DNA of 64,000 nucleotides. Source: Serratia sarumanii (GTDB taxonomy: Bacteria; Pseudomonadota; Gammaproteobacteria; Enterobacterales; Enterobacteriaceae). The notes beneath the pieces are model-generated. The model had not been told where the DNA came from, searched no databases, and worked only from the letters and a program-made list of their open reading frames with translations. Positions 1-64,000 of this stretch are shown piece after piece; the stretch's first letter is position 1; each line of letters begins with the position of its first letter. The position numbers and the translations under genes are program-made. Location of the stretch: contig NZ_CP124750.1 of assembly GCF_029962605.1 (NCBI RefSeq), positions 682,001 through 746,000 on the forward strand, given 5' to 3'.

Positions 1-1
1 G

Positions 2-1003
2 TCGATCGGCAACACCGTCAGCCCGCAGGACGTGATGAACAAGCTGGGCGGCGACATTCTGCGTCTGTGGGTGGCGTCGACCGATTACACCGGCGAGATT
101 GCGGTGTCCGACGAGATCCTCAAGCGTTCCGCCGACTCTTATCGCCGCATCCGCAACACCGCGCGCTTCCTGCTGGCCAACCTGAACGGGTTCGAGCCGA
201 GCACCGATTGCGTGGCGCCGGAAGACATGGTGGTGCTGGATCGCTGGGCGGTCGGCCGTGCGCTGGCGGCGCAGCAGGATATCGAGCAGGCTTACGCCAA
301 CTACGATTTCCATGAAGTGGTGCAGCGTCTGATGCAGTTCTGCTCGGTCGAGATGGGCTCCTTCTACCTGGATATCATCAAGGATCGTCAGTACACCGCG
401 AAGAGCGACAGCGTCGCCCGCCGCAGCTGCCAGACCGCGCTGTATCACATCGTGGAAGCGCTGGTGCGCTGGATGGCGCCGATCATGTCGTTCACTGCGG
501 ACGAGATCTGGGGCTTCATGCCGGGCAAGCGCGCGCAGTACGTGTTCACCGAAGAGTGGTACGACGGCCTGTTCGGGCTGGCGGAAGGCGAGCCGATGAA
601 CGACGCTTTCTGGGCGGAGCTGCTGAAAGTGCGCGGCGAAGTGAACAAGGTGCTGGAGCAGGCGCGTGCCGACAAACGCCTCGGCGGTTCGCTGGAAGCG
701 GCGGTAACGCTGTATGCCGACAGCGAGCTGGCGGCGCGCCTGAACAGCCTGCAGGATGAGCTGCGCTTCGTGCTGCTGACCTCTGCGGCAAGCGTGGCGC
801 CATTGGCGGAGGCGCCGGCCGACGCGCAGGCTTCCGAGCTGCTGAAAGGGCTGAAGATCGCCTTCAGCACGGCACCGGGTGAGAAGTGCCCGCGCTGCTG
901 GCATTACACCACCGATATCGGCCTGGTGGCGGAGCACGCAGACATCTGCGGCCGCTGTGTGAGCAACGTCGCCGGTGACGGCGAGAAGCGTAACTTTGCC
1001 TGA
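2..1003 (+). CDS. ileS: isoleucyl-tRNA synthetase, C-terminal part (5' truncated by window)
   Basis: Class I aminoacyl-tRNA synthetase that charges tRNA-Ile in the cytoplasm. The frame is open from the window edge and starts just after the KMSKS loop (the first residues read [12 protein letters not shown]). It continues through the anticodon-binding helical domain and ends with the C-terminal zinc-binding element: CPRCWHYT and CGRC at about 887-960, then the typical GEKRNFA tail. Only about a third of the usual 938-residue protein is visible. The next gene, lspA, begins 13 bases after the stop, matching the ileS-lspA-fkpB-ispH operon of enterobacteria. Confidence 0.97.
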
Positions 1004-1016
1004 GAACTCGCGCCTG

Positions 1017-1526
1017 ATGAGTAAATCAATTTGTTCGACCGGCCTGCGTTGGCTGTGGGTTGTGGTGGCGGTGCTGGCGCTGGATTTCGGCAGCAAGCAG
1101 TGGATCCTCGCTAACTTTACGCTGGGGCAGTCCCAGCCGTTGATCCCGTCGTTCAACCTGTTTTACGCGCGCAACTACGGCGCCGCGTTCAGCTTCCTCG
1201 CCGATCACGGCGGCTGGCAGCGCTGGTTCTTCGCCGGCATCGCCATCGCCATCGTTGCGGTGCTGCTGGTGATGATGTACCGCAGTGCGGCGCAGCAGAA
1301 GCTGAACAACATCGCCTACGCCTTTATCATCGGCGGGGCGCTGGGCAATCTGTTCGACCGCCTGTGGCACGGTTTCGTGGTCGATTTCATCGACTTCTAC
1401 GTCGGTGACTGGCACTACCCGACCTTCAATCTGGCGGACAGCTTTATCTGCGTGGGCGCGGCGATGATCGTGCTGGAAGGTTTCCTGTCGCCGGCGAACA
1501 AAAGCGCAAAGAGTAAAGGTGAGTAA
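1017..1526 (+). CDS. lspA: lipoprotein signal peptidase (signal peptidase II)
   Basis: Inner-membrane aspartyl protease that removes signal peptides from diacylglyceryl-prolipoproteins. The 169-residue product has four hydrophobic segments, the [11 protein letters not shown] motif, and the two conserved catalytic regions [19 protein letters not shown] and FNLADS. The start [12 protein letters not shown] is chosen because it matches the E. coli N-terminus; an in-frame ATG at 975 would overlap ileS by nearly 30 bases. The C-terminus is slightly longer than in E. coli. It sits 13 bases after ileS and 1 base before fkpB, so it is cotranscribed. Confidence 0.96.
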
Positions 1527-1527
1527 T

Positions 1528-1998
1528 ATGACGGCTCAGGTTATCAGTGACAGCGCGGTGCTGGTTCACTTTACGCTGAAACTGGAAGACGGTTCGACCG
1601 CCGAATCCACCCGCAGCAGCGGCAAGCCGGCGCTGTTCCGCCTCGGGGACGGCAGCCTGTCGGCACCGCTGGAAGCGCAGCTGCTTGGCCTGCGCGCGGG
1701 CGACAAATGCGCCTTTACCCTGCAGCCGGAAGCGGCGTTCGGCGCGGAGAACCCGGATCTGGTTCAGTTCTTCTCGCGCCGCGACTTCGCGGAAACCGGC
1801 GTGCCGGACGTGGGCACCATCATGCTGTTTACCGCCATCGACGGCAGTGAAATGCCGGGCGTGGTGCGCGCGGTGGCGGAAGATTCGATCACCGTCGATT
1901 TCAACCATCCGCTGGCGGGCCATCCGGTGACCTTCGATATCGAAGTGCTGGAGATCGATCCGCAGCAGGAGGAGATGCATGCAAATATTGCTGGCTAA
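1528..1998 (+). CDS. fkpB: FKBP-type peptidyl-prolyl cis-trans isomerase
   Basis: SlyD/FkpB-like cytoplasmic prolyl isomerase of about 156 residues. The FKBP core [12 protein letters not shown]...[18 protein letters not shown] is followed by the insert-in-flap domain and ends in DIEVLEIDP. Two starts are possible: GTG at 1519 (inside lspA) and ATG at 1528. The ATG is preferred because an AAGGTGA ribosome site lies five bases upstream. The gene overlaps ispH by 20 bases, a tightly coupled operon arrangement. Confidence 0.93.
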
Positions 1999-2932
1999 CC
2001 CGCGCGGCTTCTGCGCCGGGGTTGATCGTGCGATCAGCATCGTGGAACGCGCGCTGGAGCTGTATGGCGCGCCGATCTACGTGCGGCATGAAGTGGTGCA
2101 CAACCGCTACGTGGTCGACAGCCTGCGTGAGCGCGGCGCGGTGTTTATCGAAGAGATCGCGGAAGTGCCGGACGGCTCTATCCTGATCTTCTCGGCGCAC
2201 GGCGTTTCTCAGGCGGTGCGTGCCGAAGCCAAGGCGCGCGATCTGACCATGCTGTTCGACGCCACTTGCCCGCTGGTGACCAAGGTGCATATGGAAGTAG
2301 CGCGCGCCAGCCGCCGCGGCACCGAAGCGATCCTGATCGGCCACGCCGGGCACCCGGAGGTGGAAGGCACCATGGGCCAGTACAGCAACCCGCAGGGTGG
2401 CATGTACCTGGTCGAATCGCCGGAAGACGTGTGGAAGCTGCAGGTGAAAGACGAAAACAACCTGTGCTTCATGACGCAGACCACGCTGTCGGTGGATGAT
2501 ACCTCGGACGTGATCGACGCCTTGCGTCAGCGTTTCCCGAAAATTATCGGGCCACGTAAGGATGATATCTGCTACGCCACCACCAACCGTCAGGAAGCGG
2601 TGCGCAACCTGGCCGGCGATGCGGACGTGGTGCTGGTGGTGGGGTCGAAGAACTCCTCCAACTCCAACCGTCTGGCGGAACTGGCGCAGCGCGTCGGCAA
2701 ACCGGCTTATCTGATCGACTCGGCGGCGGATATTCAGGAAAGCTGGCTGAGCGAAGCGCGCAATATCGGCGTTACCGCCGGCGCCTCGGCACCGGACGTG
2801 CTGGTGCAGGAGGTGATCTCTCGCCTGAAAGCGCTGGGTGGCCTGGACGTGCATGAAATCAGCGGGCGTGAAGAGAACATCGTGTTTGAAGTGCCTAAAG
2901 AGCTGCGCGTGGACGTTCGTCAGATCGACTGA
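1979..2932 (+). CDS. ispH: 4-hydroxy-3-methylbut-2-enyl diphosphate reductase
   Basis: Last enzyme of the MEP isoprenoid pathway. It reduces HMBPP to IPP and DMAPP using a [4Fe-4S] cluster. The three cluster cysteines are visible at residues 12 (RGFC), 97 (DATC) and 198 (DDIC), and the substrate-binding motifs [17 protein letters not shown] and [10 protein letters not shown] are present. At 317 residues it has normal family length. It is the last gene of the ileS operon here, followed at once by an intrinsic terminator. E. coli has rihC next; this window has the isonitrile cluster instead. Confidence 0.97.
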
Positions 2933-2950
2933 CATGCGCCGGCGGATGAC

Positions 2951-2980
2951 AACGGGGAGCTTAGGCTTCCCGTTTTTTTT
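2951..2980 (+). terminator. intrinsic terminator of the ileS-ispH operon
   Basis: The stem AACGGGGAGC / GCTTCCCGTT with a short loop is followed by eight T. It sits 18 bases after the ispH stop. Confidence 0.85.
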
Positions 2981-3206
2981 GGAAAGCGCGCCGCGTAAAA
3001 AAATAATATTCCATGCATATTCAAATTTTCTGCTAACTAAAGTCAAATTTATTCTGAGTATTTGAAATAACGTCGATGTGATTAATTATATAGGCTGGCG
3101 AAAAGTCATTAATAAAAATATCATTAGGCTGCAATCTAAATGGGGCCCGGTGTTGGCAAGGTGATTACAATAATTACAATAATAGATGTTGCAGATGTTT
3201 CTTATT

Positions 3207-4133
3207 TTATTCCTGCCGAATATGTTCTACGGGGCTTAATCCCTTCTCCTGCAAATAGAGTTTCATATGTTCAAGCAATCGTCTGACTTTTAATGGCTGG
3301 ATCTCCCTGCGCGGCATAATGGCATAGCAATTAATTTCCGGTAACCGCCAATCGGGCAATATTTCAATCAGCTCGCCGCTGCGCAATTCACGTTCAACGT
3401 TGGCGAAGAAATTGCGAATGATACCCTTGCCGGTCAGCGCCAACTCCTTCATCGCCATACCGCTGTTGGTGAACAAGCGCCCGGTCATACGCATGCGGTG
3501 TTCACCGCCGTTGCGATGGATCAGGCGGACAAACTGCGGGTTGCCGAGCGGCGTAAAGGTGACCCATTGGTGGTGCGTCAGCGCCTGTGGCGAATCCGGC
3601 ACGCCGTGATGCGCCAGGTAGGCCGGCGAGGCGCACAGCACTTCGCGGCAGCGCGCCAGCCGCGTGGAAACGTAGCTGGAGTCGGCCAGCACGCCGCCGC
3701 GTATCGCCAGATCGATGCGCTGCGTGATGAGATCTATCTTCTCATCGTGAATTTCCAGCCGCAGCGTGAGACGGGGATGTTCGTCGAGAAAACTTTGCAG
3801 CGCCGGCACCAGATAGTGAGTGGCGAATTCGGTGGAGGTGGCGACGCGCAGCTCACCGACCAGTTCGCCGCGCAGTGCGGCGATCCGTTGTTGGCCACGT
3901 TCGGCGGCGTGGATCATCAGCAGGCAATCTTCATAAAAGCACAATCCGGCTTCGGTCAGACTCAATGAGCGCGTCGAGCGCAGCAGTAATTGAATGCCCA
4001 GATGTTCTTCCAACTGGCGAATATGCTGGCTGACGGCGGAAGTCGTCATGCCCAATTCTTTTGCCGCCATGCTGAATGCGCCGCAATCGACCACTTTTGA
4101 GAAAATGGCCATGCGTTTTAAAATATTGCTCAT
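3207..4133 (-). CDS. LysR-family transcriptional regulator divergent from isonitrile operon
   Basis: A 308-residue LysR-type regulator. The N-terminal winged helix-turn-helix (about residues 5-60) reads FSMAAKELGMTTSAVSQHIRQLEEHLGIQLLLRSTRSLSLTEAG. A periplasmic-binding-protein-like effector domain begins near residue 90 (LRVATSTEFATHYLVPAL). It is transcribed away from the isonitrile synthase gene with 190 AT-rich bases between them, the usual layout for a LysR protein that controls its divergent neighbour. The effector and targets cannot be read from the sequence. I see no match to a named E. coli regulator. Confidence 0.88.
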   Translation of the reverse strand: MSNILKRMAIFSKVVDCGAFSMAAKELGMTTSAVSQHIRQLEEHLGIQLLLRSTRSLSLTEAGLCFYEDCLLMIHAAERGQQRIAALRGELVGELRVATSTEFATHYLVPALQSFLDEHPRLTLRLEIHDEKIDLITQRIDLAIRGGVLADSSYVSTRLARCREVLCASPAYLAHHGVPDSPQALTHHQWVTFTPLGNPQFVRLIHRNGGEHRMRMTGRLFTNSGMAMKELALTGKGIIRNFFANVERELRSGELIEILPDWRLPEINCYAIMPRREIQPLKVRRLLEHMKLYLQEKGLSPVEHIRQE

Positions 4134-4261
4134 AGTTTGTTAAGCACAACTTAACCAAGATTGTGAATTATACGGGCTAATAATATAGCACTATCTCTTC
4201 TATATTGCCTGGAGCACATAAACGCCGGGCTGATTATTATTTCGCAGAGTTTTTTCTCTTT

Positions 4262-4290
4262 TTGATAAATCTTATTGCGCTTATCAATAA
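4262..4290. promoter_or_regulatory. overlapping inverted repeats, candidate regulator operator
   Basis: Two nested dyads lie 34-62 bases before the isonitrile synthase start: TTGATAA (4262-4268) with TTATCAA (4281-4287), and TTATTG (4272-4277) with CAATAA (4285-4290). LysR proteins bind such partly symmetric AT-rich sites in divergent promoters. The assignment is inference. Confidence 0.4.
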
Positions 4291-4323
4291 TGCACCCGCG
4301 CCACATCGCAACAGGAGCTCATT

Positions 4324-5289
4324 GTGGACAGCGCTCAGAAAGAAGAAATATCGTTAAAAATCCTACGTGAATTATTGCAATACCGCCGCCGCTTCCCCGG
4401 CGACGATACCTCGATTGCCGAAGAAGAACGGCGGGTCACTCAGGTGCAATTGCCGCGCATTCGGGCATTCATTGAAAACGAGCAACGTATCGAATTCGTG
4501 CTGCCGGCCTTTCCCACCAAGTCGCCCAACACCAACAAGGTGATCGGCGCGGTGCCGGACATGGCGGAGCGGCTGTCGCTGATCTTCCTCAACTCGCTGT
4601 GCCAGCGCATTCAACTCTATTACCCGCCGGGGGCGCATATCGTTATCTGCTCCGACGGCCACGTGTTCGGCGATCTGATCCGCGTCAGCGATGAAGCGAT
4701 CAACCACTATCAGCGTGAGATTGAAAGCCTGCTGCATGAAGTGGGCGCGACGCACCTGAGCGTGTTCAACCTCGGCGACGTCAAAGGCCTGGCGGAACAT
4801 ACCGATGATTACGATCTGCTGCGCCGGCTGTTGGTGGAGGGCTATGCCGAATCGGAAGAGGCGATCAAGCAACAGCTGATGCAGGACGAACAGGGCCTCT
4901 TGCTGTACCGCGCCATCACGCGCTTCCTGTATGAAGACAGCCAGCTGCCGGGCTACAGCGGTTCCAACGCCGCGCTGCAGAAAGACGCCAAACAACGTGC
5001 CTGCGGCGTGATCCAGCGCAGCTGGGCCTGGGGCAACCTGCTGGCGCAGCATTTTCCGGCGGCGATCCGCCTGTCGATTCACCCGCAGCCGGCCGACAGC
5101 CTGAAAATGGGCATCCACATGATGCCGACCAAAGACGACTGGCTGACGCCGTGGCACGGCGTGGCGGCCAACGTGAACGGCCAGTTCGTGCTGATGAAGC
5201 GTAAAGACGCGCAGAGCCTGGACGGCGAACTGGTGGAGATCCGCGGCACGCCGAGCCATTACCTGATCGAACAACCGCAGATGGCCTGA
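4324..5289 (+). CDS. isonitrile (isocyanide) synthase, PvcA/IsnA family
   Basis: A 321-residue member of the DIT1/PvcA family. These cytosolic enzymes convert the alpha-amino group of tyrosine or tryptophan into an isonitrile, taking the carbon from ribulose 5-phosphate. Family landmarks include ILRELLQYRRR at the N-terminus, LPAFPTKSPNTNKVIGAVPDMAE near residue 60, the YPPGAHIVICSDGHVFGDL block near residue 100, and LSIHPQPADSLKMGIHM near the C-terminus. The start is GTG with an AGGAG site six bases upstream (4313-4317). It is the first gene of a three-gene operon with an oxygenase and a glycosyltransferase, matching isnA of rhabduscin-type clusters. The amino acid substrate, probably tyrosine, is inferred. 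Confidence 0.9.
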   Translation: MDSAQKEEISLKILRELLQYRRRFPGDDTSIAEEERRVTQVQLPRIRAFIENEQRIEFVLPAFPTKSPNTNKVIGAVPDMAERLSLIFLNSLCQRIQLYYPPGAHIVICSDGHVFGDLIRVSDEAINHYQREIESLLHEVGATHLSVFNLGDVKGLAEHTDDYDLLRRLLVEGYAESEEAIKQQLMQDEQGLLLYRAITRFLYEDSQLPGYSGSNAALQKDAKQRACGVIQRSWAWGNLLAQHFPAAIRLSIHPQPADSLKMGIHMMPTKDDWLTPWHGVAANVNGQFVLMKRKDAQSLDGELVEIRGTPSHYLIEQPQMA

Positions 5290-5385
5290 GGCCGTGGCGG
5301 GCTTTTGCGCCCGAAATCCTGGCGGGCGCGTTTTTGACGGCACGTTGCCGTGTGAGCAGCACATTCGATGCAAGGAGAATCACCG

Positions 5386-6249
5386 ATGAACAACCAACCG
5401 CTTAATTGCCATATTCAACCGAATACCCCGTTTGGCGCGATCCTGACGCCGCAGCATCCGGGGCAAAAGATCGGCGAGCTGCCGGTGGCGGCGCTGCGGG
5501 CGCTGGCGCAGGAACACCACTTGCTGGTGCTGCGCGGATTCGACTCGGGTTTCAGCGAGGCGGAAGTTCTGACTCGCTACGCTGAGCAGTGGGGCGAGAT
5601 CATGATGTGGCCGTTCGGCGCGGTGCTGGACGTGAAGGAGCATCCGGACGCCAAGGATCATATCTTCGACAGCAGCTACGTCCCGCTGCACTGGGATGGC
5701 ATGTATAAGCCGACCATCCCCGAGTTCCAGCTGTTCCACTGCGTGGCGGCGCCGTCGCCGGACGAAGGCGGATGCACCACCTTCGTCGACACCACGCGGC
5801 TGTTGGCCAATGCGGACGAAGCGCTGCTGGATCAGTGGCTGTCGATCTCGATCACCTACCGCATCAAGCAAGTGGTGCATTACGGCGGCGAAGTCTGTTC
5901 GCCGCTGGTGGTGCAGCACCCGAACGGCAGGGGCTTAATCATGCGCTACAATGAACCGCCGACGGAAGGAAAAAAATTCCTCAATCAACATGCGCTGGAA
6001 TACCACGGCGTGCCGGAACACCAGCAGGAACAGTTCCACCACACTCTGCAGCAGCACCTGTACGATCCGCGTCACTATTATGCCCACCAATGGCAACAGG
6101 GCGACGTGGTGGTGGCGGACAACTTCTCGCTGCTGCATGGCCGTGAGGGCTTTACCGCCCGTTCCGCGCGTCATTTGCAGCGCGTGCATATTCAGAGCAA
6201 CCCGGTGTGTGCCAATCTGGCGCTGAAGCCGGCCAACGCAGAAGCGTAA
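5386..6249 (+). CDS. Fe(II)/2-oxoglutarate oxygenase, PvcB/IsnB family
   Basis: A TauD/TfdA-type non-heme iron dioxygenase of 287 residues. In isonitrile pathways this partner oxidatively decarboxylates the isocyano acid to a vinyl isonitrile. The iron ligands are visible as H102-W-D104 and H251 (LLHGREGF), with arginines at 262 and 266 that could bind 2-oxoglutarate. The start at 5386 has AAGGAG eight bases upstream; an in-frame ATG at 5368 overlaps that ribosome site and is rejected. It lies 96 bases after the isonitrile synthase and 9 bases before the glycosyltransferase, so the three are probably one transcript. Confidence 0.9.
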   Translation: MNNQPLNCHIQPNTPFGAILTPQHPGQKIGELPVAALRALAQEHHLLVLRGFDSGFSEAEVLTRYAEQWGEIMMWPFGAVLDVKEHPDAKDHIFDSSYVPLHWDGMYKPTIPEFQLFHCVAAPSPDEGGCTTFVDTTRLLANADEALLDQWLSISITYRIKQVVHYGGEVCSPLVVQHPNGRGLIMRYNEPPTEGKKFLNQHALEYHGVPEHQQEQFHHTLQQHLYDPRHYYAHQWQQGDVVVADNFSLLHGREGFTARSARHLQRVHIQSNPVCANLALKPANAEA

Positions 6250-6258
6250 AGGAGCATT

Positions 6259-7533
6259 ATGGCAAGGATACTGATGGCGGCGGTCGCCACTCCGGGGCAC
6301 GTCTACCCGATGTTAGCCATCGCTCGCCACCTGATTGCCCAAGGGCATCAGGTGCGGGTGATGACCGGCGCGCTGTTTCGCGAACGCGCCGAGGCGGCGG
6401 GCGCGAGCTTCGTGCCGTTCGACGCGCAGGTGGATTTCGATTACCGCCACCTGGAAGAGCACTTCCCCGAGCGCGCCGCGCTGCCGCCGGGCAATGCGCA
6501 GATGGCGCTGGCGCTGAAGGATTTCTTCGCCGCGCCGATCCCGTTGCTGGATCGGCAGCTGCGTGCGGCCATCGCCGCCGAAAAGACCGATCTGCTGATG
6601 GTGGAGAACTGCTTCTACGGCGTGCTGCCGCTGCTGCAGTCCGCTGAGCGGCCGCCGGTCTTCGGTATCGGCGTTACGCCGCTGTCGTATTCTTCGCGCG
6701 ATGCTATTTTTTATGGCCCGCGTATCCCGCCGGCGCTGCTGCCGCAGGCGTTGACCCGTGAGCAACTGGTGGATGAGGAAACGCGCGTGCTGATCGATGA
6801 CGTGCAGCAGAGCTTCGATGCGGCGCTGCTGCAGGCGGGCGGGCGGGCGCTGGATCGCCCGTTCACCGACGCGCTGATCGGCGGCTGCGAGCGTTTCCTG
6901 CAGCTGGCTACCACGGCGCTGGAATATGAGCGTGACGATCTGCCGAGCGGCGTGCGATTCGTCGGCCCGCTGCGCAGCGGCGGCCAGCCAGCGGCGGAAG
7001 AGACGCTGTGGGAGGCGGACGATCGTCGGCCGCTGGTGATCGTGTCTCAGGGCACGCTGGCCAATGTCGATCTGCATCAGCTGATCGTGCCGACGCTGCA
7101 AGCGCTGGCGCATCTGCCGGTGCGGGTGCTGGCCACCACCGGCGGACGGGCGACGGAAGGGCTGATGGACGCGCTGCCGGGCAATGCCAGAGTGCGGGAG
7201 TTTATCTCCTTCGAACGCTGGCTGCCGGAGACGGCGCTGCTGATCACCAACGGCGGTTACGGCTCGATCAACTATGCGCTGGACAGCGGCGTGCCGCTGA
7301 TCGTCGCCGGCACCGGCGAGGACAAGCTGGAGGCGGCCGCGCGCGTGGTGGCCGCTGGCTGCGGCATCAGCCTGCACACCAGCACGCCAAGCGCCGAACA
7401 GATCCTGGCGGCGGCGACGCGCATTCTGCAGCAGCCGATCTATCGGCAACGTGCGGCGCTGGTGCGTGAGGACTATGCCCGCCACGACGGGCTGACGGCG
7501 ATCGCCAACGAAGTGGCCGCCATTACCGCCTGA
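6259..7533 (+). CDS. GT1-type glycosyltransferase of the isonitrile operon
   Basis: A 424-residue UGT/MGT-like enzyme with a GT-B fold. The N-terminal acceptor half begins ARILMAAVATPGHVYPMLAIARHLIAQGHQV. The C-terminal nucleotide-sugar half carries the diagnostic block WLPETALLITNGGYGSINYALDSGVPLIVAGTGEDK at about residues 320-360. The histidine common in plant UGTs (THCG) is replaced by NGGYGS, as in many bacterial members. Nine bases after the oxygenase, it most likely glycosylates the phenol of the aryl-vinyl isonitrile, as in rhabduscin and byelyankacin. The sugar donor cannot be read from sequence, and no sugar-biosynthesis gene lies nearby. Confidence 0.88.
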   Translation: MARILMAAVATPGHVYPMLAIARHLIAQGHQVRVMTGALFRERAEAAGASFVPFDAQVDFDYRHLEEHFPERAALPPGNAQMALALKDFFAAPIPLLDRQLRAAIAAEKTDLLMVENCFYGVLPLLQSAERPPVFGIGVTPLSYSSRDAIFYGPRIPPALLPQALTREQLVDEETRVLIDDVQQSFDAALLQAGGRALDRPFTDALIGGCERFLQLATTALEYERDDLPSGVRFVGPLRSGGQPAAEETLWEADDRRPLVIVSQGTLANVDLHQLIVPTLQALAHLPVRVLATTGGRATEGLMDALPGNARVREFISFERWLPETALLITNGGYGSINYALDSGVPLIVAGTGEDKLEAAARVVAAGCGISLHTSTPSAEQILAAATRILQQPIYRQRAALVREDYARHDGLTAIANEVAAITA

Positions 7534-7554
7534 CCTCGCCGTTCTTCCTTCCCC

Positions 7555-7579
7555 AGGCGCCGTTTTCGGCGCCTTTTTT
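7555..7579 (+). terminator. terminator of the isonitrile operon
   Basis: A perfect 8-bp stem AGGCGCCG / CGGCGCCT with a TTTT loop and a run of T. It lies 22 bases after the glycosyltransferase stop. Confidence 0.9.
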
Positions 7580-7766
7580 CCGCATTTTTTTGCCATGGAA
7601 ACTGCATGATTATGTACAATCGTCGCAGGCCGCCAAATCGGTTGAATGTTAATCTCACGACAGCGCCGCTGATGAAAGCGGGGGAATATCATAATTTTCT
7701 AATTATGAAATGAATCCTCTGGCGACGCTGAAGCGGGGCGGTTACCCTGAATCGATAGCCTAATAG

Positions 7767-8618
<852 letters not shown>

Positions 8619-8672
8619 TTGATTTGCATACCATCGTGATGTGGTTGTATTGATCATAATGCTATGATAATC

Positions 8673-8700
8673 GGACAATAAATTTATTGTCCTTTTTTTT
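8673..8700 (+). terminator. intrinsic terminator of dapB
   Basis: The perfect palindrome GGACAATAAATTTATTGTCC is followed by eight T, 55 bases after the dapB stop. Confidence 0.9.
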
Positions 8701-8744
8701 AACATGAAAAATGAAGTGTTGGTGTGTTTTTGTTGTCGTGATTG

Positions 8745-8861
8745 TTATTTATCGATGATTATCTCGCTAATCACTCCGTTTTCATCCACCAGATCCCATT
8801 TCAGCGTCTTTTTAAGCCCATTCTGGCGCCATTTTCCGTCATTCAGCTTCGCAACCGTTTT
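8745..8861 (-). pseudogene. possible C-terminal gene remnant between dapB and carA
   Basis: On the minus strand a start-less frame of about 38 codons runs from just after a TAG (8862-8864) to a TAA (8745-8747). The peptide contains KLNDGKWRQNGLKKTLKW and ends DENGVISEIIIDK. Its charged composition and paired DGKW / DENG turns look protein-like. No start codon or upstream coding sequence is visible, so if real it is a decayed tail. I do not recognise the family. Chance openness is possible. Confidence 0.3.
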
Positions 8862-9040
8862 CTAGCCTCGGTTTTCTGTGTTTTTATCGACGCTCAAGCC
8901 TCATGAGCGCCGAGAACTGCAAAAATAAAACAAAAAACGGCAGTTTGGGTAGACAAGCCGGGCACTCATCATTAAAATGCGCCCAATTTGCCAAAAATTG
9001 GCCTCGCGGACGGTTTTTGCATTGATTTAGATCGCGATAT

Positions 9041-9077
9041 CTGAATTAATATGCAAATATTGTGATTGATTATTCCT
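9041..9077 (+). promoter_or_regulatory. ArgR operator (Arg boxes) at the carA-proximal promoter
   Basis: TGAATTAATATGCA (9042-9055) followed by TGTGATTGATTATTC closely resembles the tandem Arg boxes over the downstream carAB promoter in E. coli, as I recall that sequence. This predicts arginine repression through ArgR. The AT-rich stretch 8870-9040 upstream probably carries the pyrimidine- and purine-responsive promoter, but I cannot assign individual sites. Confidence 0.6.
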
Positions 9078-9088
9078 CGGAGGATGTT

Positions 9089-10237
9089 TTGATAAAGTCA
9101 GCGCTATTGGTTCTGGAAGACGGAACCCAATTCCACGGTCGGGCCATCGGGGCAGAGGGAACGGCAGTGGGGGAAGTGGTCTTCAATACGTCGATGACCG
9201 GTTATCAAGAAATCCTCACTGATCCTTCCTATTCCCGCCAGATCGTTACTCTTACTTATCCTCATATCGGCAATGTCGGCACCAATGCTTCCGACGAAGA
9301 ATCCTCCGCAGTACACGCCCAAGGCCTCGTCATTCGTGACCTCCCGCTGATCGCCAGCAACTACCGCAACGAAGAAAGCCTGTCCGACTACCTCAAGCGT
9401 CACAACATCGTGGCGATCGCCGATATCGATACCCGTAAATTAACCCGCCTGCTGCGCGAGAAGGGCGCCCAGAACGGCTGCATCATCGCCGCCGACTCGC
9501 CGGACGCCGCGCTGGCCCTGGCCAAGGCGCAAGGTTTCCCGGGGTTGAAGGGCATGGATCTGGCGAAAGAGGTCACCACCCAAGAGGCTTACAGCTGGCA
9601 GCAAGGCAGCTGGACGCTTGAAGGCGACCTGCCCGAAGCCAAAACCGCCGCGGAGTTGCCGTTCCACGTGGTGGCTTACGACTACGGCGCCAAGCGCAAC
9701 ATCCTGCGCATGCTGGTGGATCGCGGCTGCCGCCTGACCGTGGTGCCGGCGCAGACCCCGGCCGACGACGTGCTGAAAATGAATCCGGACGGCATCTTCC
9801 TGTCCAACGGCCCGGGCGACCCGGAGCCGTGCGACTACGCCATCGCCGCCATCAAACAGTTCCTGGAAACCGACATCCCGGTGTTCGGCATCTGCCTGGG
9901 CCACCAGCTGCTGGCGCTGGCCAGCGGGGCGAAAACCATGAAGATGAAGCTCGGCCACCACGGCGGCAACCACCCGGTGAAGGATCTGGACAACAACACC
10001 GTGATGATCACCGCGCAGAACCACGGCTTCGCCGTCGATGAAAACAACCTGCCGGCGAACCTGCGCGTCACGCACAAATCGCTGTTCGACCACACGGTGC
10101 AGGGCATTCACCGCACCGACAAGGCGGCGTTCAGCTTCCAGGGTCACCCGGAAGCCAGCCCAGGCCCGCACGATGCCGCGCCGCTGTTCGATCACTTTAT
10201 CGAACTGATTGAGACTTACCGTTCTAACGCCAAATAA
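9089..10237 (+). CDS. carA: carbamoyl-phosphate synthase small subunit (glutaminase)
   Basis: Supplies ammonia from glutamine to CarB for carbamoyl phosphate, feeding arginine and pyrimidine synthesis. The 382 residues match E. coli. The N-terminal half carries [16 protein letters not shown], and the class I glutamine amidotransferase half carries the nucleophile motif [12 protein letters not shown] and the catalytic H/E pair in [11 protein letters not shown]. The start is TTG at 9089, giving [12 protein letters not shown] as in E. coli, with GGAGGA four bases upstream. An in-frame GTG at 9062 lies inside the Arg-box region and is rejected. carB follows after 17 bases. Confidence 0.96.
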
Positions 10238-10254
10238 TCAGGAGCAGTAAAAAA

Positions 10255-13479
<3,225 letters not shown>

Positions 13480-13500
13480 CCGCGCGATAACGCTACGCCA

Positions 13501-13534
13501 GGGGCGCTGCAGTTCAATGCAGCGCCCTTTTTTT
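13501..13534 (+). terminator. intrinsic terminator of carAB
   Basis: The stem GGGCGCTGCA / TGCAGCGCCC with a GTTCAA loop is followed by seven T, 21 bases after the carB stop. Confidence 0.92.
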
Positions 13535-13655
13535 ATTCAGCGAATTTGTCGGCAGGCGTTAAAAATTTCCGCTATCAATCAGTGGGCAAACTGTCACCCT
13601 GTGTGATTGGTATATGCTTGGTGTATTGGCAAGGAACGAAGGAACGACGATAACA

Positions 13656-14213
13656 ATGATTCTGATAATTTACGCTCACCCGTATCCCCGGCATTCGCAT
13701 GCCAATCAGCGCCTGCTGCAGGCGGTGAGGGATCTCCCCGAGGTAGAGGTGCGCTCGCTGTATGAGCTGTACCCCGATTTCAATATCGATATCAACGCCG
13801 AGCAGCGGGCGCTGGAGCGCGCCGACCTGGTGGTGCTGCAGCATCCGATGCAGTGGTACAGCTTCCCGCCGCTGTTGAAGCTGTGGATCGACAAAGTGCT
13901 GGAGCACGGCTGGGCCTACGGCCACGACGGCAACGCGCTGGTGGGTAAAGACTGCCTGTGGGCGGTGACCAGCGGCGGCGACGAGCACCACTTCGAGCTG
14001 GGCGACTTTCCCAACTTTGCTGCGCTGGCGCAGCCGCTGCAGGCCACGGCGATCTACTGCGGCATGAACTGGCAACCCTATTTTGCCGTACATAATACTT
14101 TTACCTGCAACGAACCGGCGCTGCTCGCCGCCGGCGAAGCCTACCGGCAGCGGTTGGTCGACTATCTGATGGAACATGCCGAAGCGGAAACTCGGGAGGC
14201 CAGCCATGGATAA
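13656..14213 (+). CDS. kefF: KefC ancillary flavoprotein, quinone oxidoreductase
   Basis: NAD(P)H:quinone oxidoreductase of the flavodoxin-like fold (185 residues). It binds KefC at the membrane and is needed for full activity of that glutathione-gated potassium efflux system. [17 protein letters not shown] begins the protein. The FMN-binding [21 protein letters not shown] and the [11 protein letters not shown] loop are present. ATG 13656 is chosen because it matches the E. coli start; the upstream in-frame ATG at 13614 lacks homology. The last 8 bases overlap kefC. Confidence 0.94.
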
Positions 14214-16059
14214 TCACCACATGATGATCGAGGGGCTGATCTACCTCGGCTCCGCCGCGCTGTTCGTGCCGATCGCGGTGCGTCTGGGGCTGGGCTCGGT
14301 GCTCGGCTACCTGATCGCCGGCTGCATCATTGGCCCCTGGGGGCTGAAGCTGGTGTCGGACGCCGAATCGATCCTGACCTTCGCCGAGATCGGCGTGGTG
14401 CTGATGCTGTTTATCATCGGCCTGGAGCTGGATCCCAAGCGGCTGTGGACGCTGCGCGCCTCGGTGTTCGGCGGCGGCAGCATTCAGATGGTGGGCTGCG
14501 GCCTGGTGTTGAGCGCCTTCTGTTACTTCCTCGGCCTCAACTGGAAGGTGGCGCTGCTGATCGGCCTGACGCTGGCCCTCTCATCCACCGCCATTGCCAT
14601 GCAGGCGATGAGCGAACGCAATTTGACGCCGTCGCCGATCGGCCGCAGCGCGTTTGCGGTGCTGCTGTTCCAGGATATCGCGGCGATCCCGCTGGTGGCG
14701 ATGATCCCGCTGCTGGCCAGCAGCGGCGCCACCACCACGCTGGGCGCTTTCGTGCTGTCGGCGGCCAAGGTGGTGGGCGCGTTGACGATGGTGGTGCTGC
14801 TCGGCCGCTACGTCACCCGCCCGCTGCTGCACTTCGTCGCCCGTTCGGGCATGCGCGAGGTGTTCAGCGCCGTGGCGCTGTTCCTGGTGTTCGGCTTCGG
14901 CATCCTGCTGGAGATGGCCGGGCTGTCGATGGCGATGGGGGCGTTCCTCGCCGGGGTGCTGCTGGCGAGCTCGGAATACCGCCACGCGCTGGAGAGCGAT
15001 ATTCAGCCGTTCAAAGGGCTGCTGCTGGGGCTGTTCTTTATCGGCGTCGGCATGTCGATCGACTTCGGCACGCTGTTCCATCACCCGCTGCTGATCGCCT
15101 CGCTGTTGCTGGGCTTTATGCTGATCAAGGCAGCGCTGCTGTGGCTGATTGGGCCGCTGCTCGGCGTGCCGAAGCGCCAGCGCGGCCTGTTTGCCATTCT
15201 GCTGGGGCAGGGCAGTGAATTCGCCTTCGTGATCTTCAGCGCCGCGCAGCTGGCCGGCGTACTGCCGGTCGAATGGGCCAAGTCGCTGACGCTGGCGGTG
15301 GCGCTGTCGATGGCGGCCACGCCGCTGCTGTTGGTGATCGCCGCGCAGCTGGAGAAAAATGCGCCGAAAGAGGAGCGCCCGGCGGACGTCATCGACGACG
15401 AAAATGCCAGCGTGATCATCGCCGGCTTCGGCCGTTTCGGCCAGATCGCCGGCCGCTTGCTGCTGGCCAACGGCGTACACACCGTGGTGCTGGATCACGA
15501 TCCGGACCATATCGAAACGCTGCGCAAATTCGACACCAAGGTGTTCTACGGCGACGCCACGCGCGCCGATCTGCTGGAGGCCGCTGGCGCCGCCCACGCC
15601 AAGGTGCTGATCAACGCCATCGATGACGTGGAAGACAGCCTGGCGCTAGCCGAGCTGGCCAGGCAGCACTTCCCGCATCTGAAGGTGGTGGCACGGGCGC
15701 GCGACGTCGATCACTGGTATCAGCTGCGGCAGCTAGGGGTGGAAAAACCGGAGCGCGAAACCTTCGAAAGCTCGCTGCGCGTCGGCCGTGAAACGCTGGA
15801 GCTGCTGGGGCTGGACGCCTATGAGGCGCGCGAGAAGGCGGACACGTTCCGCCGCTATAACCTGAAGATGCTGGAAGACACGCTGGAGAATTATCAGGAC
15901 ACCGAGTTCCGCATCGCCAGCCTGCAGCGGGCCAAGGAGATGCTCAGCGCGGCCATCGAGCAGGATCAGAATCGGCTGGCGCGGGTGCAGCAGACCGGCT
16001 GGCGCGGCAGTATCGACGGCAAGGCGCCGGAGGACGAGGTGGTGGAAGCCAAAGGATAA
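14206..16059 (+). CDS. kefC: glutathione-regulated potassium/proton antiporter
   Basis: A 617-residue inner-membrane CPA2 antiporter that extrudes potassium and acidifies the cytoplasm during electrophile stress. About twelve membrane segments span residues 1-385, including [14 protein letters not shown] and the ion-binding [10 protein letters not shown] motif. A cytosolic RCK/KTN domain follows ([17 protein letters not shown] near residue 405), then a charged tail. The start at 14206 has GGGAGG seven bases upstream and matches KefC. An in-frame ATG at 14176 lies deeper in kefF and is rejected. Confidence 0.95.
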
Positions 16060-16063
16060 GAGT

Positions 16064-16091
16064 AGGGGCACCAGATCGGCGCCCCTTCTTT
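16064..16091. terminator. terminator between convergent kefC and exporter gene
   Basis: The hairpin AGGGGC...GCCCCT is followed by TTCTTTT. It lies in the 35-base gap between two convergent stops, so it may serve both strands. Confidence 0.6.
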
Positions 16092-16094
16092 TGC

Positions 16095-16709
16095 TTAGCT
16101 CAGCGCGACCTTGATGCCCAAGGCGATCAGCATGCCGCCCAGCAGCTTGTCGACGATCTTCTGGGTCTTTTCCAACCCGCGGCGCACCGGCCCGCTCTGG
16201 ATCAGGAACACCAGCAGCGGCCACCAGATAACCGACAGGCCGAGAATAATCCCCGCGTACCACAGCTTGTCGCCCAGACCGGAATCGATCTGCAGCACCT
16301 GGGTGAACACCGCCAGGAAGAACAGGGTGGCCTTCGGGTTCAGCAGGTTGCACAGGTAGCCTTGCGCAAAGGCGCTCTTCAGGCTGACCTGCTGCTGCGG
16401 CAGATTGCTGACGTTCATCTTGCCGCCGCCGCGCGAAAGCAGCGCCTGGATGCCGATCCACACCAGATAGACCGCCCCGGCGTATTTCAGCAGGTTAAAC
16501 AGCCACGGCGTGGTGGTGATCACCACCGCCAGCCCGGCGACGCAGTAGGACATGTGGGTGGCGACGCCGCAGATCACGCCGAAGGCGGTCATCATGGCGG
16601 CCAGCCGCGGATAGCGGGCGGCGTTTTTGATCACCAGGAAAAAATCCGGGCCGGGGGAGAGCATGCCGAGGGCGGCAATGCCGGCGACGAACAGCGAAGT
16701 TTCAAGCAT
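16095..16709 (-). CDS. LysE/RhtB-family amino acid exporter
   Basis: A 204-residue inner-membrane translocator with about six hydrophobic segments. The family signature GMLSPGPDFFLVIKNAARYPRLAAMMTAFGVICG lies at the N-terminus and NLLNPKATLFFLAVF in the middle. It is closest in feel to RhtC-type threonine/homoserine exporters, but the substrate cannot be assigned. The start MLETSLFVAGIAAL is chosen because the family begins directly with the first membrane helix; a frame extension to 16775 adds an unlikely basic leader. It is absent from this locus in E. coli and converges on kefC. Confidence 0.88.
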   Translation of the reverse strand: MLETSLFVAGIAALGMLSPGPDFFLVIKNAARYPRLAAMMTAFGVICGVATHMSYCVAGLAVVITTTPWLFNLLKYAGAVYLVWIGIQALLSRGGGKMNVSNLPQQQVSLKSAFAQGYLCNLLNPKATLFFLAVFTQVLQIDSGLGDKLWYAGIILGLSVIWWPLLVFLIQSGPVRRGLEKTQKIVDKLLGGMLIALGIKVALS

Positions 16710-16836
16710 GGGAGCGTCTCGCGCAAAAGACAGAGTTCTGGCGATAATAACGCCGCTTCCTCTGATGCGCATCAACCCAATGAGGTATTGTTAGGCTCTA
16801 TGATAATAATTCATCTACCGCCAGCAACGGAGCACC

Positions 16837-17637
16837 ATGCAGCAGACTAACGCCACAGACCGGCCGGAGCCGCACCGGCAACAGCGTGAAATTACCCGCC
16901 TGTGCATTCAATGCGCGCTGCTACTGTTGCAGCACGGCGCCGAGAGTACGGTGGTGGAACAGCTGTCGACCCGCCTGGGGCTGGCGCTGGGGATGGACAG
17001 CGTGGAAAGCTCGATCTCCGCCAATGCGGTGGTGTTGACCACCCTCAGCCAAGGCGCCTGTCTGACCACCACCCGCAAGAACGTCGATCGCGGCATCAAT
17101 ATGCAGGTGGTGACCGAAGTGCAGCATATCGTGATCCTCGCCGAGCATCGCCTGGCGGATGCGCACGACGTGGCGCGCCGCTTTGACAGGATCCGGCCGC
17201 TGCGTTACCCGCGCTGGCTGGTGGTGCTGATGGTGGGGTTGTCCTGCGGGTGTTTCAGCATGCTCAACGGCGGCGGCGGCGATGCTTTCCTGGTGACCTT
17301 TATCGCCAGCGGCGCGGCGATGCTGGTGCGCCAAATCCTCACCGCCCGCCATATGAATCCGCTGATCAATTTTTGCCTGACGGCGTTTGTCGCTACGTCG
17401 ATCTCCGGACTGCTGCTGCGCCTGCCGGCGTTTAAAGACACCTCGAGCGTGGCGATGGCCGCCAGCGTGCTGTTGCTGGTGCCGGGCTTCCCGCTGATCA
17501 ACGCGGTGGCAGACATGTTCAAGGGGCACGTCAATACCGGGCTGGCGCGTTGGGCGATGGCCAGCCTGCTGACGCTGGCGACCTGCATCGGGGTGGTGAT
17601 GGCGATGTCGCTGTGGGATCTGCGGGGGTGGTCATGA
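16837..17637 (+). CDS. yjjP: YjjP-like inner-membrane exporter subunit (ThrE family)
   Basis: A 266-residue membrane protein of the ThrE/DUF1212 group. A cytosolic N-terminal domain (about residues 15-110, [23 protein letters not shown]) is followed by about five hydrophobic segments. In E. coli YjjP and YjjB together are implicated in succinate export. The gene overlaps yjjB by ATGA, so the two are translationally coupled and likely form one complex. In E. coli the pair lies elsewhere on the chromosome. The substrate here is inferred only from the family. Confidence 0.88.
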
Positions 17638-18098
17638 GTCTGCTGTGGGCCTTGTTGCAGGAGATGCTGTTGGCGGCGGTGCCGGCGCTGGGCTTCGCCA
17701 TGGTGTTCAACGTGCCGCTGCGCGCGCTGCGCTATTGCGCGTTGCTCGGGGCTATCGGGCGCGGCTCGCGCATGCTGATGATGCACGGCGGCATGAACAT
17801 CGAGTGGGCCTCGCTGCTAGCGGCGATCCTGATCGGTATCATCGGCATCTACTGGTCGCGCTGGCTGCTGGCGCATCCGAAGGTGTTCACCGTGGCGGCG
17901 GTGATCCCGATGTTCCCCGGCATTTCCGCCTATACCGCGATGATAACGGTGGTGGAGATCTCGCATCTGGGCTACAGCGAAGCCCTGATGGAGACCATGA
18001 TCACCAACTTCCTCAAGGCCAGTTTTATCGTTGGCGCATTGTCGATCGGCCTGTCGTTGCCGGGCCTGTGGCTGTACCGCAAACGCCCCGGCGTGTGA
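17634..18098 (+). CDS. yjjB: YjjB-like inner-membrane exporter subunit
   Basis: A 154-residue membrane protein with four to five hydrophobic segments. Its conserved [26 protein letters not shown] and [18 protein letters not shown] blocks closely match E. coli YjjB, which partners YjjP. The start at 17634 overlaps the yjjP stop codon; in-frame starts upstream inside yjjP do not extend the homology. About 143 bases separate it from folA, and I see no strong terminator between them. Confidence 0.9.
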
Positions 18099-18241
18099 AA
18101 TGACCTGGCGGGAGATCGTTGGTTATTAGATATACTGATAAGAGCTATCTTATATATTCATCTTGCTTGATTAGCCTATCGACGGCACTCAGGCCTTTAC
18201 GTATAGTGTCACCAATTTTGCTGCCTACACAGGGTTAAACA

Positions 18242-18724
18242 ATGATTATCAGCCTGATCGCTGCCTTGGCGGCGGATCGCGTTATTGGCATGGAAAACGC
18301 CATGCCGTGGCACCTGCCGGCGGACCTTGCGTGGTTTAAACGCAACACGTTGAATAAGCCGGTTATTATGGGCCGCAAGACCTTCGAGTCCATCGGCCGC
18401 CCGCTGCCGGGCCGCCACAATATCGTTTTGAGCAGCCGCCCGGGCAATGCCGCCGGGGTGACCTGGGTGACCTCGCTGGATGAAGCGCTGGCCGCCGCGG
18501 GCGAGGTGGAAGAAGTGATGGTGATCGGCGGTGGGCGCATCTATACCCAGCTGCTGCCGCGCGCCGATCGCCTGTACCTGACGCACATCGACGCCGAAGT
18601 CGGCGGCGATACCCACTTCCCGGATTACGAGCCGGACGAGTGGGAAACCACGTTCAGCGAATTCCACGACGCCGACGATCTGAACTCGCACAGCTACTGC
18701 TTCGAAATCCTGCAGCGCCGCTGA
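18242..18724 (+). CDS. folA: dihydrofolate reductase
   Basis: NADPH-dependent reduction of dihydrofolate to tetrahydrofolate in the cytoplasm; the chromosomal target of trimethoprim. The 160 residues read [33 protein letters not shown], with the catalytic acid in the PADLAW stretch, the adenine-site [15 protein letters not shown] and VIGGGRIY. It is one residue longer than the E. coli enzyme at the N-terminus. It is transcribed alone and followed by a very strong terminator. Confidence 0.97.
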
Positions 18725-18748
18725 TTTAAGCGCGTTAACCAACTCTCC

Positions 18749-18783
18749 CCGGGGGCGCAAGCAATTGCGCCCCCGGCCTTTTT
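18749..18783 (+). terminator. intrinsic terminator of folA
   Basis: A perfect 12-bp stem CCGGGGGCGCAA / TTGCGCCCCCGG with a GCAA loop is followed by CC and five T. Confidence 0.93.
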
Positions 18784-18794
18784 GCGCCCGTCGT

Positions 18795-18828
18795 TTGTAA
18801 CCTTTCCGTCACATTACCTGATTAGTAT
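18795..18828 (+). promoter_or_regulatory. Pho box and -10 upstream of phoX-like gene
   Basis: Two heptamers, TTGTAAC (18795-18801) and CCGTCAC (18806-18812), are spaced by four bases as in PhoB boxes (CTGTCAT-N4-CTGTCAT). Ten bases later comes TAGTAT (18823-18828), a plausible -10 at the distance expected when a Pho box replaces the -35. This predicts induction by phosphate starvation. Confidence 0.6.
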
Positions 18829-18904
18829 GAAGCCCAACTCCGAGCGCCACGGCAACTCTGGTGAATCTTGACCGCGGCGCCATAACTAAAAAGGTAACCA
18901 CGCT

Positions 18905-20794
18905 ATGACCAAGCAAATTGAGCAATTAGACGCCGACCGCCTGATCGATCCCACTCGCCGCAAACTGCTGCTCGGCAGCGCCGGCGCCGTCGGCCTGGCC
19001 GGTTTTCTCGGCGGCGGCATCTGGTCGGTCTCCAGTGAGGCGTTGGCCGAGGATCTGCCGCCGAACAAGCTGTTGGGTTTTCAGGGCATCGCCGCGTCTA
19101 CCGCCGATGAGGTGACCATCGCGCCGGGCTACCGCGCCGAGGTGCTGATCTCCTGGGGCGAGCCGCTGGTAGACGGCGCGCCGGCCTTCGATCCGCAGGG
19201 CAACAACAGCGCCGCCGATCAGGAAAAACAGTTCGGCGACAATAACGACGGCATGAGCTTCTTCCCGATCGATGACAATCACGGCGTGATGGCCATCAAT
19301 AACGAATACGTTAACGAGCAGTACCTGTTCGCTCACGGCGGCGCCAAGGCCACCAGCCTGGAAGAGGTGCGTAAATCGCAGGCGGCGCACGGCGTCTCCA
19401 TCGTGGCGGTAAAGCGCGTCGGCGACGGCCAGCGCTGGGAGGTGGAGCGCCCGTCGCGCTATAACCGCCGCATCACCGCCAATACCGAAATGCAGTTCAG
19501 CGGCCCGGCCGCCGGGCACCCGCTGCTGCAGACCGCCGCCGATCCGAGCGGGCGCAAGGTGCTGGGCACTTTCGGCAACTGCGCCAACGGCAAGACGCCG
19601 TGGGGCACCTACCTGACCTGCGAAGAAAACTTCGATACCTACTTTGGCACTCATCAGGCTGATTACAAAACCACGCCGGAACAGAAGCGCTACACGCTGA
19701 AGGTCAGCGAACCGGAGCGCAACTGGCCGGACTATGACGAGCGCTTCGACGTGGCGAAGAACCCCAACGAATTCAACCGCCACGGCTGGATCGTCGAGAT
19801 TGACCCGCTGAATCCGACCTCGACGCCCATCAAGCACACCGCGCTGGGCCGCTTCAAGCACGAGAACGCGGCGGTGACCGTGGCCAAAGATGGCCGTTTG
19901 GTGGTGTACATGGGTGACGACGAACGCGGCGAACATATCTATAAGTACGTTTCCAAAGGCGTGGTCGACGCCGCCAATCCGGCCAACAATCGCACGCTGC
20001 TGGACGAAGGGACGCTGTACGTGGCGCAGTTCGACGGCGATGAGGCCGGCACGCCGCTGAAGGGCAAAGGGCGCTGGATTGCGCTCGAGTTCGGCAAGAA
20101 CGGCCTGACGCCGGAGAACGGCTTCCGCGATGAGGCCGAAGTGCTGATCTTCGCCCGCAAGGCGGCGCAGCAGGTCGGCGCCACCAAAATGGATCGCCCG
20201 GAGTGGATCGCGGTGAACCCGCATGACGGCCGCGCGTACTGCACGTTGACCAACAACAGCAAGCGCGGCGAGGAAGGGATGCCGCTGAACGCCGCCAACC
20301 CGCGGCCGAACAATATCTATGGCCAGATCATTCGCTGGGACGAGGGCGGCGACGCCACCGCCGGCACCTTCGCCTGGGACATCTATGCGCTGTGCGGCAA
20401 TCCGATCGCCCATCCGGAAGGCGTCAACCGCGGCACGCCGAACATCACGGCGGAAAATACCTTCAACAGCCCGGATGGGCTGGGCTTCGATCGCGCCGGC
20501 CGCCTGTGGATCCTCACCGACGGCAAGTACAGCAACAAGGGCGATTACGCCGGGCAGGGCAACAACCAGATGCTGGTGGGCGATCCGATCAGCGGCGAAA
20601 TTCGCCGTTTCATGGTGGGGCCGAAGTCCTGCGAACTGACCGGCATCACCTTCACCCCGGACTACAAGACGATGTTCGTCAACGTGCAGCATCCGGGAGA
20701 AGAGGGCGATTCGCACTTCCCAAACAACAGCCCGCGCCCGCGTTCATCGGTGTTGATGATCACGCGTGAAGATGGCGGGGTGATTGGGGCGTAA
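18905..20794 (+). CDS. PhoX-family alkaline phosphatase (DUF839), Tat-exported
   Basis: A 629-residue calcium/iron-dependent alkaline phosphatase-like protein of the PhoX/DUF839 family. A twin-arginine signal is visible (PTRRKLLLGSAGAVGLAGFLGGG, about residues 18-40), ending near SSEALAEDL, so it is exported folded to the periplasm. Family landmarks include GNNSAADQEKQFGDNNDGMSFFP, NCANGKTPWGTYLTCEENF, RFKHENAAV and the late FNSPDGLGFDRAGRLWILTDG. A Pho box upstream supports a role in scavenging phosphate from organic esters. It is absent from the E. coli locus. The exact specificity is unknown. Confidence 0.87.
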   Translation: MTKQIEQLDADRLIDPTRRKLLLGSAGAVGLAGFLGGGIWSVSSEALAEDLPPNKLLGFQGIAASTADEVTIAPGYRAEVLISWGEPLVDGAPAFDPQGNNSAADQEKQFGDNNDGMSFFPIDDNHGVMAINNEYVNEQYLFAHGGAKATSLEEVRKSQAAHGVSIVAVKRVGDGQRWEVERPSRYNRRITANTEMQFSGPAAGHPLLQTAADPSGRKVLGTFGNCANGKTPWGTYLTCEENFDTYFGTHQADYKTTPEQKRYTLKVSEPERNWPDYDERFDVAKNPNEFNRHGWIVEIDPLNPTSTPIKHTALGRFKHENAAVTVAKDGRLVVYMGDDERGEHIYKYVSKGVVDAANPANNRTLLDEGTLYVAQFDGDEAGTPLKGKGRWIALEFGKNGLTPENGFRDEAEVLIFARKAAQQVGATKMDRPEWIAVNPHDGRAYCTLTNNSKRGEEGMPLNAANPRPNNIYGQIIRWDEGGDATAGTFAWDIYALCGNPIAHPEGVNRGTPNITAENTFNSPDGLGFDRAGRLWILTDGKYSNKGDYAGQGNNQMLVGDPISGEIRRFMVGPKSCELTGITFTPDYKTMFVNVQHPGEEGDSHFPNNSPRPRSSVLMITREDGGVIGA

Positions 20795-20810
20795 GGCGCT
20801 AAAGAGAGCA

Positions 20811-20838
20811 AAGGCGGCCTGGGGCCGCCTTGATGTTT
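20811..20838. terminator. terminator between convergent phoX-like gene and apaH
   Basis: A 9-bp stem AAGGCGGCC / GGCCGCCTT with a 3-nt loop is followed by GATGTTTT. It lies between convergent stop codons. Confidence 0.75.
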
Positions 20839-21690
20839 TCAGAACGCGGCCAGCCTGCCGGCGTGGTCGGGCGCCTCGCCGCGATTAGCGGGCTGCGTGA
20901 AGTAACGGCGGTCTTCCCAGCGCAGCATCGTCAGATCGCCGCCCCAGCAGCAGCCTGTGTCCAGCCCGATCACGCCTTCCGGCGTGCCCTTGCCTTCCAG
21001 CGAGGCCCAGTGGCCGAAGACGATGGTGTATTCCGGATCCACCAGGCGCGGCAGCTCGAACCACGGTTTCAGCGGCGCGGGTGCGGTGCCCGGCGCATCT
21101 TTGCAGATCATGTCGAGCTGGCCGTTGGGGAAGCAATAACGCATGCGCGTCAGCGCATTGGTGCTGAAACGCAGGCGCGCCAGGCCGCTCAGCTCCGGCG
21201 TCCAGTTGTTCGGCATATCGCCGTACATGGCGTCGAGGAACAGCGGGTAGCTGTCGCTGCTTAATACCGCTTCCACTTCGCGCGCGCACATTTTCGCGGT
21301 GTCGATATCCCACTGCGGGGTGATGCCAGCGTGCGCCATCACCAGCTTTTGCTCATCATCCACCTGCAGCACCGGTTGGCGGCGCAGCCAGTTGATCAGC
21401 TCGTCGGCGTCCGGCGCCTCCAACAGCGGGGTGATGCGATCTTTGGGTTTGTTGCGGCTGATGCCGGCGTAAACCGCCAGCAGGTGCAGATCGTGGTTGC
21501 CCAGCACCATGCGCACCGCCGGGCCGAGCGAGCGCACGAAGCGCAGCACGTCCAGCGAGGCGGGGCCGCGCGCCACCAGATCGCCGGTCAGCCACAGTTG
21601 ATCGCGCTCGGGATCGAACGCAACCTGAGCCAGCAGCGACTTCAGTTCATCGAAACAGCCGTGAACGTCGCCGATAAGGTATGTCGACAT
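20839..21690 (-). CDS. apaH: diadenosine tetraphosphatase (symmetrical Ap4A hydrolase)
   Basis: A 283-residue metallophosphoesterase that splits Ap4A into two ADP; it also removes Np4 caps from RNA in E. coli. The metal-binding motifs [14 protein letters not shown] and GNHD lie in the first 70 residues, with VMAHAG and [11 protein letters not shown] later. Two bases separate it from apaG, so it is the distal gene of the surA-pdxA-rsmA-apaGH operon. The C-terminus ([14 protein letters not shown]) is slightly extended and non-conserved. Confidence 0.97.
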
Positions 21691-21692
21691 AA

Positions 21693-22070
21693 TTAATGGA
21701 TCAGCGTTGGAATGGCTAAGCGAAACACGGGAATAGCGGTGCGGAACGGCTGACCCTGGTGGTCAACCATTTCGTAATGGCCTTCCATGGTGCCCAGCGG
21801 CGTTTCCAGAATGGCGCCGCTGGTGTACTGAAACTCTCCGCCGGGCGGAATGACGGGCTGTTCGCCGATCACGCCTTCGCCCTGAACTTCGGTTTGGCGG
21901 CCGTTGCTGTTGGTGATCAGCCAGTAACGGCCCAGCAGTTGCACGTCGGTCCGCCCCAGATTGCGGATGGTGATGGTATAGGCGAAGACGTAACGCTCTT
22001 CTTCAGGGATCGACTGTGATTCCACATAGATGCTCTGAACCTGAATACACACGCGGGGCGAATCAATCAT
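21693..22070 (-). CDS. apaG: ApaG protein (Co2+/Mg2+ efflux-associated)
   Basis: A 125-residue single-domain protein with an immunoglobulin-like beta fold. Conserved blocks are [27 protein letters not shown] and [24 protein letters not shown]. Its biochemical role is not firmly established; mutants in Salmonella affect cobalt/magnesium handling. It lies 12 bases after rsmA and 2 before apaH in the conserved operon. Confidence 0.96.
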
Positions 22071-22082
22071 GACAACAACTCC

Positions 22083-22901
22083 TTATTGCTGCGGCGCCGG
22101 ATTGGCTGACAGCCAGTTCGCCAGCTTGCAGTACTGCGCCACAGAAATATTTTCTGCTCTGAGCGAAGGATCGACGCCCAGCTCCGTCAGCTGCTCCGGC
22201 GTGAACAGGTCGCCCAGGCTGTTGCGGATGGTTTTCCGCCGCTGGTTGAACGCCTGCGTGGTGATGCGGCTCAGCATGCGCACGTCGCCCACCGGATTCG
22301 GCAGCACGCTGTGCGGCACCAGACGCACCACGGCGGAATCGACCTTCGGCGGCGGCGCGAACGCGGTCGGCGGCACTTCCAGCACCGGAATGACGTTGCA
22401 GTAGTACTGCGCCATCACGGTCAAACGCCCGTAGGCCTTGCTGTTCGGGCCGGCCACCAGACGGTTGACCACCTCTTTTTGCAACATAAAGTGCATGTCG
22501 CGGATTGCCTGAGTATAGCTGAAAAGGTGGAACATCAGCGGCGTCGAAATATTGTACGGCAGGTTACCAAATACGCGCAGCGGTTGGCCAGCTTCCTCGG
22601 CCAGTTCGGCGAAATTCACCGTCATGGCGTCCTGCTGGTGGATGGTCAGCTTGTCTTTCAGCCGCGGGTGGTTTTCCAGCCGGGTGGCCAGATCGCGGTC
22701 CAGTTCGATCACCGTCATGCGGTCCATGCGCGCGCCGACCGGCTCGGTCAAGGCGCCGAGGCCGGGGCCGATCTCGACCACCGCTTCGCCCGGCTGCGGG
22801 TGAATGGCGGAGACAATGCTATCGATGACAAACTGATCGGTTAAAAAGTTTTGTCCAAAGCGTTTGCGGGCAAAGTGCCCTTGGTGGACTCTGTTATTCA
22901 T
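22083..22901 (-). CDS. rsmA: 16S rRNA (adenine1518/1519-N6)-dimethyltransferase
   Basis: Dimethylates two adjacent adenines in the 3' hairpin of 16S rRNA during late 30S maturation. The 272-residue protein has the [11 protein letters not shown]-terminus, the SAM-binding [15 protein letters not shown], and the catalytic NLPYNIS motif. The 5' end overlaps pdxA by 8 bases, indicating coupled translation. Formerly called ksgA, after the kasugamycin resistance of its mutants. Confidence 0.97.
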
Positions 22902-23886
22902 TACAATTAATTATCATTTTAATGGCGAGATTCAGGGCCGTTTGGAAACTGCCGACATCGGCGGTGCCGGTGCCGGCCAGTTCCAGAGCGGTACCGTGGT
23001 CGACCGAGGTGCGTATGAAAGGCAAACCGAGGGTGATATTCACCGCGCGGCCGAACCCTTGGTATTTTAGCACCGGCAGCCCCTGATCGTGATACATCGC
23101 CAGCACCGCATCGGCATCTTGCAGATATTTGGGCTGGAATAGGGTGTCCGCCGGCAGCGGGCCGACAAGATGGATGCCCTCAGCGCGCAGCGCGTCGAGC
23201 GCAGGGATGATGGTGTCTATCTCTTCGTGCCCCATATGGCCGCCTTCCCCGGCGTGGGGGTTCAGGCCGCAGACGTAAATGTGCGGCCGGGCGATGCCAA
23301 ATTTGGTTTTCAGATCGTGGTCGAGGATGCGGATGACTTCGAACAGGCTCTGTTGCGTGATGGCGCCCGGCACCGCCAGCAGCGGCAGGTGGGTGGTCGC
23401 CAGCGCCACGCGCAGCTCTTCGGTCGCGAGCATCATCACCACGCGATCGCAGCGGCTGCGATCGGCAAAGAATTCGGTATGGCCGATAAACGGCACGCCG
23501 GCGTCGTTGATCACGCCCTTGTTCACCGGGCCGGTGATCAGCGCGGCGAATTCGCCGTTGAGGCAGCCGTCGCAGGCGCGCGCCAGGGTTTCCACCACGT
23601 AGGCACTGTTGCTGACGTTCAGCTCCCCGGCGGTGACCGGGTGAGCGAGCGGCACCGGCAGCACGGTCAGCGTGCCGGCGCGTTGCGCTTCGGCCGGTTG
23701 CTGCGGCTGGTAGTCGCGCAGCGTCAGCGGCAGGCCCAAACGCTTGGCGCGTTCAAGCAGCAGGGCCGGATCGGCGCACACCACCAGCTCAACAGGCCAA
23801 TCCTGTTGCGCCAGCGCTGCCACCAAATCCGGCCCTACCCCGGCGGGTTCGCCGGGGGTAATGACGACGCGTTTATTGCTGTGCAT
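22894..23886 (-). CDS. pdxA: 4-hydroxythreonine-4-phosphate dehydrogenase
   Basis: NAD-dependent enzyme of pyridoxal 5'-phosphate synthesis. [16 protein letters not shown] lies at the N-terminus, [25 protein letters not shown] in the middle, and the metal/substrate motifs [11 protein letters not shown] and [11 protein letters not shown] toward the end. Start MHSNKRVV (23886) gives the same N-terminal length as E. coli; an ATG three codons upstream (23895) is equally open. Either start overlaps the 3' end of surA. Both are weak ribosome sites, suggesting translational coupling. Confidence 0.95.
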
Positions 23887-25174
23887 CGCTGCCATCGAGG
23901 ATCTTCACGTAAGCCTGGGCGCGCTGTTCCTGCATCCAGGTCTGCGCTTCTTCGGCGAATTTACGGTTGAACAGCATGCGGTAAGCGCGATCTTTCTGCG
24001 CGGCGTCGGTCTTATCCACCTGACGAGTGTCCAGCAGCTGAATCAGGTGCCAGCCGAAGGAAGAGTGGACCGGCGCGCTGATTTCACCCTTGCTCAGCTT
24101 CAGCAACGCATCGCGGAAGGCCGGATCGTAGATGTCCGGGGAAGCCCAGCCCAGATCGCCGCCCTGCATGGCAGAACCCGGATCCTGCGACAGCTGTTTG
24201 GCTTCGTCGGCAAACTTGGCGCGGCCGCTCTTGATCGCTTCCGCCACGGATTGCAGCTTGGCGCGCGCCTGATCGTCGGTCAGCACCACCGAAGGTTTCA
24301 GCAGGATGTGACGGGCGTGCACTTCGGTGACCGACACCGACTGGCTGGCGCCGCGGATGTCGTTCACTTTCAGGATGTGGAAGCCGACGCCGGAACGGAT
24401 TGGGCCGACGACGTCGCCTTTCTTGGCGCTCACCAGACGTTCCGCGAACAGGGTCGGGATCTCTTGCAGCTTGCCCCAGCCCATGTTGCCGCCTTTCAGC
24501 GCCTGAGAATCGGCGGAGTAGGTGATCGCCAGCTTGCCGAAGTCGGCGCCGCTGTTGATCTCACCCACCAGGCGTTTGGCCAGCTCTTCGGCTTTGTCGA
24601 CCTGCTGCTGCGACGGATTCTCCGGCAGCGGGATCAGGATGTGGCTGATGTTCATTTCGGTGTCGCTGCCGTTCTGCGCGCCCACCTGCTTGGCCAGCGC
24701 GTCCACTTCCTGCGGCAGGATGGTGACGCGACGGCGCACTTCGTTGTTACGCACTTCGGAGATCAGCATCTCTTTGCGGATCTGCGAACGGTAGGTGTTG
24801 TAGTTCAACCCTTCGTACGACAGGCGGCTGCGCAGCTGATCGACGCTCATCTTGTTTTGCGCGGCGATGTTGGCGATCGCCTTGTCCAGATCGGCGTCGG
24901 ACACGGTGATGCCCATTTTCTTGGCCATCTGCAGCTGGATGTTATCCATGATCAGGCGTTCGATGATCTGATGGCGCAGCGTCTTGTCGTCCGGCAATTG
25001 CTGGCCGGCCTGCTGGGCGTTGAGCTTCACGGACTGCAACAGACCGTTGACGTCGCTTTCGAGTACCACGCCGTTATCCACGACGGCGGCGACTTTATCC
25101 ACTTCTTGGGGTGCTGCGAACGCGGCATTGGCGCAAACTACCAATCCGAGAATAAGCGTTCTCCAGTTCTTCAT
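23873..25174 (-). CDS. surA: periplasmic peptidyl-prolyl isomerase and outer-membrane protein chaperone
   Basis: A 433-residue periplasmic chaperone that delivers unfolded beta-barrel proteins, including LptD, to the BAM complex. The Sec signal [20 protein letters not shown] is followed by the N-terminal chaperone domain and two parvulin domains ([14 protein letters not shown] near residue 175; [11 protein letters not shown] near 285). Start MKNWRTL matches E. coli; an upstream in-frame ATG (25225) would bury the signal peptide. It lies 65 bases after lptD and probably shares its transcript. Confidence 0.97.
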
Positions 25175-25239
25175 ACATTTCCCATTATGTAATCCGCAAA
25201 TGCGGGTGAAAGTTCTCGTTTTCAAAGTGTTGCAAAGCG

Positions 25240-27600
25240 TCAGAATGCGCGCTGATACGGCAGAATGCCGGAGCGCAGCATTTCTGCGGAGCCGAGACTA
25301 TGATCGCTGCTCAGGCCGCGCAGTTCGACGTTGAACGAAACTCTGTTGTCGTAAACGCTGGTATTGTTGCTGTTGTTCCAATCGGTGATCTTGCGCTCAT
25401 AGCCCAGGGTCACCGCCCAGCAGCAGGTGTTGTACTTCAGCCCCACCAGCTGATCGGCGGATTGCTTGGCGCGGGTGTCGTAGTAATACGCCCCGACCAC
25501 CGCCCAACGATCGGCGATCGGCCAGCTGCCGGTGATGCCCACCTGCGAGATGCCGTCCTGGAAGGCCGGAACCGTTTTGGTGTTCAACGCCGTCTGGATG
25601 TATTCCGGCGTGGCGTAACGGTAGTTCAACTGCACCACGCGCTCGGCGTCCTGGCGGTATTCCACCACGCCGTTGCCCAGCGAGACGCTGTTCAGGCGGG
25701 TGTCGTACTGCAGGCCGCCGCGCAGGCCCCAACGATCGTCGATTTTCCAATAGGTATCGCCGGCCCAGGCCACGCTGCCGGTATCGTCGTTGTTGTCGTA
25801 CCCTGTTACCTGATCGCCGGTGCGCGAACGGCTGAAGTAGTAGATTTGACCCACGGAAGCGTTAAAACGTTCAACCAGCGCGTCATCATAAATGCGGGTG
25901 GTCAAACCGGTGGAGACGCGGTTCTGCGAAGCGATGCGATCCAGGCCGCTGTAGGTGCGGTCGCGGAACAGGCCGGAGTAGTCGGTCTGCAGCAGCGTGG
26001 TGTCGTAGGTGTAGATGTTACTCTGGTCGCGGTACGGCACGTACAGGTACTGTACGCGCGGCTCCAGCGTCTGGGTGGCGCCTTCGGCCCAGATCATCGG
26101 GCGTTCGAACACCAGCTTGCCGTCGACCTTGAACTGCGGCAATACGCGGTTGACCGAATCATCAAGCTCCGGTGCAACGGCGCCTTTGCGGCTCTGGTAG
26201 TTGGCGGCGAAACCGTCAGGAATATCCTGCTGGTAGTGGGTCGCCATCACCTTGGCTTCGGTGTTCAGGCTGGCCCAGCCGTTGGTCAGCGGCAGGCTCA
26301 GCGTCGGCTCCATATGCAGACGGGTGGCGTCCGGGCTGTACGGGTTGACGCTGGTGAACTTGGCCGCCTGGCCGTAAATATGGAAGTCGAACGGGCCGAG
26401 GTCGTTTTTGTAGTAGTTCAGATCCAGCTGCGGCTGAACTTTATACGATTCCGACTGCGAGCGATCGGTATCGTCGTAAATCTGGAACTGCTTGGAACTC
26501 AGCGTGGCGTTCCAGTTCTCGTTGGCGTAGCCGAGGCTGAATTTCTGCGTGGCGTAGCCGTCGGTGGTGGAACCGTACTTGGAGTCCAGATCGGTGAAGT
26601 ATTTGGAATCGCTGACCTTGGTGTAGTCGACGTTGAAGCGCCACACCTGATCCATGACGCCGTTGTGGTTCCAGTAGAACAGCCAGCGCTTGCTGTCGTC
26701 ATGATCTTTGCCGTATTCCTTGTCGTCCGGCAACCAGTCGAACTCCATCAGGCCGAGGCCCGGCTGCACCAGATAGCGGAACTCGGTCTGCCACTGCAGG
26801 CCGCGCTTGGACATATAGTGCGGCGTGATGGTGGCGTCGTAGTTCGGCGCGATGTTCCAGTAGTACGGCAACATGAACTCGAAGCCGTTGTTGCTGCCGT
26901 ACTTGGCGTTCGGGATCAGGAAGCCGGAACGGCGCTTGTCGCCGACCGGCAATTGCAGGTACGGGCTGTAGAACACCGGCACGCCGCCGATGCGGAAGCG
27001 GGCGTTCCACACTTCCGCCACCTGCTCTTCGCGATCGTGGATCACTTCGGAGCCGACCACGCTCCAGCTGTCGTCGCCCGGCAGACAGGAGGTAAAGGTG
27101 CCGTTTTCCAGAATGGTGTAACGGTTGGCGCCGCGCATTTTCATCTTGTCGGCGTCGCCACGCCCCTGACGGCCTACCATTTGGTAGTCGCCTTCATAGA
27201 CGTCGGTATCTTTGGTGTTCAGGTTCGACCAGGCCTTCGGGCCTTTCAGTTTGATCTGATTGTCGCTGTAGTGCACGTCGCCGGTGGCGGTGACGGTGCG
27301 CACCGGCTCCGCCTGGCCAGGGTTTTGCGTCTGGTTCAGCTCGACTTCTTTGGCGGTCAGGGTGCTGTTGCCCTGCTCGATATGCACGTTGCCGCTGAAC
27401 AGGGCGCTTTTCGGATAGTCGGCGCGCGAGTCATCGGCATTGATGGTGACCGGCAGGCTGTTCGGATCGCCGCTGACCAAAGGTTTGTCGTAAACGGGAA
27501 CGCCAAGCATGCATTGCTCGGCCAGATCAGCCAGCGCGTGCTGACTGTAGAGTGCCGTCCAAATCATCGTGGCCAGCAGTGTTGGGAAACTTTTTTTCAT
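25240..27600 (-). CDS. lptD: LPS-assembly outer-membrane protein LptD
   Basis: A 786-residue beta-barrel that, with LptE, inserts LPS into the outer leaflet. A signal peptide (about residues 1-24) is followed by the N-terminal OstA jellyroll ([27 protein letters not shown]) and a long barrel ending in phenylalanine, as expected for BAM substrates. The cysteines needed for the disulfide switch are visible: C30, one in FTSCLPGD, and the NTCCWAV pair near the C-terminus. It is divergent from djlA. Confidence 0.97.
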
Positions 27601-27827
27601 ACGCGGTTTTGGTGTTCCGTCATCAGAGGCGTCATGTCCGGCAAACGGTCAGAGACTATATTACTCATCTGCGTTGCGCTAGTGCTAAATCCAGCCGTTT
27701 ACTTGCGTCGTCGTTAGGCGCAAAGATAAATGACAGGTATGATAATCCAAATTCTGGGAAAAATCGCCTGCGCCCTTTCCTGAAGCGAAGGGGGCGGGCG
27801 GCTTTCGGCATGATAATTGAGGAGTAT

Positions 27828-28649
27828 ATGCAGTATTGGGGAAAACTGCTCGGCGTCATCGTCGCCATTTGGTCTGGCGCGGGATTCTGGGGTGTAGTTC
27901 TGGGGCTGATTATCGGTCATATGATCGATACGGCGCGCAGCAATAAGCGCAGCCGGGGTTTCTTCACCGACCAGCAAACGCGGCAAACGCTGTTTTTCCG
28001 CACCACTTTTCAGGTGATGGGCCACCTGACCAAATCCAAAGGACGCGTTACCGAGGCAGATATCCAGATCGCCAGCCTGTTCATGGATCGCCTGCAGCTG
28101 CACGGCGAAGCGCGCACCGCGGCGCAGCAGGCGTTCCGCGAGGGGAAACAGAGCCAGTTCCCGCTGCGTGAGACGCTGCAGCAGTTCCGCAGCATCTGTT
28201 TTGGCCGCTTCGATTTGATTCGGATGTTTCTGGAAATTCAGATTCAGGCGGCGTTCGCCGACGGCTCGCTGCACCCGAATGAACGCCAGGTGCTGTATGT
28301 CATCGCCGAAGAGCTGGGCATTTCGCATGCGCAGTTCGATCAGTTTCTCAGCATGATGGAGGGCGGGCGTCAGTTCGGCGGCGGTCAGCAGGGCGGGTAT
28401 TCGCAGGGCGGCTATCAGCAGGCTCAGCGCGGCCCGACGCTCGACGATGCGTGCAAGGTGCTCGGCGTGCGCAGCAGCGACGATGCCGCCACCATCAAAC
28501 GCGCCTACCGCAAATTGATGAGCGAACACCATCCGGATAAGCTGGTGGCGAAGGGCTTGCCGCCGCAGATGATGGAAATGGCCAAGCAGAAAGCGCAGGA
28601 AATTCAGGCGGCGTACGATCTGATCAAACGCGAGAAAGGCTTCAAATAA
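27828..28649 (+). CDS. djlA: membrane-anchored DnaJ-like co-chaperone
   Basis: A 273-residue type III J-protein. One N-terminal transmembrane segment ([27 protein letters not shown]) is followed by a TerB-like domain ([25 protein letters not shown]), a Gly/Gln-rich linker with repeated QGGY, and a C-terminal J domain with the HPD motif (SEHHPDKLV). It stimulates DnaK and influences Rcs capsule signalling in E. coli. Start 27828 has GAGGAG six bases upstream and gives the E. coli-like MQYWGK; longer frames reaching into the lptD promoter are rejected. Confidence 0.95.
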
Positions 28650-28652
28650 CCT

Positions 28653-28785
28653 TCCCCGTCATACTTGGCGCTGCCTCTTTGTTGGCTGTACCTGCTCACC
28701 CCGGTCACATAGTTGCCTATGCTCCCGGGAATTTGCAGGCTTGCCGCCGCGATGCAACCCCAATTATTTAGGGGAAAGAGCGTAA
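28653..28785. repeat. imperfect palindromic intergenic repeat (Yersinia/Serratia type)
   Basis: The non-coding sequence right after djlA resembles a dispersed palindromic element I associate with Yersinia and Serratia genomes: it opens CTTCCCCGTCATACTT, has a central GTTGGCTG...CACCCCGGTCAC, and closes CAATTATTTAGGGG. The core CCCCGGTCACATAG / CTATGCTCCCGGG around TTGC is an imperfect inverted repeat. Only one copy is in the window, so repetition itself is not shown. Confidence 0.5.
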
Positions 28786-28807
28786 GTATTTCGGGGGGAG
28801 TCCCCAG

Positions 28808-28830
28808 GGGCCCGGCATGCTGGGCCCGTT
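28808..28830. terminator. hairpin between convergent djlA and rluA
   Basis: GGGCCCGGCATGCTGGGCCC forms a strong stem followed by GTTT on the plus strand. It lies 12 bases from the rluA stop. The T-run is short, so termination strength is uncertain. Confidence 0.55.
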
Positions 28831-28841
28831 TAACAGGCGAT

Positions 28842-29492
28842 TCAGAAATCCGGTTCGGCGCGAAAGTGCATCGGCGTCTGGAAGGCGGGGTGGGTGATAC
28901 GCAGCTCTTGCGCATGCAGCTGCAGCCGCGGCGCCATCGCCTTGGCCTCCGGCGGGGCGTAGAAACCGTCGCCGAGGATCGGATGCCCCAGCGCCAGCAT
29001 GTGCACCCGCAGCTGGTGCGAGCGGCCGGTGATCGGCGTCAGCTTCACGCGCGTGCTGCCGTCGGCGTCGCGCGACAGCACCTGATACTCCGTCTGCGCC
29101 GCTTTGCCGGTGTCAAAACACACCTTTTGTAGCGGCCGGTTCGGCCAGTCGCAGATCAGCGGCAAGTCCACCAACCCTTCGTCATGCGCCATATGCCCCC
29201 AAACGCGGGCGATATAGGATTTCTTCGGTTCGCGTTCGCGGAACTGACGCTTCAGCTCGCGCTCGGCGGCCTTGTTGAGCGCCACCACGATCACCCCGCT
29301 GGTGGCCATATCCAGCCGGTGCACCGATTCGGCGGCCGGATGATCGGCCTGAATGCGGGTCATCAGGCTGTCTTTGTTTTCCGGCGCGCGGCCGGGCACC
29401 GACAGCAAGCCGCTGGGCTTGTTGACCACCATGATGTGTTCATCCTGATACAGGATGTGCAGCGGGTCCTGCGGGGGATTGTAGGGTTCCAT
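28842..29492 (-). CDS. rluA: 23S rRNA/tRNA pseudouridine synthase RluA
   Basis: Isomerises U746 of 23S rRNA and U32 of several tRNAs. The 216 residues contain the catalytic aspartate motif HRLDMATSG near residue 60 and the conserved TPITGRSHQLRVHMLALGHPILGD. There is no S4 domain, as expected for RluA. It lies 57 bases downstream of rapA and in the same direction, as in E. coli. Confidence 0.96.
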   Translation of the reverse strand: MEPYNPPQDPLHILYQDEHIMVVNKPSGLLSVPGRAPENKDSLMTRIQADHPAAESVHRLDMATSGVIVVALNKAAERELKRQFREREPKKSYIARVWGHMAHDEGLVDLPLICDWPNRPLQKVCFDTGKAAQTEYQVLSRDADGSTRVKLTPITGRSHQLRVHMLALGHPILGDGFYAPPEAKAMAPRLQLHAQELRITHPAFQTPMHFRAEPDF

Positions 29493-29549
29493 CTTGGCTC
29501 CGCGAAAAGGGCCGAACGGGGAGGCGGTTGCCGCCCCGCGTCGCGCCGG

Positions 29550-32456
29550 TTACTGGTGGGTGACCACCACCAGACGAATGGCGTCGAGACGCCAGCCGGC
29601 TTCATTGAGGTTGGCCAGCACCTGACGGCGGTTGAACTCCAGCGCTTCGACTTCGTCGTCGCGGATGTTCGGGTTGACCGCCTTCAGCGCTTCCAGACGC
29701 GCCAGCTCGGCGCTCAGCTTGTCGTCCGCCTCTTGCTTCGCCTGTTCGATAAGCGTGCGCGCCTGCACTTCCACCAGGCTTTCCGCCTGCTGCAGCATGG
29801 CGTGCACGTCTTGCTGCACGGCGTTGACCAGCTTGCTGGAGGTGTGGCGGTTGACCGCGTTCAACTGGCGGTTGAAGCTTTCGAACTCGACCTGCGCCGC
29901 CAGGTTGGTGCCCTTGCGATCCATCAGCATGCGGATCGGCGTCGGCGGCAGGAAGCGGGTCAGCTGCAGGTGCTTCGGCGCCTGAGCCTCCACCACGTAC
30001 ACCAGCTCAACCAACAGGGTGCCGACCGGCAACGCTTTGTTTTTCAACAGGGACACCGCGCAGCTGCCGGTATCGCCGGACAGGATCAGATCCAGGCCGT
30101 TGCGGATGATCGGGTGCTCCCAGCTGACGAACTGCGCGTCTTCGCGCGACAGCGCCCGATCGCGATCGAAGGTGACGGTGCAGCCGTCCTGCGGCAGGCC
30201 CGGGAAGTCCGGCACCAGCATATGGTCGGACGGCGTCAGCACGATCAGGTTGTCGCTGCGGTCTTCCTGGTTGATGCCGACGATGTCGAACAGGTTGAGC
30301 GCGAAGCCCACCAGATTGACGTCGTTATCCTGCTCGGCGATGGCGGCGGCCAGCGCCTGGGCTTTGTCGCCGCCGTTGGAGTGCATCTCCAGCAGGCGGT
30401 CGCGGCCCTGTTCCAGCTGCGCTTTCAACTGATCGTGCTGCTGGCGGCAGGCGTGGATGAATTCGTCAAAGCCTTCCTGTTCGGTCGGCGCGGCCAGATA
30501 ACCGATCAACTGCTCGTAGCAGCTGTCGTAGATGGTGCGGCCGGTCGGGCAGGTGTGTTCGAAGGCGTCCAGCCCCTCGTGGAACCAGCGACCCAGCACC
30601 GCCTGCGCGGTGTGCTCCAGGTAAGGCACCATGATTTGGATATCGTGCATCTGGCCGATACGGTCCAGACGGCCGATACGCTGCTCCAGCAGGTCCGGGT
30701 TGAACGGCAGATCGAACATCACCAGCTGGCTGGCGAACTGGAAGTTGCGGCCTTCGGAGCCGATCTCGGAACACAGCAGCACCTGCGCGCCTTCCTCTTC
30801 GGAGGCGAAGTAGGCGGCGGCGCGGTCGCGCTCGATAATCGACAGCCCTTCGTGGAACACCGCGGCGCGGATCGCTTCACGCTCGCGCAGCACCTGCTCC
30901 AGCTGCAGCGCGGTGTCGGCCTTGGCGCAGATCACCAGCACTTTTTCGTTGCGGTTGGCCAGCAGGTAGTCCAGCAGCCACTCGACGCGCGGGTCGAAGT
31001 TCCACCAGGTGGCGTTTTCGCCCTCGAATTCCTGGTAGATCTGCTCCGGGTACAGCATGTCGCGCGCGCGCGCTTCGACGGACTTCTTGGCGCCCATGAT
31101 GCCGGACACTTTGATCGCAGTCTGATACTGGGTCGGCAACGGCAACTTGATCTGGTGCAGGTTGCGGTGCGGGAAGCCCTTCACGCCGTTACGGGTGTTG
31201 CGGAACAGCACGCGGCTGGTGCCGTGGCGATCCATCAGCATGGAAACCAGCTCCTGGCGCGCCTGCTCGGCGTTGTCGCCTTCGCTGTTGGCGGCTTTGA
31301 GCAGCGGTTCGATGTCCTGCTCGTCGATCAGCTCGCCCAACAGGTTCAATTTGTCGTCGGCCAGGCGTTTACCGCTCAGCAGCAGGGTGACGGCGTCGGC
31401 CACCGGGCGGTATTTCTGCTGCTCGGCGACGAACTCGCCGTAGTCGTGGAAACGGTTTGGATCGAGCAGGCGCAGGCGCGCGAAGTGGCTCTGTTGGCCC
31501 AGCTGTTCCGGGGTGGCGGTCAGCAGCAGCACGCCGGGGATATGCTCGGCCAGCTGTTCGATCACCTGATATTCGCGGCTCGGCGCTTCTTCGCTCCAGG
31601 CCAGGTGGTGCGCTTCGTCAACCACCAGCAGATCCCACTGGGCGTCCGCCAGCTCTTCCAGGCGCTGCTTGTTGCGGCGCACGAAGTCCAGCGAGCAGAT
31701 CACCAGCTGTTCGGTTTCGAACGGGTTGCTGCTGTCGAGCTTGGCTTCGGCGTAGCGGCTGTCGTCGAACAGCGAGAAGTAGAGGTTGAAGCGGCGCATC
31801 ATCTCCACCAGCCACTGGTGCTGCAGCGTTTCCGGCACCACGATCAGCACGCGCTCGGCGCGGCCCGCCAGCAGCTGCTGGTGGATGATCATGCCGGCTT
31901 CGATGGTTTTGCCGAGGCCGACTTCGTCCGCCAGCAGCACGCGCGGCGCATGGCGCTGGCCGACTTCATGGGCGATGTGCAACTGGTGCGGGATCAGGCT
32001 GGCGCGCATGCCGCGCAGGCCGGCGAACGGCAGGCGATACTGCTCGCTCTGGTACTTGCGCGCGCGAAAACGCAGCGCGAAACGGTCCATGCGGTCAATT
32101 TGGCCGGCGAACAGGCGATCCTGCGGCTTGCTGAAGGTCAGCTTGCTGTCCAGCAGGACTTCGCGCATCGCCACGCCGCTCTCCTGGGTGTCCTGGCGGG
32201 TGCCGATATAGGTCAACAGACCGTTTTCCTCTTTCACCTCTTCCACCTGCAGCTGCCATCCTTCGTGGCTGCTGACGGTATCGCCCGGGTTGAACATCAC
32301 GCGGGTGATCGGCGAATCGTTTCTGGCATAGAGGCGGTTTTCACCGGTGGCGGGGAAAAGCAGGGTAATCATGCGCGCGTCCAGCGCCACGACGGTGCCC
32401 AGTCCTAATTCGCTTTCCGTGTCGCTGATCCAGCGTTGACCAAGAGTAAAAGGCAT
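29550..32456 (-). CDS. rapA: RNA polymerase-associated ATPase (Swi2/Snf2 family)
   Basis: A 968-residue ATP-dependent translocase that releases stalled or post-termination RNA polymerase. N-terminal Tudor-like domains ([25 protein letters not shown]) precede the helicase core: Walker [15 protein letters not shown], Walker [10 protein letters not shown], and SF2 motif [12 protein letters not shown]. The start is set at MPFTLG, which gives exactly the E. coli length; the frame continues upstream to 32576 without homology. The 246-base gap to polB holds its promoter. Confidence 0.97.
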
Positions 32457-32702
32457 ATATTGTCGGCTCGATTCTTTGTAAGTAAGTCTTGTTACCGGGC
32501 GGGAAGGGCCGCGGCACCTGTACTGAACGTCTGCTATCCCGGTTTGTTTTAAATTTGACGGGCAATAGCCGTTCACGCCATGCAGACGTCGTGAGACGGC
32601 AGGGCTAAGCGTGGTTCAGTTTTGGGAAGGGCGCTATGGTAATGGAAGGCGGCGCGTTCGTCACCTGCAAAACCGGATGATTTTTCTTAACCTGGCGCAA
32701 TC

Positions 32703-35069
32703 TCAAAACAGCCCCATCTGCCCGGTGACCAGCGTGGTGAAATCGTCGTGCAAGAAAGGGAGTATAGCGTCTGCCACCGGTTGCAGCTGGCGTTCGAGGT
32801 AATGCTGATAGTCGATGGGCGAATGGCGCGTTTCCAGCGGTTCCGGCCCGGCGACGGTCATCACGTAGCTGATCCAGCCGCCGTTCTGATACTGCAGCGG
32901 CCGCCCCTGGCTGCGGTTGTAGTCGTCGGCGATGCGCGCGGCGCGGGCGTGCGGCGGCACGTTGCGCTGATAGTCGTCGAGTTTCCTGCGCAGGCGCTTG
33001 CGGTACACCAGCTGATCGTCGAAGTCGCCGTTCAGGGTTTTGCCGACGTAGTCGCGCACATAGTCCTGGTAGGGCTGCCGTTTGAAGATGCGCTGATAGA
33101 GCTGCTGCTGGAACTGCTGCGCCAGCGGCGTCCAGTCGGTGCGCACCGTTTCCAGGCCTTTGTACACCATCTCTTCCTCGCCGCCGCCGCGTGCGATCAG
33201 GCCGGCGTAGCGCTTCTTGCTGCCCTGTTCGGCGCCGCGAATGGTCGGCATCAGGAAGCGGGAATAGTGGGTTTCGAACTCCAGCTCCAGCGCGTTCTCC
33301 AGCCCGAACTGCTGCTGCAGATGCTGCTGCCACCAGGCGTTGACCCGCTGCACCAGCGTCCGGCCGATCTGCGCCGCCTGCTGCTCGTCATGCGGCTGTT
33401 TCAGCCACACGAAGGTGGAGTCGGTATCGCCGTAAATCACCTGATAACCTTCGGCTTCGATCAGCTCGCGGGTTTGACGCATGATCTCGTGGCCGCGCAG
33501 GGTGATCGACGACGCCAGCCGCGGATCGAAGAAGCGGCAGCCGCTCGATCCCAGCACGCCGTACAGCGCGTTCATGATGATCTTCAGCGCCTGCGACAGG
33601 GGCTTGTTGTGTTGGCGCTTGGCGGCCTCGCGTCCCTGCCAGATCTGCTCGACGATCGCCGGCAGGCAGTGTTTGCTGCGCGAGAAGCGGGCGTTGCGAA
33701 AGCCGGGCACCGAATCGGCGTCGTTTGGGTGGCGCATGCCTTCCACCAACCCGACCGGATCGATCAGGAAGGTGCGGATGATCGACGGGTACAGGCTTTT
33801 ATAGTCCAGCACCAGCACCGAATCGTACAGGCCGGGCCGGGAGTCCATCACGAAGCCGCCGGGGCTGTGTTCCTCCGGCTGTTCGCCGAGGTTGGGGGCG
33901 ACAAAGCCCAGGCGGTGCATGCGTGGCATATAAAGGTGGCTGAAGGCCGCCACCGATCCGCCGCTGCGATCGGCCGCCAGCCCGGTGACGGTGGCGCGTT
34001 CCAGCAGGAAGTTGAGCAAATCGGCCTTGGCGAAGATGCGCGTCACCAGCTCGCAGTCCTTCAGGTTGTAGCGGGCCAGCGCCGGCTTGTCTTCGGCGAA
34101 GCGCCGGTCGATCTCCGCCATGCGTTGATAAGGGTTGTCGATCGCCTTGCCTTCACCCAGCAGTTCCTGCGAAACGTATTCCAGGCTGAAGGAGGGAAAG
34201 TTCCAGGTGGCGGACTTCAGCGCTTCGATGCCATCGATGATCAGGCGGCCGGCGGCGGCGGCGAAAAAGTGATTCTGCTTGAAGCCGTGCTCGCGCCACT
34301 CCAGCAGGTTGCCGCCGCGCCCCAGCCGCAGCGGGATCTGGTAGCGTTCGGCGTGCTTTTGCAGCACCCGCAGATCGAACTGCACCAGGTTCCAGCCGAT
34401 GATGGCGTCGGGATCGTGGCGCTCCAGCCACGCGTTGAGTCGTTCCAGCAGTTGGGGGCGGCTGGCGCAGTATTCCAGATCGAAATCCAGCGGCGCATCG
34501 CCGCCGTTGGCCGGCCCCAGCATGTAGACCTGCCGCTGGCCGCAGCCTTCCAGTGCGATGGAGTAAAGCTCGCCGTGGGCGGTGGTTTCGATATCCAGCG
34601 ACACCAGCCTGAGCGTCGGGCGGTAGTCCGGCGCCGGCTTCATCTGGCCATTGAGCAACGGCCCGCCGCCGTTGGCCTGGCCGTTGAACCACACCGGCGC
34701 GGTGATGAAGCGCTCCATCAGATAGCGTTCGGGCGGGCGAATGTCGGCCTCGTAGACCGTAACGCCGCCTTCCCGCAGCAGTTTTTCCAGCTTGATGAGC
34801 TGACGGTGCTGGCGGCAGTACAGCCCCAGCATCGGGCGGTGATGAAAATCCGTCAGTGCCAGCGGTTTCAGTTCCACCTGCCGTTCTTCGCGCAGCAGCA
34901 GTTCCGCGCGCGGCTTTTGTTCGGCGGGGATAAACGCCACCGAGGTTTGCGGCGGCAAGCGCAGCTGACGCGGGCCCGCGTCGGTCGCCAGCCAAAATTC
35001 GACCTCGGTGCCGGCGGGCGTGTCGCGCCAGTGGCGAGTGAGCAGGAAACCCTGTTGCAGTGCTGTCAT
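32703..35069 (-). CDS. polB: DNA polymerase II
   Basis: SOS-inducible family B polymerase with 3'-5' exonuclease (788 residues). Exo I motif [11 protein letters not shown] lies near residue 155. Polymerase motif A is [11 protein letters not shown], motif B is [20 protein letters not shown], and motif C is [10 protein letters not shown]. It acts in translesion synthesis and replication restart. A LexA-like box overlaps its promoter about 80 bases upstream. In E. coli the ara genes separate it from yabI; here the two are directly divergent. Confidence 0.97.
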
Positions 35070-35142
35070 AACCCCTTCGTCTTCCGCCGGGCGGCGTGCG
35101 CGACATTCAGCGAGATGTCGGTTTTGGCGCTAATATAGATAA

Positions 35143-35166
35143 ATTATAGTATGTGTTTTTATACAG
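35143..35166 (-). promoter_or_regulatory. LexA box and -10 of polB
   Basis: The plus-strand sequence ATGTGTTTTTATACAG (35151-35166) fits the SOS consensus CTGT-N8-ACAG with one mismatch. On the minus strand it immediately precedes TATAAT (35143-35148), so LexA would cover the polB promoter. polB is a classic SOS gene (dinA) in E. coli. Confidence 0.7.
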
Positions 35167-35283
35167 TCATTGTCCATCGGCGTTCGGCGCTGCCAAATAC
35201 GCATACAATTCATCGATTGACTCGCCAGCGGCGGCGCTGGAAAATCCTTCGCCCCGTTTGGCCGAATAATCCGCAGAGGTGTA

Positions 35284-36054
35284 ATGGAAGCCTATTTACA
35301 AGATTTGATCACCCAGTCGCTGGCTTTCACCCTGATGGTCGTCCTGCTGGTCGCTTTTCTCGAGTCGCTGGCGCTGGTGGGGCTGCTGCTGCCCGGCACG
35401 GTGATGATGGCCAGCATCGGCGCGCTGATCGGCAGCGGCAAGGTGGACTTCTACTACGCCTGGGCGGCGGGGATCGTCGGCTGCCTGCTCGGCGACTGGA
35501 TCTCTTATTTCGTCGGCCGCGCCTTCAAAGGGCCCTTGCACCGCTGGTCGTTCCTGAAGAAGAACAAAGCGCTGCTCGACAAAACCGAGCACGCCTTGCA
35601 CCAGCACAGCATGGCGACCATTCTGATCGGCCGCTTCGTTGGCCCGACGCGCCCGCTGGTGCCGATGGTGGCCGGCATGCTCGATCTGCCGCCGTACAAG
35701 TTTGCCTTGCCGAACATCATCGGTTGCCTGACCTGGCCGCCGGTCTATTTCTTCCCCGGTATCCTGGCGGGCGTGGCGATCGACATTCCCGCCGGCGCCA
35801 ACAGCGCGATGTTCAAGTGGCTGCTGCTCGCCGCGGCGCTCACCCTCTGGCTGGCGGTGTGGCTGAGTTGGCGCTGGTGGCGTGAGGATAAGCGCAGTGC
35901 CGATCGGCTGAGCCGTTGGCTGACGCCGCTGCGGCTGCGCGTGGTTTGCGGATTGAGCTGGCTGGCGGCGCTGGCGGTCGGTTATCTGCTGAGCCAGCAG
36001 CCCTTGATGCCGGTGTATCGGCACCTGCTGTGGCAGGTACTGTCCGGGCAATGA
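35284..36054 (+). CDS. yabI: DedA-family inner-membrane protein YabI
   Basis: A 256-residue DedA/VTT-domain protein with five to six hydrophobic segments. The DedA signature is visible: AFLESLALVGLLLPGTVMM, GCLLGDWISYFVGR, and the re-entrant-loop region GRFVGPTRPLVPMVAGML. Family members are implicated in lipid (undecaprenyl phosphate or phospholipid) flipping and proton homeostasis. The C-terminal helix after residue 205 is divergent. It neighbours ilvN convergently rather than thiQ. Confidence 0.9.
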   Translation: MEAYLQDLITQSLAFTLMVVLLVAFLESLALVGLLLPGTVMMASIGALIGSGKVDFYYAWAAGIVGCLLGDWISYFVGRAFKGPLHRWSFLKKNKALLDKTEHALHQHSMATILIGRFVGPTRPLVPMVAGMLDLPPYKFALPNIIGCLTWPPVYFFPGILAGVAIDIPAGANSAMFKWLLLAAALTLWLAVWLSWRWWREDKRSADRLSRWLTPLRLRVVCGLSWLAALAVGYLLSQQPLMPVYRHLLWQVLSGQ

Positions 36055-36058
36055 TTGC

Positions 36059-36077
36059 GGGGGCGTAAGCCCCCTTC
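36059..36077. terminator. hairpin between convergent yabI and ilvN
   Basis: The 6-bp stem GGGGGC / GCCCCC with a GTAA loop lies in the 26-base gap. The T-tract is poor (TTCGTATT). Confidence 0.5.
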
Positions 36078-36080
36078 GTA

Positions 36081-36374
36081 TTACTGAAAGAACGCTTCCA
36101 GCTGTTCAAATACCCGCACGTCTTCGCTGTGGCGCTTCACCTGCAGCACGTCTTCCAGCTTTTCCACCTGGCTGATCATTTGCTCCAGCCGCTGATCGTC
36201 GGCGACCAATAGCCAAATGCGGCTCTGCTGGCCGTCCTTCAGCGGCAGACACAGAATGCCTTCGACGTTGAACGCGCGGCGAGCGAACAGCCCACAAACG
36301 TGCGACATGACGCCGGGATGGTTGCGCACGGCCAGCTCCAGGATCACCTGGGGTTTATCTTGTGGTTGCAGCAT
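36081..36374 (-). CDS. ilvN: acetolactate synthase I regulatory subunit
   Basis: A 97-residue ACT-domain subunit giving valine feedback to IlvB. The ACT core [36 protein letters not shown] and [26 protein letters not shown] closely match E. coli IlvN. It begins three bases after the ilvB stop, so the two are coupled. Confidence 0.96.
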
Positions 36375-36377
36375 GGC

Positions 36378-38072
36378 TTATTCTCCAATCATGTCGATGT
36401 TGGCGGCGCCCGGCGGCACCATCGGGAACACTTTTTCGTTGATATCGATCAGCGCGTGGATCAGGCAGGGCCCCGGGCGTTGGATCGCTTCGGCCAGCGC
36501 CGCCTGCGGATCTTCCGCGGCGTTCAAATCGCAGGTATCCAGCCCGAATCCGGCGGCGATCTTCAGGAAGTCGGTGCGCTTCGGATAGGCGGCGGCGAAG
36601 ATGCGCTGCTGGTAGAACAGGGTTTGCTGCTGGTGCACCAGCCCCAACGCCTGGTTGTTCATCAAAATGATTTTCACGTCCAGATCGTGTTCGACGGCGG
36701 TGGCCATTTCCTGAATGTTCATCATCAGGCTGCCGTCGCCGGAGAAGCACAGCACTTTACGCTCGGGCTCCGCCAGCGCCGCGCCGATCGCCGCCGGCAG
36801 ACCGAAGCCCATGGTGCCCAGGCCGCCCGACGTCAGCCACTGGCGCGGCCGGCTCAGCGGATAGGCCTGCGCCACCCACATCTGATGCTGGCCCACGTCG
36901 GTGGTGATAATGGCGCTGTCGTCCACGCAGCGCGCGGCGGCCAGCACCAGGCCGTAATGGCTCAGCGGATCGTCGGCGTTCGGCATGTTGAACGGGAACT
37001 CGCGCTTCAGGTCGTTGACGGTGCTCAGCCACGCGCTGCGCGGCTGCGTGTCGATCTGCGGCAGCAGTTGTTGCAGTACCTGGCCGACGTCGGCATGGAT
37101 CGCCACGTTGGCCTGTTTGACCTTGCCCAGCTCGGCGCGATCGATATCCACGTGAATGATGGCGGCGTTAGGGCAGAACTGCTCGGTTTTGCCGATTGCC
37201 CGATCGTCGAAGCGCGCGCCCAGCACGATCAGCAGATCGGCCTCCTGCAGAATGAAGTTGGTGCTGCGCGCCGCGTGCATGCCCAACATGCCCAGCGACA
37301 GCGGGTGTTCCACCGGCATCGCCCCCAGCGCCATCAGCGTCATGGTGGTGGGCAGACCGGCGCGCTCGGCCAGTTCCAGCGCCTGCCGGTGAGCCTCGGC
37401 GCAGATGATGCCGCCGCCCAGGTAGAGGATCGGGCGTTTCGCCTGGTTGATCATCGCGGCGGCCTGCGCAACCAGCGCCGGATCGAAGCTCGGGGCGGCG
37501 TCCGGCACGGCGATCGGCGGCAGCTCTTCCAGGGTGATGGTGGCGGTTTGTACGTCTTTCGGCACATCGATCCAGACCGGGCCTGGGCGGCCGGATTCGG
37601 CGATGCGGAACGCGTCGCCGATCACCTGCGGCAGCTCGCGGATATCGCGCACCAGATGGTTGTGCTTGGTGATCGGGATGGAAATGCCGTAGGTGTCCAC
37701 CTCCTGGAAGGCGTCGGTGCCGATCATCGAGGAGGGCACCTGACCGGTGATGCACACCAGCGGAATGGAGTCGAGCTTGGCATCGGCGATGGCGGTGACC
37801 AGGTTGGTGGCGCCCGGCCCGCTGGAGGCGATGCACACCGCCGCTTTGCCGTTGGCGCGCGCCATGCCCTGCGCCATAAAGCCCGCGCCCTGTTCGTGGC
37901 GCGCCAGCACGTGGTGAATACGGGTGCTTTGGCTCAGCGCGTCATACAGCGGCAGCGCGGCGCCGCCGGGGATGCCGGCGACGGTGGTGATACCCTGCCG
38001 CTCCAGCAGATGAACGATCAATTGTGCGCCGGTGAAGCTGGTGCCCGGTTGAGGCGTGCCCGAAGTTGCCAT
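36378..38072 (-). CDS. ilvB: acetolactate synthase I catalytic subunit
   Basis: A ThDP-dependent enzyme that makes acetolactate from pyruvate for valine/leucine, or acetohydroxybutyrate for isoleucine (564 residues). It has the three-domain architecture: ThDP catalytic glutamate in ARHEQGAGFMAQG near residue 50, FAD-binding centre, and C-terminal ThDP/Mg motif GDGSLMMNIQEMATA. The start MATSGTPQ matches E. coli IlvB with AGGA upstream; a six-codon in-frame extension is rejected. It is expressed behind the ivbL attenuator. A second isozyme, ilvIH, lies 18 kb away. Confidence 0.96.
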   Translation of the reverse strand: MATSGTPQPGTSFTGAQLIVHLLERQGITTVAGIPGGAALPLYDALSQSTRIHHVLARHEQGAGFMAQGMARANGKAAVCIASSGPGATNLVTAIADAKLDSIPLVCITGQVPSSMIGTDAFQEVDTYGISIPITKHNHLVRDIRELPQVIGDAFRIAESGRPGPVWIDVPKDVQTATITLEELPPIAVPDAAPSFDPALVAQAAAMINQAKRPILYLGGGIICAEAHRQALELAERAGLPTTMTLMALGAMPVEHPLSLGMLGMHAARSTNFILQEADLLIVLGARFDDRAIGKTEQFCPNAAIIHVDIDRAELGKVKQANVAIHADVGQVLQQLLPQIDTQPRSAWLSTVNDLKREFPFNMPNADDPLSHYGLVLAAARCVDDSAIITTDVGQHQMWVAQAYPLSRPRQWLTSGGLGTMGFGLPAAIGAALAEPERKVLCFSGDGSLMMNIQEMATAVEHDLDVKIILMNNQALGLVHQQQTLFYQQRIFAAAYPKRTDFLKIAAGFGLDTCDLNAAEDPQAALAEAIQRPGPCLIHALIDINEKVFPMVPPGAANIDMIGE

Positions 38073-38120
38073 GTTCCTGTCCTTTCTCAAGGCCGGTGAG
38101 CTTTGCTGGGCAGGGTGCTA

Positions 38121-38157
38121 AAACAAGAAACCCCGCCCGGTTTGCGCCGGCGGGGTT
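38121..38157 (-). terminator. ivbL-ilvB attenuator terminator
   Basis: On the minus strand AAACCCCGCCGG pairs with CCGGGCGGGGTTT (one bulge) and is followed by CTTGTTTT. It lies between the ivbL stop and ilvB, the position of the E. coli attenuator. Confidence 0.85.
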
Positions 38158-38183
38158 TGGGAATCGATGCGTTGATTCGGACC

Positions 38184-38282
38184 CTACGGCGCATTGCCGA
38201 TGACCACCACCACACGCACGACGACCACCGCGGCTGGTAGCGCGGTAACTAGTAGGGTCGAAGTCAGCGAGGATGCGATCAC
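38184..38282 (-). CDS. ivbL: ilvB operon leader peptide
   Basis: A 32-codon leader ending AAVVVVRVVVVIGNAP, almost identical to E. coli IvbL at the C-terminus and of the same length. Eight valine codons interrupted by one arginine let the ribosome sense charged tRNA-Val and control the terminator downstream. The start is GTG with AAGG six bases upstream; the N-terminal half is not conserved with E. coli. Confidence 0.9.
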   Translation of the reverse strand: MIASSLTSTLLVTALPAAVVVVRVVVVIGNAP

Positions 38283-38385
38283 AGGGAACCTTATCATCAG
38301 TAAAAAAAGTCAGGTTTTTATAAAAGCACAGGCGCAAAATTCGCACAACAGGTTTATTGGCGCAGCATAAAAAACGCGCGTCAGA

Positions 38386-39090
38386 TCACGCTTTACCCGA
38401 AATGCCCAGCACGCGCGCTTCGGGCGCGCTGCCGTCCAGCAGGGCCTGCGTCGGGCCGTCGTAGTAGATGCGTCCGTCGACCACCAGCAGCGTGCGCGGC
38501 GCGATGCGGGCGGCGTCGTCGAGGTTGTGCGACACCATCAGCAGCGTCAGGTTGCGCTGTTCGCACACCGTCTGCAGCAGCTGCAGCATCTCGTTGCGCA
38601 GCGCCGGATCGAGCGCCGAGAAGGGCTCGTCGAGCAGCAGGATCGGCCGTTGGCGAATCAAACAGCGCGCCAGCGCGGCGCGCTGACGCTGGCCGCCGGA
38701 AAGCTGCGACGGCAGGCGCTCCAGGTGCTCCTCCAGGCCGACCTGACGGGCGATATGCGCCCGCCGTTGGCGCTGCTGTTCAGTCAAGCGCAGACCGGGA
38801 TCCAACCCCAGCCCGATGTTCTGCGCCACCGTCAGGTGCGCGAACAGGTTGTTCTCCTGAAACAGCATCGACACCGGCCGTTTGGCCGGCGGCGTGGCGG
38901 TGTGGTCTTCGTCGTTCAGCAGCAGCCGGCCGCTGGCCGCCGGCAGAAAACCGGCGATCAAACTCAGCAGGGTGCTTTTACCGGCGCCGCTGGGGCCGAG
39001 CACCGCGACGCGCTCGCCCGGCTGGATGCGCAGATCAAAGCGCATCGGCAGGTGTTCATACAGATAGGTCAGTTTTTCAAGCGTCAGCAT
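38386..39090 (-). CDS. thiQ: thiamine/TPP ABC transporter ATP-binding protein
   Basis: A 234-residue ABC ATPase that powers ThiBP import of thiamine, TMP and TPP. Walker [10 protein letters not shown] lies at about residue 32, the Q-loop at [10 protein letters not shown], the signature [11 protein letters not shown], Walker [13 protein letters not shown], and the switch histidine in MVSHNLDDA. It overlaps thiP by 14 bases. It is the last gene of the riboswitch-controlled operon. Confidence 0.96.
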
Positions 39091-40684
39091 GGCGCCCCGG
39101 TAAGCGTTCGATCAGGGTAAACAGCAGGAAACACAACAGCAGCAACAGCAGCGCGGTCACCGCCCCGTCGTTGCTGCGGTAGGCGCCTATCTGCTGATAC
39201 AGGTAAAAAGGCAGGGTACGGAAATGCTCGTTGCCAAACAAGGCGACCACGCCGAAATCGCCGATCGACAGCACGCAGGCGAAGGCCAGCGCCTGCGCCA
39301 GCGGGCGACGCAGCGCGCGCAGTTCGATCAGCCGCAGCCGCTGCCAGCCGTGGATATCCAGCGACAGGCACAGCGGGTTGTAACGTTCGGCGAGGTCGCG
39401 CATCGGATTCTCCAACACCTTCAGCGCATAAGGCACCGCCATCAGCGCATTGGTGAGGATCACCAGCGCATAGGGCGACTGCGGCAGCCCGATCGTATCG
39501 CTCAGCAGCAGGAAGAAGCCGGTGGCCAGCACGATGCCCGGCATCGCCAGGATCACCATGCCGCTCAGCTCCAGCGCCTGGCCGCCGCGCAGATGCTGCC
39601 GCAGCTTCAGTTCGCGGCTGCTCCACAGCAGCATCACCGTGAGCGCCACGCACAGCACCCCGGCGCCGAGGGCGATGCGCAGCGACGTGAACAGCGCCTG
39701 CCACAGCACCGGCTGGCGCAGCACGCTGACGACGGCCTGATTGGCGCCGTCGGCGATCACCGCCAGCAGAGGCGGCAGCAGCAGCAGCAGCGCGGCGGCG
39801 ATCAGCAGAAAATCGCCGACGCGCCGCCACAGGCTGTCTTCCGGGTTGCGCCAGCGCTGGGCGTGGGTATGGCCCACCGGCAGCGCCTGACTCAGCCGCT
39901 GGCTGATCAACACCAGCCCCAGACAACAGCTTAACTGGATCAGCGCCAGCATGGCGGCGCGACCCAGATCGTAGTCGTAACTCAGCGCCTGGTAGATCGC
40001 CAGTTCGATGGTGGTGGCCTGCGGCCCGCCGCCCAGCGACAGCACGGTGGCGAAGCTGGCGAAGCACAGCATGAAGATCAACGCGCCGCTCGGCAGGATC
40101 TGGCGGCGCAGCGCCGGCCATTCGACGAAACGGAACTGCTGCCAGCCGTTCATGCCCAACTGGGCGGCCAGCTGGCGCTGTTCCACCGGGATATTCTCCA
40201 GCGCCTGCAGCAACAGGCGGGTGGCCAGCGGCAGGTTAAAGAACAGGTGCGCCAGCAGAATGCCCTGCAGGCCGTAGGGCGAGAAGCCATACTCGATGCC
40301 CAGCCAGCCGCACAGCGTCGCCAGCCAGCCTTGGCGCCCATAGACGCTGAGCAGGCCGAACACCGCCACCAGCACCGGCAGCACCAGCGTCATAGCGCAC
40401 AGCCGCAGCAGCAGCTGCCGGCCGGGGAAACGGCGGCGATAGAGCGCGCGCGCCAGCAGAACGGCGGGCAGCACCGAAATCAGCGCCGACAGCAGCGCCT
40501 GCCAGAAGGTGAAGCGCACCACGTGCCACAGGTAGCTGTCCTGCCACAGGCCGCGCCAGTCGCTGTCCGGCGCGTGACGCCACAGCGAGCCCATCGCCAG
40601 CGCGGCGACCAGCAGGATCACGCCGGCGGCCAGCAGCCCCGGCCAGAGCCAGCGGGGGATCAGCGGCTGACGGCGGTTTGCCAT
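39077..40684 (-). CDS. thiP: thiamine/TPP ABC transporter permease
   Basis: A 535-residue inner-membrane permease with two fused binding-protein-dependent transport domains, about twelve membrane segments in all. The EAA-like loops read [27 protein letters not shown] (first half) and [25 protein letters not shown] (second half). Start [12 protein letters not shown] corresponds to E. coli MATRRQPLIP; a four-codon extension is rejected. It overlaps thiB by 25 bases and thiQ by 14. Confidence 0.96.
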
Positions 40685-41646
40685 GCCCGGATCCAACCGC
40701 CGCGTTGTTTGGCCACCTCTTCGGCACTGTATTGCAATGCAGTATGCGGCACGTTCATCTGCTCAAAGCCGACGGGCAGTGGGGTGTTGATCACCGGATA
40801 CATCCAGTTGCCGGTCGGGATGGTATTCTGGAAGGCCGGCGTCACCATGAACTGCATGAAGCGCTCCGCCAGCTCAGGCTGTTTGGCGGCCTTCAGCTTG
40901 CCCGCCACTTCCACCTGCAGGTAGTGGCCTTCGCTGAACGTGGCGGCGGCGTAGCTGTCTTTCTTCTCTTCGATAAGATGATAGGCCGGAGAGGTGGTGT
41001 AGCTGAGCACCAGATCGCCTTCGCCCTTCAGGAACAGGCCGTAGGCTTCGCTCCAGCCTTTGGTGACGGTGACGGTCTTTTTCGCCAGCTGCTGCCAGGC
41101 GGCAGGCGCTTTGTCGTCATAGACTTTTTGCATCCACAGCAGCAGGCCGAGGCCCGGCGTGCTGGTGCGCGGATCTTCGTAGATCACTTTCCAGTTGCGA
41201 TCGCTGCTGACCAGCTCCTGCAGGCTTTTCGGCGGGTTCTTCAGTTTTTCTTTGTTGTAGACGAAGGCGAAGTAGCCGTAGTCGTAAGGCACGAAGGTCG
41301 CGTCCTGCCAGCCGCCCGGCACCGTCAGTTTGGCGGTGTCGACGCCGCTCGGCGCGAACAGGCCGGTTTGCTGCGCCGCCTGCAACAGGTTGTTGTCCAG
41401 CCCCAGCACCACGTCGGCGGCGCTGTTCTTGCCTTCCATGCGCAGGCGGTTCAGCAGCGAGACGCCGTCTTCCAGCGCGACGAACTTCAATTCACAGTCG
41501 CACTCGGCTTCGAAGGCTTTTTTCACCGCCGGGCCTGGGCCCCAGTCGGCGGCGAAGGAATCGTAGGTGTAAACCGTCAGCGTCGGCTTGGCGAACACCG
41601 GCGCGGCGCACAGCAGCAATAAGCAGGGCAGATATTTTTTGACCAC
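40660..41646 (-). CDS. thiB: thiamine/TPP periplasmic binding protein
   Basis: A 328-residue solute-binding protein with Sec signal MVKKYLPCLLLLCAAPVFA. The mature part begins KPTLTVYTYDSFAADWGPGPAVKKAFE and contains VVLGLDNNLL and VPYDYGYFAFVYNKEKL. It captures thiamine, TMP and TPP in the periplasm for ThiPQ. It is first in the operon, 70-80 bases downstream of the TPP riboswitch. Confidence 0.96.
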   Translation of the reverse strand: MVKKYLPCLLLLCAAPVFAKPTLTVYTYDSFAADWGPGPAVKKAFEAECDCELKFVALEDGVSLLNRLRMEGKNSAADVVLGLDNNLLQAAQQTGLFAPSGVDTAKLTVPGGWQDATFVPYDYGYFAFVYNKEKLKNPPKSLQELVSSDRNWKVIYEDPRTSTPGLGLLLWMQKVYDDKAPAAWQQLAKKTVTVTKGWSEAYGLFLKGEGDLVLSYTTSPAYHLIEEKKDSYAAATFSEGHYLQVEVAGKLKAAKQPELAERFMQFMVTPAFQNTIPTGNWMYPVINTPLPVGFEQMNVPHTALQYSAEEVAKQRGGWIRAWQTAVSR

Positions 41647-41719
41647 GTTGCACTCCTGAAAAATAAGGGGGCAAGGGCATCTGAGGGGGCGAGGCGGCGT
41701 CGCCGGTTCGCTGGGCTCA

Positions 41720-41819
41720 AATCCCTCCGCCGGTATTGACCGGATCAGGTTCGACGGGTGTGCTCTCAGCGGAAAATCGGGCTTATCACGCGGCCCGACT
41801 TACCGCACCCCGTTGAGAC
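41720..41819 (-). promoter_or_regulatory. TPP riboswitch (THI element)
   Basis: On the minus strand the conserved aptamer blocks appear in order: GGGGTGC, then after a variable stem CTGAGAG, then ACCC, GAACCTGATCCGGTCAATACC and GGAGGGA. It controls thiBPQ; in E. coli the same leader yields the small RNA SroA. Confidence 0.93.
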
Positions 41820-41859
41820 GGCGCTATTGTAAAGATTAACCGACCCGGGCGAAAGGCGC

Positions 41860-43521
41860 TTATGCCTCCGGCGGGGCAAACCAGGCGGACTTGAAGTCGA
41901 ACCAGCCGAGGGTGTTCATCCGCACGCCGCGCATGCTGCGCTGGCCGTGCAGCTGCAGCCAGTGGTGGAACAGCGGATGCAGCTGGTGGTTGCTGACCAG
42001 ACGCTGGCAGAACTCGGCCAGCGGCAAGCGGTTGGCGCGCCACAGCGCCGCGTCCTGCGCCAGATCTTCGTTCATGCAGTGCTGCACCAGCGGCAGTTCG
42101 TACAGCGTGGCGAACAGCGAAAACTCCAGCGGCAGGTAGAAGTTGGCGCTGCCGAGCCACAGATCGCTGCGCGCGTCGCCCTGGTGCCAGGTGGCGTAAT
42201 CCACGCTTTGCACAATCAGGCGGATGCCGTGCTGCGCCAGCAGCGGTTCGATCGCCTGGCGAATGGCGTGAAACTCCGAATGCTCATTGAAGTGGGTCAT
42301 CGTCAGTTCGGTCAGGCCCGCGGGCTTGGGCTGCTGCGCCAGTGTGCGGTTGTGGTGCCAGCGCGGCAGCAGTCCGTACGCCGGCGACCAATAGCGCTGG
42401 TAGAGCGGCCCGGCATGGCTCAGCAGCGAAATGGGGTTGATCAATTCGCACAGCCAACTGCGAATGGCGGGATCGGCGGCCAGCGGGGAGCGCTGATCGA
42501 ACAGCAGGAAATAGCAGCCCTCTTCCAGCCGGCTTTCCAGCTCGCTGTTGCCGGTTTCATCGCCCTGCAGCTGCACGCCGGAGTGCACCAGCTCTTCGGA
42601 AAACTCCGGCAGCACCCAGATGTTCACCTCGTCGATCAGCGCCCGGTAGCCGAAATAGTCGTCGAAGGCGTGGATCTTCATCTGGCTGGGATGGTTGCGC
42701 ACCATGCGGTAGGGGCCGGTGCCGACCGGATGGCGGGCGAAATCAGGCAGTTCGCGCCATTCGCGCGGCAGGATCATGGCCTGCACGCTGCCCAGCAGCC
42801 AGGGCAGCCAGTGGTCGGGGCTGCGCAGCTGCACGTCGATCACGAACGGCGTCGGCGAGGTGACGCTCTCGATATGCGAGAACAGCGGTTGCGAGGTCAG
42901 ACGTGAGAGGGAAGTGATGACGTCCGCCATCTCCAGCTCGCGGCCGTGATGAAAATGGATCGCCGGACGCAGGTAAAACCGCCAGTGCAGCGGCGTCAGC
43001 GCCTGCCAATGGTGAGACAGATCGGACTCGAGTTCCCCGTTTTCCTCATTTATGCGCGTCAGGCCGTTGAAGATCTGGCGCGCCAAATGGGTTTCCGAAC
43101 GCCGCAGCGCCGAGCCGGGCAGCAGGTTGTACAGCTGCCGGTAGTAGAGCACCCGCAGGATATGTTTTCCCTGGCGGAAGCTGCGCCCCAACTGCGACAG
43201 CAGCATCTGGCGCACCACGTTTTTGTCGCCCACCAGCTGCACCAACTGATCGATGCGGTCCTGTTCCAACAGCTCCTCGGCCCGCTGTTGCTGCAGCGCC
43301 AGGCCGGTGTAGTGGAAGGTTAGCCGCGAACGTTTGCCGCGCCCCGACTCCGCCTGCCAGGTGAGCCAGCCCTCTCGCTGCATGGCGCTCAGCAGGGAGC
43401 GCACGTGGCGCCGCGAGCAGCTCAGCACCTCCGCCAGATCCTGCAGCGTGGTGTCGGTGGTTTCACCGTGGCAGCGCTGCCACAGACGGATGAACTGCTG
43501 CTGCAATCGGGACGTGGACAT
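41860..43521 (-). CDS. sgrR: glucose-phosphate stress transcription activator SgrR
   Basis: A 553-residue regulator that activates the divergent sgrS gene when sugar phosphates accumulate. The N-terminal winged helix ([15 protein letters not shown]...[25 protein letters not shown]) is followed by an SBP_bac_5-like solute-binding domain. The C-terminus [24 protein letters not shown] matches E. coli. The start is MSTSRLQQQ, aligned to E. coli MPSARLQQQ; an eight-codon extension upstream is rejected. Confidence 0.95.
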
Positions 43522-43609
43522 AAAAGAGGAACGCTCCTGCCTCAACTCGTCAATTTTTCTTTCCCTATATTACGCCGATAATTTTCATCAATGAAAGGGG
43601 GAGGGCGTA

Positions 43610-43786
43610 ATGATGAAAGCTTTCTTATCCAGACAGTTCTACCAGCGCTATTTCAGCGCGGTGCGCCGCCAGCGCGCAGACTGGCTGAGCGTGGTGCCCG
43701 AGCAGGCGCGGCTGGCGATGCTGGCGCACCTGACGCAATGGGATATCAAAGAGATGACCGATAAGCAGTATCGCGAGCACCTGTAG
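43610..43786 (+). CDS. sgrT: SgrT inhibitor peptide encoded within SgrS
   Basis: A 58-codon frame beginning MMKAFLSRQFYQRYFSAV and ending MTDKQYREHL. The segments RQFYQRYF and RLAMLAHLTQWD resemble E. coli SgrT (RQFYQHYF... and MLEGLMQWD), which binds PtsG and blocks glucose uptake. It is longer than the 43-residue E. coli peptide at both ends. A GGGGGAGGG ribosome site lies just upstream. Confidence 0.82.
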   Translation: MMKAFLSRQFYQRYFSAVRRQRADWLSVVPEQARLAMLAHLTQWDIKEMTDKQYREHL

Positions 43787-43830
43787 GGGCTCCGGCAACC
43801 AATTTCTGAGTAATGGTGCTGTTTCACCAG

Positions 43831-43857
43831 CCAGTGGGGCGACCCACTGGTTTTTTT
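43831..43857 (+). terminator. SgrS rho-independent terminator
   Basis: A perfect 8-bp stem with a GCGA loop is followed by seven T. Read-through would express setA, as in E. coli. Confidence 0.9.
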
Positions 43858-43940
43858 ATGCGTGGTCATGGCAATGCGCTTGCATTTTTCTCGCCGTGGC
43901 CTAAGGTTCTTTTTTCTGCTTTGAGGTCAGGGAAGACGAT

Positions 43941-45137
43941 ATGCAACGCCTGAGCCGGTTGTCACAGCGCATCAATCCCATCTTTGCCGCATTCCTGCTG
44001 ATTGCTTTTCTTTCTGGCATCGCCGGCGCGTTGCTGACGCCGACGCTCAGCCTGTTTCTGACCACCGAGGTCAAGGTGCGGCCGCTGTGGGTCGGGCTGT
44101 TTTACACCGCCAACGCGGTGGCCGGCATCGTCGTCAGTTTTCTGCTGGCCAAACGCTCCGATACTCGCGGCGATCGGCGCAGGCTGATCCTGCTGTGCTG
44201 CCTGATGGCGGTCGGCAACTGTCTGCTGTTTGCCTTTAACCGCGACTACCTGACGCTGATCACCGCCGGGGTGCTGATGTCCGCCGTTGCCAACACCGCC
44301 ATGCCGCAGATTTTCGCGCTGGCGCGGGAATACGCCGACAGCGAGGCGCGTGAAGTGGTGATGTTCAGCTCGGTGATGCGCGCCCAGCTATCGCTGGCGT
44401 GGGTGATCGGCCCGCCGCTGTCGTTTGCGCTGGCGCTCAGCTACGGGTTCACCGTGATGTTCCTGATCGCCGCCGCTACCTTCGCGGTCTGCGTGCTGCT
44501 GGTAGGATTCATGCTGCCTTCGGTGCCGCGCGCGGCGGATGGCGAAGGGTTGCGGGAAGGCGCTTCCGCGCCGATTGCGCCCGCCAGCGCCTGGCGCAAT
44601 CGCGATGTGCGGCTGCTGTTCATCGCCTCGATGCTGATGTGGACCTGCAATACCTTGTACATCATCGATATGCCGCTGTATATCACCGCCGATCTCGGCC
44701 TGCCGGAAGGGCTGGCCGGGGTGCTGATGGGCACCGCCGCCGGGTTGGAGATCCCGGCGATGCTGTTGGCCGGTTATTACGTCCAACGCTTCGGCAAACG
44801 CAACATGATGCTGCTGGCGGTGGCGGCGGGCGTGCTGTTTTATCTTGGGTTGACGGTGCTGGAGAGCAAGCCGGCCCTGATCGCGCTGCAGTTGCTCAAC
44901 GCGGTGTTTATCGGCATCGTCGCCGGTATAGGCATGCTCTATTTTCAGGATTTGATGCCGGGCCGGCCGGGCGCCGCCACCACGCTGTTCACCAACAGCA
45001 TCTCTACCGGGGTGATCCTGGCCGGGGTGCTGCAGGGCGCGCTGGTGGAGAATTTCGGTCATGGCTCGGTGTATTGGATGGCGGCGCTGTTGGCGCTGGC
45101 GGCGCTCGGGATGAGCGCCAAAGTGCGTGAAGTGTGA
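43941..45137 (+). CDS. setA: sugar efflux transporter SetA
   Basis: A 398-residue major facilitator with about twelve membrane segments that exports glucose and analogues. Strong similarity to E. coli SetA is visible at GALLTPTLSLFLTTEVKVRPLWVGLFYT, FALAREYADSEAREVVMFSSVMRAQLSLAWVIGPPL and MPGRPGAATTLFTNSISTGVILAG. Lying directly downstream of SgrS, it completes the sugar-phosphate stress module: less uptake through SgrS/SgrT and more export through SetA. There is no clear terminator after it; the next 144 bases hold nothing recognisable. Confidence 0.94.
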   Translation: MQRLSRLSQRINPIFAAFLLIAFLSGIAGALLTPTLSLFLTTEVKVRPLWVGLFYTANAVAGIVVSFLLAKRSDTRGDRRRLILLCCLMAVGNCLLFAFNRDYLTLITAGVLMSAVANTAMPQIFALAREYADSEAREVVMFSSVMRAQLSLAWVIGPPLSFALALSYGFTVMFLIAAATFAVCVLLVGFMLPSVPRAADGEGLREGASAPIAPASAWRNRDVRLLFIASMLMWTCNTLYIIDMPLYITADLGLPEGLAGVLMGTAAGLEIPAMLLAGYYVQRFGKRNMMLLAVAAGVLFYLGLTVLESKPALIALQLLNAVFIGIVAGIGMLYFQDLMPGRPGAATTLFTNSISTGVILAGVLQGALVENFGHGSVYWMAALLALAALGMSAKVREV

Positions 45138-45281
45138 GGTCAAACGACGGCATTCTTGATGCAAGTCATTGAGAAGGCTGAACCGGACGCCCAAGCTGAA
45201 GACATATGGCGCGCGATCGTTGCGCCCACGCCCATCTCGCTATTGAGATGCCGCCTTGTCGTTTAGAACAGTGGGAACGTT

Positions 45282-46754
45282 ATGGATAAACTCACACCGC
45301 TCAAACCGCTTCCTTCCCTGTGCGCCCTTGCCGCCACGCTGATTATCTGGTTCCTCATTCCCGTGCCGGAGGGCGTCGCGCCTAATGCCTGGCAACTGCT
45401 GGCGCTGTTTATCGGCACCATCATCGCCATCATCGGCAAGGCGATGCCGATCGGCGCAGTCTCGGTGATCGCCATCGCCCTGGTGGCGGTGACCGGCGTC
45501 ACCAATCCCGGCAAGCCGGGCGCCGCGCTGGACGACGCGCTCAGCGGCTTTTCCAACCAGCTGATCTGGCTGATCGGTTTTTCGATCATGATCTCCCTCA
45601 GCCTGAATAAAACCGGGCTGGGCGCGCGCATAGGCTATTACTTTATTTCGCTGTTCGGCAAAAAAACGCTGGGCATCGCCTATGCGCTGACGCTGGCGGA
45701 AACCACGCTGGCGCCGGTGACGCCGAGCAACACCGCGCGCGGCGGCGGCATCATTCACCCGATCATGAAGTCGATCGCCGACAGCTTCGGCTCCAAACCC
45801 GAGCTCAATACCTCCGGCAAAATCGGCCGCTACCTGTCGCTGGTGAACTACAACATCAACCCGGTCACCTCGGCGATGTTTATCACCGCTACCGCGCCTA
45901 ACCCGCTGATTGTCAGCCTGATCGCCAAAGGCACACACGGCAGCTTCGAGCTGTCCTGGTCGATGTGGGCAATCGCCGCTCTGGTGCCGGGACTGTGCTC
46001 GCTGATCGTGATGCCGCTGGTCATCTATCTGCTGTATCCGCCGGAGGTGAAAAGTACCCCGGACGCGCCGCGCTTCGCGCGCGAAAAACTGCAGGCGCTG
46101 GGGCCGGTAACGCTGCCGGAGAAAATCACCCTCGGGGTGTTCGCGCTGTTGCTGGTGCTGTGGGCCGGCATTCCGGCGATGATCTTCGGCCCGGCGCTGG
46201 CGGTCAATCCCACCACCGCGGCGCTGATCGGCCTGGCGGTGCTGCTGGCCACCGGGGTGCTGAGCTGGGAGGATGTGCTCAAGCATAAAGGTGCCTGGGA
46301 CACCGTGGTGTGGTTCTCGGCGCTGGTGATGATGGCCAGCTTCCTTGGCAAGCTGGGGCTGATCGGCTGGCTGTCGCAAACCGTGGGCAACGGCATCGAC
46401 CATATGGGCATGAGCTGGGTGGGCGGCACGATCTTGCTGACCCTCATCTATTTGTATTCGCACTATTTCTTCGCCAGCACCACCGCGCACGTGACGGCGA
46501 TGTTCGCCGCCTTCTTCGCCGCCGGCATCGCGCTCGGCGCGCCACCGGCGCTGCTGGGCCTGATCCTGGCGTTCTCTTCCTCGCTGATGATGTCGCTGAC
46601 GCATTACGGCACCGGCACCGCGCCGATCGTCTTCGGCTCCGGCTACGTGACGCTGGGGGAATGGTGGAAAGCGGGATGGGTGATGAGCGTGGTTAACTTG
46701 CTGATCTGGATAGTGATCGGCGGAGCATGGTGGAAGCTGCTGGGCTACTGGTGA
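45282..46754 (+). CDS. DASS-family anion symporter (CitT/TtdT/YbhI-like)
   Basis: A 490-residue divalent anion:sodium symporter family protein with 12-14 hydrophobic segments. Family motifs include AETTLAPVTPSNTARGGGIIHPIM (the SNT substrate/sodium motif), LVNYNINPVTSAMFITATAPNPLI, and FASTTAHVTAMFAAFFAAGIALGAPP, followed by SLTHYGTGTAPIVFGSGYV. The likely substrates are di- or tricarboxylates such as tartrate, citrate or 2-oxoglutarate, but this is not resolvable here. It sits between setA and leuD, a position with no equivalent in E. coli. No partner enzyme gene is adjacent. Confidence 0.87.
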   Translation: MDKLTPLKPLPSLCALAATLIIWFLIPVPEGVAPNAWQLLALFIGTIIAIIGKAMPIGAVSVIAIALVAVTGVTNPGKPGAALDDALSGFSNQLIWLIGFSIMISLSLNKTGLGARIGYYFISLFGKKTLGIAYALTLAETTLAPVTPSNTARGGGIIHPIMKSIADSFGSKPELNTSGKIGRYLSLVNYNINPVTSAMFITATAPNPLIVSLIAKGTHGSFELSWSMWAIAALVPGLCSLIVMPLVIYLLYPPEVKSTPDAPRFAREKLQALGPVTLPEKITLGVFALLLVLWAGIPAMIFGPALAVNPTTAALIGLAVLLATGVLSWEDVLKHKGAWDTVVWFSALVMMASFLGKLGLIGWLSQTVGNGIDHMGMSWVGGTILLTLIYLYSHYFFASTTAHVTAMFAAFFAAGIALGAPPALLGLILAFSSSLMMSLTHYGTGTAPIVFGSGYVTLGEWWKAGWVMSVVNLLIWIVIGGAWWKLLGYW

Positions 46755-46756
46755 GG

Positions 46757-46786
46757 AAAAAAAATCACCCGCCGGGCGGCGGGTGA
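46757..46786 (-). terminator. terminator of the leuABCD operon
   Basis: On the minus strand the perfect stem TCACCCGCC / GGCGGGTGA with a GCCC loop is followed by eight T. It lies seven bases after the leuD stop. Confidence 0.92.
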
Positions 46787-46792
46787 AGGGGA

Positions 46793-47395
46793 TTAATTCA
46801 AAAACGCCGGCTGCTGCGCTTCGTAGCGGGAGATGTCCGCTTCGTGCTGCAGCGTCAGGCCGATGCTGTCCAGCCCGTTGATCATGCAGTGGCGGCGGAA
46901 GCTGTCGATTTCGAACGGATAGCTTTTGCCGCCGGCGTTGACCGTCTGGTTCTCCAGATCCACCACGAACTCCGTTCCCTCGTTGGCGTCCACCAGCTTG
47001 AACAGCTCATCCACCTGCTGTTCGCTCAGCGTCACCGGCAACAGCTGGTTGTTGAACGAGTTGCCGTAAAAGATATCGGCGAAGCTCGGCGCGATCACCA
47101 CTTTGAATCCGTAATCGGTCAGCGCCCAGGGCGCGTGTTCGCGCGAGGAGCCGCAGCCGAAGTTCTCGCGCGCCAACAGGATGCTGGCGCCTTTATAGCG
47201 CGGTTTGTTCAGCACGAATTCCGGGTTCGGCTGCTGGCCGGCGTCGTCGAGGAAGCGCCAGTCGTTGAACAGGTGCTGGCCGAAGCCGGTGCGGGTGACC
47301 TTCTGTAAAAACTGCTTGGGAATAATGGCGTCGGTGTCGACGTTGGCCGCATCCAAAGGCACCACTAAGCCGGTATGTTGAGTAAATTTAGCCAC
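46793..47395 (-). CDS. leuD: isopropylmalate isomerase small subunit
   Basis: The 200-residue swivel-domain subunit of 3-isopropylmalate dehydratase; pairs with LeuC to interconvert 2- and 3-isopropylmalate. The conserved [20 protein letters not shown] and the loop [21 protein letters not shown] are present. It starts 9 bases after the leuC stop. Confidence 0.97.
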
Positions 47396-47404
47396 GTTAG
47401 CCCC

Positions 47405-51475
<4,071 letters not shown>

Positions 51476-51515
51476 CGGTGCATTCCTTATCGTGTTGATT
51501 TCACGCTAAGCGGGC

Positions 51516-51545
51516 AAAAAAAAACCCGCGCAGTAGCGCGGGTTT
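51516..51545 (-). terminator. leuL-leuA attenuator terminator
   Basis: On the minus strand the perfect stem AACCCGCGC / GCGCGGGTT with a TACT loop is followed by nine T. It lies between the leuL stop and leuA. Confidence 0.92.
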
Positions 51546-51565
51546 CTTATGGGTGATCGGCTGAG

Positions 51566-51649
51566 TCAGCTCCGAACTTCGTCCACAGGCATACCGCGCA
51601 AACAAGATGCGTTGAGTAGTAGGCCTAGTAGACGATGAGTACGGATCAT
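51566..51649 (-). CDS. leuL: leu operon leader peptide
   Basis: A 27-codon leader (MIRTHRLLGLLLNASCLRG...) with a run of control leucine codons: CTA CTA GGC CTA CTA CTC. Four of these are the rare CTA codon, as in E. coli leuL. Ribosome stalling on them would favour the antiterminator over the hairpin at 51516. Confidence 0.92.
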   Translation of the reverse strand: MIRTHRLLGLLLNASCLRGMPVDEVRS

Positions 51650-52347
51650 AAGGGTTCAGCTTCTCTTAAATTGGGTGTCTGCCTAATTTGATACGTGATT
51701 GGCCTGGCGATGTCAACACCTGATTGAATGCGGGGACAATGCACCAGCCCATTGGCCAAACAGAGGATCATTCGGCAAAAAAGCGACGCCTTAGAGAAAA
51801 AATGGGGCCAGTTTGCGCGCTGCTTAGCATAAACGAATCGAATATATACTGCGCTAATTGCTTCTGGATTTCGTTGCGTTAAGATTTGCGATGAAAAAAT
51901 AAGAGGGATTAATCACGGGGGGCAACAAAATAACATTTTTTATACAAATGATTTAAATTGAATTCATATGATTAATTGATTATTTTAGTCATAATATAAC
52001 AAAATAATGTAATTTTACACAAAGTGAGCGGTGTTTTTAGATGGTTTGATTGCTTATGATGTGTTTTTATAGTTTGTCTCATACAGTGCAGCTATGTTGT
52101 TTAGTTGTATTAATCATTGTTGATACCTAATTATTAGTACTACCCAGGTGGCATTCTTCCCGCTGACGGGAGAAACTACTGACATGTATTCCATATACGA
52201 CTTATATCGTGTCGATAACACGAGGTTTTTTATCGGTTGATGACGGTAATGGCAGGATTTGTCGTGCAAAGATATGACAATGCGGCGTTTCATTGTTTGT
52301 CGAGCATAAGGATTAGATTATCTACACAGGATTTAGTGGAGTGAAAT
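51650..52347. other. AT-rich leuA-leuO intergenic region
   Basis: About 700 bases of clearly lower GC than the flanks, especially 51890-52140. It should hold the leuABCD promoter (near 51690) and the leuO promoter. This composition is typical of H-NS-bound DNA, fitting the known silencing of leuO in E. coli. A possible leuO leader is listed separately. Confidence 0.6.
52155..52240 (+). other. possible leuO leader: hairpin, 18-codon ORF and terminator-like stem
   Basis: A hairpin TTCTTCCCG-ctga-CGGGAGAA (52155-52175) is followed by a short frame at 52184-52240 (MYSIYDLYRVDNTRFFIG). Inside that frame TCGTGT / ACACGA (52207-52223) forms a stem followed by AGG and six T. The arrangement looks like a transcription attenuator about 110 bases before leuO. 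The ribosome site of the small frame is weak, and no amino acid codon run suggests a ligand. Confidence 0.35.
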
Positions 52348-53295
52348 ATGGCTGAATATGATTCCGAAATCACTATGGTCAAAGAGCCGGCGGACATTCA
52401 TTTGCGCAGCGTCGATCTTAATTTGCTGACGGTGTTTGACGCCGTGATGCAAATGCAAAATATTACGCGAGCCGCTAATTCGCTAGGGATGTCGCAGCCG
52501 GCGGTGAGCAACGCGGTAGCGCGCCTGAAGGTGATGTTCAACGACGAACTGTTCGTGCGCTGCGGGCGCGGGATCCAGCCCACCATGCGGGCCAGGCAGC
52601 TGTTTGGCCCGGTGCGGCAAGCGTTGCAGCTGGTGCAGAATGAATTGCCGGGCGCCGAGTTCGAGCCGCTGACCAGCACGCGAGCGTTTTCCTTGTCGCT
52701 GTGCAGTCCGCTCGACTTGCGCCTGGGCGCCGGGATAATCAATCACGTCAAACAGATCGCGCCGCAGCTTAATCTGCAAATAAAGTCATACATCAACAAT
52801 AATATCGAACATCAATTGCGTTATCAGGACGTCGAGTTTGTCATCGGCTACAGCCGTTTCGAATCGGCAGAGTTTCGCAGTTTGGCGATGTTCGACGACG
52901 AATTAGTGCTGGCGGCCGCGCAGGCGCACCCGAGAATGGGCGAGGAGGCGACGCCGGAGCAAATGCTGGCCGAACAGCACGCGGCGGTATCCCTGGAAAG
53001 TTTTGGATCGTTCAGTAAGCCTTTTTATTTAGAGGAACCGATGCTGCGCGCCGTGACGCAGCAGTGCACGGATCTCTACAGCGTGTTGAATATGGTGTCG
53101 CAAACGGAGATGGTGGCGATTGCACCCGCCTGGCTGGTGAGACAACAGACGGAGGCGTTGAAAATAAAGGCGGTTCCTTTGTGCGCCAATCACAATAAAG
53201 CAACCTGCTATCTTTCTTGGCATGAATCCTCCGAGCGGGATAAAGGGCACCAGTGGATGAAATCCGTCCTGATTGAGGCGGGTAACCCAAAGTAA
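52348..53295 (+). CDS. leuO: LysR-type global regulator LeuO
   Basis: A 315-residue LysR regulator that antagonises H-NS silencing in enterobacteria. The N-terminal HTH segment [61 protein letters not shown] is nearly identical to E. coli LeuO. The effector domain is more divergent, and the C-terminal [19 protein letters not shown] is conserved. It lies divergent from leuABCD as in E. coli, behind an AT-rich promoter region. Confidence 0.94.
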
Positions 53296-53761
53296 ATCGA
53301 TAAAAAATGGGAGCCATATAAAGATAATATTCAACTGAGCGTTTTTTTCTCATGATAAAAACTAAGAACTATCTGTGTTTTTATTAAGATGTTTCTTGGT
53401 TTTACGGCGATAAAATAACTTATTTTCATAGTGGGTTTGTTCGTTCAGCAAAAATAATTAATATAAATTAATATTCTGATTTTTACTTTCCGGCTAGTAT
53501 TTTAAACTAACTCGATGCGGCGGCCCGGATGGGCCGCGTTTTATTGCCGCCGGCAAACCTTTTCCTTCCCGTTCTGTCCAACTGATGAAAGTGCGAAAGC
53601 CGGCCTGAGTTTTGGCTCACACTTCTACGCTGAAATCGCTTTTCCCCCTGCCTGAGAGTAGGTAGACTGCGCGGAAAAAAGTAAACACGTGTAAGCTGAG
53701 ATGAGGGCCGCAAGGCGTCGTTCAGGCTTAACTGTATGATTCATTTCAGGCTTAGAGCACT
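53296..53761. other. intergenic region leuO to acyl-CoA ligase
   Basis: 466 bases without a supportable gene. The first 210 are AT-rich. The hairpin GCGGCCC-GGAT-GGGCCGC followed by GTTTTATT (53520-53545) may terminate leuO. The remainder should carry the promoter of the ligase gene, but I see no clear motif. Confidence 0.5.
53520..53545 (+). terminator. possible terminator downstream of leuO
   Basis: A perfect 7-bp GC stem with a GGAT loop and a moderate T-tract, 225 bases after the leuO stop. The distance is long, so the transcript it serves is uncertain. Confidence 0.55.
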
Positions 53762-55570
53762 ATGATCACTAATCTGCTGCAATACCATCTGATCCATCGT
53801 ATACAGCATCAAATCACCCACCGAGCCGATCGCACAGCTTTTCGCCAATGGTCGCCCAACGGCGAGTTGCAACTGACCTGGGGAGCGGCCGCCGCCCGCA
53901 TCGATCGCATCGCCGCCGGGCTGCTGGGGCTGGGCGTCGAAGTGCAAGAACGCATCGGTATTTTCGCCAATAACACGATGGCCTGGTCGTTGACCGATCT
54001 CGCGATCCTGCACCTGCGTGGCGTCAGCGTGCCGCTCTATTCCACCAATACGCCGGCGCAGGCGGCGTTTGTCACCAACGACGCCGACATCCGCATACTG
54101 TTCGTCGGTGAGCAGGCGCAGCTTGACGCCGCCATCGCGCTGCGCGGCGTCTGCCCACAGCTGCGGCACATTATCGTCTTCGACGAGGGGGCCGATCTGC
54201 GCGGCTGCGAGATCGCACAGCATCTGAGCGCCTTCGAGCGCGCTGCCGATCCGGCGGCTTTTGCCGCTCAACGTCGGCAGCGTATTGAAGAGTGCGACCT
54301 GCAGGATCTCTTCACCCTGATTTATACCTCGGGTACTACCGGCGAGCCGAAAGGGGTGATGCTGGACTACCGCAACCTGGCGGCGCAGCTCTACCTGCAT
54401 GATGAAAGGCTGACGGTCGGCGAAGAGGATGTGTCGCTCAGCTTCCTGCCGCTGTCGCACGTGTTCGAGCGGGCCTGGAGCTTCTTTGTGATGCATTCCG
54501 GCGCGCAGAACGTCTTCCTGCCGAATACCGACTGGGTGCGGGAAGCGATGGGGCAGGTCCGCCCGACGCTGATGTGTGCGGTGCCGCGTTTCTACGAGAA
54601 GATTTTCAGTGCGGTGCATGAAAAAGTGGCGCGCGCCCCTTGGCTGCGCCGTGCGTTGTTCCACTGGGCGATCGTCTGCGGCGAGCGCAAGTTCCTGCAG
54701 GAGCGCGCCGGCAAACCGTTGGGCAAAGTGTTCGACTTCACCCACCGCTGGGCCGATAAGCTGGTGTTGAGCAAGCTGCGCGGTATCCTCGGCGGCCGGG
54801 TGCGCTTTTTGCCGGCGGCGGGCGCCAAGCTGGACGACAATGTGATCCTGTTTTTCCAGGCGATGGGCGTCAACATCAAGTACGGTTACGGCATGACCGA
54901 AACCTGTGCGACCGTCTCCTGCTGGGAAGAGGGGCATTTCCGCTTCGGATCTATCGGCAAACCGCTGCCGGAGGTCGAGGTGCGCATTGGCGAGGAAAAT
55001 GAAATCCAGGTGCGCGGGCCGATCGTGATGCGCGGCTATTTCAACAAACCGTTGGAAACCGCCGCGACCTTTACCGAGGACGGCTGGCTGAAAACCGGCG
55101 ACGCCGGGGCGATCGATGAAGAGGGCAACCTGTTCATCACCGAACGCCTGAAGGATTTGATGAAAACCTCCGGCGGCAAATATATCGCGCCGCAGATGCT
55201 GGAAGGCACGCTGGCGCAGGATCGCTTTATCGAGCAGGTGGCGATCATCGCCGATGCGCGTAAATTCGTTTCCGCGCTGATCGTGCCGTGCTTTGAGTCG
55301 CTGGAAGAGTACGCGAAGTCAGTGAACCTGAAATACCAGGATCGCCTGGAACTGCTGCGCAACGGCGAAATCCTCGAGATGTTCGAAAAGCGCGTGCGCG
55401 AGATGCAAAAGGAGCTGGCGCGCTTCGAACAGGTGAAGAAGTTCACGCTGCTGCCGGCGGCCTTTTCGATGGAGCTGGGGGAGTTGACGCCAACGCTGAA
55501 GCTGCGCCGCAAAGTGATCCTGCAGCGCTATCAGCGTGAAATCGACTCGATGTACCAGGAACAGGCCTGA
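53762..55570 (+). CDS. long-chain acyl-CoA ligase-like AMP-binding protein
   Basis: A 602-residue ANL-superfamily adenylate-forming enzyme of the FAA1/long-chain fatty acyl-CoA synthetase type. Motifs in order: P-loop LIYTSGTTGEPKGVMLDYRN near residue 190, LPLSHVFERAW, GYGMTETCATVSCW, GWLKTGDAG, and the acyl-CoA hinge region TERLKDLMKTSGGKYIAPQMLE. It probably activates fatty acids as acyl-AMP, then acyl-CoA. It differs from E. coli FadD in length and layout. It sits between leuO and ilvI, adjacent in E. coli. The ribosome site is weak. Confidence 0.88.
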   Translation: MITNLLQYHLIHRIQHQITHRADRTAFRQWSPNGELQLTWGAAAARIDRIAAGLLGLGVEVQERIGIFANNTMAWSLTDLAILHLRGVSVPLYSTNTPAQAAFVTNDADIRILFVGEQAQLDAAIALRGVCPQLRHIIVFDEGADLRGCEIAQHLSAFERAADPAAFAAQRRQRIEECDLQDLFTLIYTSGTTGEPKGVMLDYRNLAAQLYLHDERLTVGEEDVSLSFLPLSHVFERAWSFFVMHSGAQNVFLPNTDWVREAMGQVRPTLMCAVPRFYEKIFSAVHEKVARAPWLRRALFHWAIVCGERKFLQERAGKPLGKVFDFTHRWADKLVLSKLRGILGGRVRFLPAAGAKLDDNVILFFQAMGVNIKYGYGMTETCATVSCWEEGHFRFGSIGKPLPEVEVRIGEENEIQVRGPIVMRGYFNKPLETAATFTEDGWLKTGDAGAIDEEGNLFITERLKDLMKTSGGKYIAPQMLEGTLAQDRFIEQVAIIADARKFVSALIVPCFESLEEYAKSVNLKYQDRLELLRNGEILEMFEKRVREMQKELARFEQVKKFTLLPAAFSMELGELTPTLKLRRKVILQRYQREIDSMYQEQA

Positions 55571-55886
55571 CGCCGCCGCCGGGCCATGTGCCCGGCGAAA
55601 AAAGCGGCATATCCTTCACCTGATTTAGTTCTGTAATTTTCCCTCTGTTCGAAACAATGCCTAGCCTGATAACCCTGCGGCTAGCGCATTGTTTTTATAA
55701 AGCCGTGATCTCCAGCCGCTTGGCAATAACCCCGCTACCGTTAAGCCATTTTGCCGTTTGCCTGCCCCATATTCTGACGTTATGTTAATTCGATAGCGAC
55801 AACCCATAAAAACTTTGGGGCATTGCCCCGCAGCAGGCGCTACGTTCCGGCGCCAGAGAAGAATAAGCAAGCCTGGAGGCAAACCC
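55571..55886. other. ilvIH upstream region
   Basis: 316 bases holding a long inverted repeat (55652-55696) and then a stretch expected to carry the ilvIH promoter and Lrp sites by analogy with E. coli. I cannot delimit the Lrp sites. A small GGGGCATTGCCCC dyad lies at 55817-55829. Confidence 0.5.
55652..55696 (+). repeat. 15-bp inverted repeat, possible terminator
   Basis: AAACAATGC-CTAGCC (55652-55666) pairs with GGCTAG-c-GCATTGTTT (55679-55694), one bulged C, around a 12-nt loop. T continues after the right arm. It may terminate the acyl-CoA ligase transcript or mark a former mobile repeat. Confidence 0.7.
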
Positions 55887-57605
55887 ATGGAGATGTTGTC
55901 AGGAGCCGAGATGGTCGTCCGATCGTTGATCGATCAGGGCGTTAAGCATGTATTCGGCTACCCCGGCGGGGCGGTGCTCGATATCTACGACGCCCTGCAT
56001 ACGGTTGGAGGGATCGATCATATTCTGGTGCGCCACGAGCAGGGGGCGGTGCACATGGCCGATGGCTACGCGCGCGCCACCGGTGAAGTGGGCGTGGTGC
56101 TGGTGACCTCCGGCCCCGGCGCCACCAACGCCATTACCGGTATCGCCACCGCCTATATGGACTCGATCCCGATGGTGGTGCTGTCGGGGCAGGTGCCCAG
56201 CTCGCTGATCGGCTACGACGCCTTCCAGGAGTGCGATATGGTGGGGATTTCTCGCCCGGTGGTGAAGCACAGCTTCCTGGTAAAACGCACCGAAGACATC
56301 CCGGCGGTGTTGAAGAAGGCGTTCTACCTGGCTTCCAGCGGCCGCCCCGGCCCGGTGGTGATCGATCTGCCGAAAGATATCGTCGGCCCGGCGGTGCGGA
56401 TGCCTTATGCCTACCCGCAGGACGTGAGCATGCGTTCTTATAACCCGACGGTGCAGGGCCACCGCGGGCAGATCAAACGCGCGTTACAAACCATTCTGGC
56501 GGCCAAAAAGCCGGTGATGTACGTCGGCGGCGGCGCGATCAACGCCGGTTGCGAGGCCGAACTGTTGGCGTTGGCGGAGCAGCTGAACCTGCCGGTGACC
56601 AGCAGCCTGATGGGATTGGGCGCTTTCCCAGGCACCCATCGCCAGAGCGTCGGCATGCTCGGCATGCACGGCACCTATGAAGCCAACAAAACCATGCACC
56701 ATGCCGACGTGATCTTCGCCGTCGGCGTGCGTTTCGACGATCGCACCACCAATAACCTCGCTAAATACTGCCCGGACGCCACCGTGCTGCACATCGATAT
56801 CGATCCGACTTCGATCTCCAAAACGGTGGACGCCGATATTCCGATCGTCGGCGATGCCAGGCAGGTGTTGGTTCAGATGCTGGAGCTGCTGGCGCAGGAC
56901 GAGAAAGCGCAGGATCACGACGCGCTGCGCGATTGGTGGCAGTCAATCGAGCAGTGGCGTGCCCGCGACTGCCTGGGTTACGACAAGCACAGCGGCACCA
57001 TCAAGCCGCAGGCGGTGATCGAAACCCTGCATCGCCTGACCAAAGGCGACGCCTATGTCACCTCGGACGTGGGCCAGCACCAGATGTTCGCCGCGCTCTA
57101 TTATCCATTCGACAAACCGCGCCGCTGGATCAACTCCGGCGGCCTCGGCACCATGGGCTTCGGTTTGCCGGCGGCATTGGGCGTCAAGCTGGCGCTGCCG
57201 GAGGAAACCGTGGTGTGCGTGACCGGCGACGGCAGCATTCAGATGAACATTCAGGAGCTGTCCACCGCGCTGCAATATAACCTGCCGGTGGTGGTGGTGA
57301 ACCTCAACAACCGCTATCTGGGCATGGTGAAGCAGTGGCAGGACATGATTTATTCCGGCCGTCACTCGCAGTCCTACATGGATTCTCTGCCGGACTTCGT
57401 CAAGTTGGCCGAGGCTTACGGCCATGTCGGTATCGCCATCCGCACGCCGGATGAGCTGGAAAGCAAGCTGGCGCAGGCGCTGGCGGAAAAAGAGCGGCTG
57501 GTGTTCGTCGACGTGACCGTCGATGAAACCGAACATGTTTACCCGATGCAGATCCGCGGTGGAAGCATGGACGAAATGTGGCTTAGCAAAACGGAGAGGA
57601 CCTGA
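55887..57605 (+). CDS. ilvI: acetolactate synthase III catalytic subunit
   Basis: A 572-residue ThDP enzyme of branched-chain amino acid synthesis, the second acetolactate synthase in this window. [39 protein letters not shown] matches E. coli IlvI. The catalytic glutamate is in [13 protein letters not shown], and the C-terminal ThDP motif is [18 protein letters not shown] 55887 is chosen by homology, with a CTGGAGG ribosome site; the upstream in-frame start at 55815 is rejected. ilvH starts two bases after the stop. Confidence 0.96.
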
Positions 57606-57607
57606 TC

Positions 57608-58099
57608 ATGCGCCGTATTTTATCTGTCTTGCTGGAAAACGAATCCGGCGCTTTGTCGCGCGTGGTCGGGCTGTTTTCCCAGCGCGGTTATAACATCGAG
57701 AGCCTGACGGTGGCACCGACCGACGATCCGACGCTGTCGCGCATGACTATCCAGACCGTCGGCGACGAGAAAGTGCTGGAGCAGATTGAGAAACAGCTGC
57801 ACAAGCTGGTGGACGTGCTGCGCGTCAGCGAGCTGGTGCAGGGCGCTCACGTCGAGCGCGAGATCATGCTGGTGAAGCTGCAGGCCAGCGGCTACGGCCG
57901 TGAAGAGGTGAAGCGCTGCGCCGACATTTTCCGCGGCCAGATCGTGGATGTGACGGCGACGCTGTACACGGTACAGCTGGCCGGCACCAGCGACAAGCTC
58001 GACGCCTTCCTGAGCGCAGTGCGTGAAGTGGCGGAGATCGTGGAAGTGGCCCGTTCCGGCGTGGTTGGCGTGTCGCGCGGCGACAAAATCATGCGCTGA
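57608..58099 (+). CDS. ilvH: acetolactate synthase III regulatory subunit
   Basis: A 163-residue subunit, the same length as E. coli, giving valine sensitivity to IlvI. The N-terminal ACT domain [38 protein letters not shown] is followed by the C-terminal ACT-like domain [35 protein letters not shown]. It is coupled to ilvI and followed by a terminator. Confidence 0.97.
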
Positions 58100-58124
58100 G
58101 CGCGGTCTGGCGGCGAATAATCGG

Positions 58125-58153
58125 GGGCGCGGCGTGGCTGCGCCCTTTGTTTT
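58125..58153 (+). terminator. terminator of ilvIH
   Basis: The stem GGGCGC...GCGCCC is followed by TTTGTTTTT, 25 bases after the ilvH stop. Confidence 0.75.
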
Positions 58154-58256
58154 TCGGTATTTTTTGCCCGATTGCTGGCACCTTTCGGCAAAAGCGGTTG
58201 CTAGGCAGTGTTTTCTGCTGTTAGATCGCAGAGGCTGGATTGAATAACCGCACGGG

Positions 58257-58316
58257 ATGTCATGGTTAATCCGAGCACAGACTTCACTTCTATTTTCAGC
58301 GTCATTAAGGGGTTAA
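58257..58316 (+). CDS. possible 19-codon ORF directly preceding cra
   Basis: A short frame ([19 protein letters not shown]) ends one base before the cra GTG, so it could couple to cra translation. Its own ribosome site is weak. E. coli has a leader peptide, FruL, before cra, but the sequence is not similar. Confidence 0.25.
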
Positions 58317-58317
58317 T

Positions 58318-59322
58318 GTGAAACTGGATGAAATCGCGCGTCTCGCGGGCGTTTCGCGCACGACGGCCAGTTACGTCATCAACGGCAAGGCGAAGCAGTA
58401 TCGTGTCAGCGATAAAACCGTCGAGAAAGTGATGGCCGTGGTCAGGGAGCATAACTATCACCCGAATGCCGTCGCGGCGGGGCTGCGCGCCGGGCGTACC
58501 CGTTCTATCGGTCTGGTGATCCCGGATCTGGAAAATACCAGCTATACCCGCATCGCCAACTACCTGGAACGCCAGGCGCGCCAGCGTGGTTACCAATTGC
58601 TGATCGCCTGTTCCGAAGATCAGCCGGACAACGAAATGCGCTGTATCGAGCACCTGCTGCAGCGCCAGGTGGACGCCATCATCGTCTCCACCGCCTTGCC
58701 GCCGGAGCATCCTTTCTATCAACGCTGGGCCAACGATCCGCTGCCGATCATCGCGCTGGACCGCGCGCTGGATCGCGAGCATTTCATCAGCGTCGTCGGG
58801 GCCGATCAGGAAGACGCCTTTGCGCTGGCGCAGGAGCTGCGCACCTTCCCGGCTGAATCGGTGCTGTATCTGGGCGCCTTGCCGGAGCTTTCGGTGAGCT
58901 TCCTGCGTGAGCAGGGCTTCCGTCAGGCCTGGCAAGAGGATCCCCGCCACGTCGATTATCTGTACGCCAACAGCTATGAACGCGAAGCCGCCGGCGCGCT
59001 GTTTGCCGAATGGCTGAAAACGCACCCGATGCCGCAAGCGCTGTTCACCACCTCGTTCTCGCTGTTGCAGGGCGTGATGGACGTGACGCTGAAGCAACGT
59101 GGCCGTTTGCCGACCGATCTGGCGATTGCCACCTTCGGCGACCATGAACTGTTGGATTTCCTCGAGTGTCCGGTGCTCGCGGTGGCGCAGCGCCATCGTG
59201 ACGTAGCCGAACGCGTGCTGGAGCTGGTGTTGGCCAGCCTGGACGAACCGCGTAAACCCAAACCGGGTTTGACGCGTATCCGCCGCAATCTATTCCGCCG
59301 CGGCAGCCTGAGCCGCAAATAG
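58318..59322 (+). CDS. cra: catabolite repressor/activator Cra (FruR)
   Basis: A 334-residue LacI/GalR regulator that switches glycolytic and gluconeogenic genes in response to fructose 1-phosphate or fructose 1,6-bisphosphate. The N-terminal HTH and hinge read [38 protein letters not shown], followed by the periplasmic-binding-like effector core ([24 protein letters not shown]). The start is GTG, as in E. coli, with AAGGGG five bases upstream. Confidence 0.96.
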
Positions 59323-59331
59323 TCCGCTCTA

Positions 59332-59360
59332 CAGGAGCCCGCTATGCCGGGCTCCTGGTT
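59332..59360. terminator. hairpin between convergent cra and alaE
   Basis: A perfect 10-bp stem CAGGAGCCCG / CGGGCTCCTG followed by GTTT, filling the 37-base convergent gap. Confidence 0.65.
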
Positions 59361-59800
59361 TAGACGTAGCCCGCCACTCGGAACAGCCGCCGGCAATATT
59401 CCAGGAAATAGCCATACACCACGCCCATCGCCATGGAGACCAGCGCATTGCTGGTGACCGCCGCCAGCATTTGTTGGCCGTCGGCGCCTACGCTCCACAG
59501 AATGGCGGCATAAACCGGCGATTGGAAGCTGACGTAGGCCAGCAGGTCGGCGAGGTTGCGCAGCACGAACTGGCCGCGTGGACAGCGGCGCGCCGTGCGG
59601 ATAAACAGATCGCGATAGCGACCGTAAGGCCAGGCGATCAGGATGTTGACCGGGATCGACAGCAGGCGCGAAGAGAGGGATTGCTGGAAGCTCATGCCGG
59701 AGATCAACACTTCTATCGCCATGCCGGCGATAAAGCAGTACACCACCAGTGCGAACGTATCGGCAGCGGCGCTACGCCAGTGAGCGGCGGGCGAAAGCAT
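59360..59800 (-). CDS. alaE: L-alanine exporter AlaE
   Basis: A 146-residue inner-membrane protein with four hydrophobic segments. [72 protein letters not shown] and [13 protein letters not shown] align with E. coli AlaE (YgaW), which expels excess alanine. In E. coli the gene is at another locus and is Lrp-responsive. Here it converges on cra and interrupts the usual cra-mraZ neighbourhood. Confidence 0.92.
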
Positions 59801-60573
59801 GTGTTATCTCCCTTTGGTTAAGGTTCTGTTAAATCATTAATTATTGGTTGTTAAAACTGCTTTTTTGCTTTTTGTATAGTGTACTAATCTGCATTGTGTT
59901 TTTTAACTAGATTTATATTTTTATTTTTAACATTTGCTCGGTTTTTGTCCCGCAGAATCGGGAGAGAGGAGAGGGTAGAGAGATTAAAATCGGCGATTTA
60001 AAATAAATTCATTAAAAACATATGGTTGCGATTTTTTGTATCGAGTGGGGATTTTTTCCGGCAAAAATTGTGGAAATAAAGGTGTAAGAAAATGAAACCA
60101 TAATTGTAAACAGGTATTTTGGGAATAATCTTACCAAATTGATTTAAATCGAAATTACTTCTGCTCGTAATATCCGAACCATTTATTTTTATCGCGGCCG
60201 CATCACGGCCGTGCAAATTGAAGTAAAATAGCGCCCGGTTTTACGGTGAATAACGATTGAGCGTTATTAACTCAAGGAGTTATGGCCTTATTCCGCGATC
60301 GGCTCGCCCAACGCCGAGCCTTGGCGGGCGCGGCTCGCCAGCGGTTACCGCACTGAGATTGCCGAGCTGAAAAATGAGACATGGCTTGCAGAAGGAAGTA
60401 ATGAGTTAATTAATCGCCAGTTCGTCAGGTTTTTAATCAGATTCTTTCCGCTTAGAAAATTCTCTCCGTTTATCATGGTGTTAATTTTTAATCGTCGAAT
60501 AATCAGAGTTTCTTTCGCGAGTCAGCTCCCAAAATGACCAGAGAAATATTGCCAAAGCGCTGGCGCTCTGGCT
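59801..60573. other. long intergenic region alaE-mraZ
   Basis: The first 400 bases are AT-rich and hold the alaE promoter on the minus strand; I see no other feature there. At 60301-60337 a GC-rich patch can form two alternative hairpins. A start-less open frame covers 60271-60537. Neither is assignable. Confidence 0.5.
60271..60537 (+). other. 88-codon open frame without a start codon
   Basis: Open from just after a TAA (60268-60270) to a TGA (60535-60537). The translation includes YSAIGSPNAEPWRARLASGY and a hydrophobic, basic tail. There is no ATG, GTG or TTG near its beginning. It could be a decayed gene or chance; I do not recognise it. Confidence 0.2.
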
Positions 60574-60601
60574 TGACAAGGTTTTCATACCCTCCGTAAA
60601 C
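60573..60601 (+). promoter_or_regulatory. mraZ promoter
   Basis: TTGACA (60573-60578), a 17-base spacer and GTAAAC (60596-60601), the same elements I recall for the E. coli dcw-cluster promoter. Confidence 0.75.
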
Positions 60602-60610
60602 TCCATTGTG

Positions 60611-60635
60611 TGGGAATTTGTGGGGTAAAGTGGTG
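60611..60635 (+). promoter_or_regulatory. MraZ operator: three direct repeats
   Basis: TGGGA, TGGGG and TGGTG (60611, 60621, 60631) are each separated by five bases. This matches the TGGGN repeats with 5-nt spacing bound by MraZ, and predicts autorepression of the operon. Confidence 0.85.
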
Positions 60636-60663
60636 AAAACGGTCACTAAGGGGTAGCTCAGGA

Positions 60664-61122
60664 ATGTTCCGTGGAGCGACGATGGTCAACCTCGACAGCA
60701 AAGGGCGGCTTGCCGTACCTACCCGATATCGGGAATTGCTCAACGAGGAATCGCAAGGCCAAATGGTCTGTACCATTGACCTCCATCAGCCCTGCCTGCT
60801 GCTTTATCCTTTGCCCGAATGGGAAATTATTGAACAAAAATTATCACGTCTGTCGAGCATGAATCCCGCCGAGCGCCGCGTTCAGCGCCTGCTGCTGGGG
60901 CATGCCAGTGAGTGTCAGATGGATAGTGCCGGTCGTTTGCTGCTCGCCAATACGCTGCGGCAACACGCCGGGCTCACGAAAGAAGTGATGCTGGTCGGGC
61001 AGTTCAACAAGTTTGAACTGTGGGATGAACAGACCTGGTATCAACAAGTCAAGGATGATATTGACGCTGAACAGTCGACTCAGGAACCGTTGTCTGAGCG
61101 GCTACAGGACTTGTCGCTATAA
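60664..61122 (+). CDS. mraZ: transcriptional regulator MraZ
   Basis: A 152-residue protein made of two SpoVT/AbrB-like halves: [25 protein letters not shown] and [31 protein letters not shown]. It forms a ring and represses the division and cell wall cluster by binding the repeats just upstream. It is the first gene of that cluster; rsmH starts two bases after the stop. Confidence 0.96.
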
Positions 61123-61124
61123 GC

Positions 61125-62066
61125 ATGTTGGAAAACTATAAACACACCACCGTCCTGCTGGACGAAGCCGTCAACGGCCTCAACATCCGCAGCAACGGCA
61201 TATATATCGACGGTACTTTTGGTCGCGGTGGCCATTCTCGTCTGATTCTGTCCCAGCTGGGGCCGGAAGGGCGCTTGCTGGCGATTGACCGTGACCCTCA
61301 GGCGATTGCAGCCGCCAAATCTATTGAAGATCCTCGTTTTACCATCGTACACGGCCCATTCTCCGAGTTGTCGCACTACGTGCGGGAACGTGAATTGGTG
61401 GGCAAGATCGACGGCGTTCTGCTCGATCTGGGCGTTTCTTCGCCGCAGCTTGACGACGCAGAGCGCGGGTTCTCCTTTATGCGCGACGGTCCGCTGGACA
61501 TGCGCATGGATCCTTCCACCGGCCTGTCCGCCGCAGAGTGGCTGATGAAGGCCGAAGCGGACGACATCGCCTGGGTGCTGAAAACCTTTGGCGAAGAGCG
61601 TTTCGCCAAGCGCATCGCACGCGCCATCGTGGAAAGAAACCGCGTGGAGCCGATGACGCGCACCAAAGAGTTGGCGGATCTGATTGCCGATGCCAGCCCG
61701 TTCCGTGAAAAGCACAAGCATCCGGCGACGCGCAGCTTCCAGGCGATTCGTATCTATATCAACAGCGAGCTGGAAGAGATCGAGCGTGCGCTCGACGGCG
61801 CGCTGGAAGTGCTGGCCCCACAGGGCCGTTTGTCGATCATCAGCTTCCACTCGCTGGAAGACCGCATCGTCAAACGCTTTATGCGTCACCATAGCCGCGG
61901 CGCCCAGGTGCCGGCGGGCATTCCGTTGACCGAAGAGCAACTGCGCAGCATGGGCGGGCGAACGCTGAAAGCGCTGGGCAAAATGATGCCTTCGGAAGCG
62001 GAAGTGGCGGACAACCCGCGTGCGCGCAGCTCGGTGCTGCGTATTGCTGAGAGGATGCCCGCGTGA
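61125..62066 (+). CDS. rsmH: 16S rRNA (cytosine1402-N4)-methyltransferase
   Basis: A 313-residue SAM-dependent enzyme that methylates C1402 in the ribosomal P site. [16 protein letters not shown] lies at the N-terminus, SAM motif [34 protein letters not shown], and [18 protein letters not shown] later. Its stop overlaps the ftsL start by four bases. Confidence 0.97.
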
Positions 62067-62383
62067 TCGGCAACGAACGTCACGGCCTGGTCGGGGTGAT
62101 TGGCGGCGATCTGCTGCGCAATGCCAAGATCCCCCTGATTTTACTGATTGCGTCACTGGTCTCCGCGGTTTTCGTGGTGACCACCGCGCACCGCACCCGC
62201 CTGCTGACCGCCGAGCGCGAACAGCTGGTGCTGGAGCGCGATGCGCTGGATATCGAGTGGCGCAACCTGATTTTAGAAGAGAACGCCCTCGGCGATCACA
62301 GCCGGGTTGAACGTATCGCGACAGAAAAACTGCAGATGCAACACGTTGATCCATCGCAGGAAAATATCATCGTTAAACAATGA
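62063..62383 (+). CDS. ftsL: cell division protein FtsL
   Basis: A 106-residue bitopic divisome protein. A short cytoplasmic N-terminus and one membrane helix ([20 protein letters not shown]) precede a periplasmic coiled coil ([37 protein letters not shown]). It forms a complex with FtsQ and FtsB. The start is GTG overlapping the rsmH stop. It is about 15 residues shorter at the N-terminus than E. coli FtsL; the rest is strongly conserved. Confidence 0.95.
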
Positions 62384-62425
62384 ATGGTTTAACCGGAATA
62401 ATGACACGGAGTAGAAAGGAAACGC

Positions 62426-64000
62426 ATGAAAGCAGCGCGCCCCGGTAAGTTGAGACGCCAGGAAGATCAGGCCAGCTTTGTCAGCTGGCGTTTTGCGTTG
62501 CTGTGCGGCTGCATTTTGCTGGCGATGGTCGGCCTGATGCTGCGCGTCGCGTACCTGCAGGTCATCAACCCCGATCGTCTGGTGAAAGAAGGCGACATGC
62601 GTTCGCTACGCGTGCAGGAAGTACCGACCGCGCGCGGCATGATCAGCGATCGCGCCGGCCGGCCGTTGGCGGTCAGCGTGCCGGTCAATGCGGTGTGGGC
62701 GGATCCGAAAGAGCTGAACGAGCGCGGCGGCATCACGCTGGACAGCCGTTGGAAAGCGCTTTCCGATGCGCTGAACATCCCGCTGGACCAACTCTCAAAC
62801 CGCATCAACGCTAACCCGAAAGGGCGCTTCGTTTATCTGGCGCGCCAGGTGAACCCGGCGATCGGCGACTACATCCACAAACTCAAGCTGCCGGGGATCT
62901 ACCTGCGGCAGGAGTCGCGCCGGTACTACCCGGCGGGGCAGGTGACGTCGCATATCATCGGCGTGACCAATATCGACGGGCAAGGCATCGAAGGCGTCGA
63001 GAAGAGCTTCGACCGCTGGCTGACCGGGCAACCGGGCGAGAGAACGGTGCGTAAGGACCGCTTCGGCCGGGTGATCGAAGATATTTCCTCCGTCGACAGC
63101 CAGGCGGCGCACAACCTGGTGCTGAGCGTCGATGAACGCCTGCAGGCGCTGGTGTATCGCGAGCTGAACAACGCGGTGGCGTTCAACAAGGCCGAGTCGG
63201 GCACCGCGGTGCTGATCGACGTGAACACCGGCGAAGTGCTGGCGATGGCCAACAGCCCGTCTTACAACCCGAACAACATGGCCGGTACGCCGAAAGAGAC
63301 CATGCGTAACCGTGCTATCACCGATATTTTTGAACCCGGTTCAACCGTGAAGCCGATGGTGGTGATGACCGCGCTGCAAAACGGCGTGGTGAGAGAAAAC
63401 AGCGTGCTGAACACCATCCCGTACCGCATTCAGGGCCACGAGATCAAAGACGTGGCGCGGTACTCGGAGCTGTCATTGACCGGGATCTTGCAGAAGTCGA
63501 GTAACGTCGGTGTTTCAAAGCTGGCGTTAGCGATGCCGTCCTCAGCGTTAGTAGATACTTACTCTCGTTTTGGGCTGGGAAAAGCGACCAATTTGGGGCT
63601 GGTCGGAGAAAGCAGTGGCATATACCCAAAAAAACAACGGTGGTCTGACATAGAGAGGGCCACCTTCTCTTTCGGCTACGGGCTGATGGTAACTCCGTTA
63701 CAGTTGGCGCGAGTCTATGCAACGATCGGCAGCCTGGGCGTATATCGTCCATTGTCGATCACCAAGGTTGACCCTCCGGTCGCCGGCGAACGCGTTTTCC
63801 CTGAACCTCTGGTGCGTACCGTGGTGCACATGATGGAAAGCGTGGCCCTGCCGGGCGGCGGCGGCGTGAAAGCCGCCATCAAGGGATACCGTATCGCCAT
63901 CAAAACCGGTACCGCGAAAAAAGTGGGCCCGGACGGCAAATACGTCAACCGATACATCGCTTATACCGCCGGCGTCGCGCCGGCAAGTAACCCCCGTTTT
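62426..64000 (+). CDS. ftsI: septal peptidoglycan transpeptidase PBP3 (3' truncated by window)
   Basis: The first 525 codons of the division-specific penicillin-binding protein, which crosslinks septal peptidoglycan with FtsW. A short cytoplasmic tail and membrane anchor (WRFALLCGCILLAMVGLML) precede the pedestal domain and the transpeptidase domain. Active-site motifs are STVK with S306, S358-S-N360, and K493-TGT. The start at 62426 has AAAGGA upstream. The frame is open to the window edge; about 60 C-terminal residues are missing. Confidence 0.97.
   Translation, partial: MKAARPGKLRRQEDQASFVSWRFALLCGCILLAMVGLMLRVAYLQVINPDRLVKEGDMRSLRVQEVPTARGMISDRAGRPLAVSVPVNAVWADPKELNERGGITLDSRWKALSDALNIPLDQLSNRINANPKGRFVYLARQVNPAIGDYIHKLKLPGIYLRQESRRYYPAGQVTSHIIGVTNIDGQGIEGVEKSFDRWLTGQPGERTVRKDRFGRVIEDISSVDSQAAHNLVLSVDERLQALVYRELNNAVAFNKAESGTAVLIDVNTGEVLAMANSPSYNPNNMAGTPKETMRNRAITDIFEPGSTVKPMVVMTALQNGVVRENSVLNTIPYRIQGHEIKDVARYSELSLTGILQKSSNVGVSKLALAMPSSALVDTYSRFGLGKATNLGLVGESSGIYPKKQRWSDIERATFSFGYGLMVTPLQLARVYATIGSLGVYRPLSITKVDPPVAGERVFPEPLVRTVVHMMESVALPGGGGVKAAIKGYRIAIKTGTAKKVGPDGKYVNRYIAYTAGVAPASNPRF

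What the first reader, a model, noticed from the sequence alone, without database searches (positions are those of the whole stretch)
3207..7533. Compact isonitrile-glycoside operon (IsnA-IsnB-glycosyltransferase) with divergent LysR
Three tightly spaced genes encode a PvcA/IsnA isonitrile synthase, a PvcB/IsnB 2-oxoglutarate oxygenase with its HWD...H ligands intact, and a GT1 glycosyltransferase. This is the gene set that makes tyrosine-derived vinyl isonitrile glycosides such as rhabduscin (Xenorhabdus/Photorhabdus phenoloxidase inhibitor) and byelyankacin. Established knowledge covers the chemistry of IsnA and IsnB. The product here, the sugar, and a role against insect melanisation or in copper binding are inference.
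Basis: partly seen in the sequence, partly recalled or inferred. Interest (0 to 1): 0.8.

Follow-up and report, generated by a model that had tools for sequence, protein, structure and literature searches.

The report
Serratia operon for a sugar-linked isonitrile
A three-gene operon kept across free-living Serratia looks built to make a sugar-capped isonitrile from tyrosine, like the insect-immunity blocker rhabduscin, whereas a published study credits what is very probably this same operon with a different, iron-binding coumarin.

Summary
Window 4324-7533 holds isnA (L-tyrosine isonitrile synthase), isnB (Fe/2OG desaturase, iron ligands intact) and a GT1 glycosyltransferase gene, with a divergent LysR. 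In the genus, 26 of 30 genomes carry GT and exactly one PvcA-family gene; the four without are 1.5-3.6 Mb genomes. IsnB has both markers of vinyl-isonitrile formers and branches with relatives of two biochemically proven ones, apart from paerucumarin PvcB. The GT clade is sister to the Xenorhabdus/Photorhabdus rhabduscin GTs. Over 80 named loci GT (44) and PvcC (11) never co-occur. The likeliest product is a tyrosine vinyl-isonitrile O-glycoside. This conflicts with Lin et al. 2016 (PMC5109203): the S. marcescens 'pvc cluster', very probably this operon, was reported to make 2-isocyano-6,7-dihydroxycoumarin under RssAB/iron control. The sugar may not be rhabduscin's: a donor-site acid (D355) kept in Serratia is Gly/Ser in the rhabduscin lineage. 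Rhamnose (byelyankacin) cannot be the genus-wide sugar: 12 of 26 operon-bearing genomes lack RmlD over cut-off. A known kind of cluster; the value is the testable contradiction. No structure model was obtained.

The parts
3207..4133 (-). divergent LysR-type regulator, 308 aa; likely regulator of the operon (role inferred)
   Evidence: LysR_substrate and HTH_1; orthologue beside isnA in 13 of 13 named Serratia loci and in none of the other 67 loci; not the best match of PtxR's genome (PtxR ranks 7th)
4134..4323 (.). LysR-isnA intergenic control region; LysR-proximal half strongly conserved
   Evidence: alignment of 38 Serratia rows and identity counts
4139..4155 (.). perfect inverted repeat GTTAAG-N5-CTTAAC, of the T-N11-A kind of LysR box (kind recalled)
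   Evidence: only site in the window with up to 1 mismatch, 0.03 expected; kept in 37 of 38 Serratia rows, 26 of 27 distinct
4262..4291 (+). sigma-70-like promoter candidate for isnA (TTGATA-18-AATAAT)
   Evidence: 10 of 12 consensus positions; consensus match only
4324..5289 (+). isnA, L-tyrosine isonitrile synthase, 321 aa
   Evidence: NF045653 649.8 bits over cut-off 600; PF05141; PDB 9dhm, 9dh4, 3e59 relatives
5386..6249 (+). isnB, Fe/2OG desaturase of the vinyl-isonitrile (PIsnB) type, 287 aa
   Evidence: 7tcl 396 bits against PvcB 3eat 281 bits; K and N at the two markers, iron ligands present; tree
6259..7533 (+). GT1 glycosyltransferase, 424 aa, homologue of rhabduscin glycosyltransferase; D355 in the donor motif GEDK
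   Evidence: 57-58% to X. nematophila GT, 61-62% to the main Photorhabdus GTs; tree; motif
7555..7574 (+). terminator-like hairpin, probable end of the operon
   Evidence: 8-pair stem with T run

Best explanation
The operon makes a tyrosine-derived vinyl-isonitrile O-glycoside. IsnA turns the amino group of L-tyrosine into an isonitrile; IsnB oxidises the benzylic carbon with loss of CO2 to give 4-(2-isocyanovinyl)phenol; the GT caps the phenol with a sugar from an activated donor. The divergent LysR probably controls it, and published work adds RssAB/iron control of what is very probably this promoter in S. marcescens. Shown by sequence: the families, the IsnB type by markers and tree, the GT's kinship, the genus-wide conservation, the absence of PvcC and PvcD at the locus. 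Inferred: the product, the sugar, the LysR's role, and any action on tyrosinase, phenoloxidase or metals.
For: IsnA passes the L-tyrosine isonitrile synthase equivalog. IsnB: K and N at the positions that PMC9467999 ties to vinyl isonitrile; in a 34-row branch (95/93) with relatives of the proven Photorhabdus and A. hydrophila enzymes, while P. aeruginosa PvcB and five other L+C rows form a separate branch (100/99). GT clade sister to the rhabduscin GT clade (97/93 and 98/94, join 87/86); the catalytic-type His14 is kept in 161 of 161 rows. GT and PvcC never co-occur in 80 loci: 44 with GT, 11 with PvcC. In X. nematophila isnAB-GT is enough for rhabduscin in E. coli (PMC6386379, part 1 read).
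Against: PMC5109203 reports LC-MS and NMR of a coumarin from cells overexpressing the S. marcescens pvc cluster, absent in the deletion with vector only. The two IsnB markers are correlates: single swaps did not change the product, and 6 Streptomyces loci have R+N together with PvcC and join the PvcB side of the tree, weakly (83/29). The genome has an HpaB 45% identical to PvcC about 81 kb away, so hydroxylated products are not excluded. S. entomophila supernatants did not inhibit phenoloxidase (PMC6386379). No metabolite data here.
Confidence: 0.8

Rival explanations
1. Paerucumarin-type pathway: the operon is a true pvc cluster whose product is 2-isocyano-6,7-dihydroxycoumarin, an Fe3+ chelator that feeds back on RssAB; the third gene is incidental and ring hydroxylation is done elsewhere, for example by HpaB.
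For: PMC5109203 (parts 1-2 of 6 and passages): product assigned by LC-MS and NMR; deletion delays swarming and raises biofilm, reversed by the cluster or by the added coumarin. HpaB 45% identical to PvcC in the genome.
Against: IsnB is of the CO2-losing type by markers and tree, and a coumarin needs the carboxylate kept; no PvcC or PvcD in any of the 13 Serratia loci; the third gene is a GT. The passage lists five one-proton NMR singlets where the named structure has three C-H positions (my count from the structure's name).
Confidence: 0.12
2. Within the glycoside reading: the product is rhabduscin itself, the GT using TDP-Fuc4NAc from the enterobacterial common antigen route (rhabduscin's exact sugar is recalled).
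For: WecD over cut-off in all 26 operon-bearing genus genomes (28 of 30 in all), WecE and WecD side by side in the own genome; GT 57-62% to the X. nematophila and main Photorhabdus GTs.
Against: D355, opposite the donor-pair acid of CalG2, OleI and Kcn28, is Gly (22) or Ser (1) in 23 Xenorhabdus/Photorhabdus rows and Asp in 20 of 20 Serratia/Pectobacterium/Dickeya rows. Aeromonas with the D-type GT lacks WecD and WecE over cut-off (3 of 3).
Confidence: 0.3
3. Within the glycoside reading: the product is byelyankacin, the alpha-L-rhamnoside of the same aglycone.
For: [quoted passage not shown] the own genome has an RmlD over cut-off.
Against: RmlD is over cut-off in 14 of 30 genus genomes; 12 of the 26 operon-bearing genomes lack it, so TDP-rhamnose cannot be the donor across the genus.
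Confidence: 0.08

Closest known systems
Rhabduscin cluster isnA-isnB-GT of Xenorhabdus nematophila
   Same: Same three genes in the same order (18 of 18 named Xenorhabdus loci); homologous IsnA, IsnB and GT; K/R and N markers in IsnB.
   Different: No LysR orthologue in the Xenorhabdus loci; GT only 57-58% identical, with D355 where Xenorhabdus has Gly.
Photorhabdus rhabduscin genes (isnAB with GT elsewhere)
   Same: Homologous IsnA, IsnB (58% to a close relative of PIsnB, 7tcl) and GT (61-62% to the main copies).
   Different: GT not beside isnAB in 12 of 12 named Photorhabdus loci, as PMC6386379 says of TT01; donor motif GEGK or GESK.
Pectobacterium and Dickeya isnA-isnB-GT loci
   Same: Nearest GTs outside Serratia and Rouxiella: 68-69%; same gene order in 5 intact Pectobacterium loci; D355 kept.
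   Different: No LysR orthologue divergent from isnA. Product not known to me.
Paerucumarin pvcABCD of Pseudomonas aeruginosa
   Same: IsnA and IsnB are homologues of PvcA and PvcB; a LysR gene (PtxR) lies near both.
   Different: IsnB 44% identical with other marker residues; no PvcC or PvcD; GT instead; LysR not PtxR's orthologue.
S. marcescens CH-1 'pvcABC' (KC291199, sma0021), PMC5109203
   Same: Very probably this operon: three genes, and one PvcA-family gene per genome in 26 of 26 carriers of the genus.
   Different: Published product is a coumarin chelator. KC291199 itself could not be read here, so the identity is inferred.

Membership tests
Rhabduscin-type vinyl-isonitrile glycoside cluster | L-tyrosine isonitrile synthase (IsnA) | tested here: met
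   NF045653 649.8 bits, cut-off 600
Rhabduscin-type vinyl-isonitrile glycoside cluster | IsnB of the decarboxylating type | tested here: met
   K and N markers and iron ligands, tree branch 95/93 with relatives of two proven enzymes; activity itself not tested
Rhabduscin-type vinyl-isonitrile glycoside cluster | GT homologous to the rhabduscin GT, in the cluster or the genome | tested here: met
   57-58% to the X. nematophila GT, sister clade
Rhabduscin-type vinyl-isonitrile glycoside cluster | Product is a vinyl-isonitrile glycoside | not testable with these tools
   needs metabolite or enzyme assay
Rhabduscin proper | GT with the donor specificity of the Xenorhabdus enzyme | tested here: inconclusive
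   donor genes present but D355 differs
Byelyankacin (rhamnoside) | TDP-rhamnose donor available wherever the operon is | tested here: not met
   RmlD over cut-off in 14 of 26 operon-bearing genomes
Paerucumarin pvcABCD | PvcB-type (isocyanoacrylate) second enzyme | tested here: not met
   K and N instead of L and C; outside the L+C branch
Paerucumarin pvcABCD | PvcC and PvcD in the cluster | tested here: not met
   no match in 13 named Serratia loci; an HpaB 45% identical to PvcC lies about 81 kb away
Paerucumarin pvcABCD | Product is 2-isocyano-6,7-dihydroxycoumarin | not testable with these tools
   claimed for S. marcescens in PMC5109203

The most novel reading that the evidence does not exclude
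The accepted product of the RssAB-controlled Serratia 'pvc cluster' is wrong: a genus-core operon makes a vinyl-isonitrile glycoside whose sugar is not rhabduscin's, because the rhabduscin lineage changed a donor-site acid to glycine while Serratia kept it. An iron-sensing two-component system would then tie swarming and biofilm choice to a tyrosinase/phenoloxidase-inhibitor class of compound rather than to a coumarin chelator, and the swarming phenotype of the deletion would need a new explanation, such as metal binding by the isonitrile or by a catechol formed by HpaB.
Probability: 0.4. Interest if true: 0.72.

Novelty: new member of a known kind. Interest (0 to 1): 0.52.

Why it matters
It puts a rhabduscin-type pathway at a largely fixed place in the chromosomes of Serratia, a genus far broader than the nematode symbionts where that pathway was worked out. 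It also sets up a cheap test of a published account of how S. marcescens senses iron and decides to swarm: two purified enzymes and a few deletions decide between a coumarin chelator and a vinyl-isonitrile glycoside.

Tried and rejected
LysR as orthologue of PtxR, the LysR gene near the P. aeruginosa pvc operon: not supported. In PA7 the PtxR gene ranks 7th for the window's LysR and the best hit lies elsewhere.

Plasmid origin: tblastn of the GT against the plasmid collection found 106 records, every one under 60% identity; the nearest (Variovorax, 46%) sits beside an NRPS gene and the Enterobacter ludwigii one (37%) beside unrelated genes, with no annotated isnAB within about 5-6 kb (that gene table is incomplete).

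Rhamnose as genus-wide sugar: rejected. Fuc4NAc as donor of the whole GT family: not supported, as three of three Aeromonas genomes with the GT, and P. weihenstephanensis, lack WecD and WecE over cut-off; a second GT-bearing Pseudomonas has WecE but not WecD.

Structure model of the GT, to see D355 in the donor site: not obtained, the machine was busy at six tries, so no fold search was run. The place of D355 rests on HMMER alignments; the CalG4 alignment has a gap there and is less clear. That this acid touches sugar hydroxyls is recalled.

S. entomophila: not among the 80 named loci (only the best 80 of 318 were kept), so the negative phenoloxidase result of PMC6386379 could not be set against its gene content.

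Papers: Crawford et al. 2012 (PNAS) is not held, so rhabduscin's exact sugar is recalled. (search for a rhamnosyltransferase structure paper) was listed but none of its papers was opened. Searches gave nothing of use.
Full report
WHAT IS THERE. The window is a stretch of a Serratia chromosome (genus read from the named loci; own genome 5.19 Mb, window at C1:682001-746000). Between ispH (1979-2932) and dapB (7797-8618) lie a LysR gene on the minus strand (3207-4133) and, divergent from it, isnA (4324-5289), isnB (5386-6249) and a GT1 glycosyltransferase gene (6259-7533). IsnA passes the NCBIfam equivalog for L-tyrosine isonitrile synthase, IsnB is a TauD-family Fe/2OG enzyme, the GT is EryCIII/MGT-like. 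Nearest solved structures by sequence: 9dhm and 9dh4 for IsnA; 7tcl (396 bits) ahead of PvcB 3eat (281 bits) for IsnB; CalG2 and other macrolide or enediyne GT1s for the GT. ispH and dapB are named from their neighbourhood and my reading of the frames; they were used as markers.

HOW WIDESPREAD. The GT is found at 712 bits or more in 26 of 30 genomes of the genus, and PF05141 occurs exactly once in the same 26; the four without are 1.5-3.6 Mb. In a sample of 394 genomes of the order, 8 have IsnA, two of them only at 37-39% identity. A scan of one genome per species kept the best 80 of 318 confirmed isnA loci, with names. In 13 of 13 named Serratia loci the order is LysR(-), isnA, isnB, GT. ispH precedes in 12 of 13 (the thirteenth contig starts too late). 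dapB follows within 720 bp in 11 of 13; in S. quinivorans L031 other genes lie between, and in S. liquefaciens L028 no dapB was seen in the rest of the locus. A LysR orthologue (590 bits or more) was seen beside isnA in those 13 and in none of the other 67 (best other 156 bits).

WHICH CHEMISTRY. PMC9467999 (parts 1-3 of 5 of the text read) shows that Photorhabdus PIsnB loses CO2 to give a vinyl isonitrile and P. aeruginosa PvcB gives an isocyanoacrylate, and that the kinds differ at two positions: K/R and N/H against L and C. The rule was used there to pick an A. hydrophila enzyme that proved to be of the PIsnB kind. Serratia IsnB has K and N, the iron ligands and the substrate arginine. In the IsnB tree (57 rows) it lies in a 34-row branch (95/93) that holds close relatives of both proven enzymes; P. 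aeruginosa PvcB and five more L+C rows form another branch (100/99). Tally of the 80 loci: K/R+N with GT, no PvcC, 43; K/R+N with neither, 15, of which 12 are Photorhabdus, whose GT lies elsewhere (so PMC6386379 for TT01); K/R+N with PvcC, 6, all Streptomyces; L+C with PvcC, 5; L+C with neither, 2; one broken Pectobacterium locus with GT; 6 loci without an IsnB row and 2 with other residues. GT and PvcC co-occur in 0 of 80. Against too simple a reading: the Streptomyces rows have the K/R+N markers with PvcC and join the PvcB side of the tree, weakly (83/29), and PMC9467999 reports that single swaps do not change the product. The markers are correlates.

THE GLYCOSYLTRANSFERASE AND ITS SUGAR. 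The GT is 69% identical to a Dickeya, 68% to a Pectobacterium and a Rouxiella, 61-62% to the main Photorhabdus, 55% to a second P. asymbiotica and 57-58% to the X. nematophila GT, which a database names 'rhabduscin glycosyltransferase'. In the GT tree (40 rows) the Serratia/Rouxiella/Pectobacterium/Dickeya clade (97/93, with one P. chlororaphis row) is sister to Photorhabdus plus Xenorhabdus (98/94, with a Providencia row); the join is 87/86; the Aeromonas GTs lie outside, a place flagged as a meeting of long branches. Five columns separate 23 Xenorhabdus/Photorhabdus rows from 20 Serratia/Pectobacterium/Dickeya rows at 95% or more on each side; one is 355: G 22 and S 1 against D 20. HMMER alignments put D355 opposite the acid of the donor D/E-Q pair of CalG2, OleI and Kcn28 (its contact with sugar hydroxyls is recalled). 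Over 161 rows D 114, G/S 46, E 1. WecD is over cut-off in 28 of 30 genus genomes, all 26 carriers among them; WecE was tested in the own genome, where it is present. RmlD is over cut-off in 14 of 30, all carriers. Aeromonas (3 of 3 tested) has the D-type GT without WecD or WecE over cut-off. My reading: the rhabduscin lineage changed its donor and Serratia may keep an older one for a common sugar; Fuc4NAc stays open.

REGULATION. The LysR-proximal half of the 190-bp gap is unusually conserved between the two Serratia groups: against S. quinivorans 81 of 92 positions agree, against 69 of 98 in the isnA-proximal part and 63 of 128 fourfold sites of isnA; S. sp. PL17 (85 of 92, 69 of 98, 60 of 133) and S. 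plymuthica (84 of 92, 61 of 98, 88 of 137) are alike, while the two near relatives show no contrast. It holds GTTAAG-N5-CTTAAC, kept in 37 of 38 rows, 26 of 27 distinct (rows are related, and named and unnamed loci may repeat a genome). That LysR binds there and drives the operon is inference.

THE CONFLICT WITH PRINT. PMC5109203 (parts 1-2 of 6 and passages) found that phosphorylated RssB binds the promoter (-349 to +38) of S. marcescens 'pvcA' (sma0021; pvcABC, KC291199), that deleting the cluster delays swarming and raises biofilm, and assigned the product as 2-isocyano-6,7-dihydroxycoumarin by LC-MS and NMR from overexpressing cells. As 26 of 26 carriers in the genus have a single PvcA-family gene, that cluster is very probably this operon; the accession could not be read here. 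Its genes fit badly with the assignment: IsnB of the CO2-losing type, no PvcC or PvcD at the locus, a GT third. But an HpaB 45% identical to PvcC lies about 81 kb away, so a hydroxylated product is not ruled out. In ten paper searches I saw no listing that corrects the assignment or proposes a glycoside for Serratia; I judged by listings, and most subscription journals are missing. A 2019 review of swarming inhibitors also names the compound (PMC7027876, listing only). That isnAB homologues exist in S. marcescens is in print (PMC6386379, part 1, citing PMC4683029).

ROLE. Rhabduscin inhibits insect phenoloxidase (PMC6386379, part 1 and passages), its aglycone the alternative complement pathway (PMC4683029 passages), byelyankacin mushroom tyrosinase at 2.1 nM (PMC10420840 passage). 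A like action here is inference. Against it: X. nematophila mutants of the cluster stayed virulent in Spodoptera, and S. entomophila supernatants did not inhibit phenoloxidase (PMC6386379).

VERDICT. It is a member of a known kind of cluster, kept across a genus; its interest is that it makes a published product assignment directly testable.

Noticed in passing
L038 1077-2042 and L089 2075-3040 (Pectobacterium sp. CFBP8739, P. brasiliense): isnA stands without isnB or GT although 8 kb of downstream sequence is held; in L038 the next frames are unrelated.
   Followed up: partly
L092, L096, L097, L099, L101, L102 (Streptomyces): IsnA, IsnB with the vinyl-isonitrile markers R+N, and a PvcC homologue stand together, a mix not seen in the other 74 loci; the product cannot be told from the markers.
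   Followed up: no
L090 7626-9830 (Actinacidiphila acididurans) and L100 7947-9833 (Candidatus Uabimicrobium amorphum): One long frame matches both IsnA and IsnB, as if the two were fused.
   Followed up: no
L049 7983-9943 (Candidatus Fukatsuia symbiotica): A 3.1 Mb symbiont genome keeps isnAB with K+N markers but no GT at the locus, and has WecD and WecE over cut-off.
   Followed up: no
L031 11239-16145 (Serratia quinivorans): About 5 kb with a DapA-like, a dehydratase-like, a transporter-like and a GntR-like frame lies between GT and dapB (names are my reading of the frames).
   Followed up: no
L088 8001-11226 (Pectobacterium sp. PL152): isnA, isnB and GT all appear as fragments in different frames: gene decay or poor sequence.
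   Followed up: no
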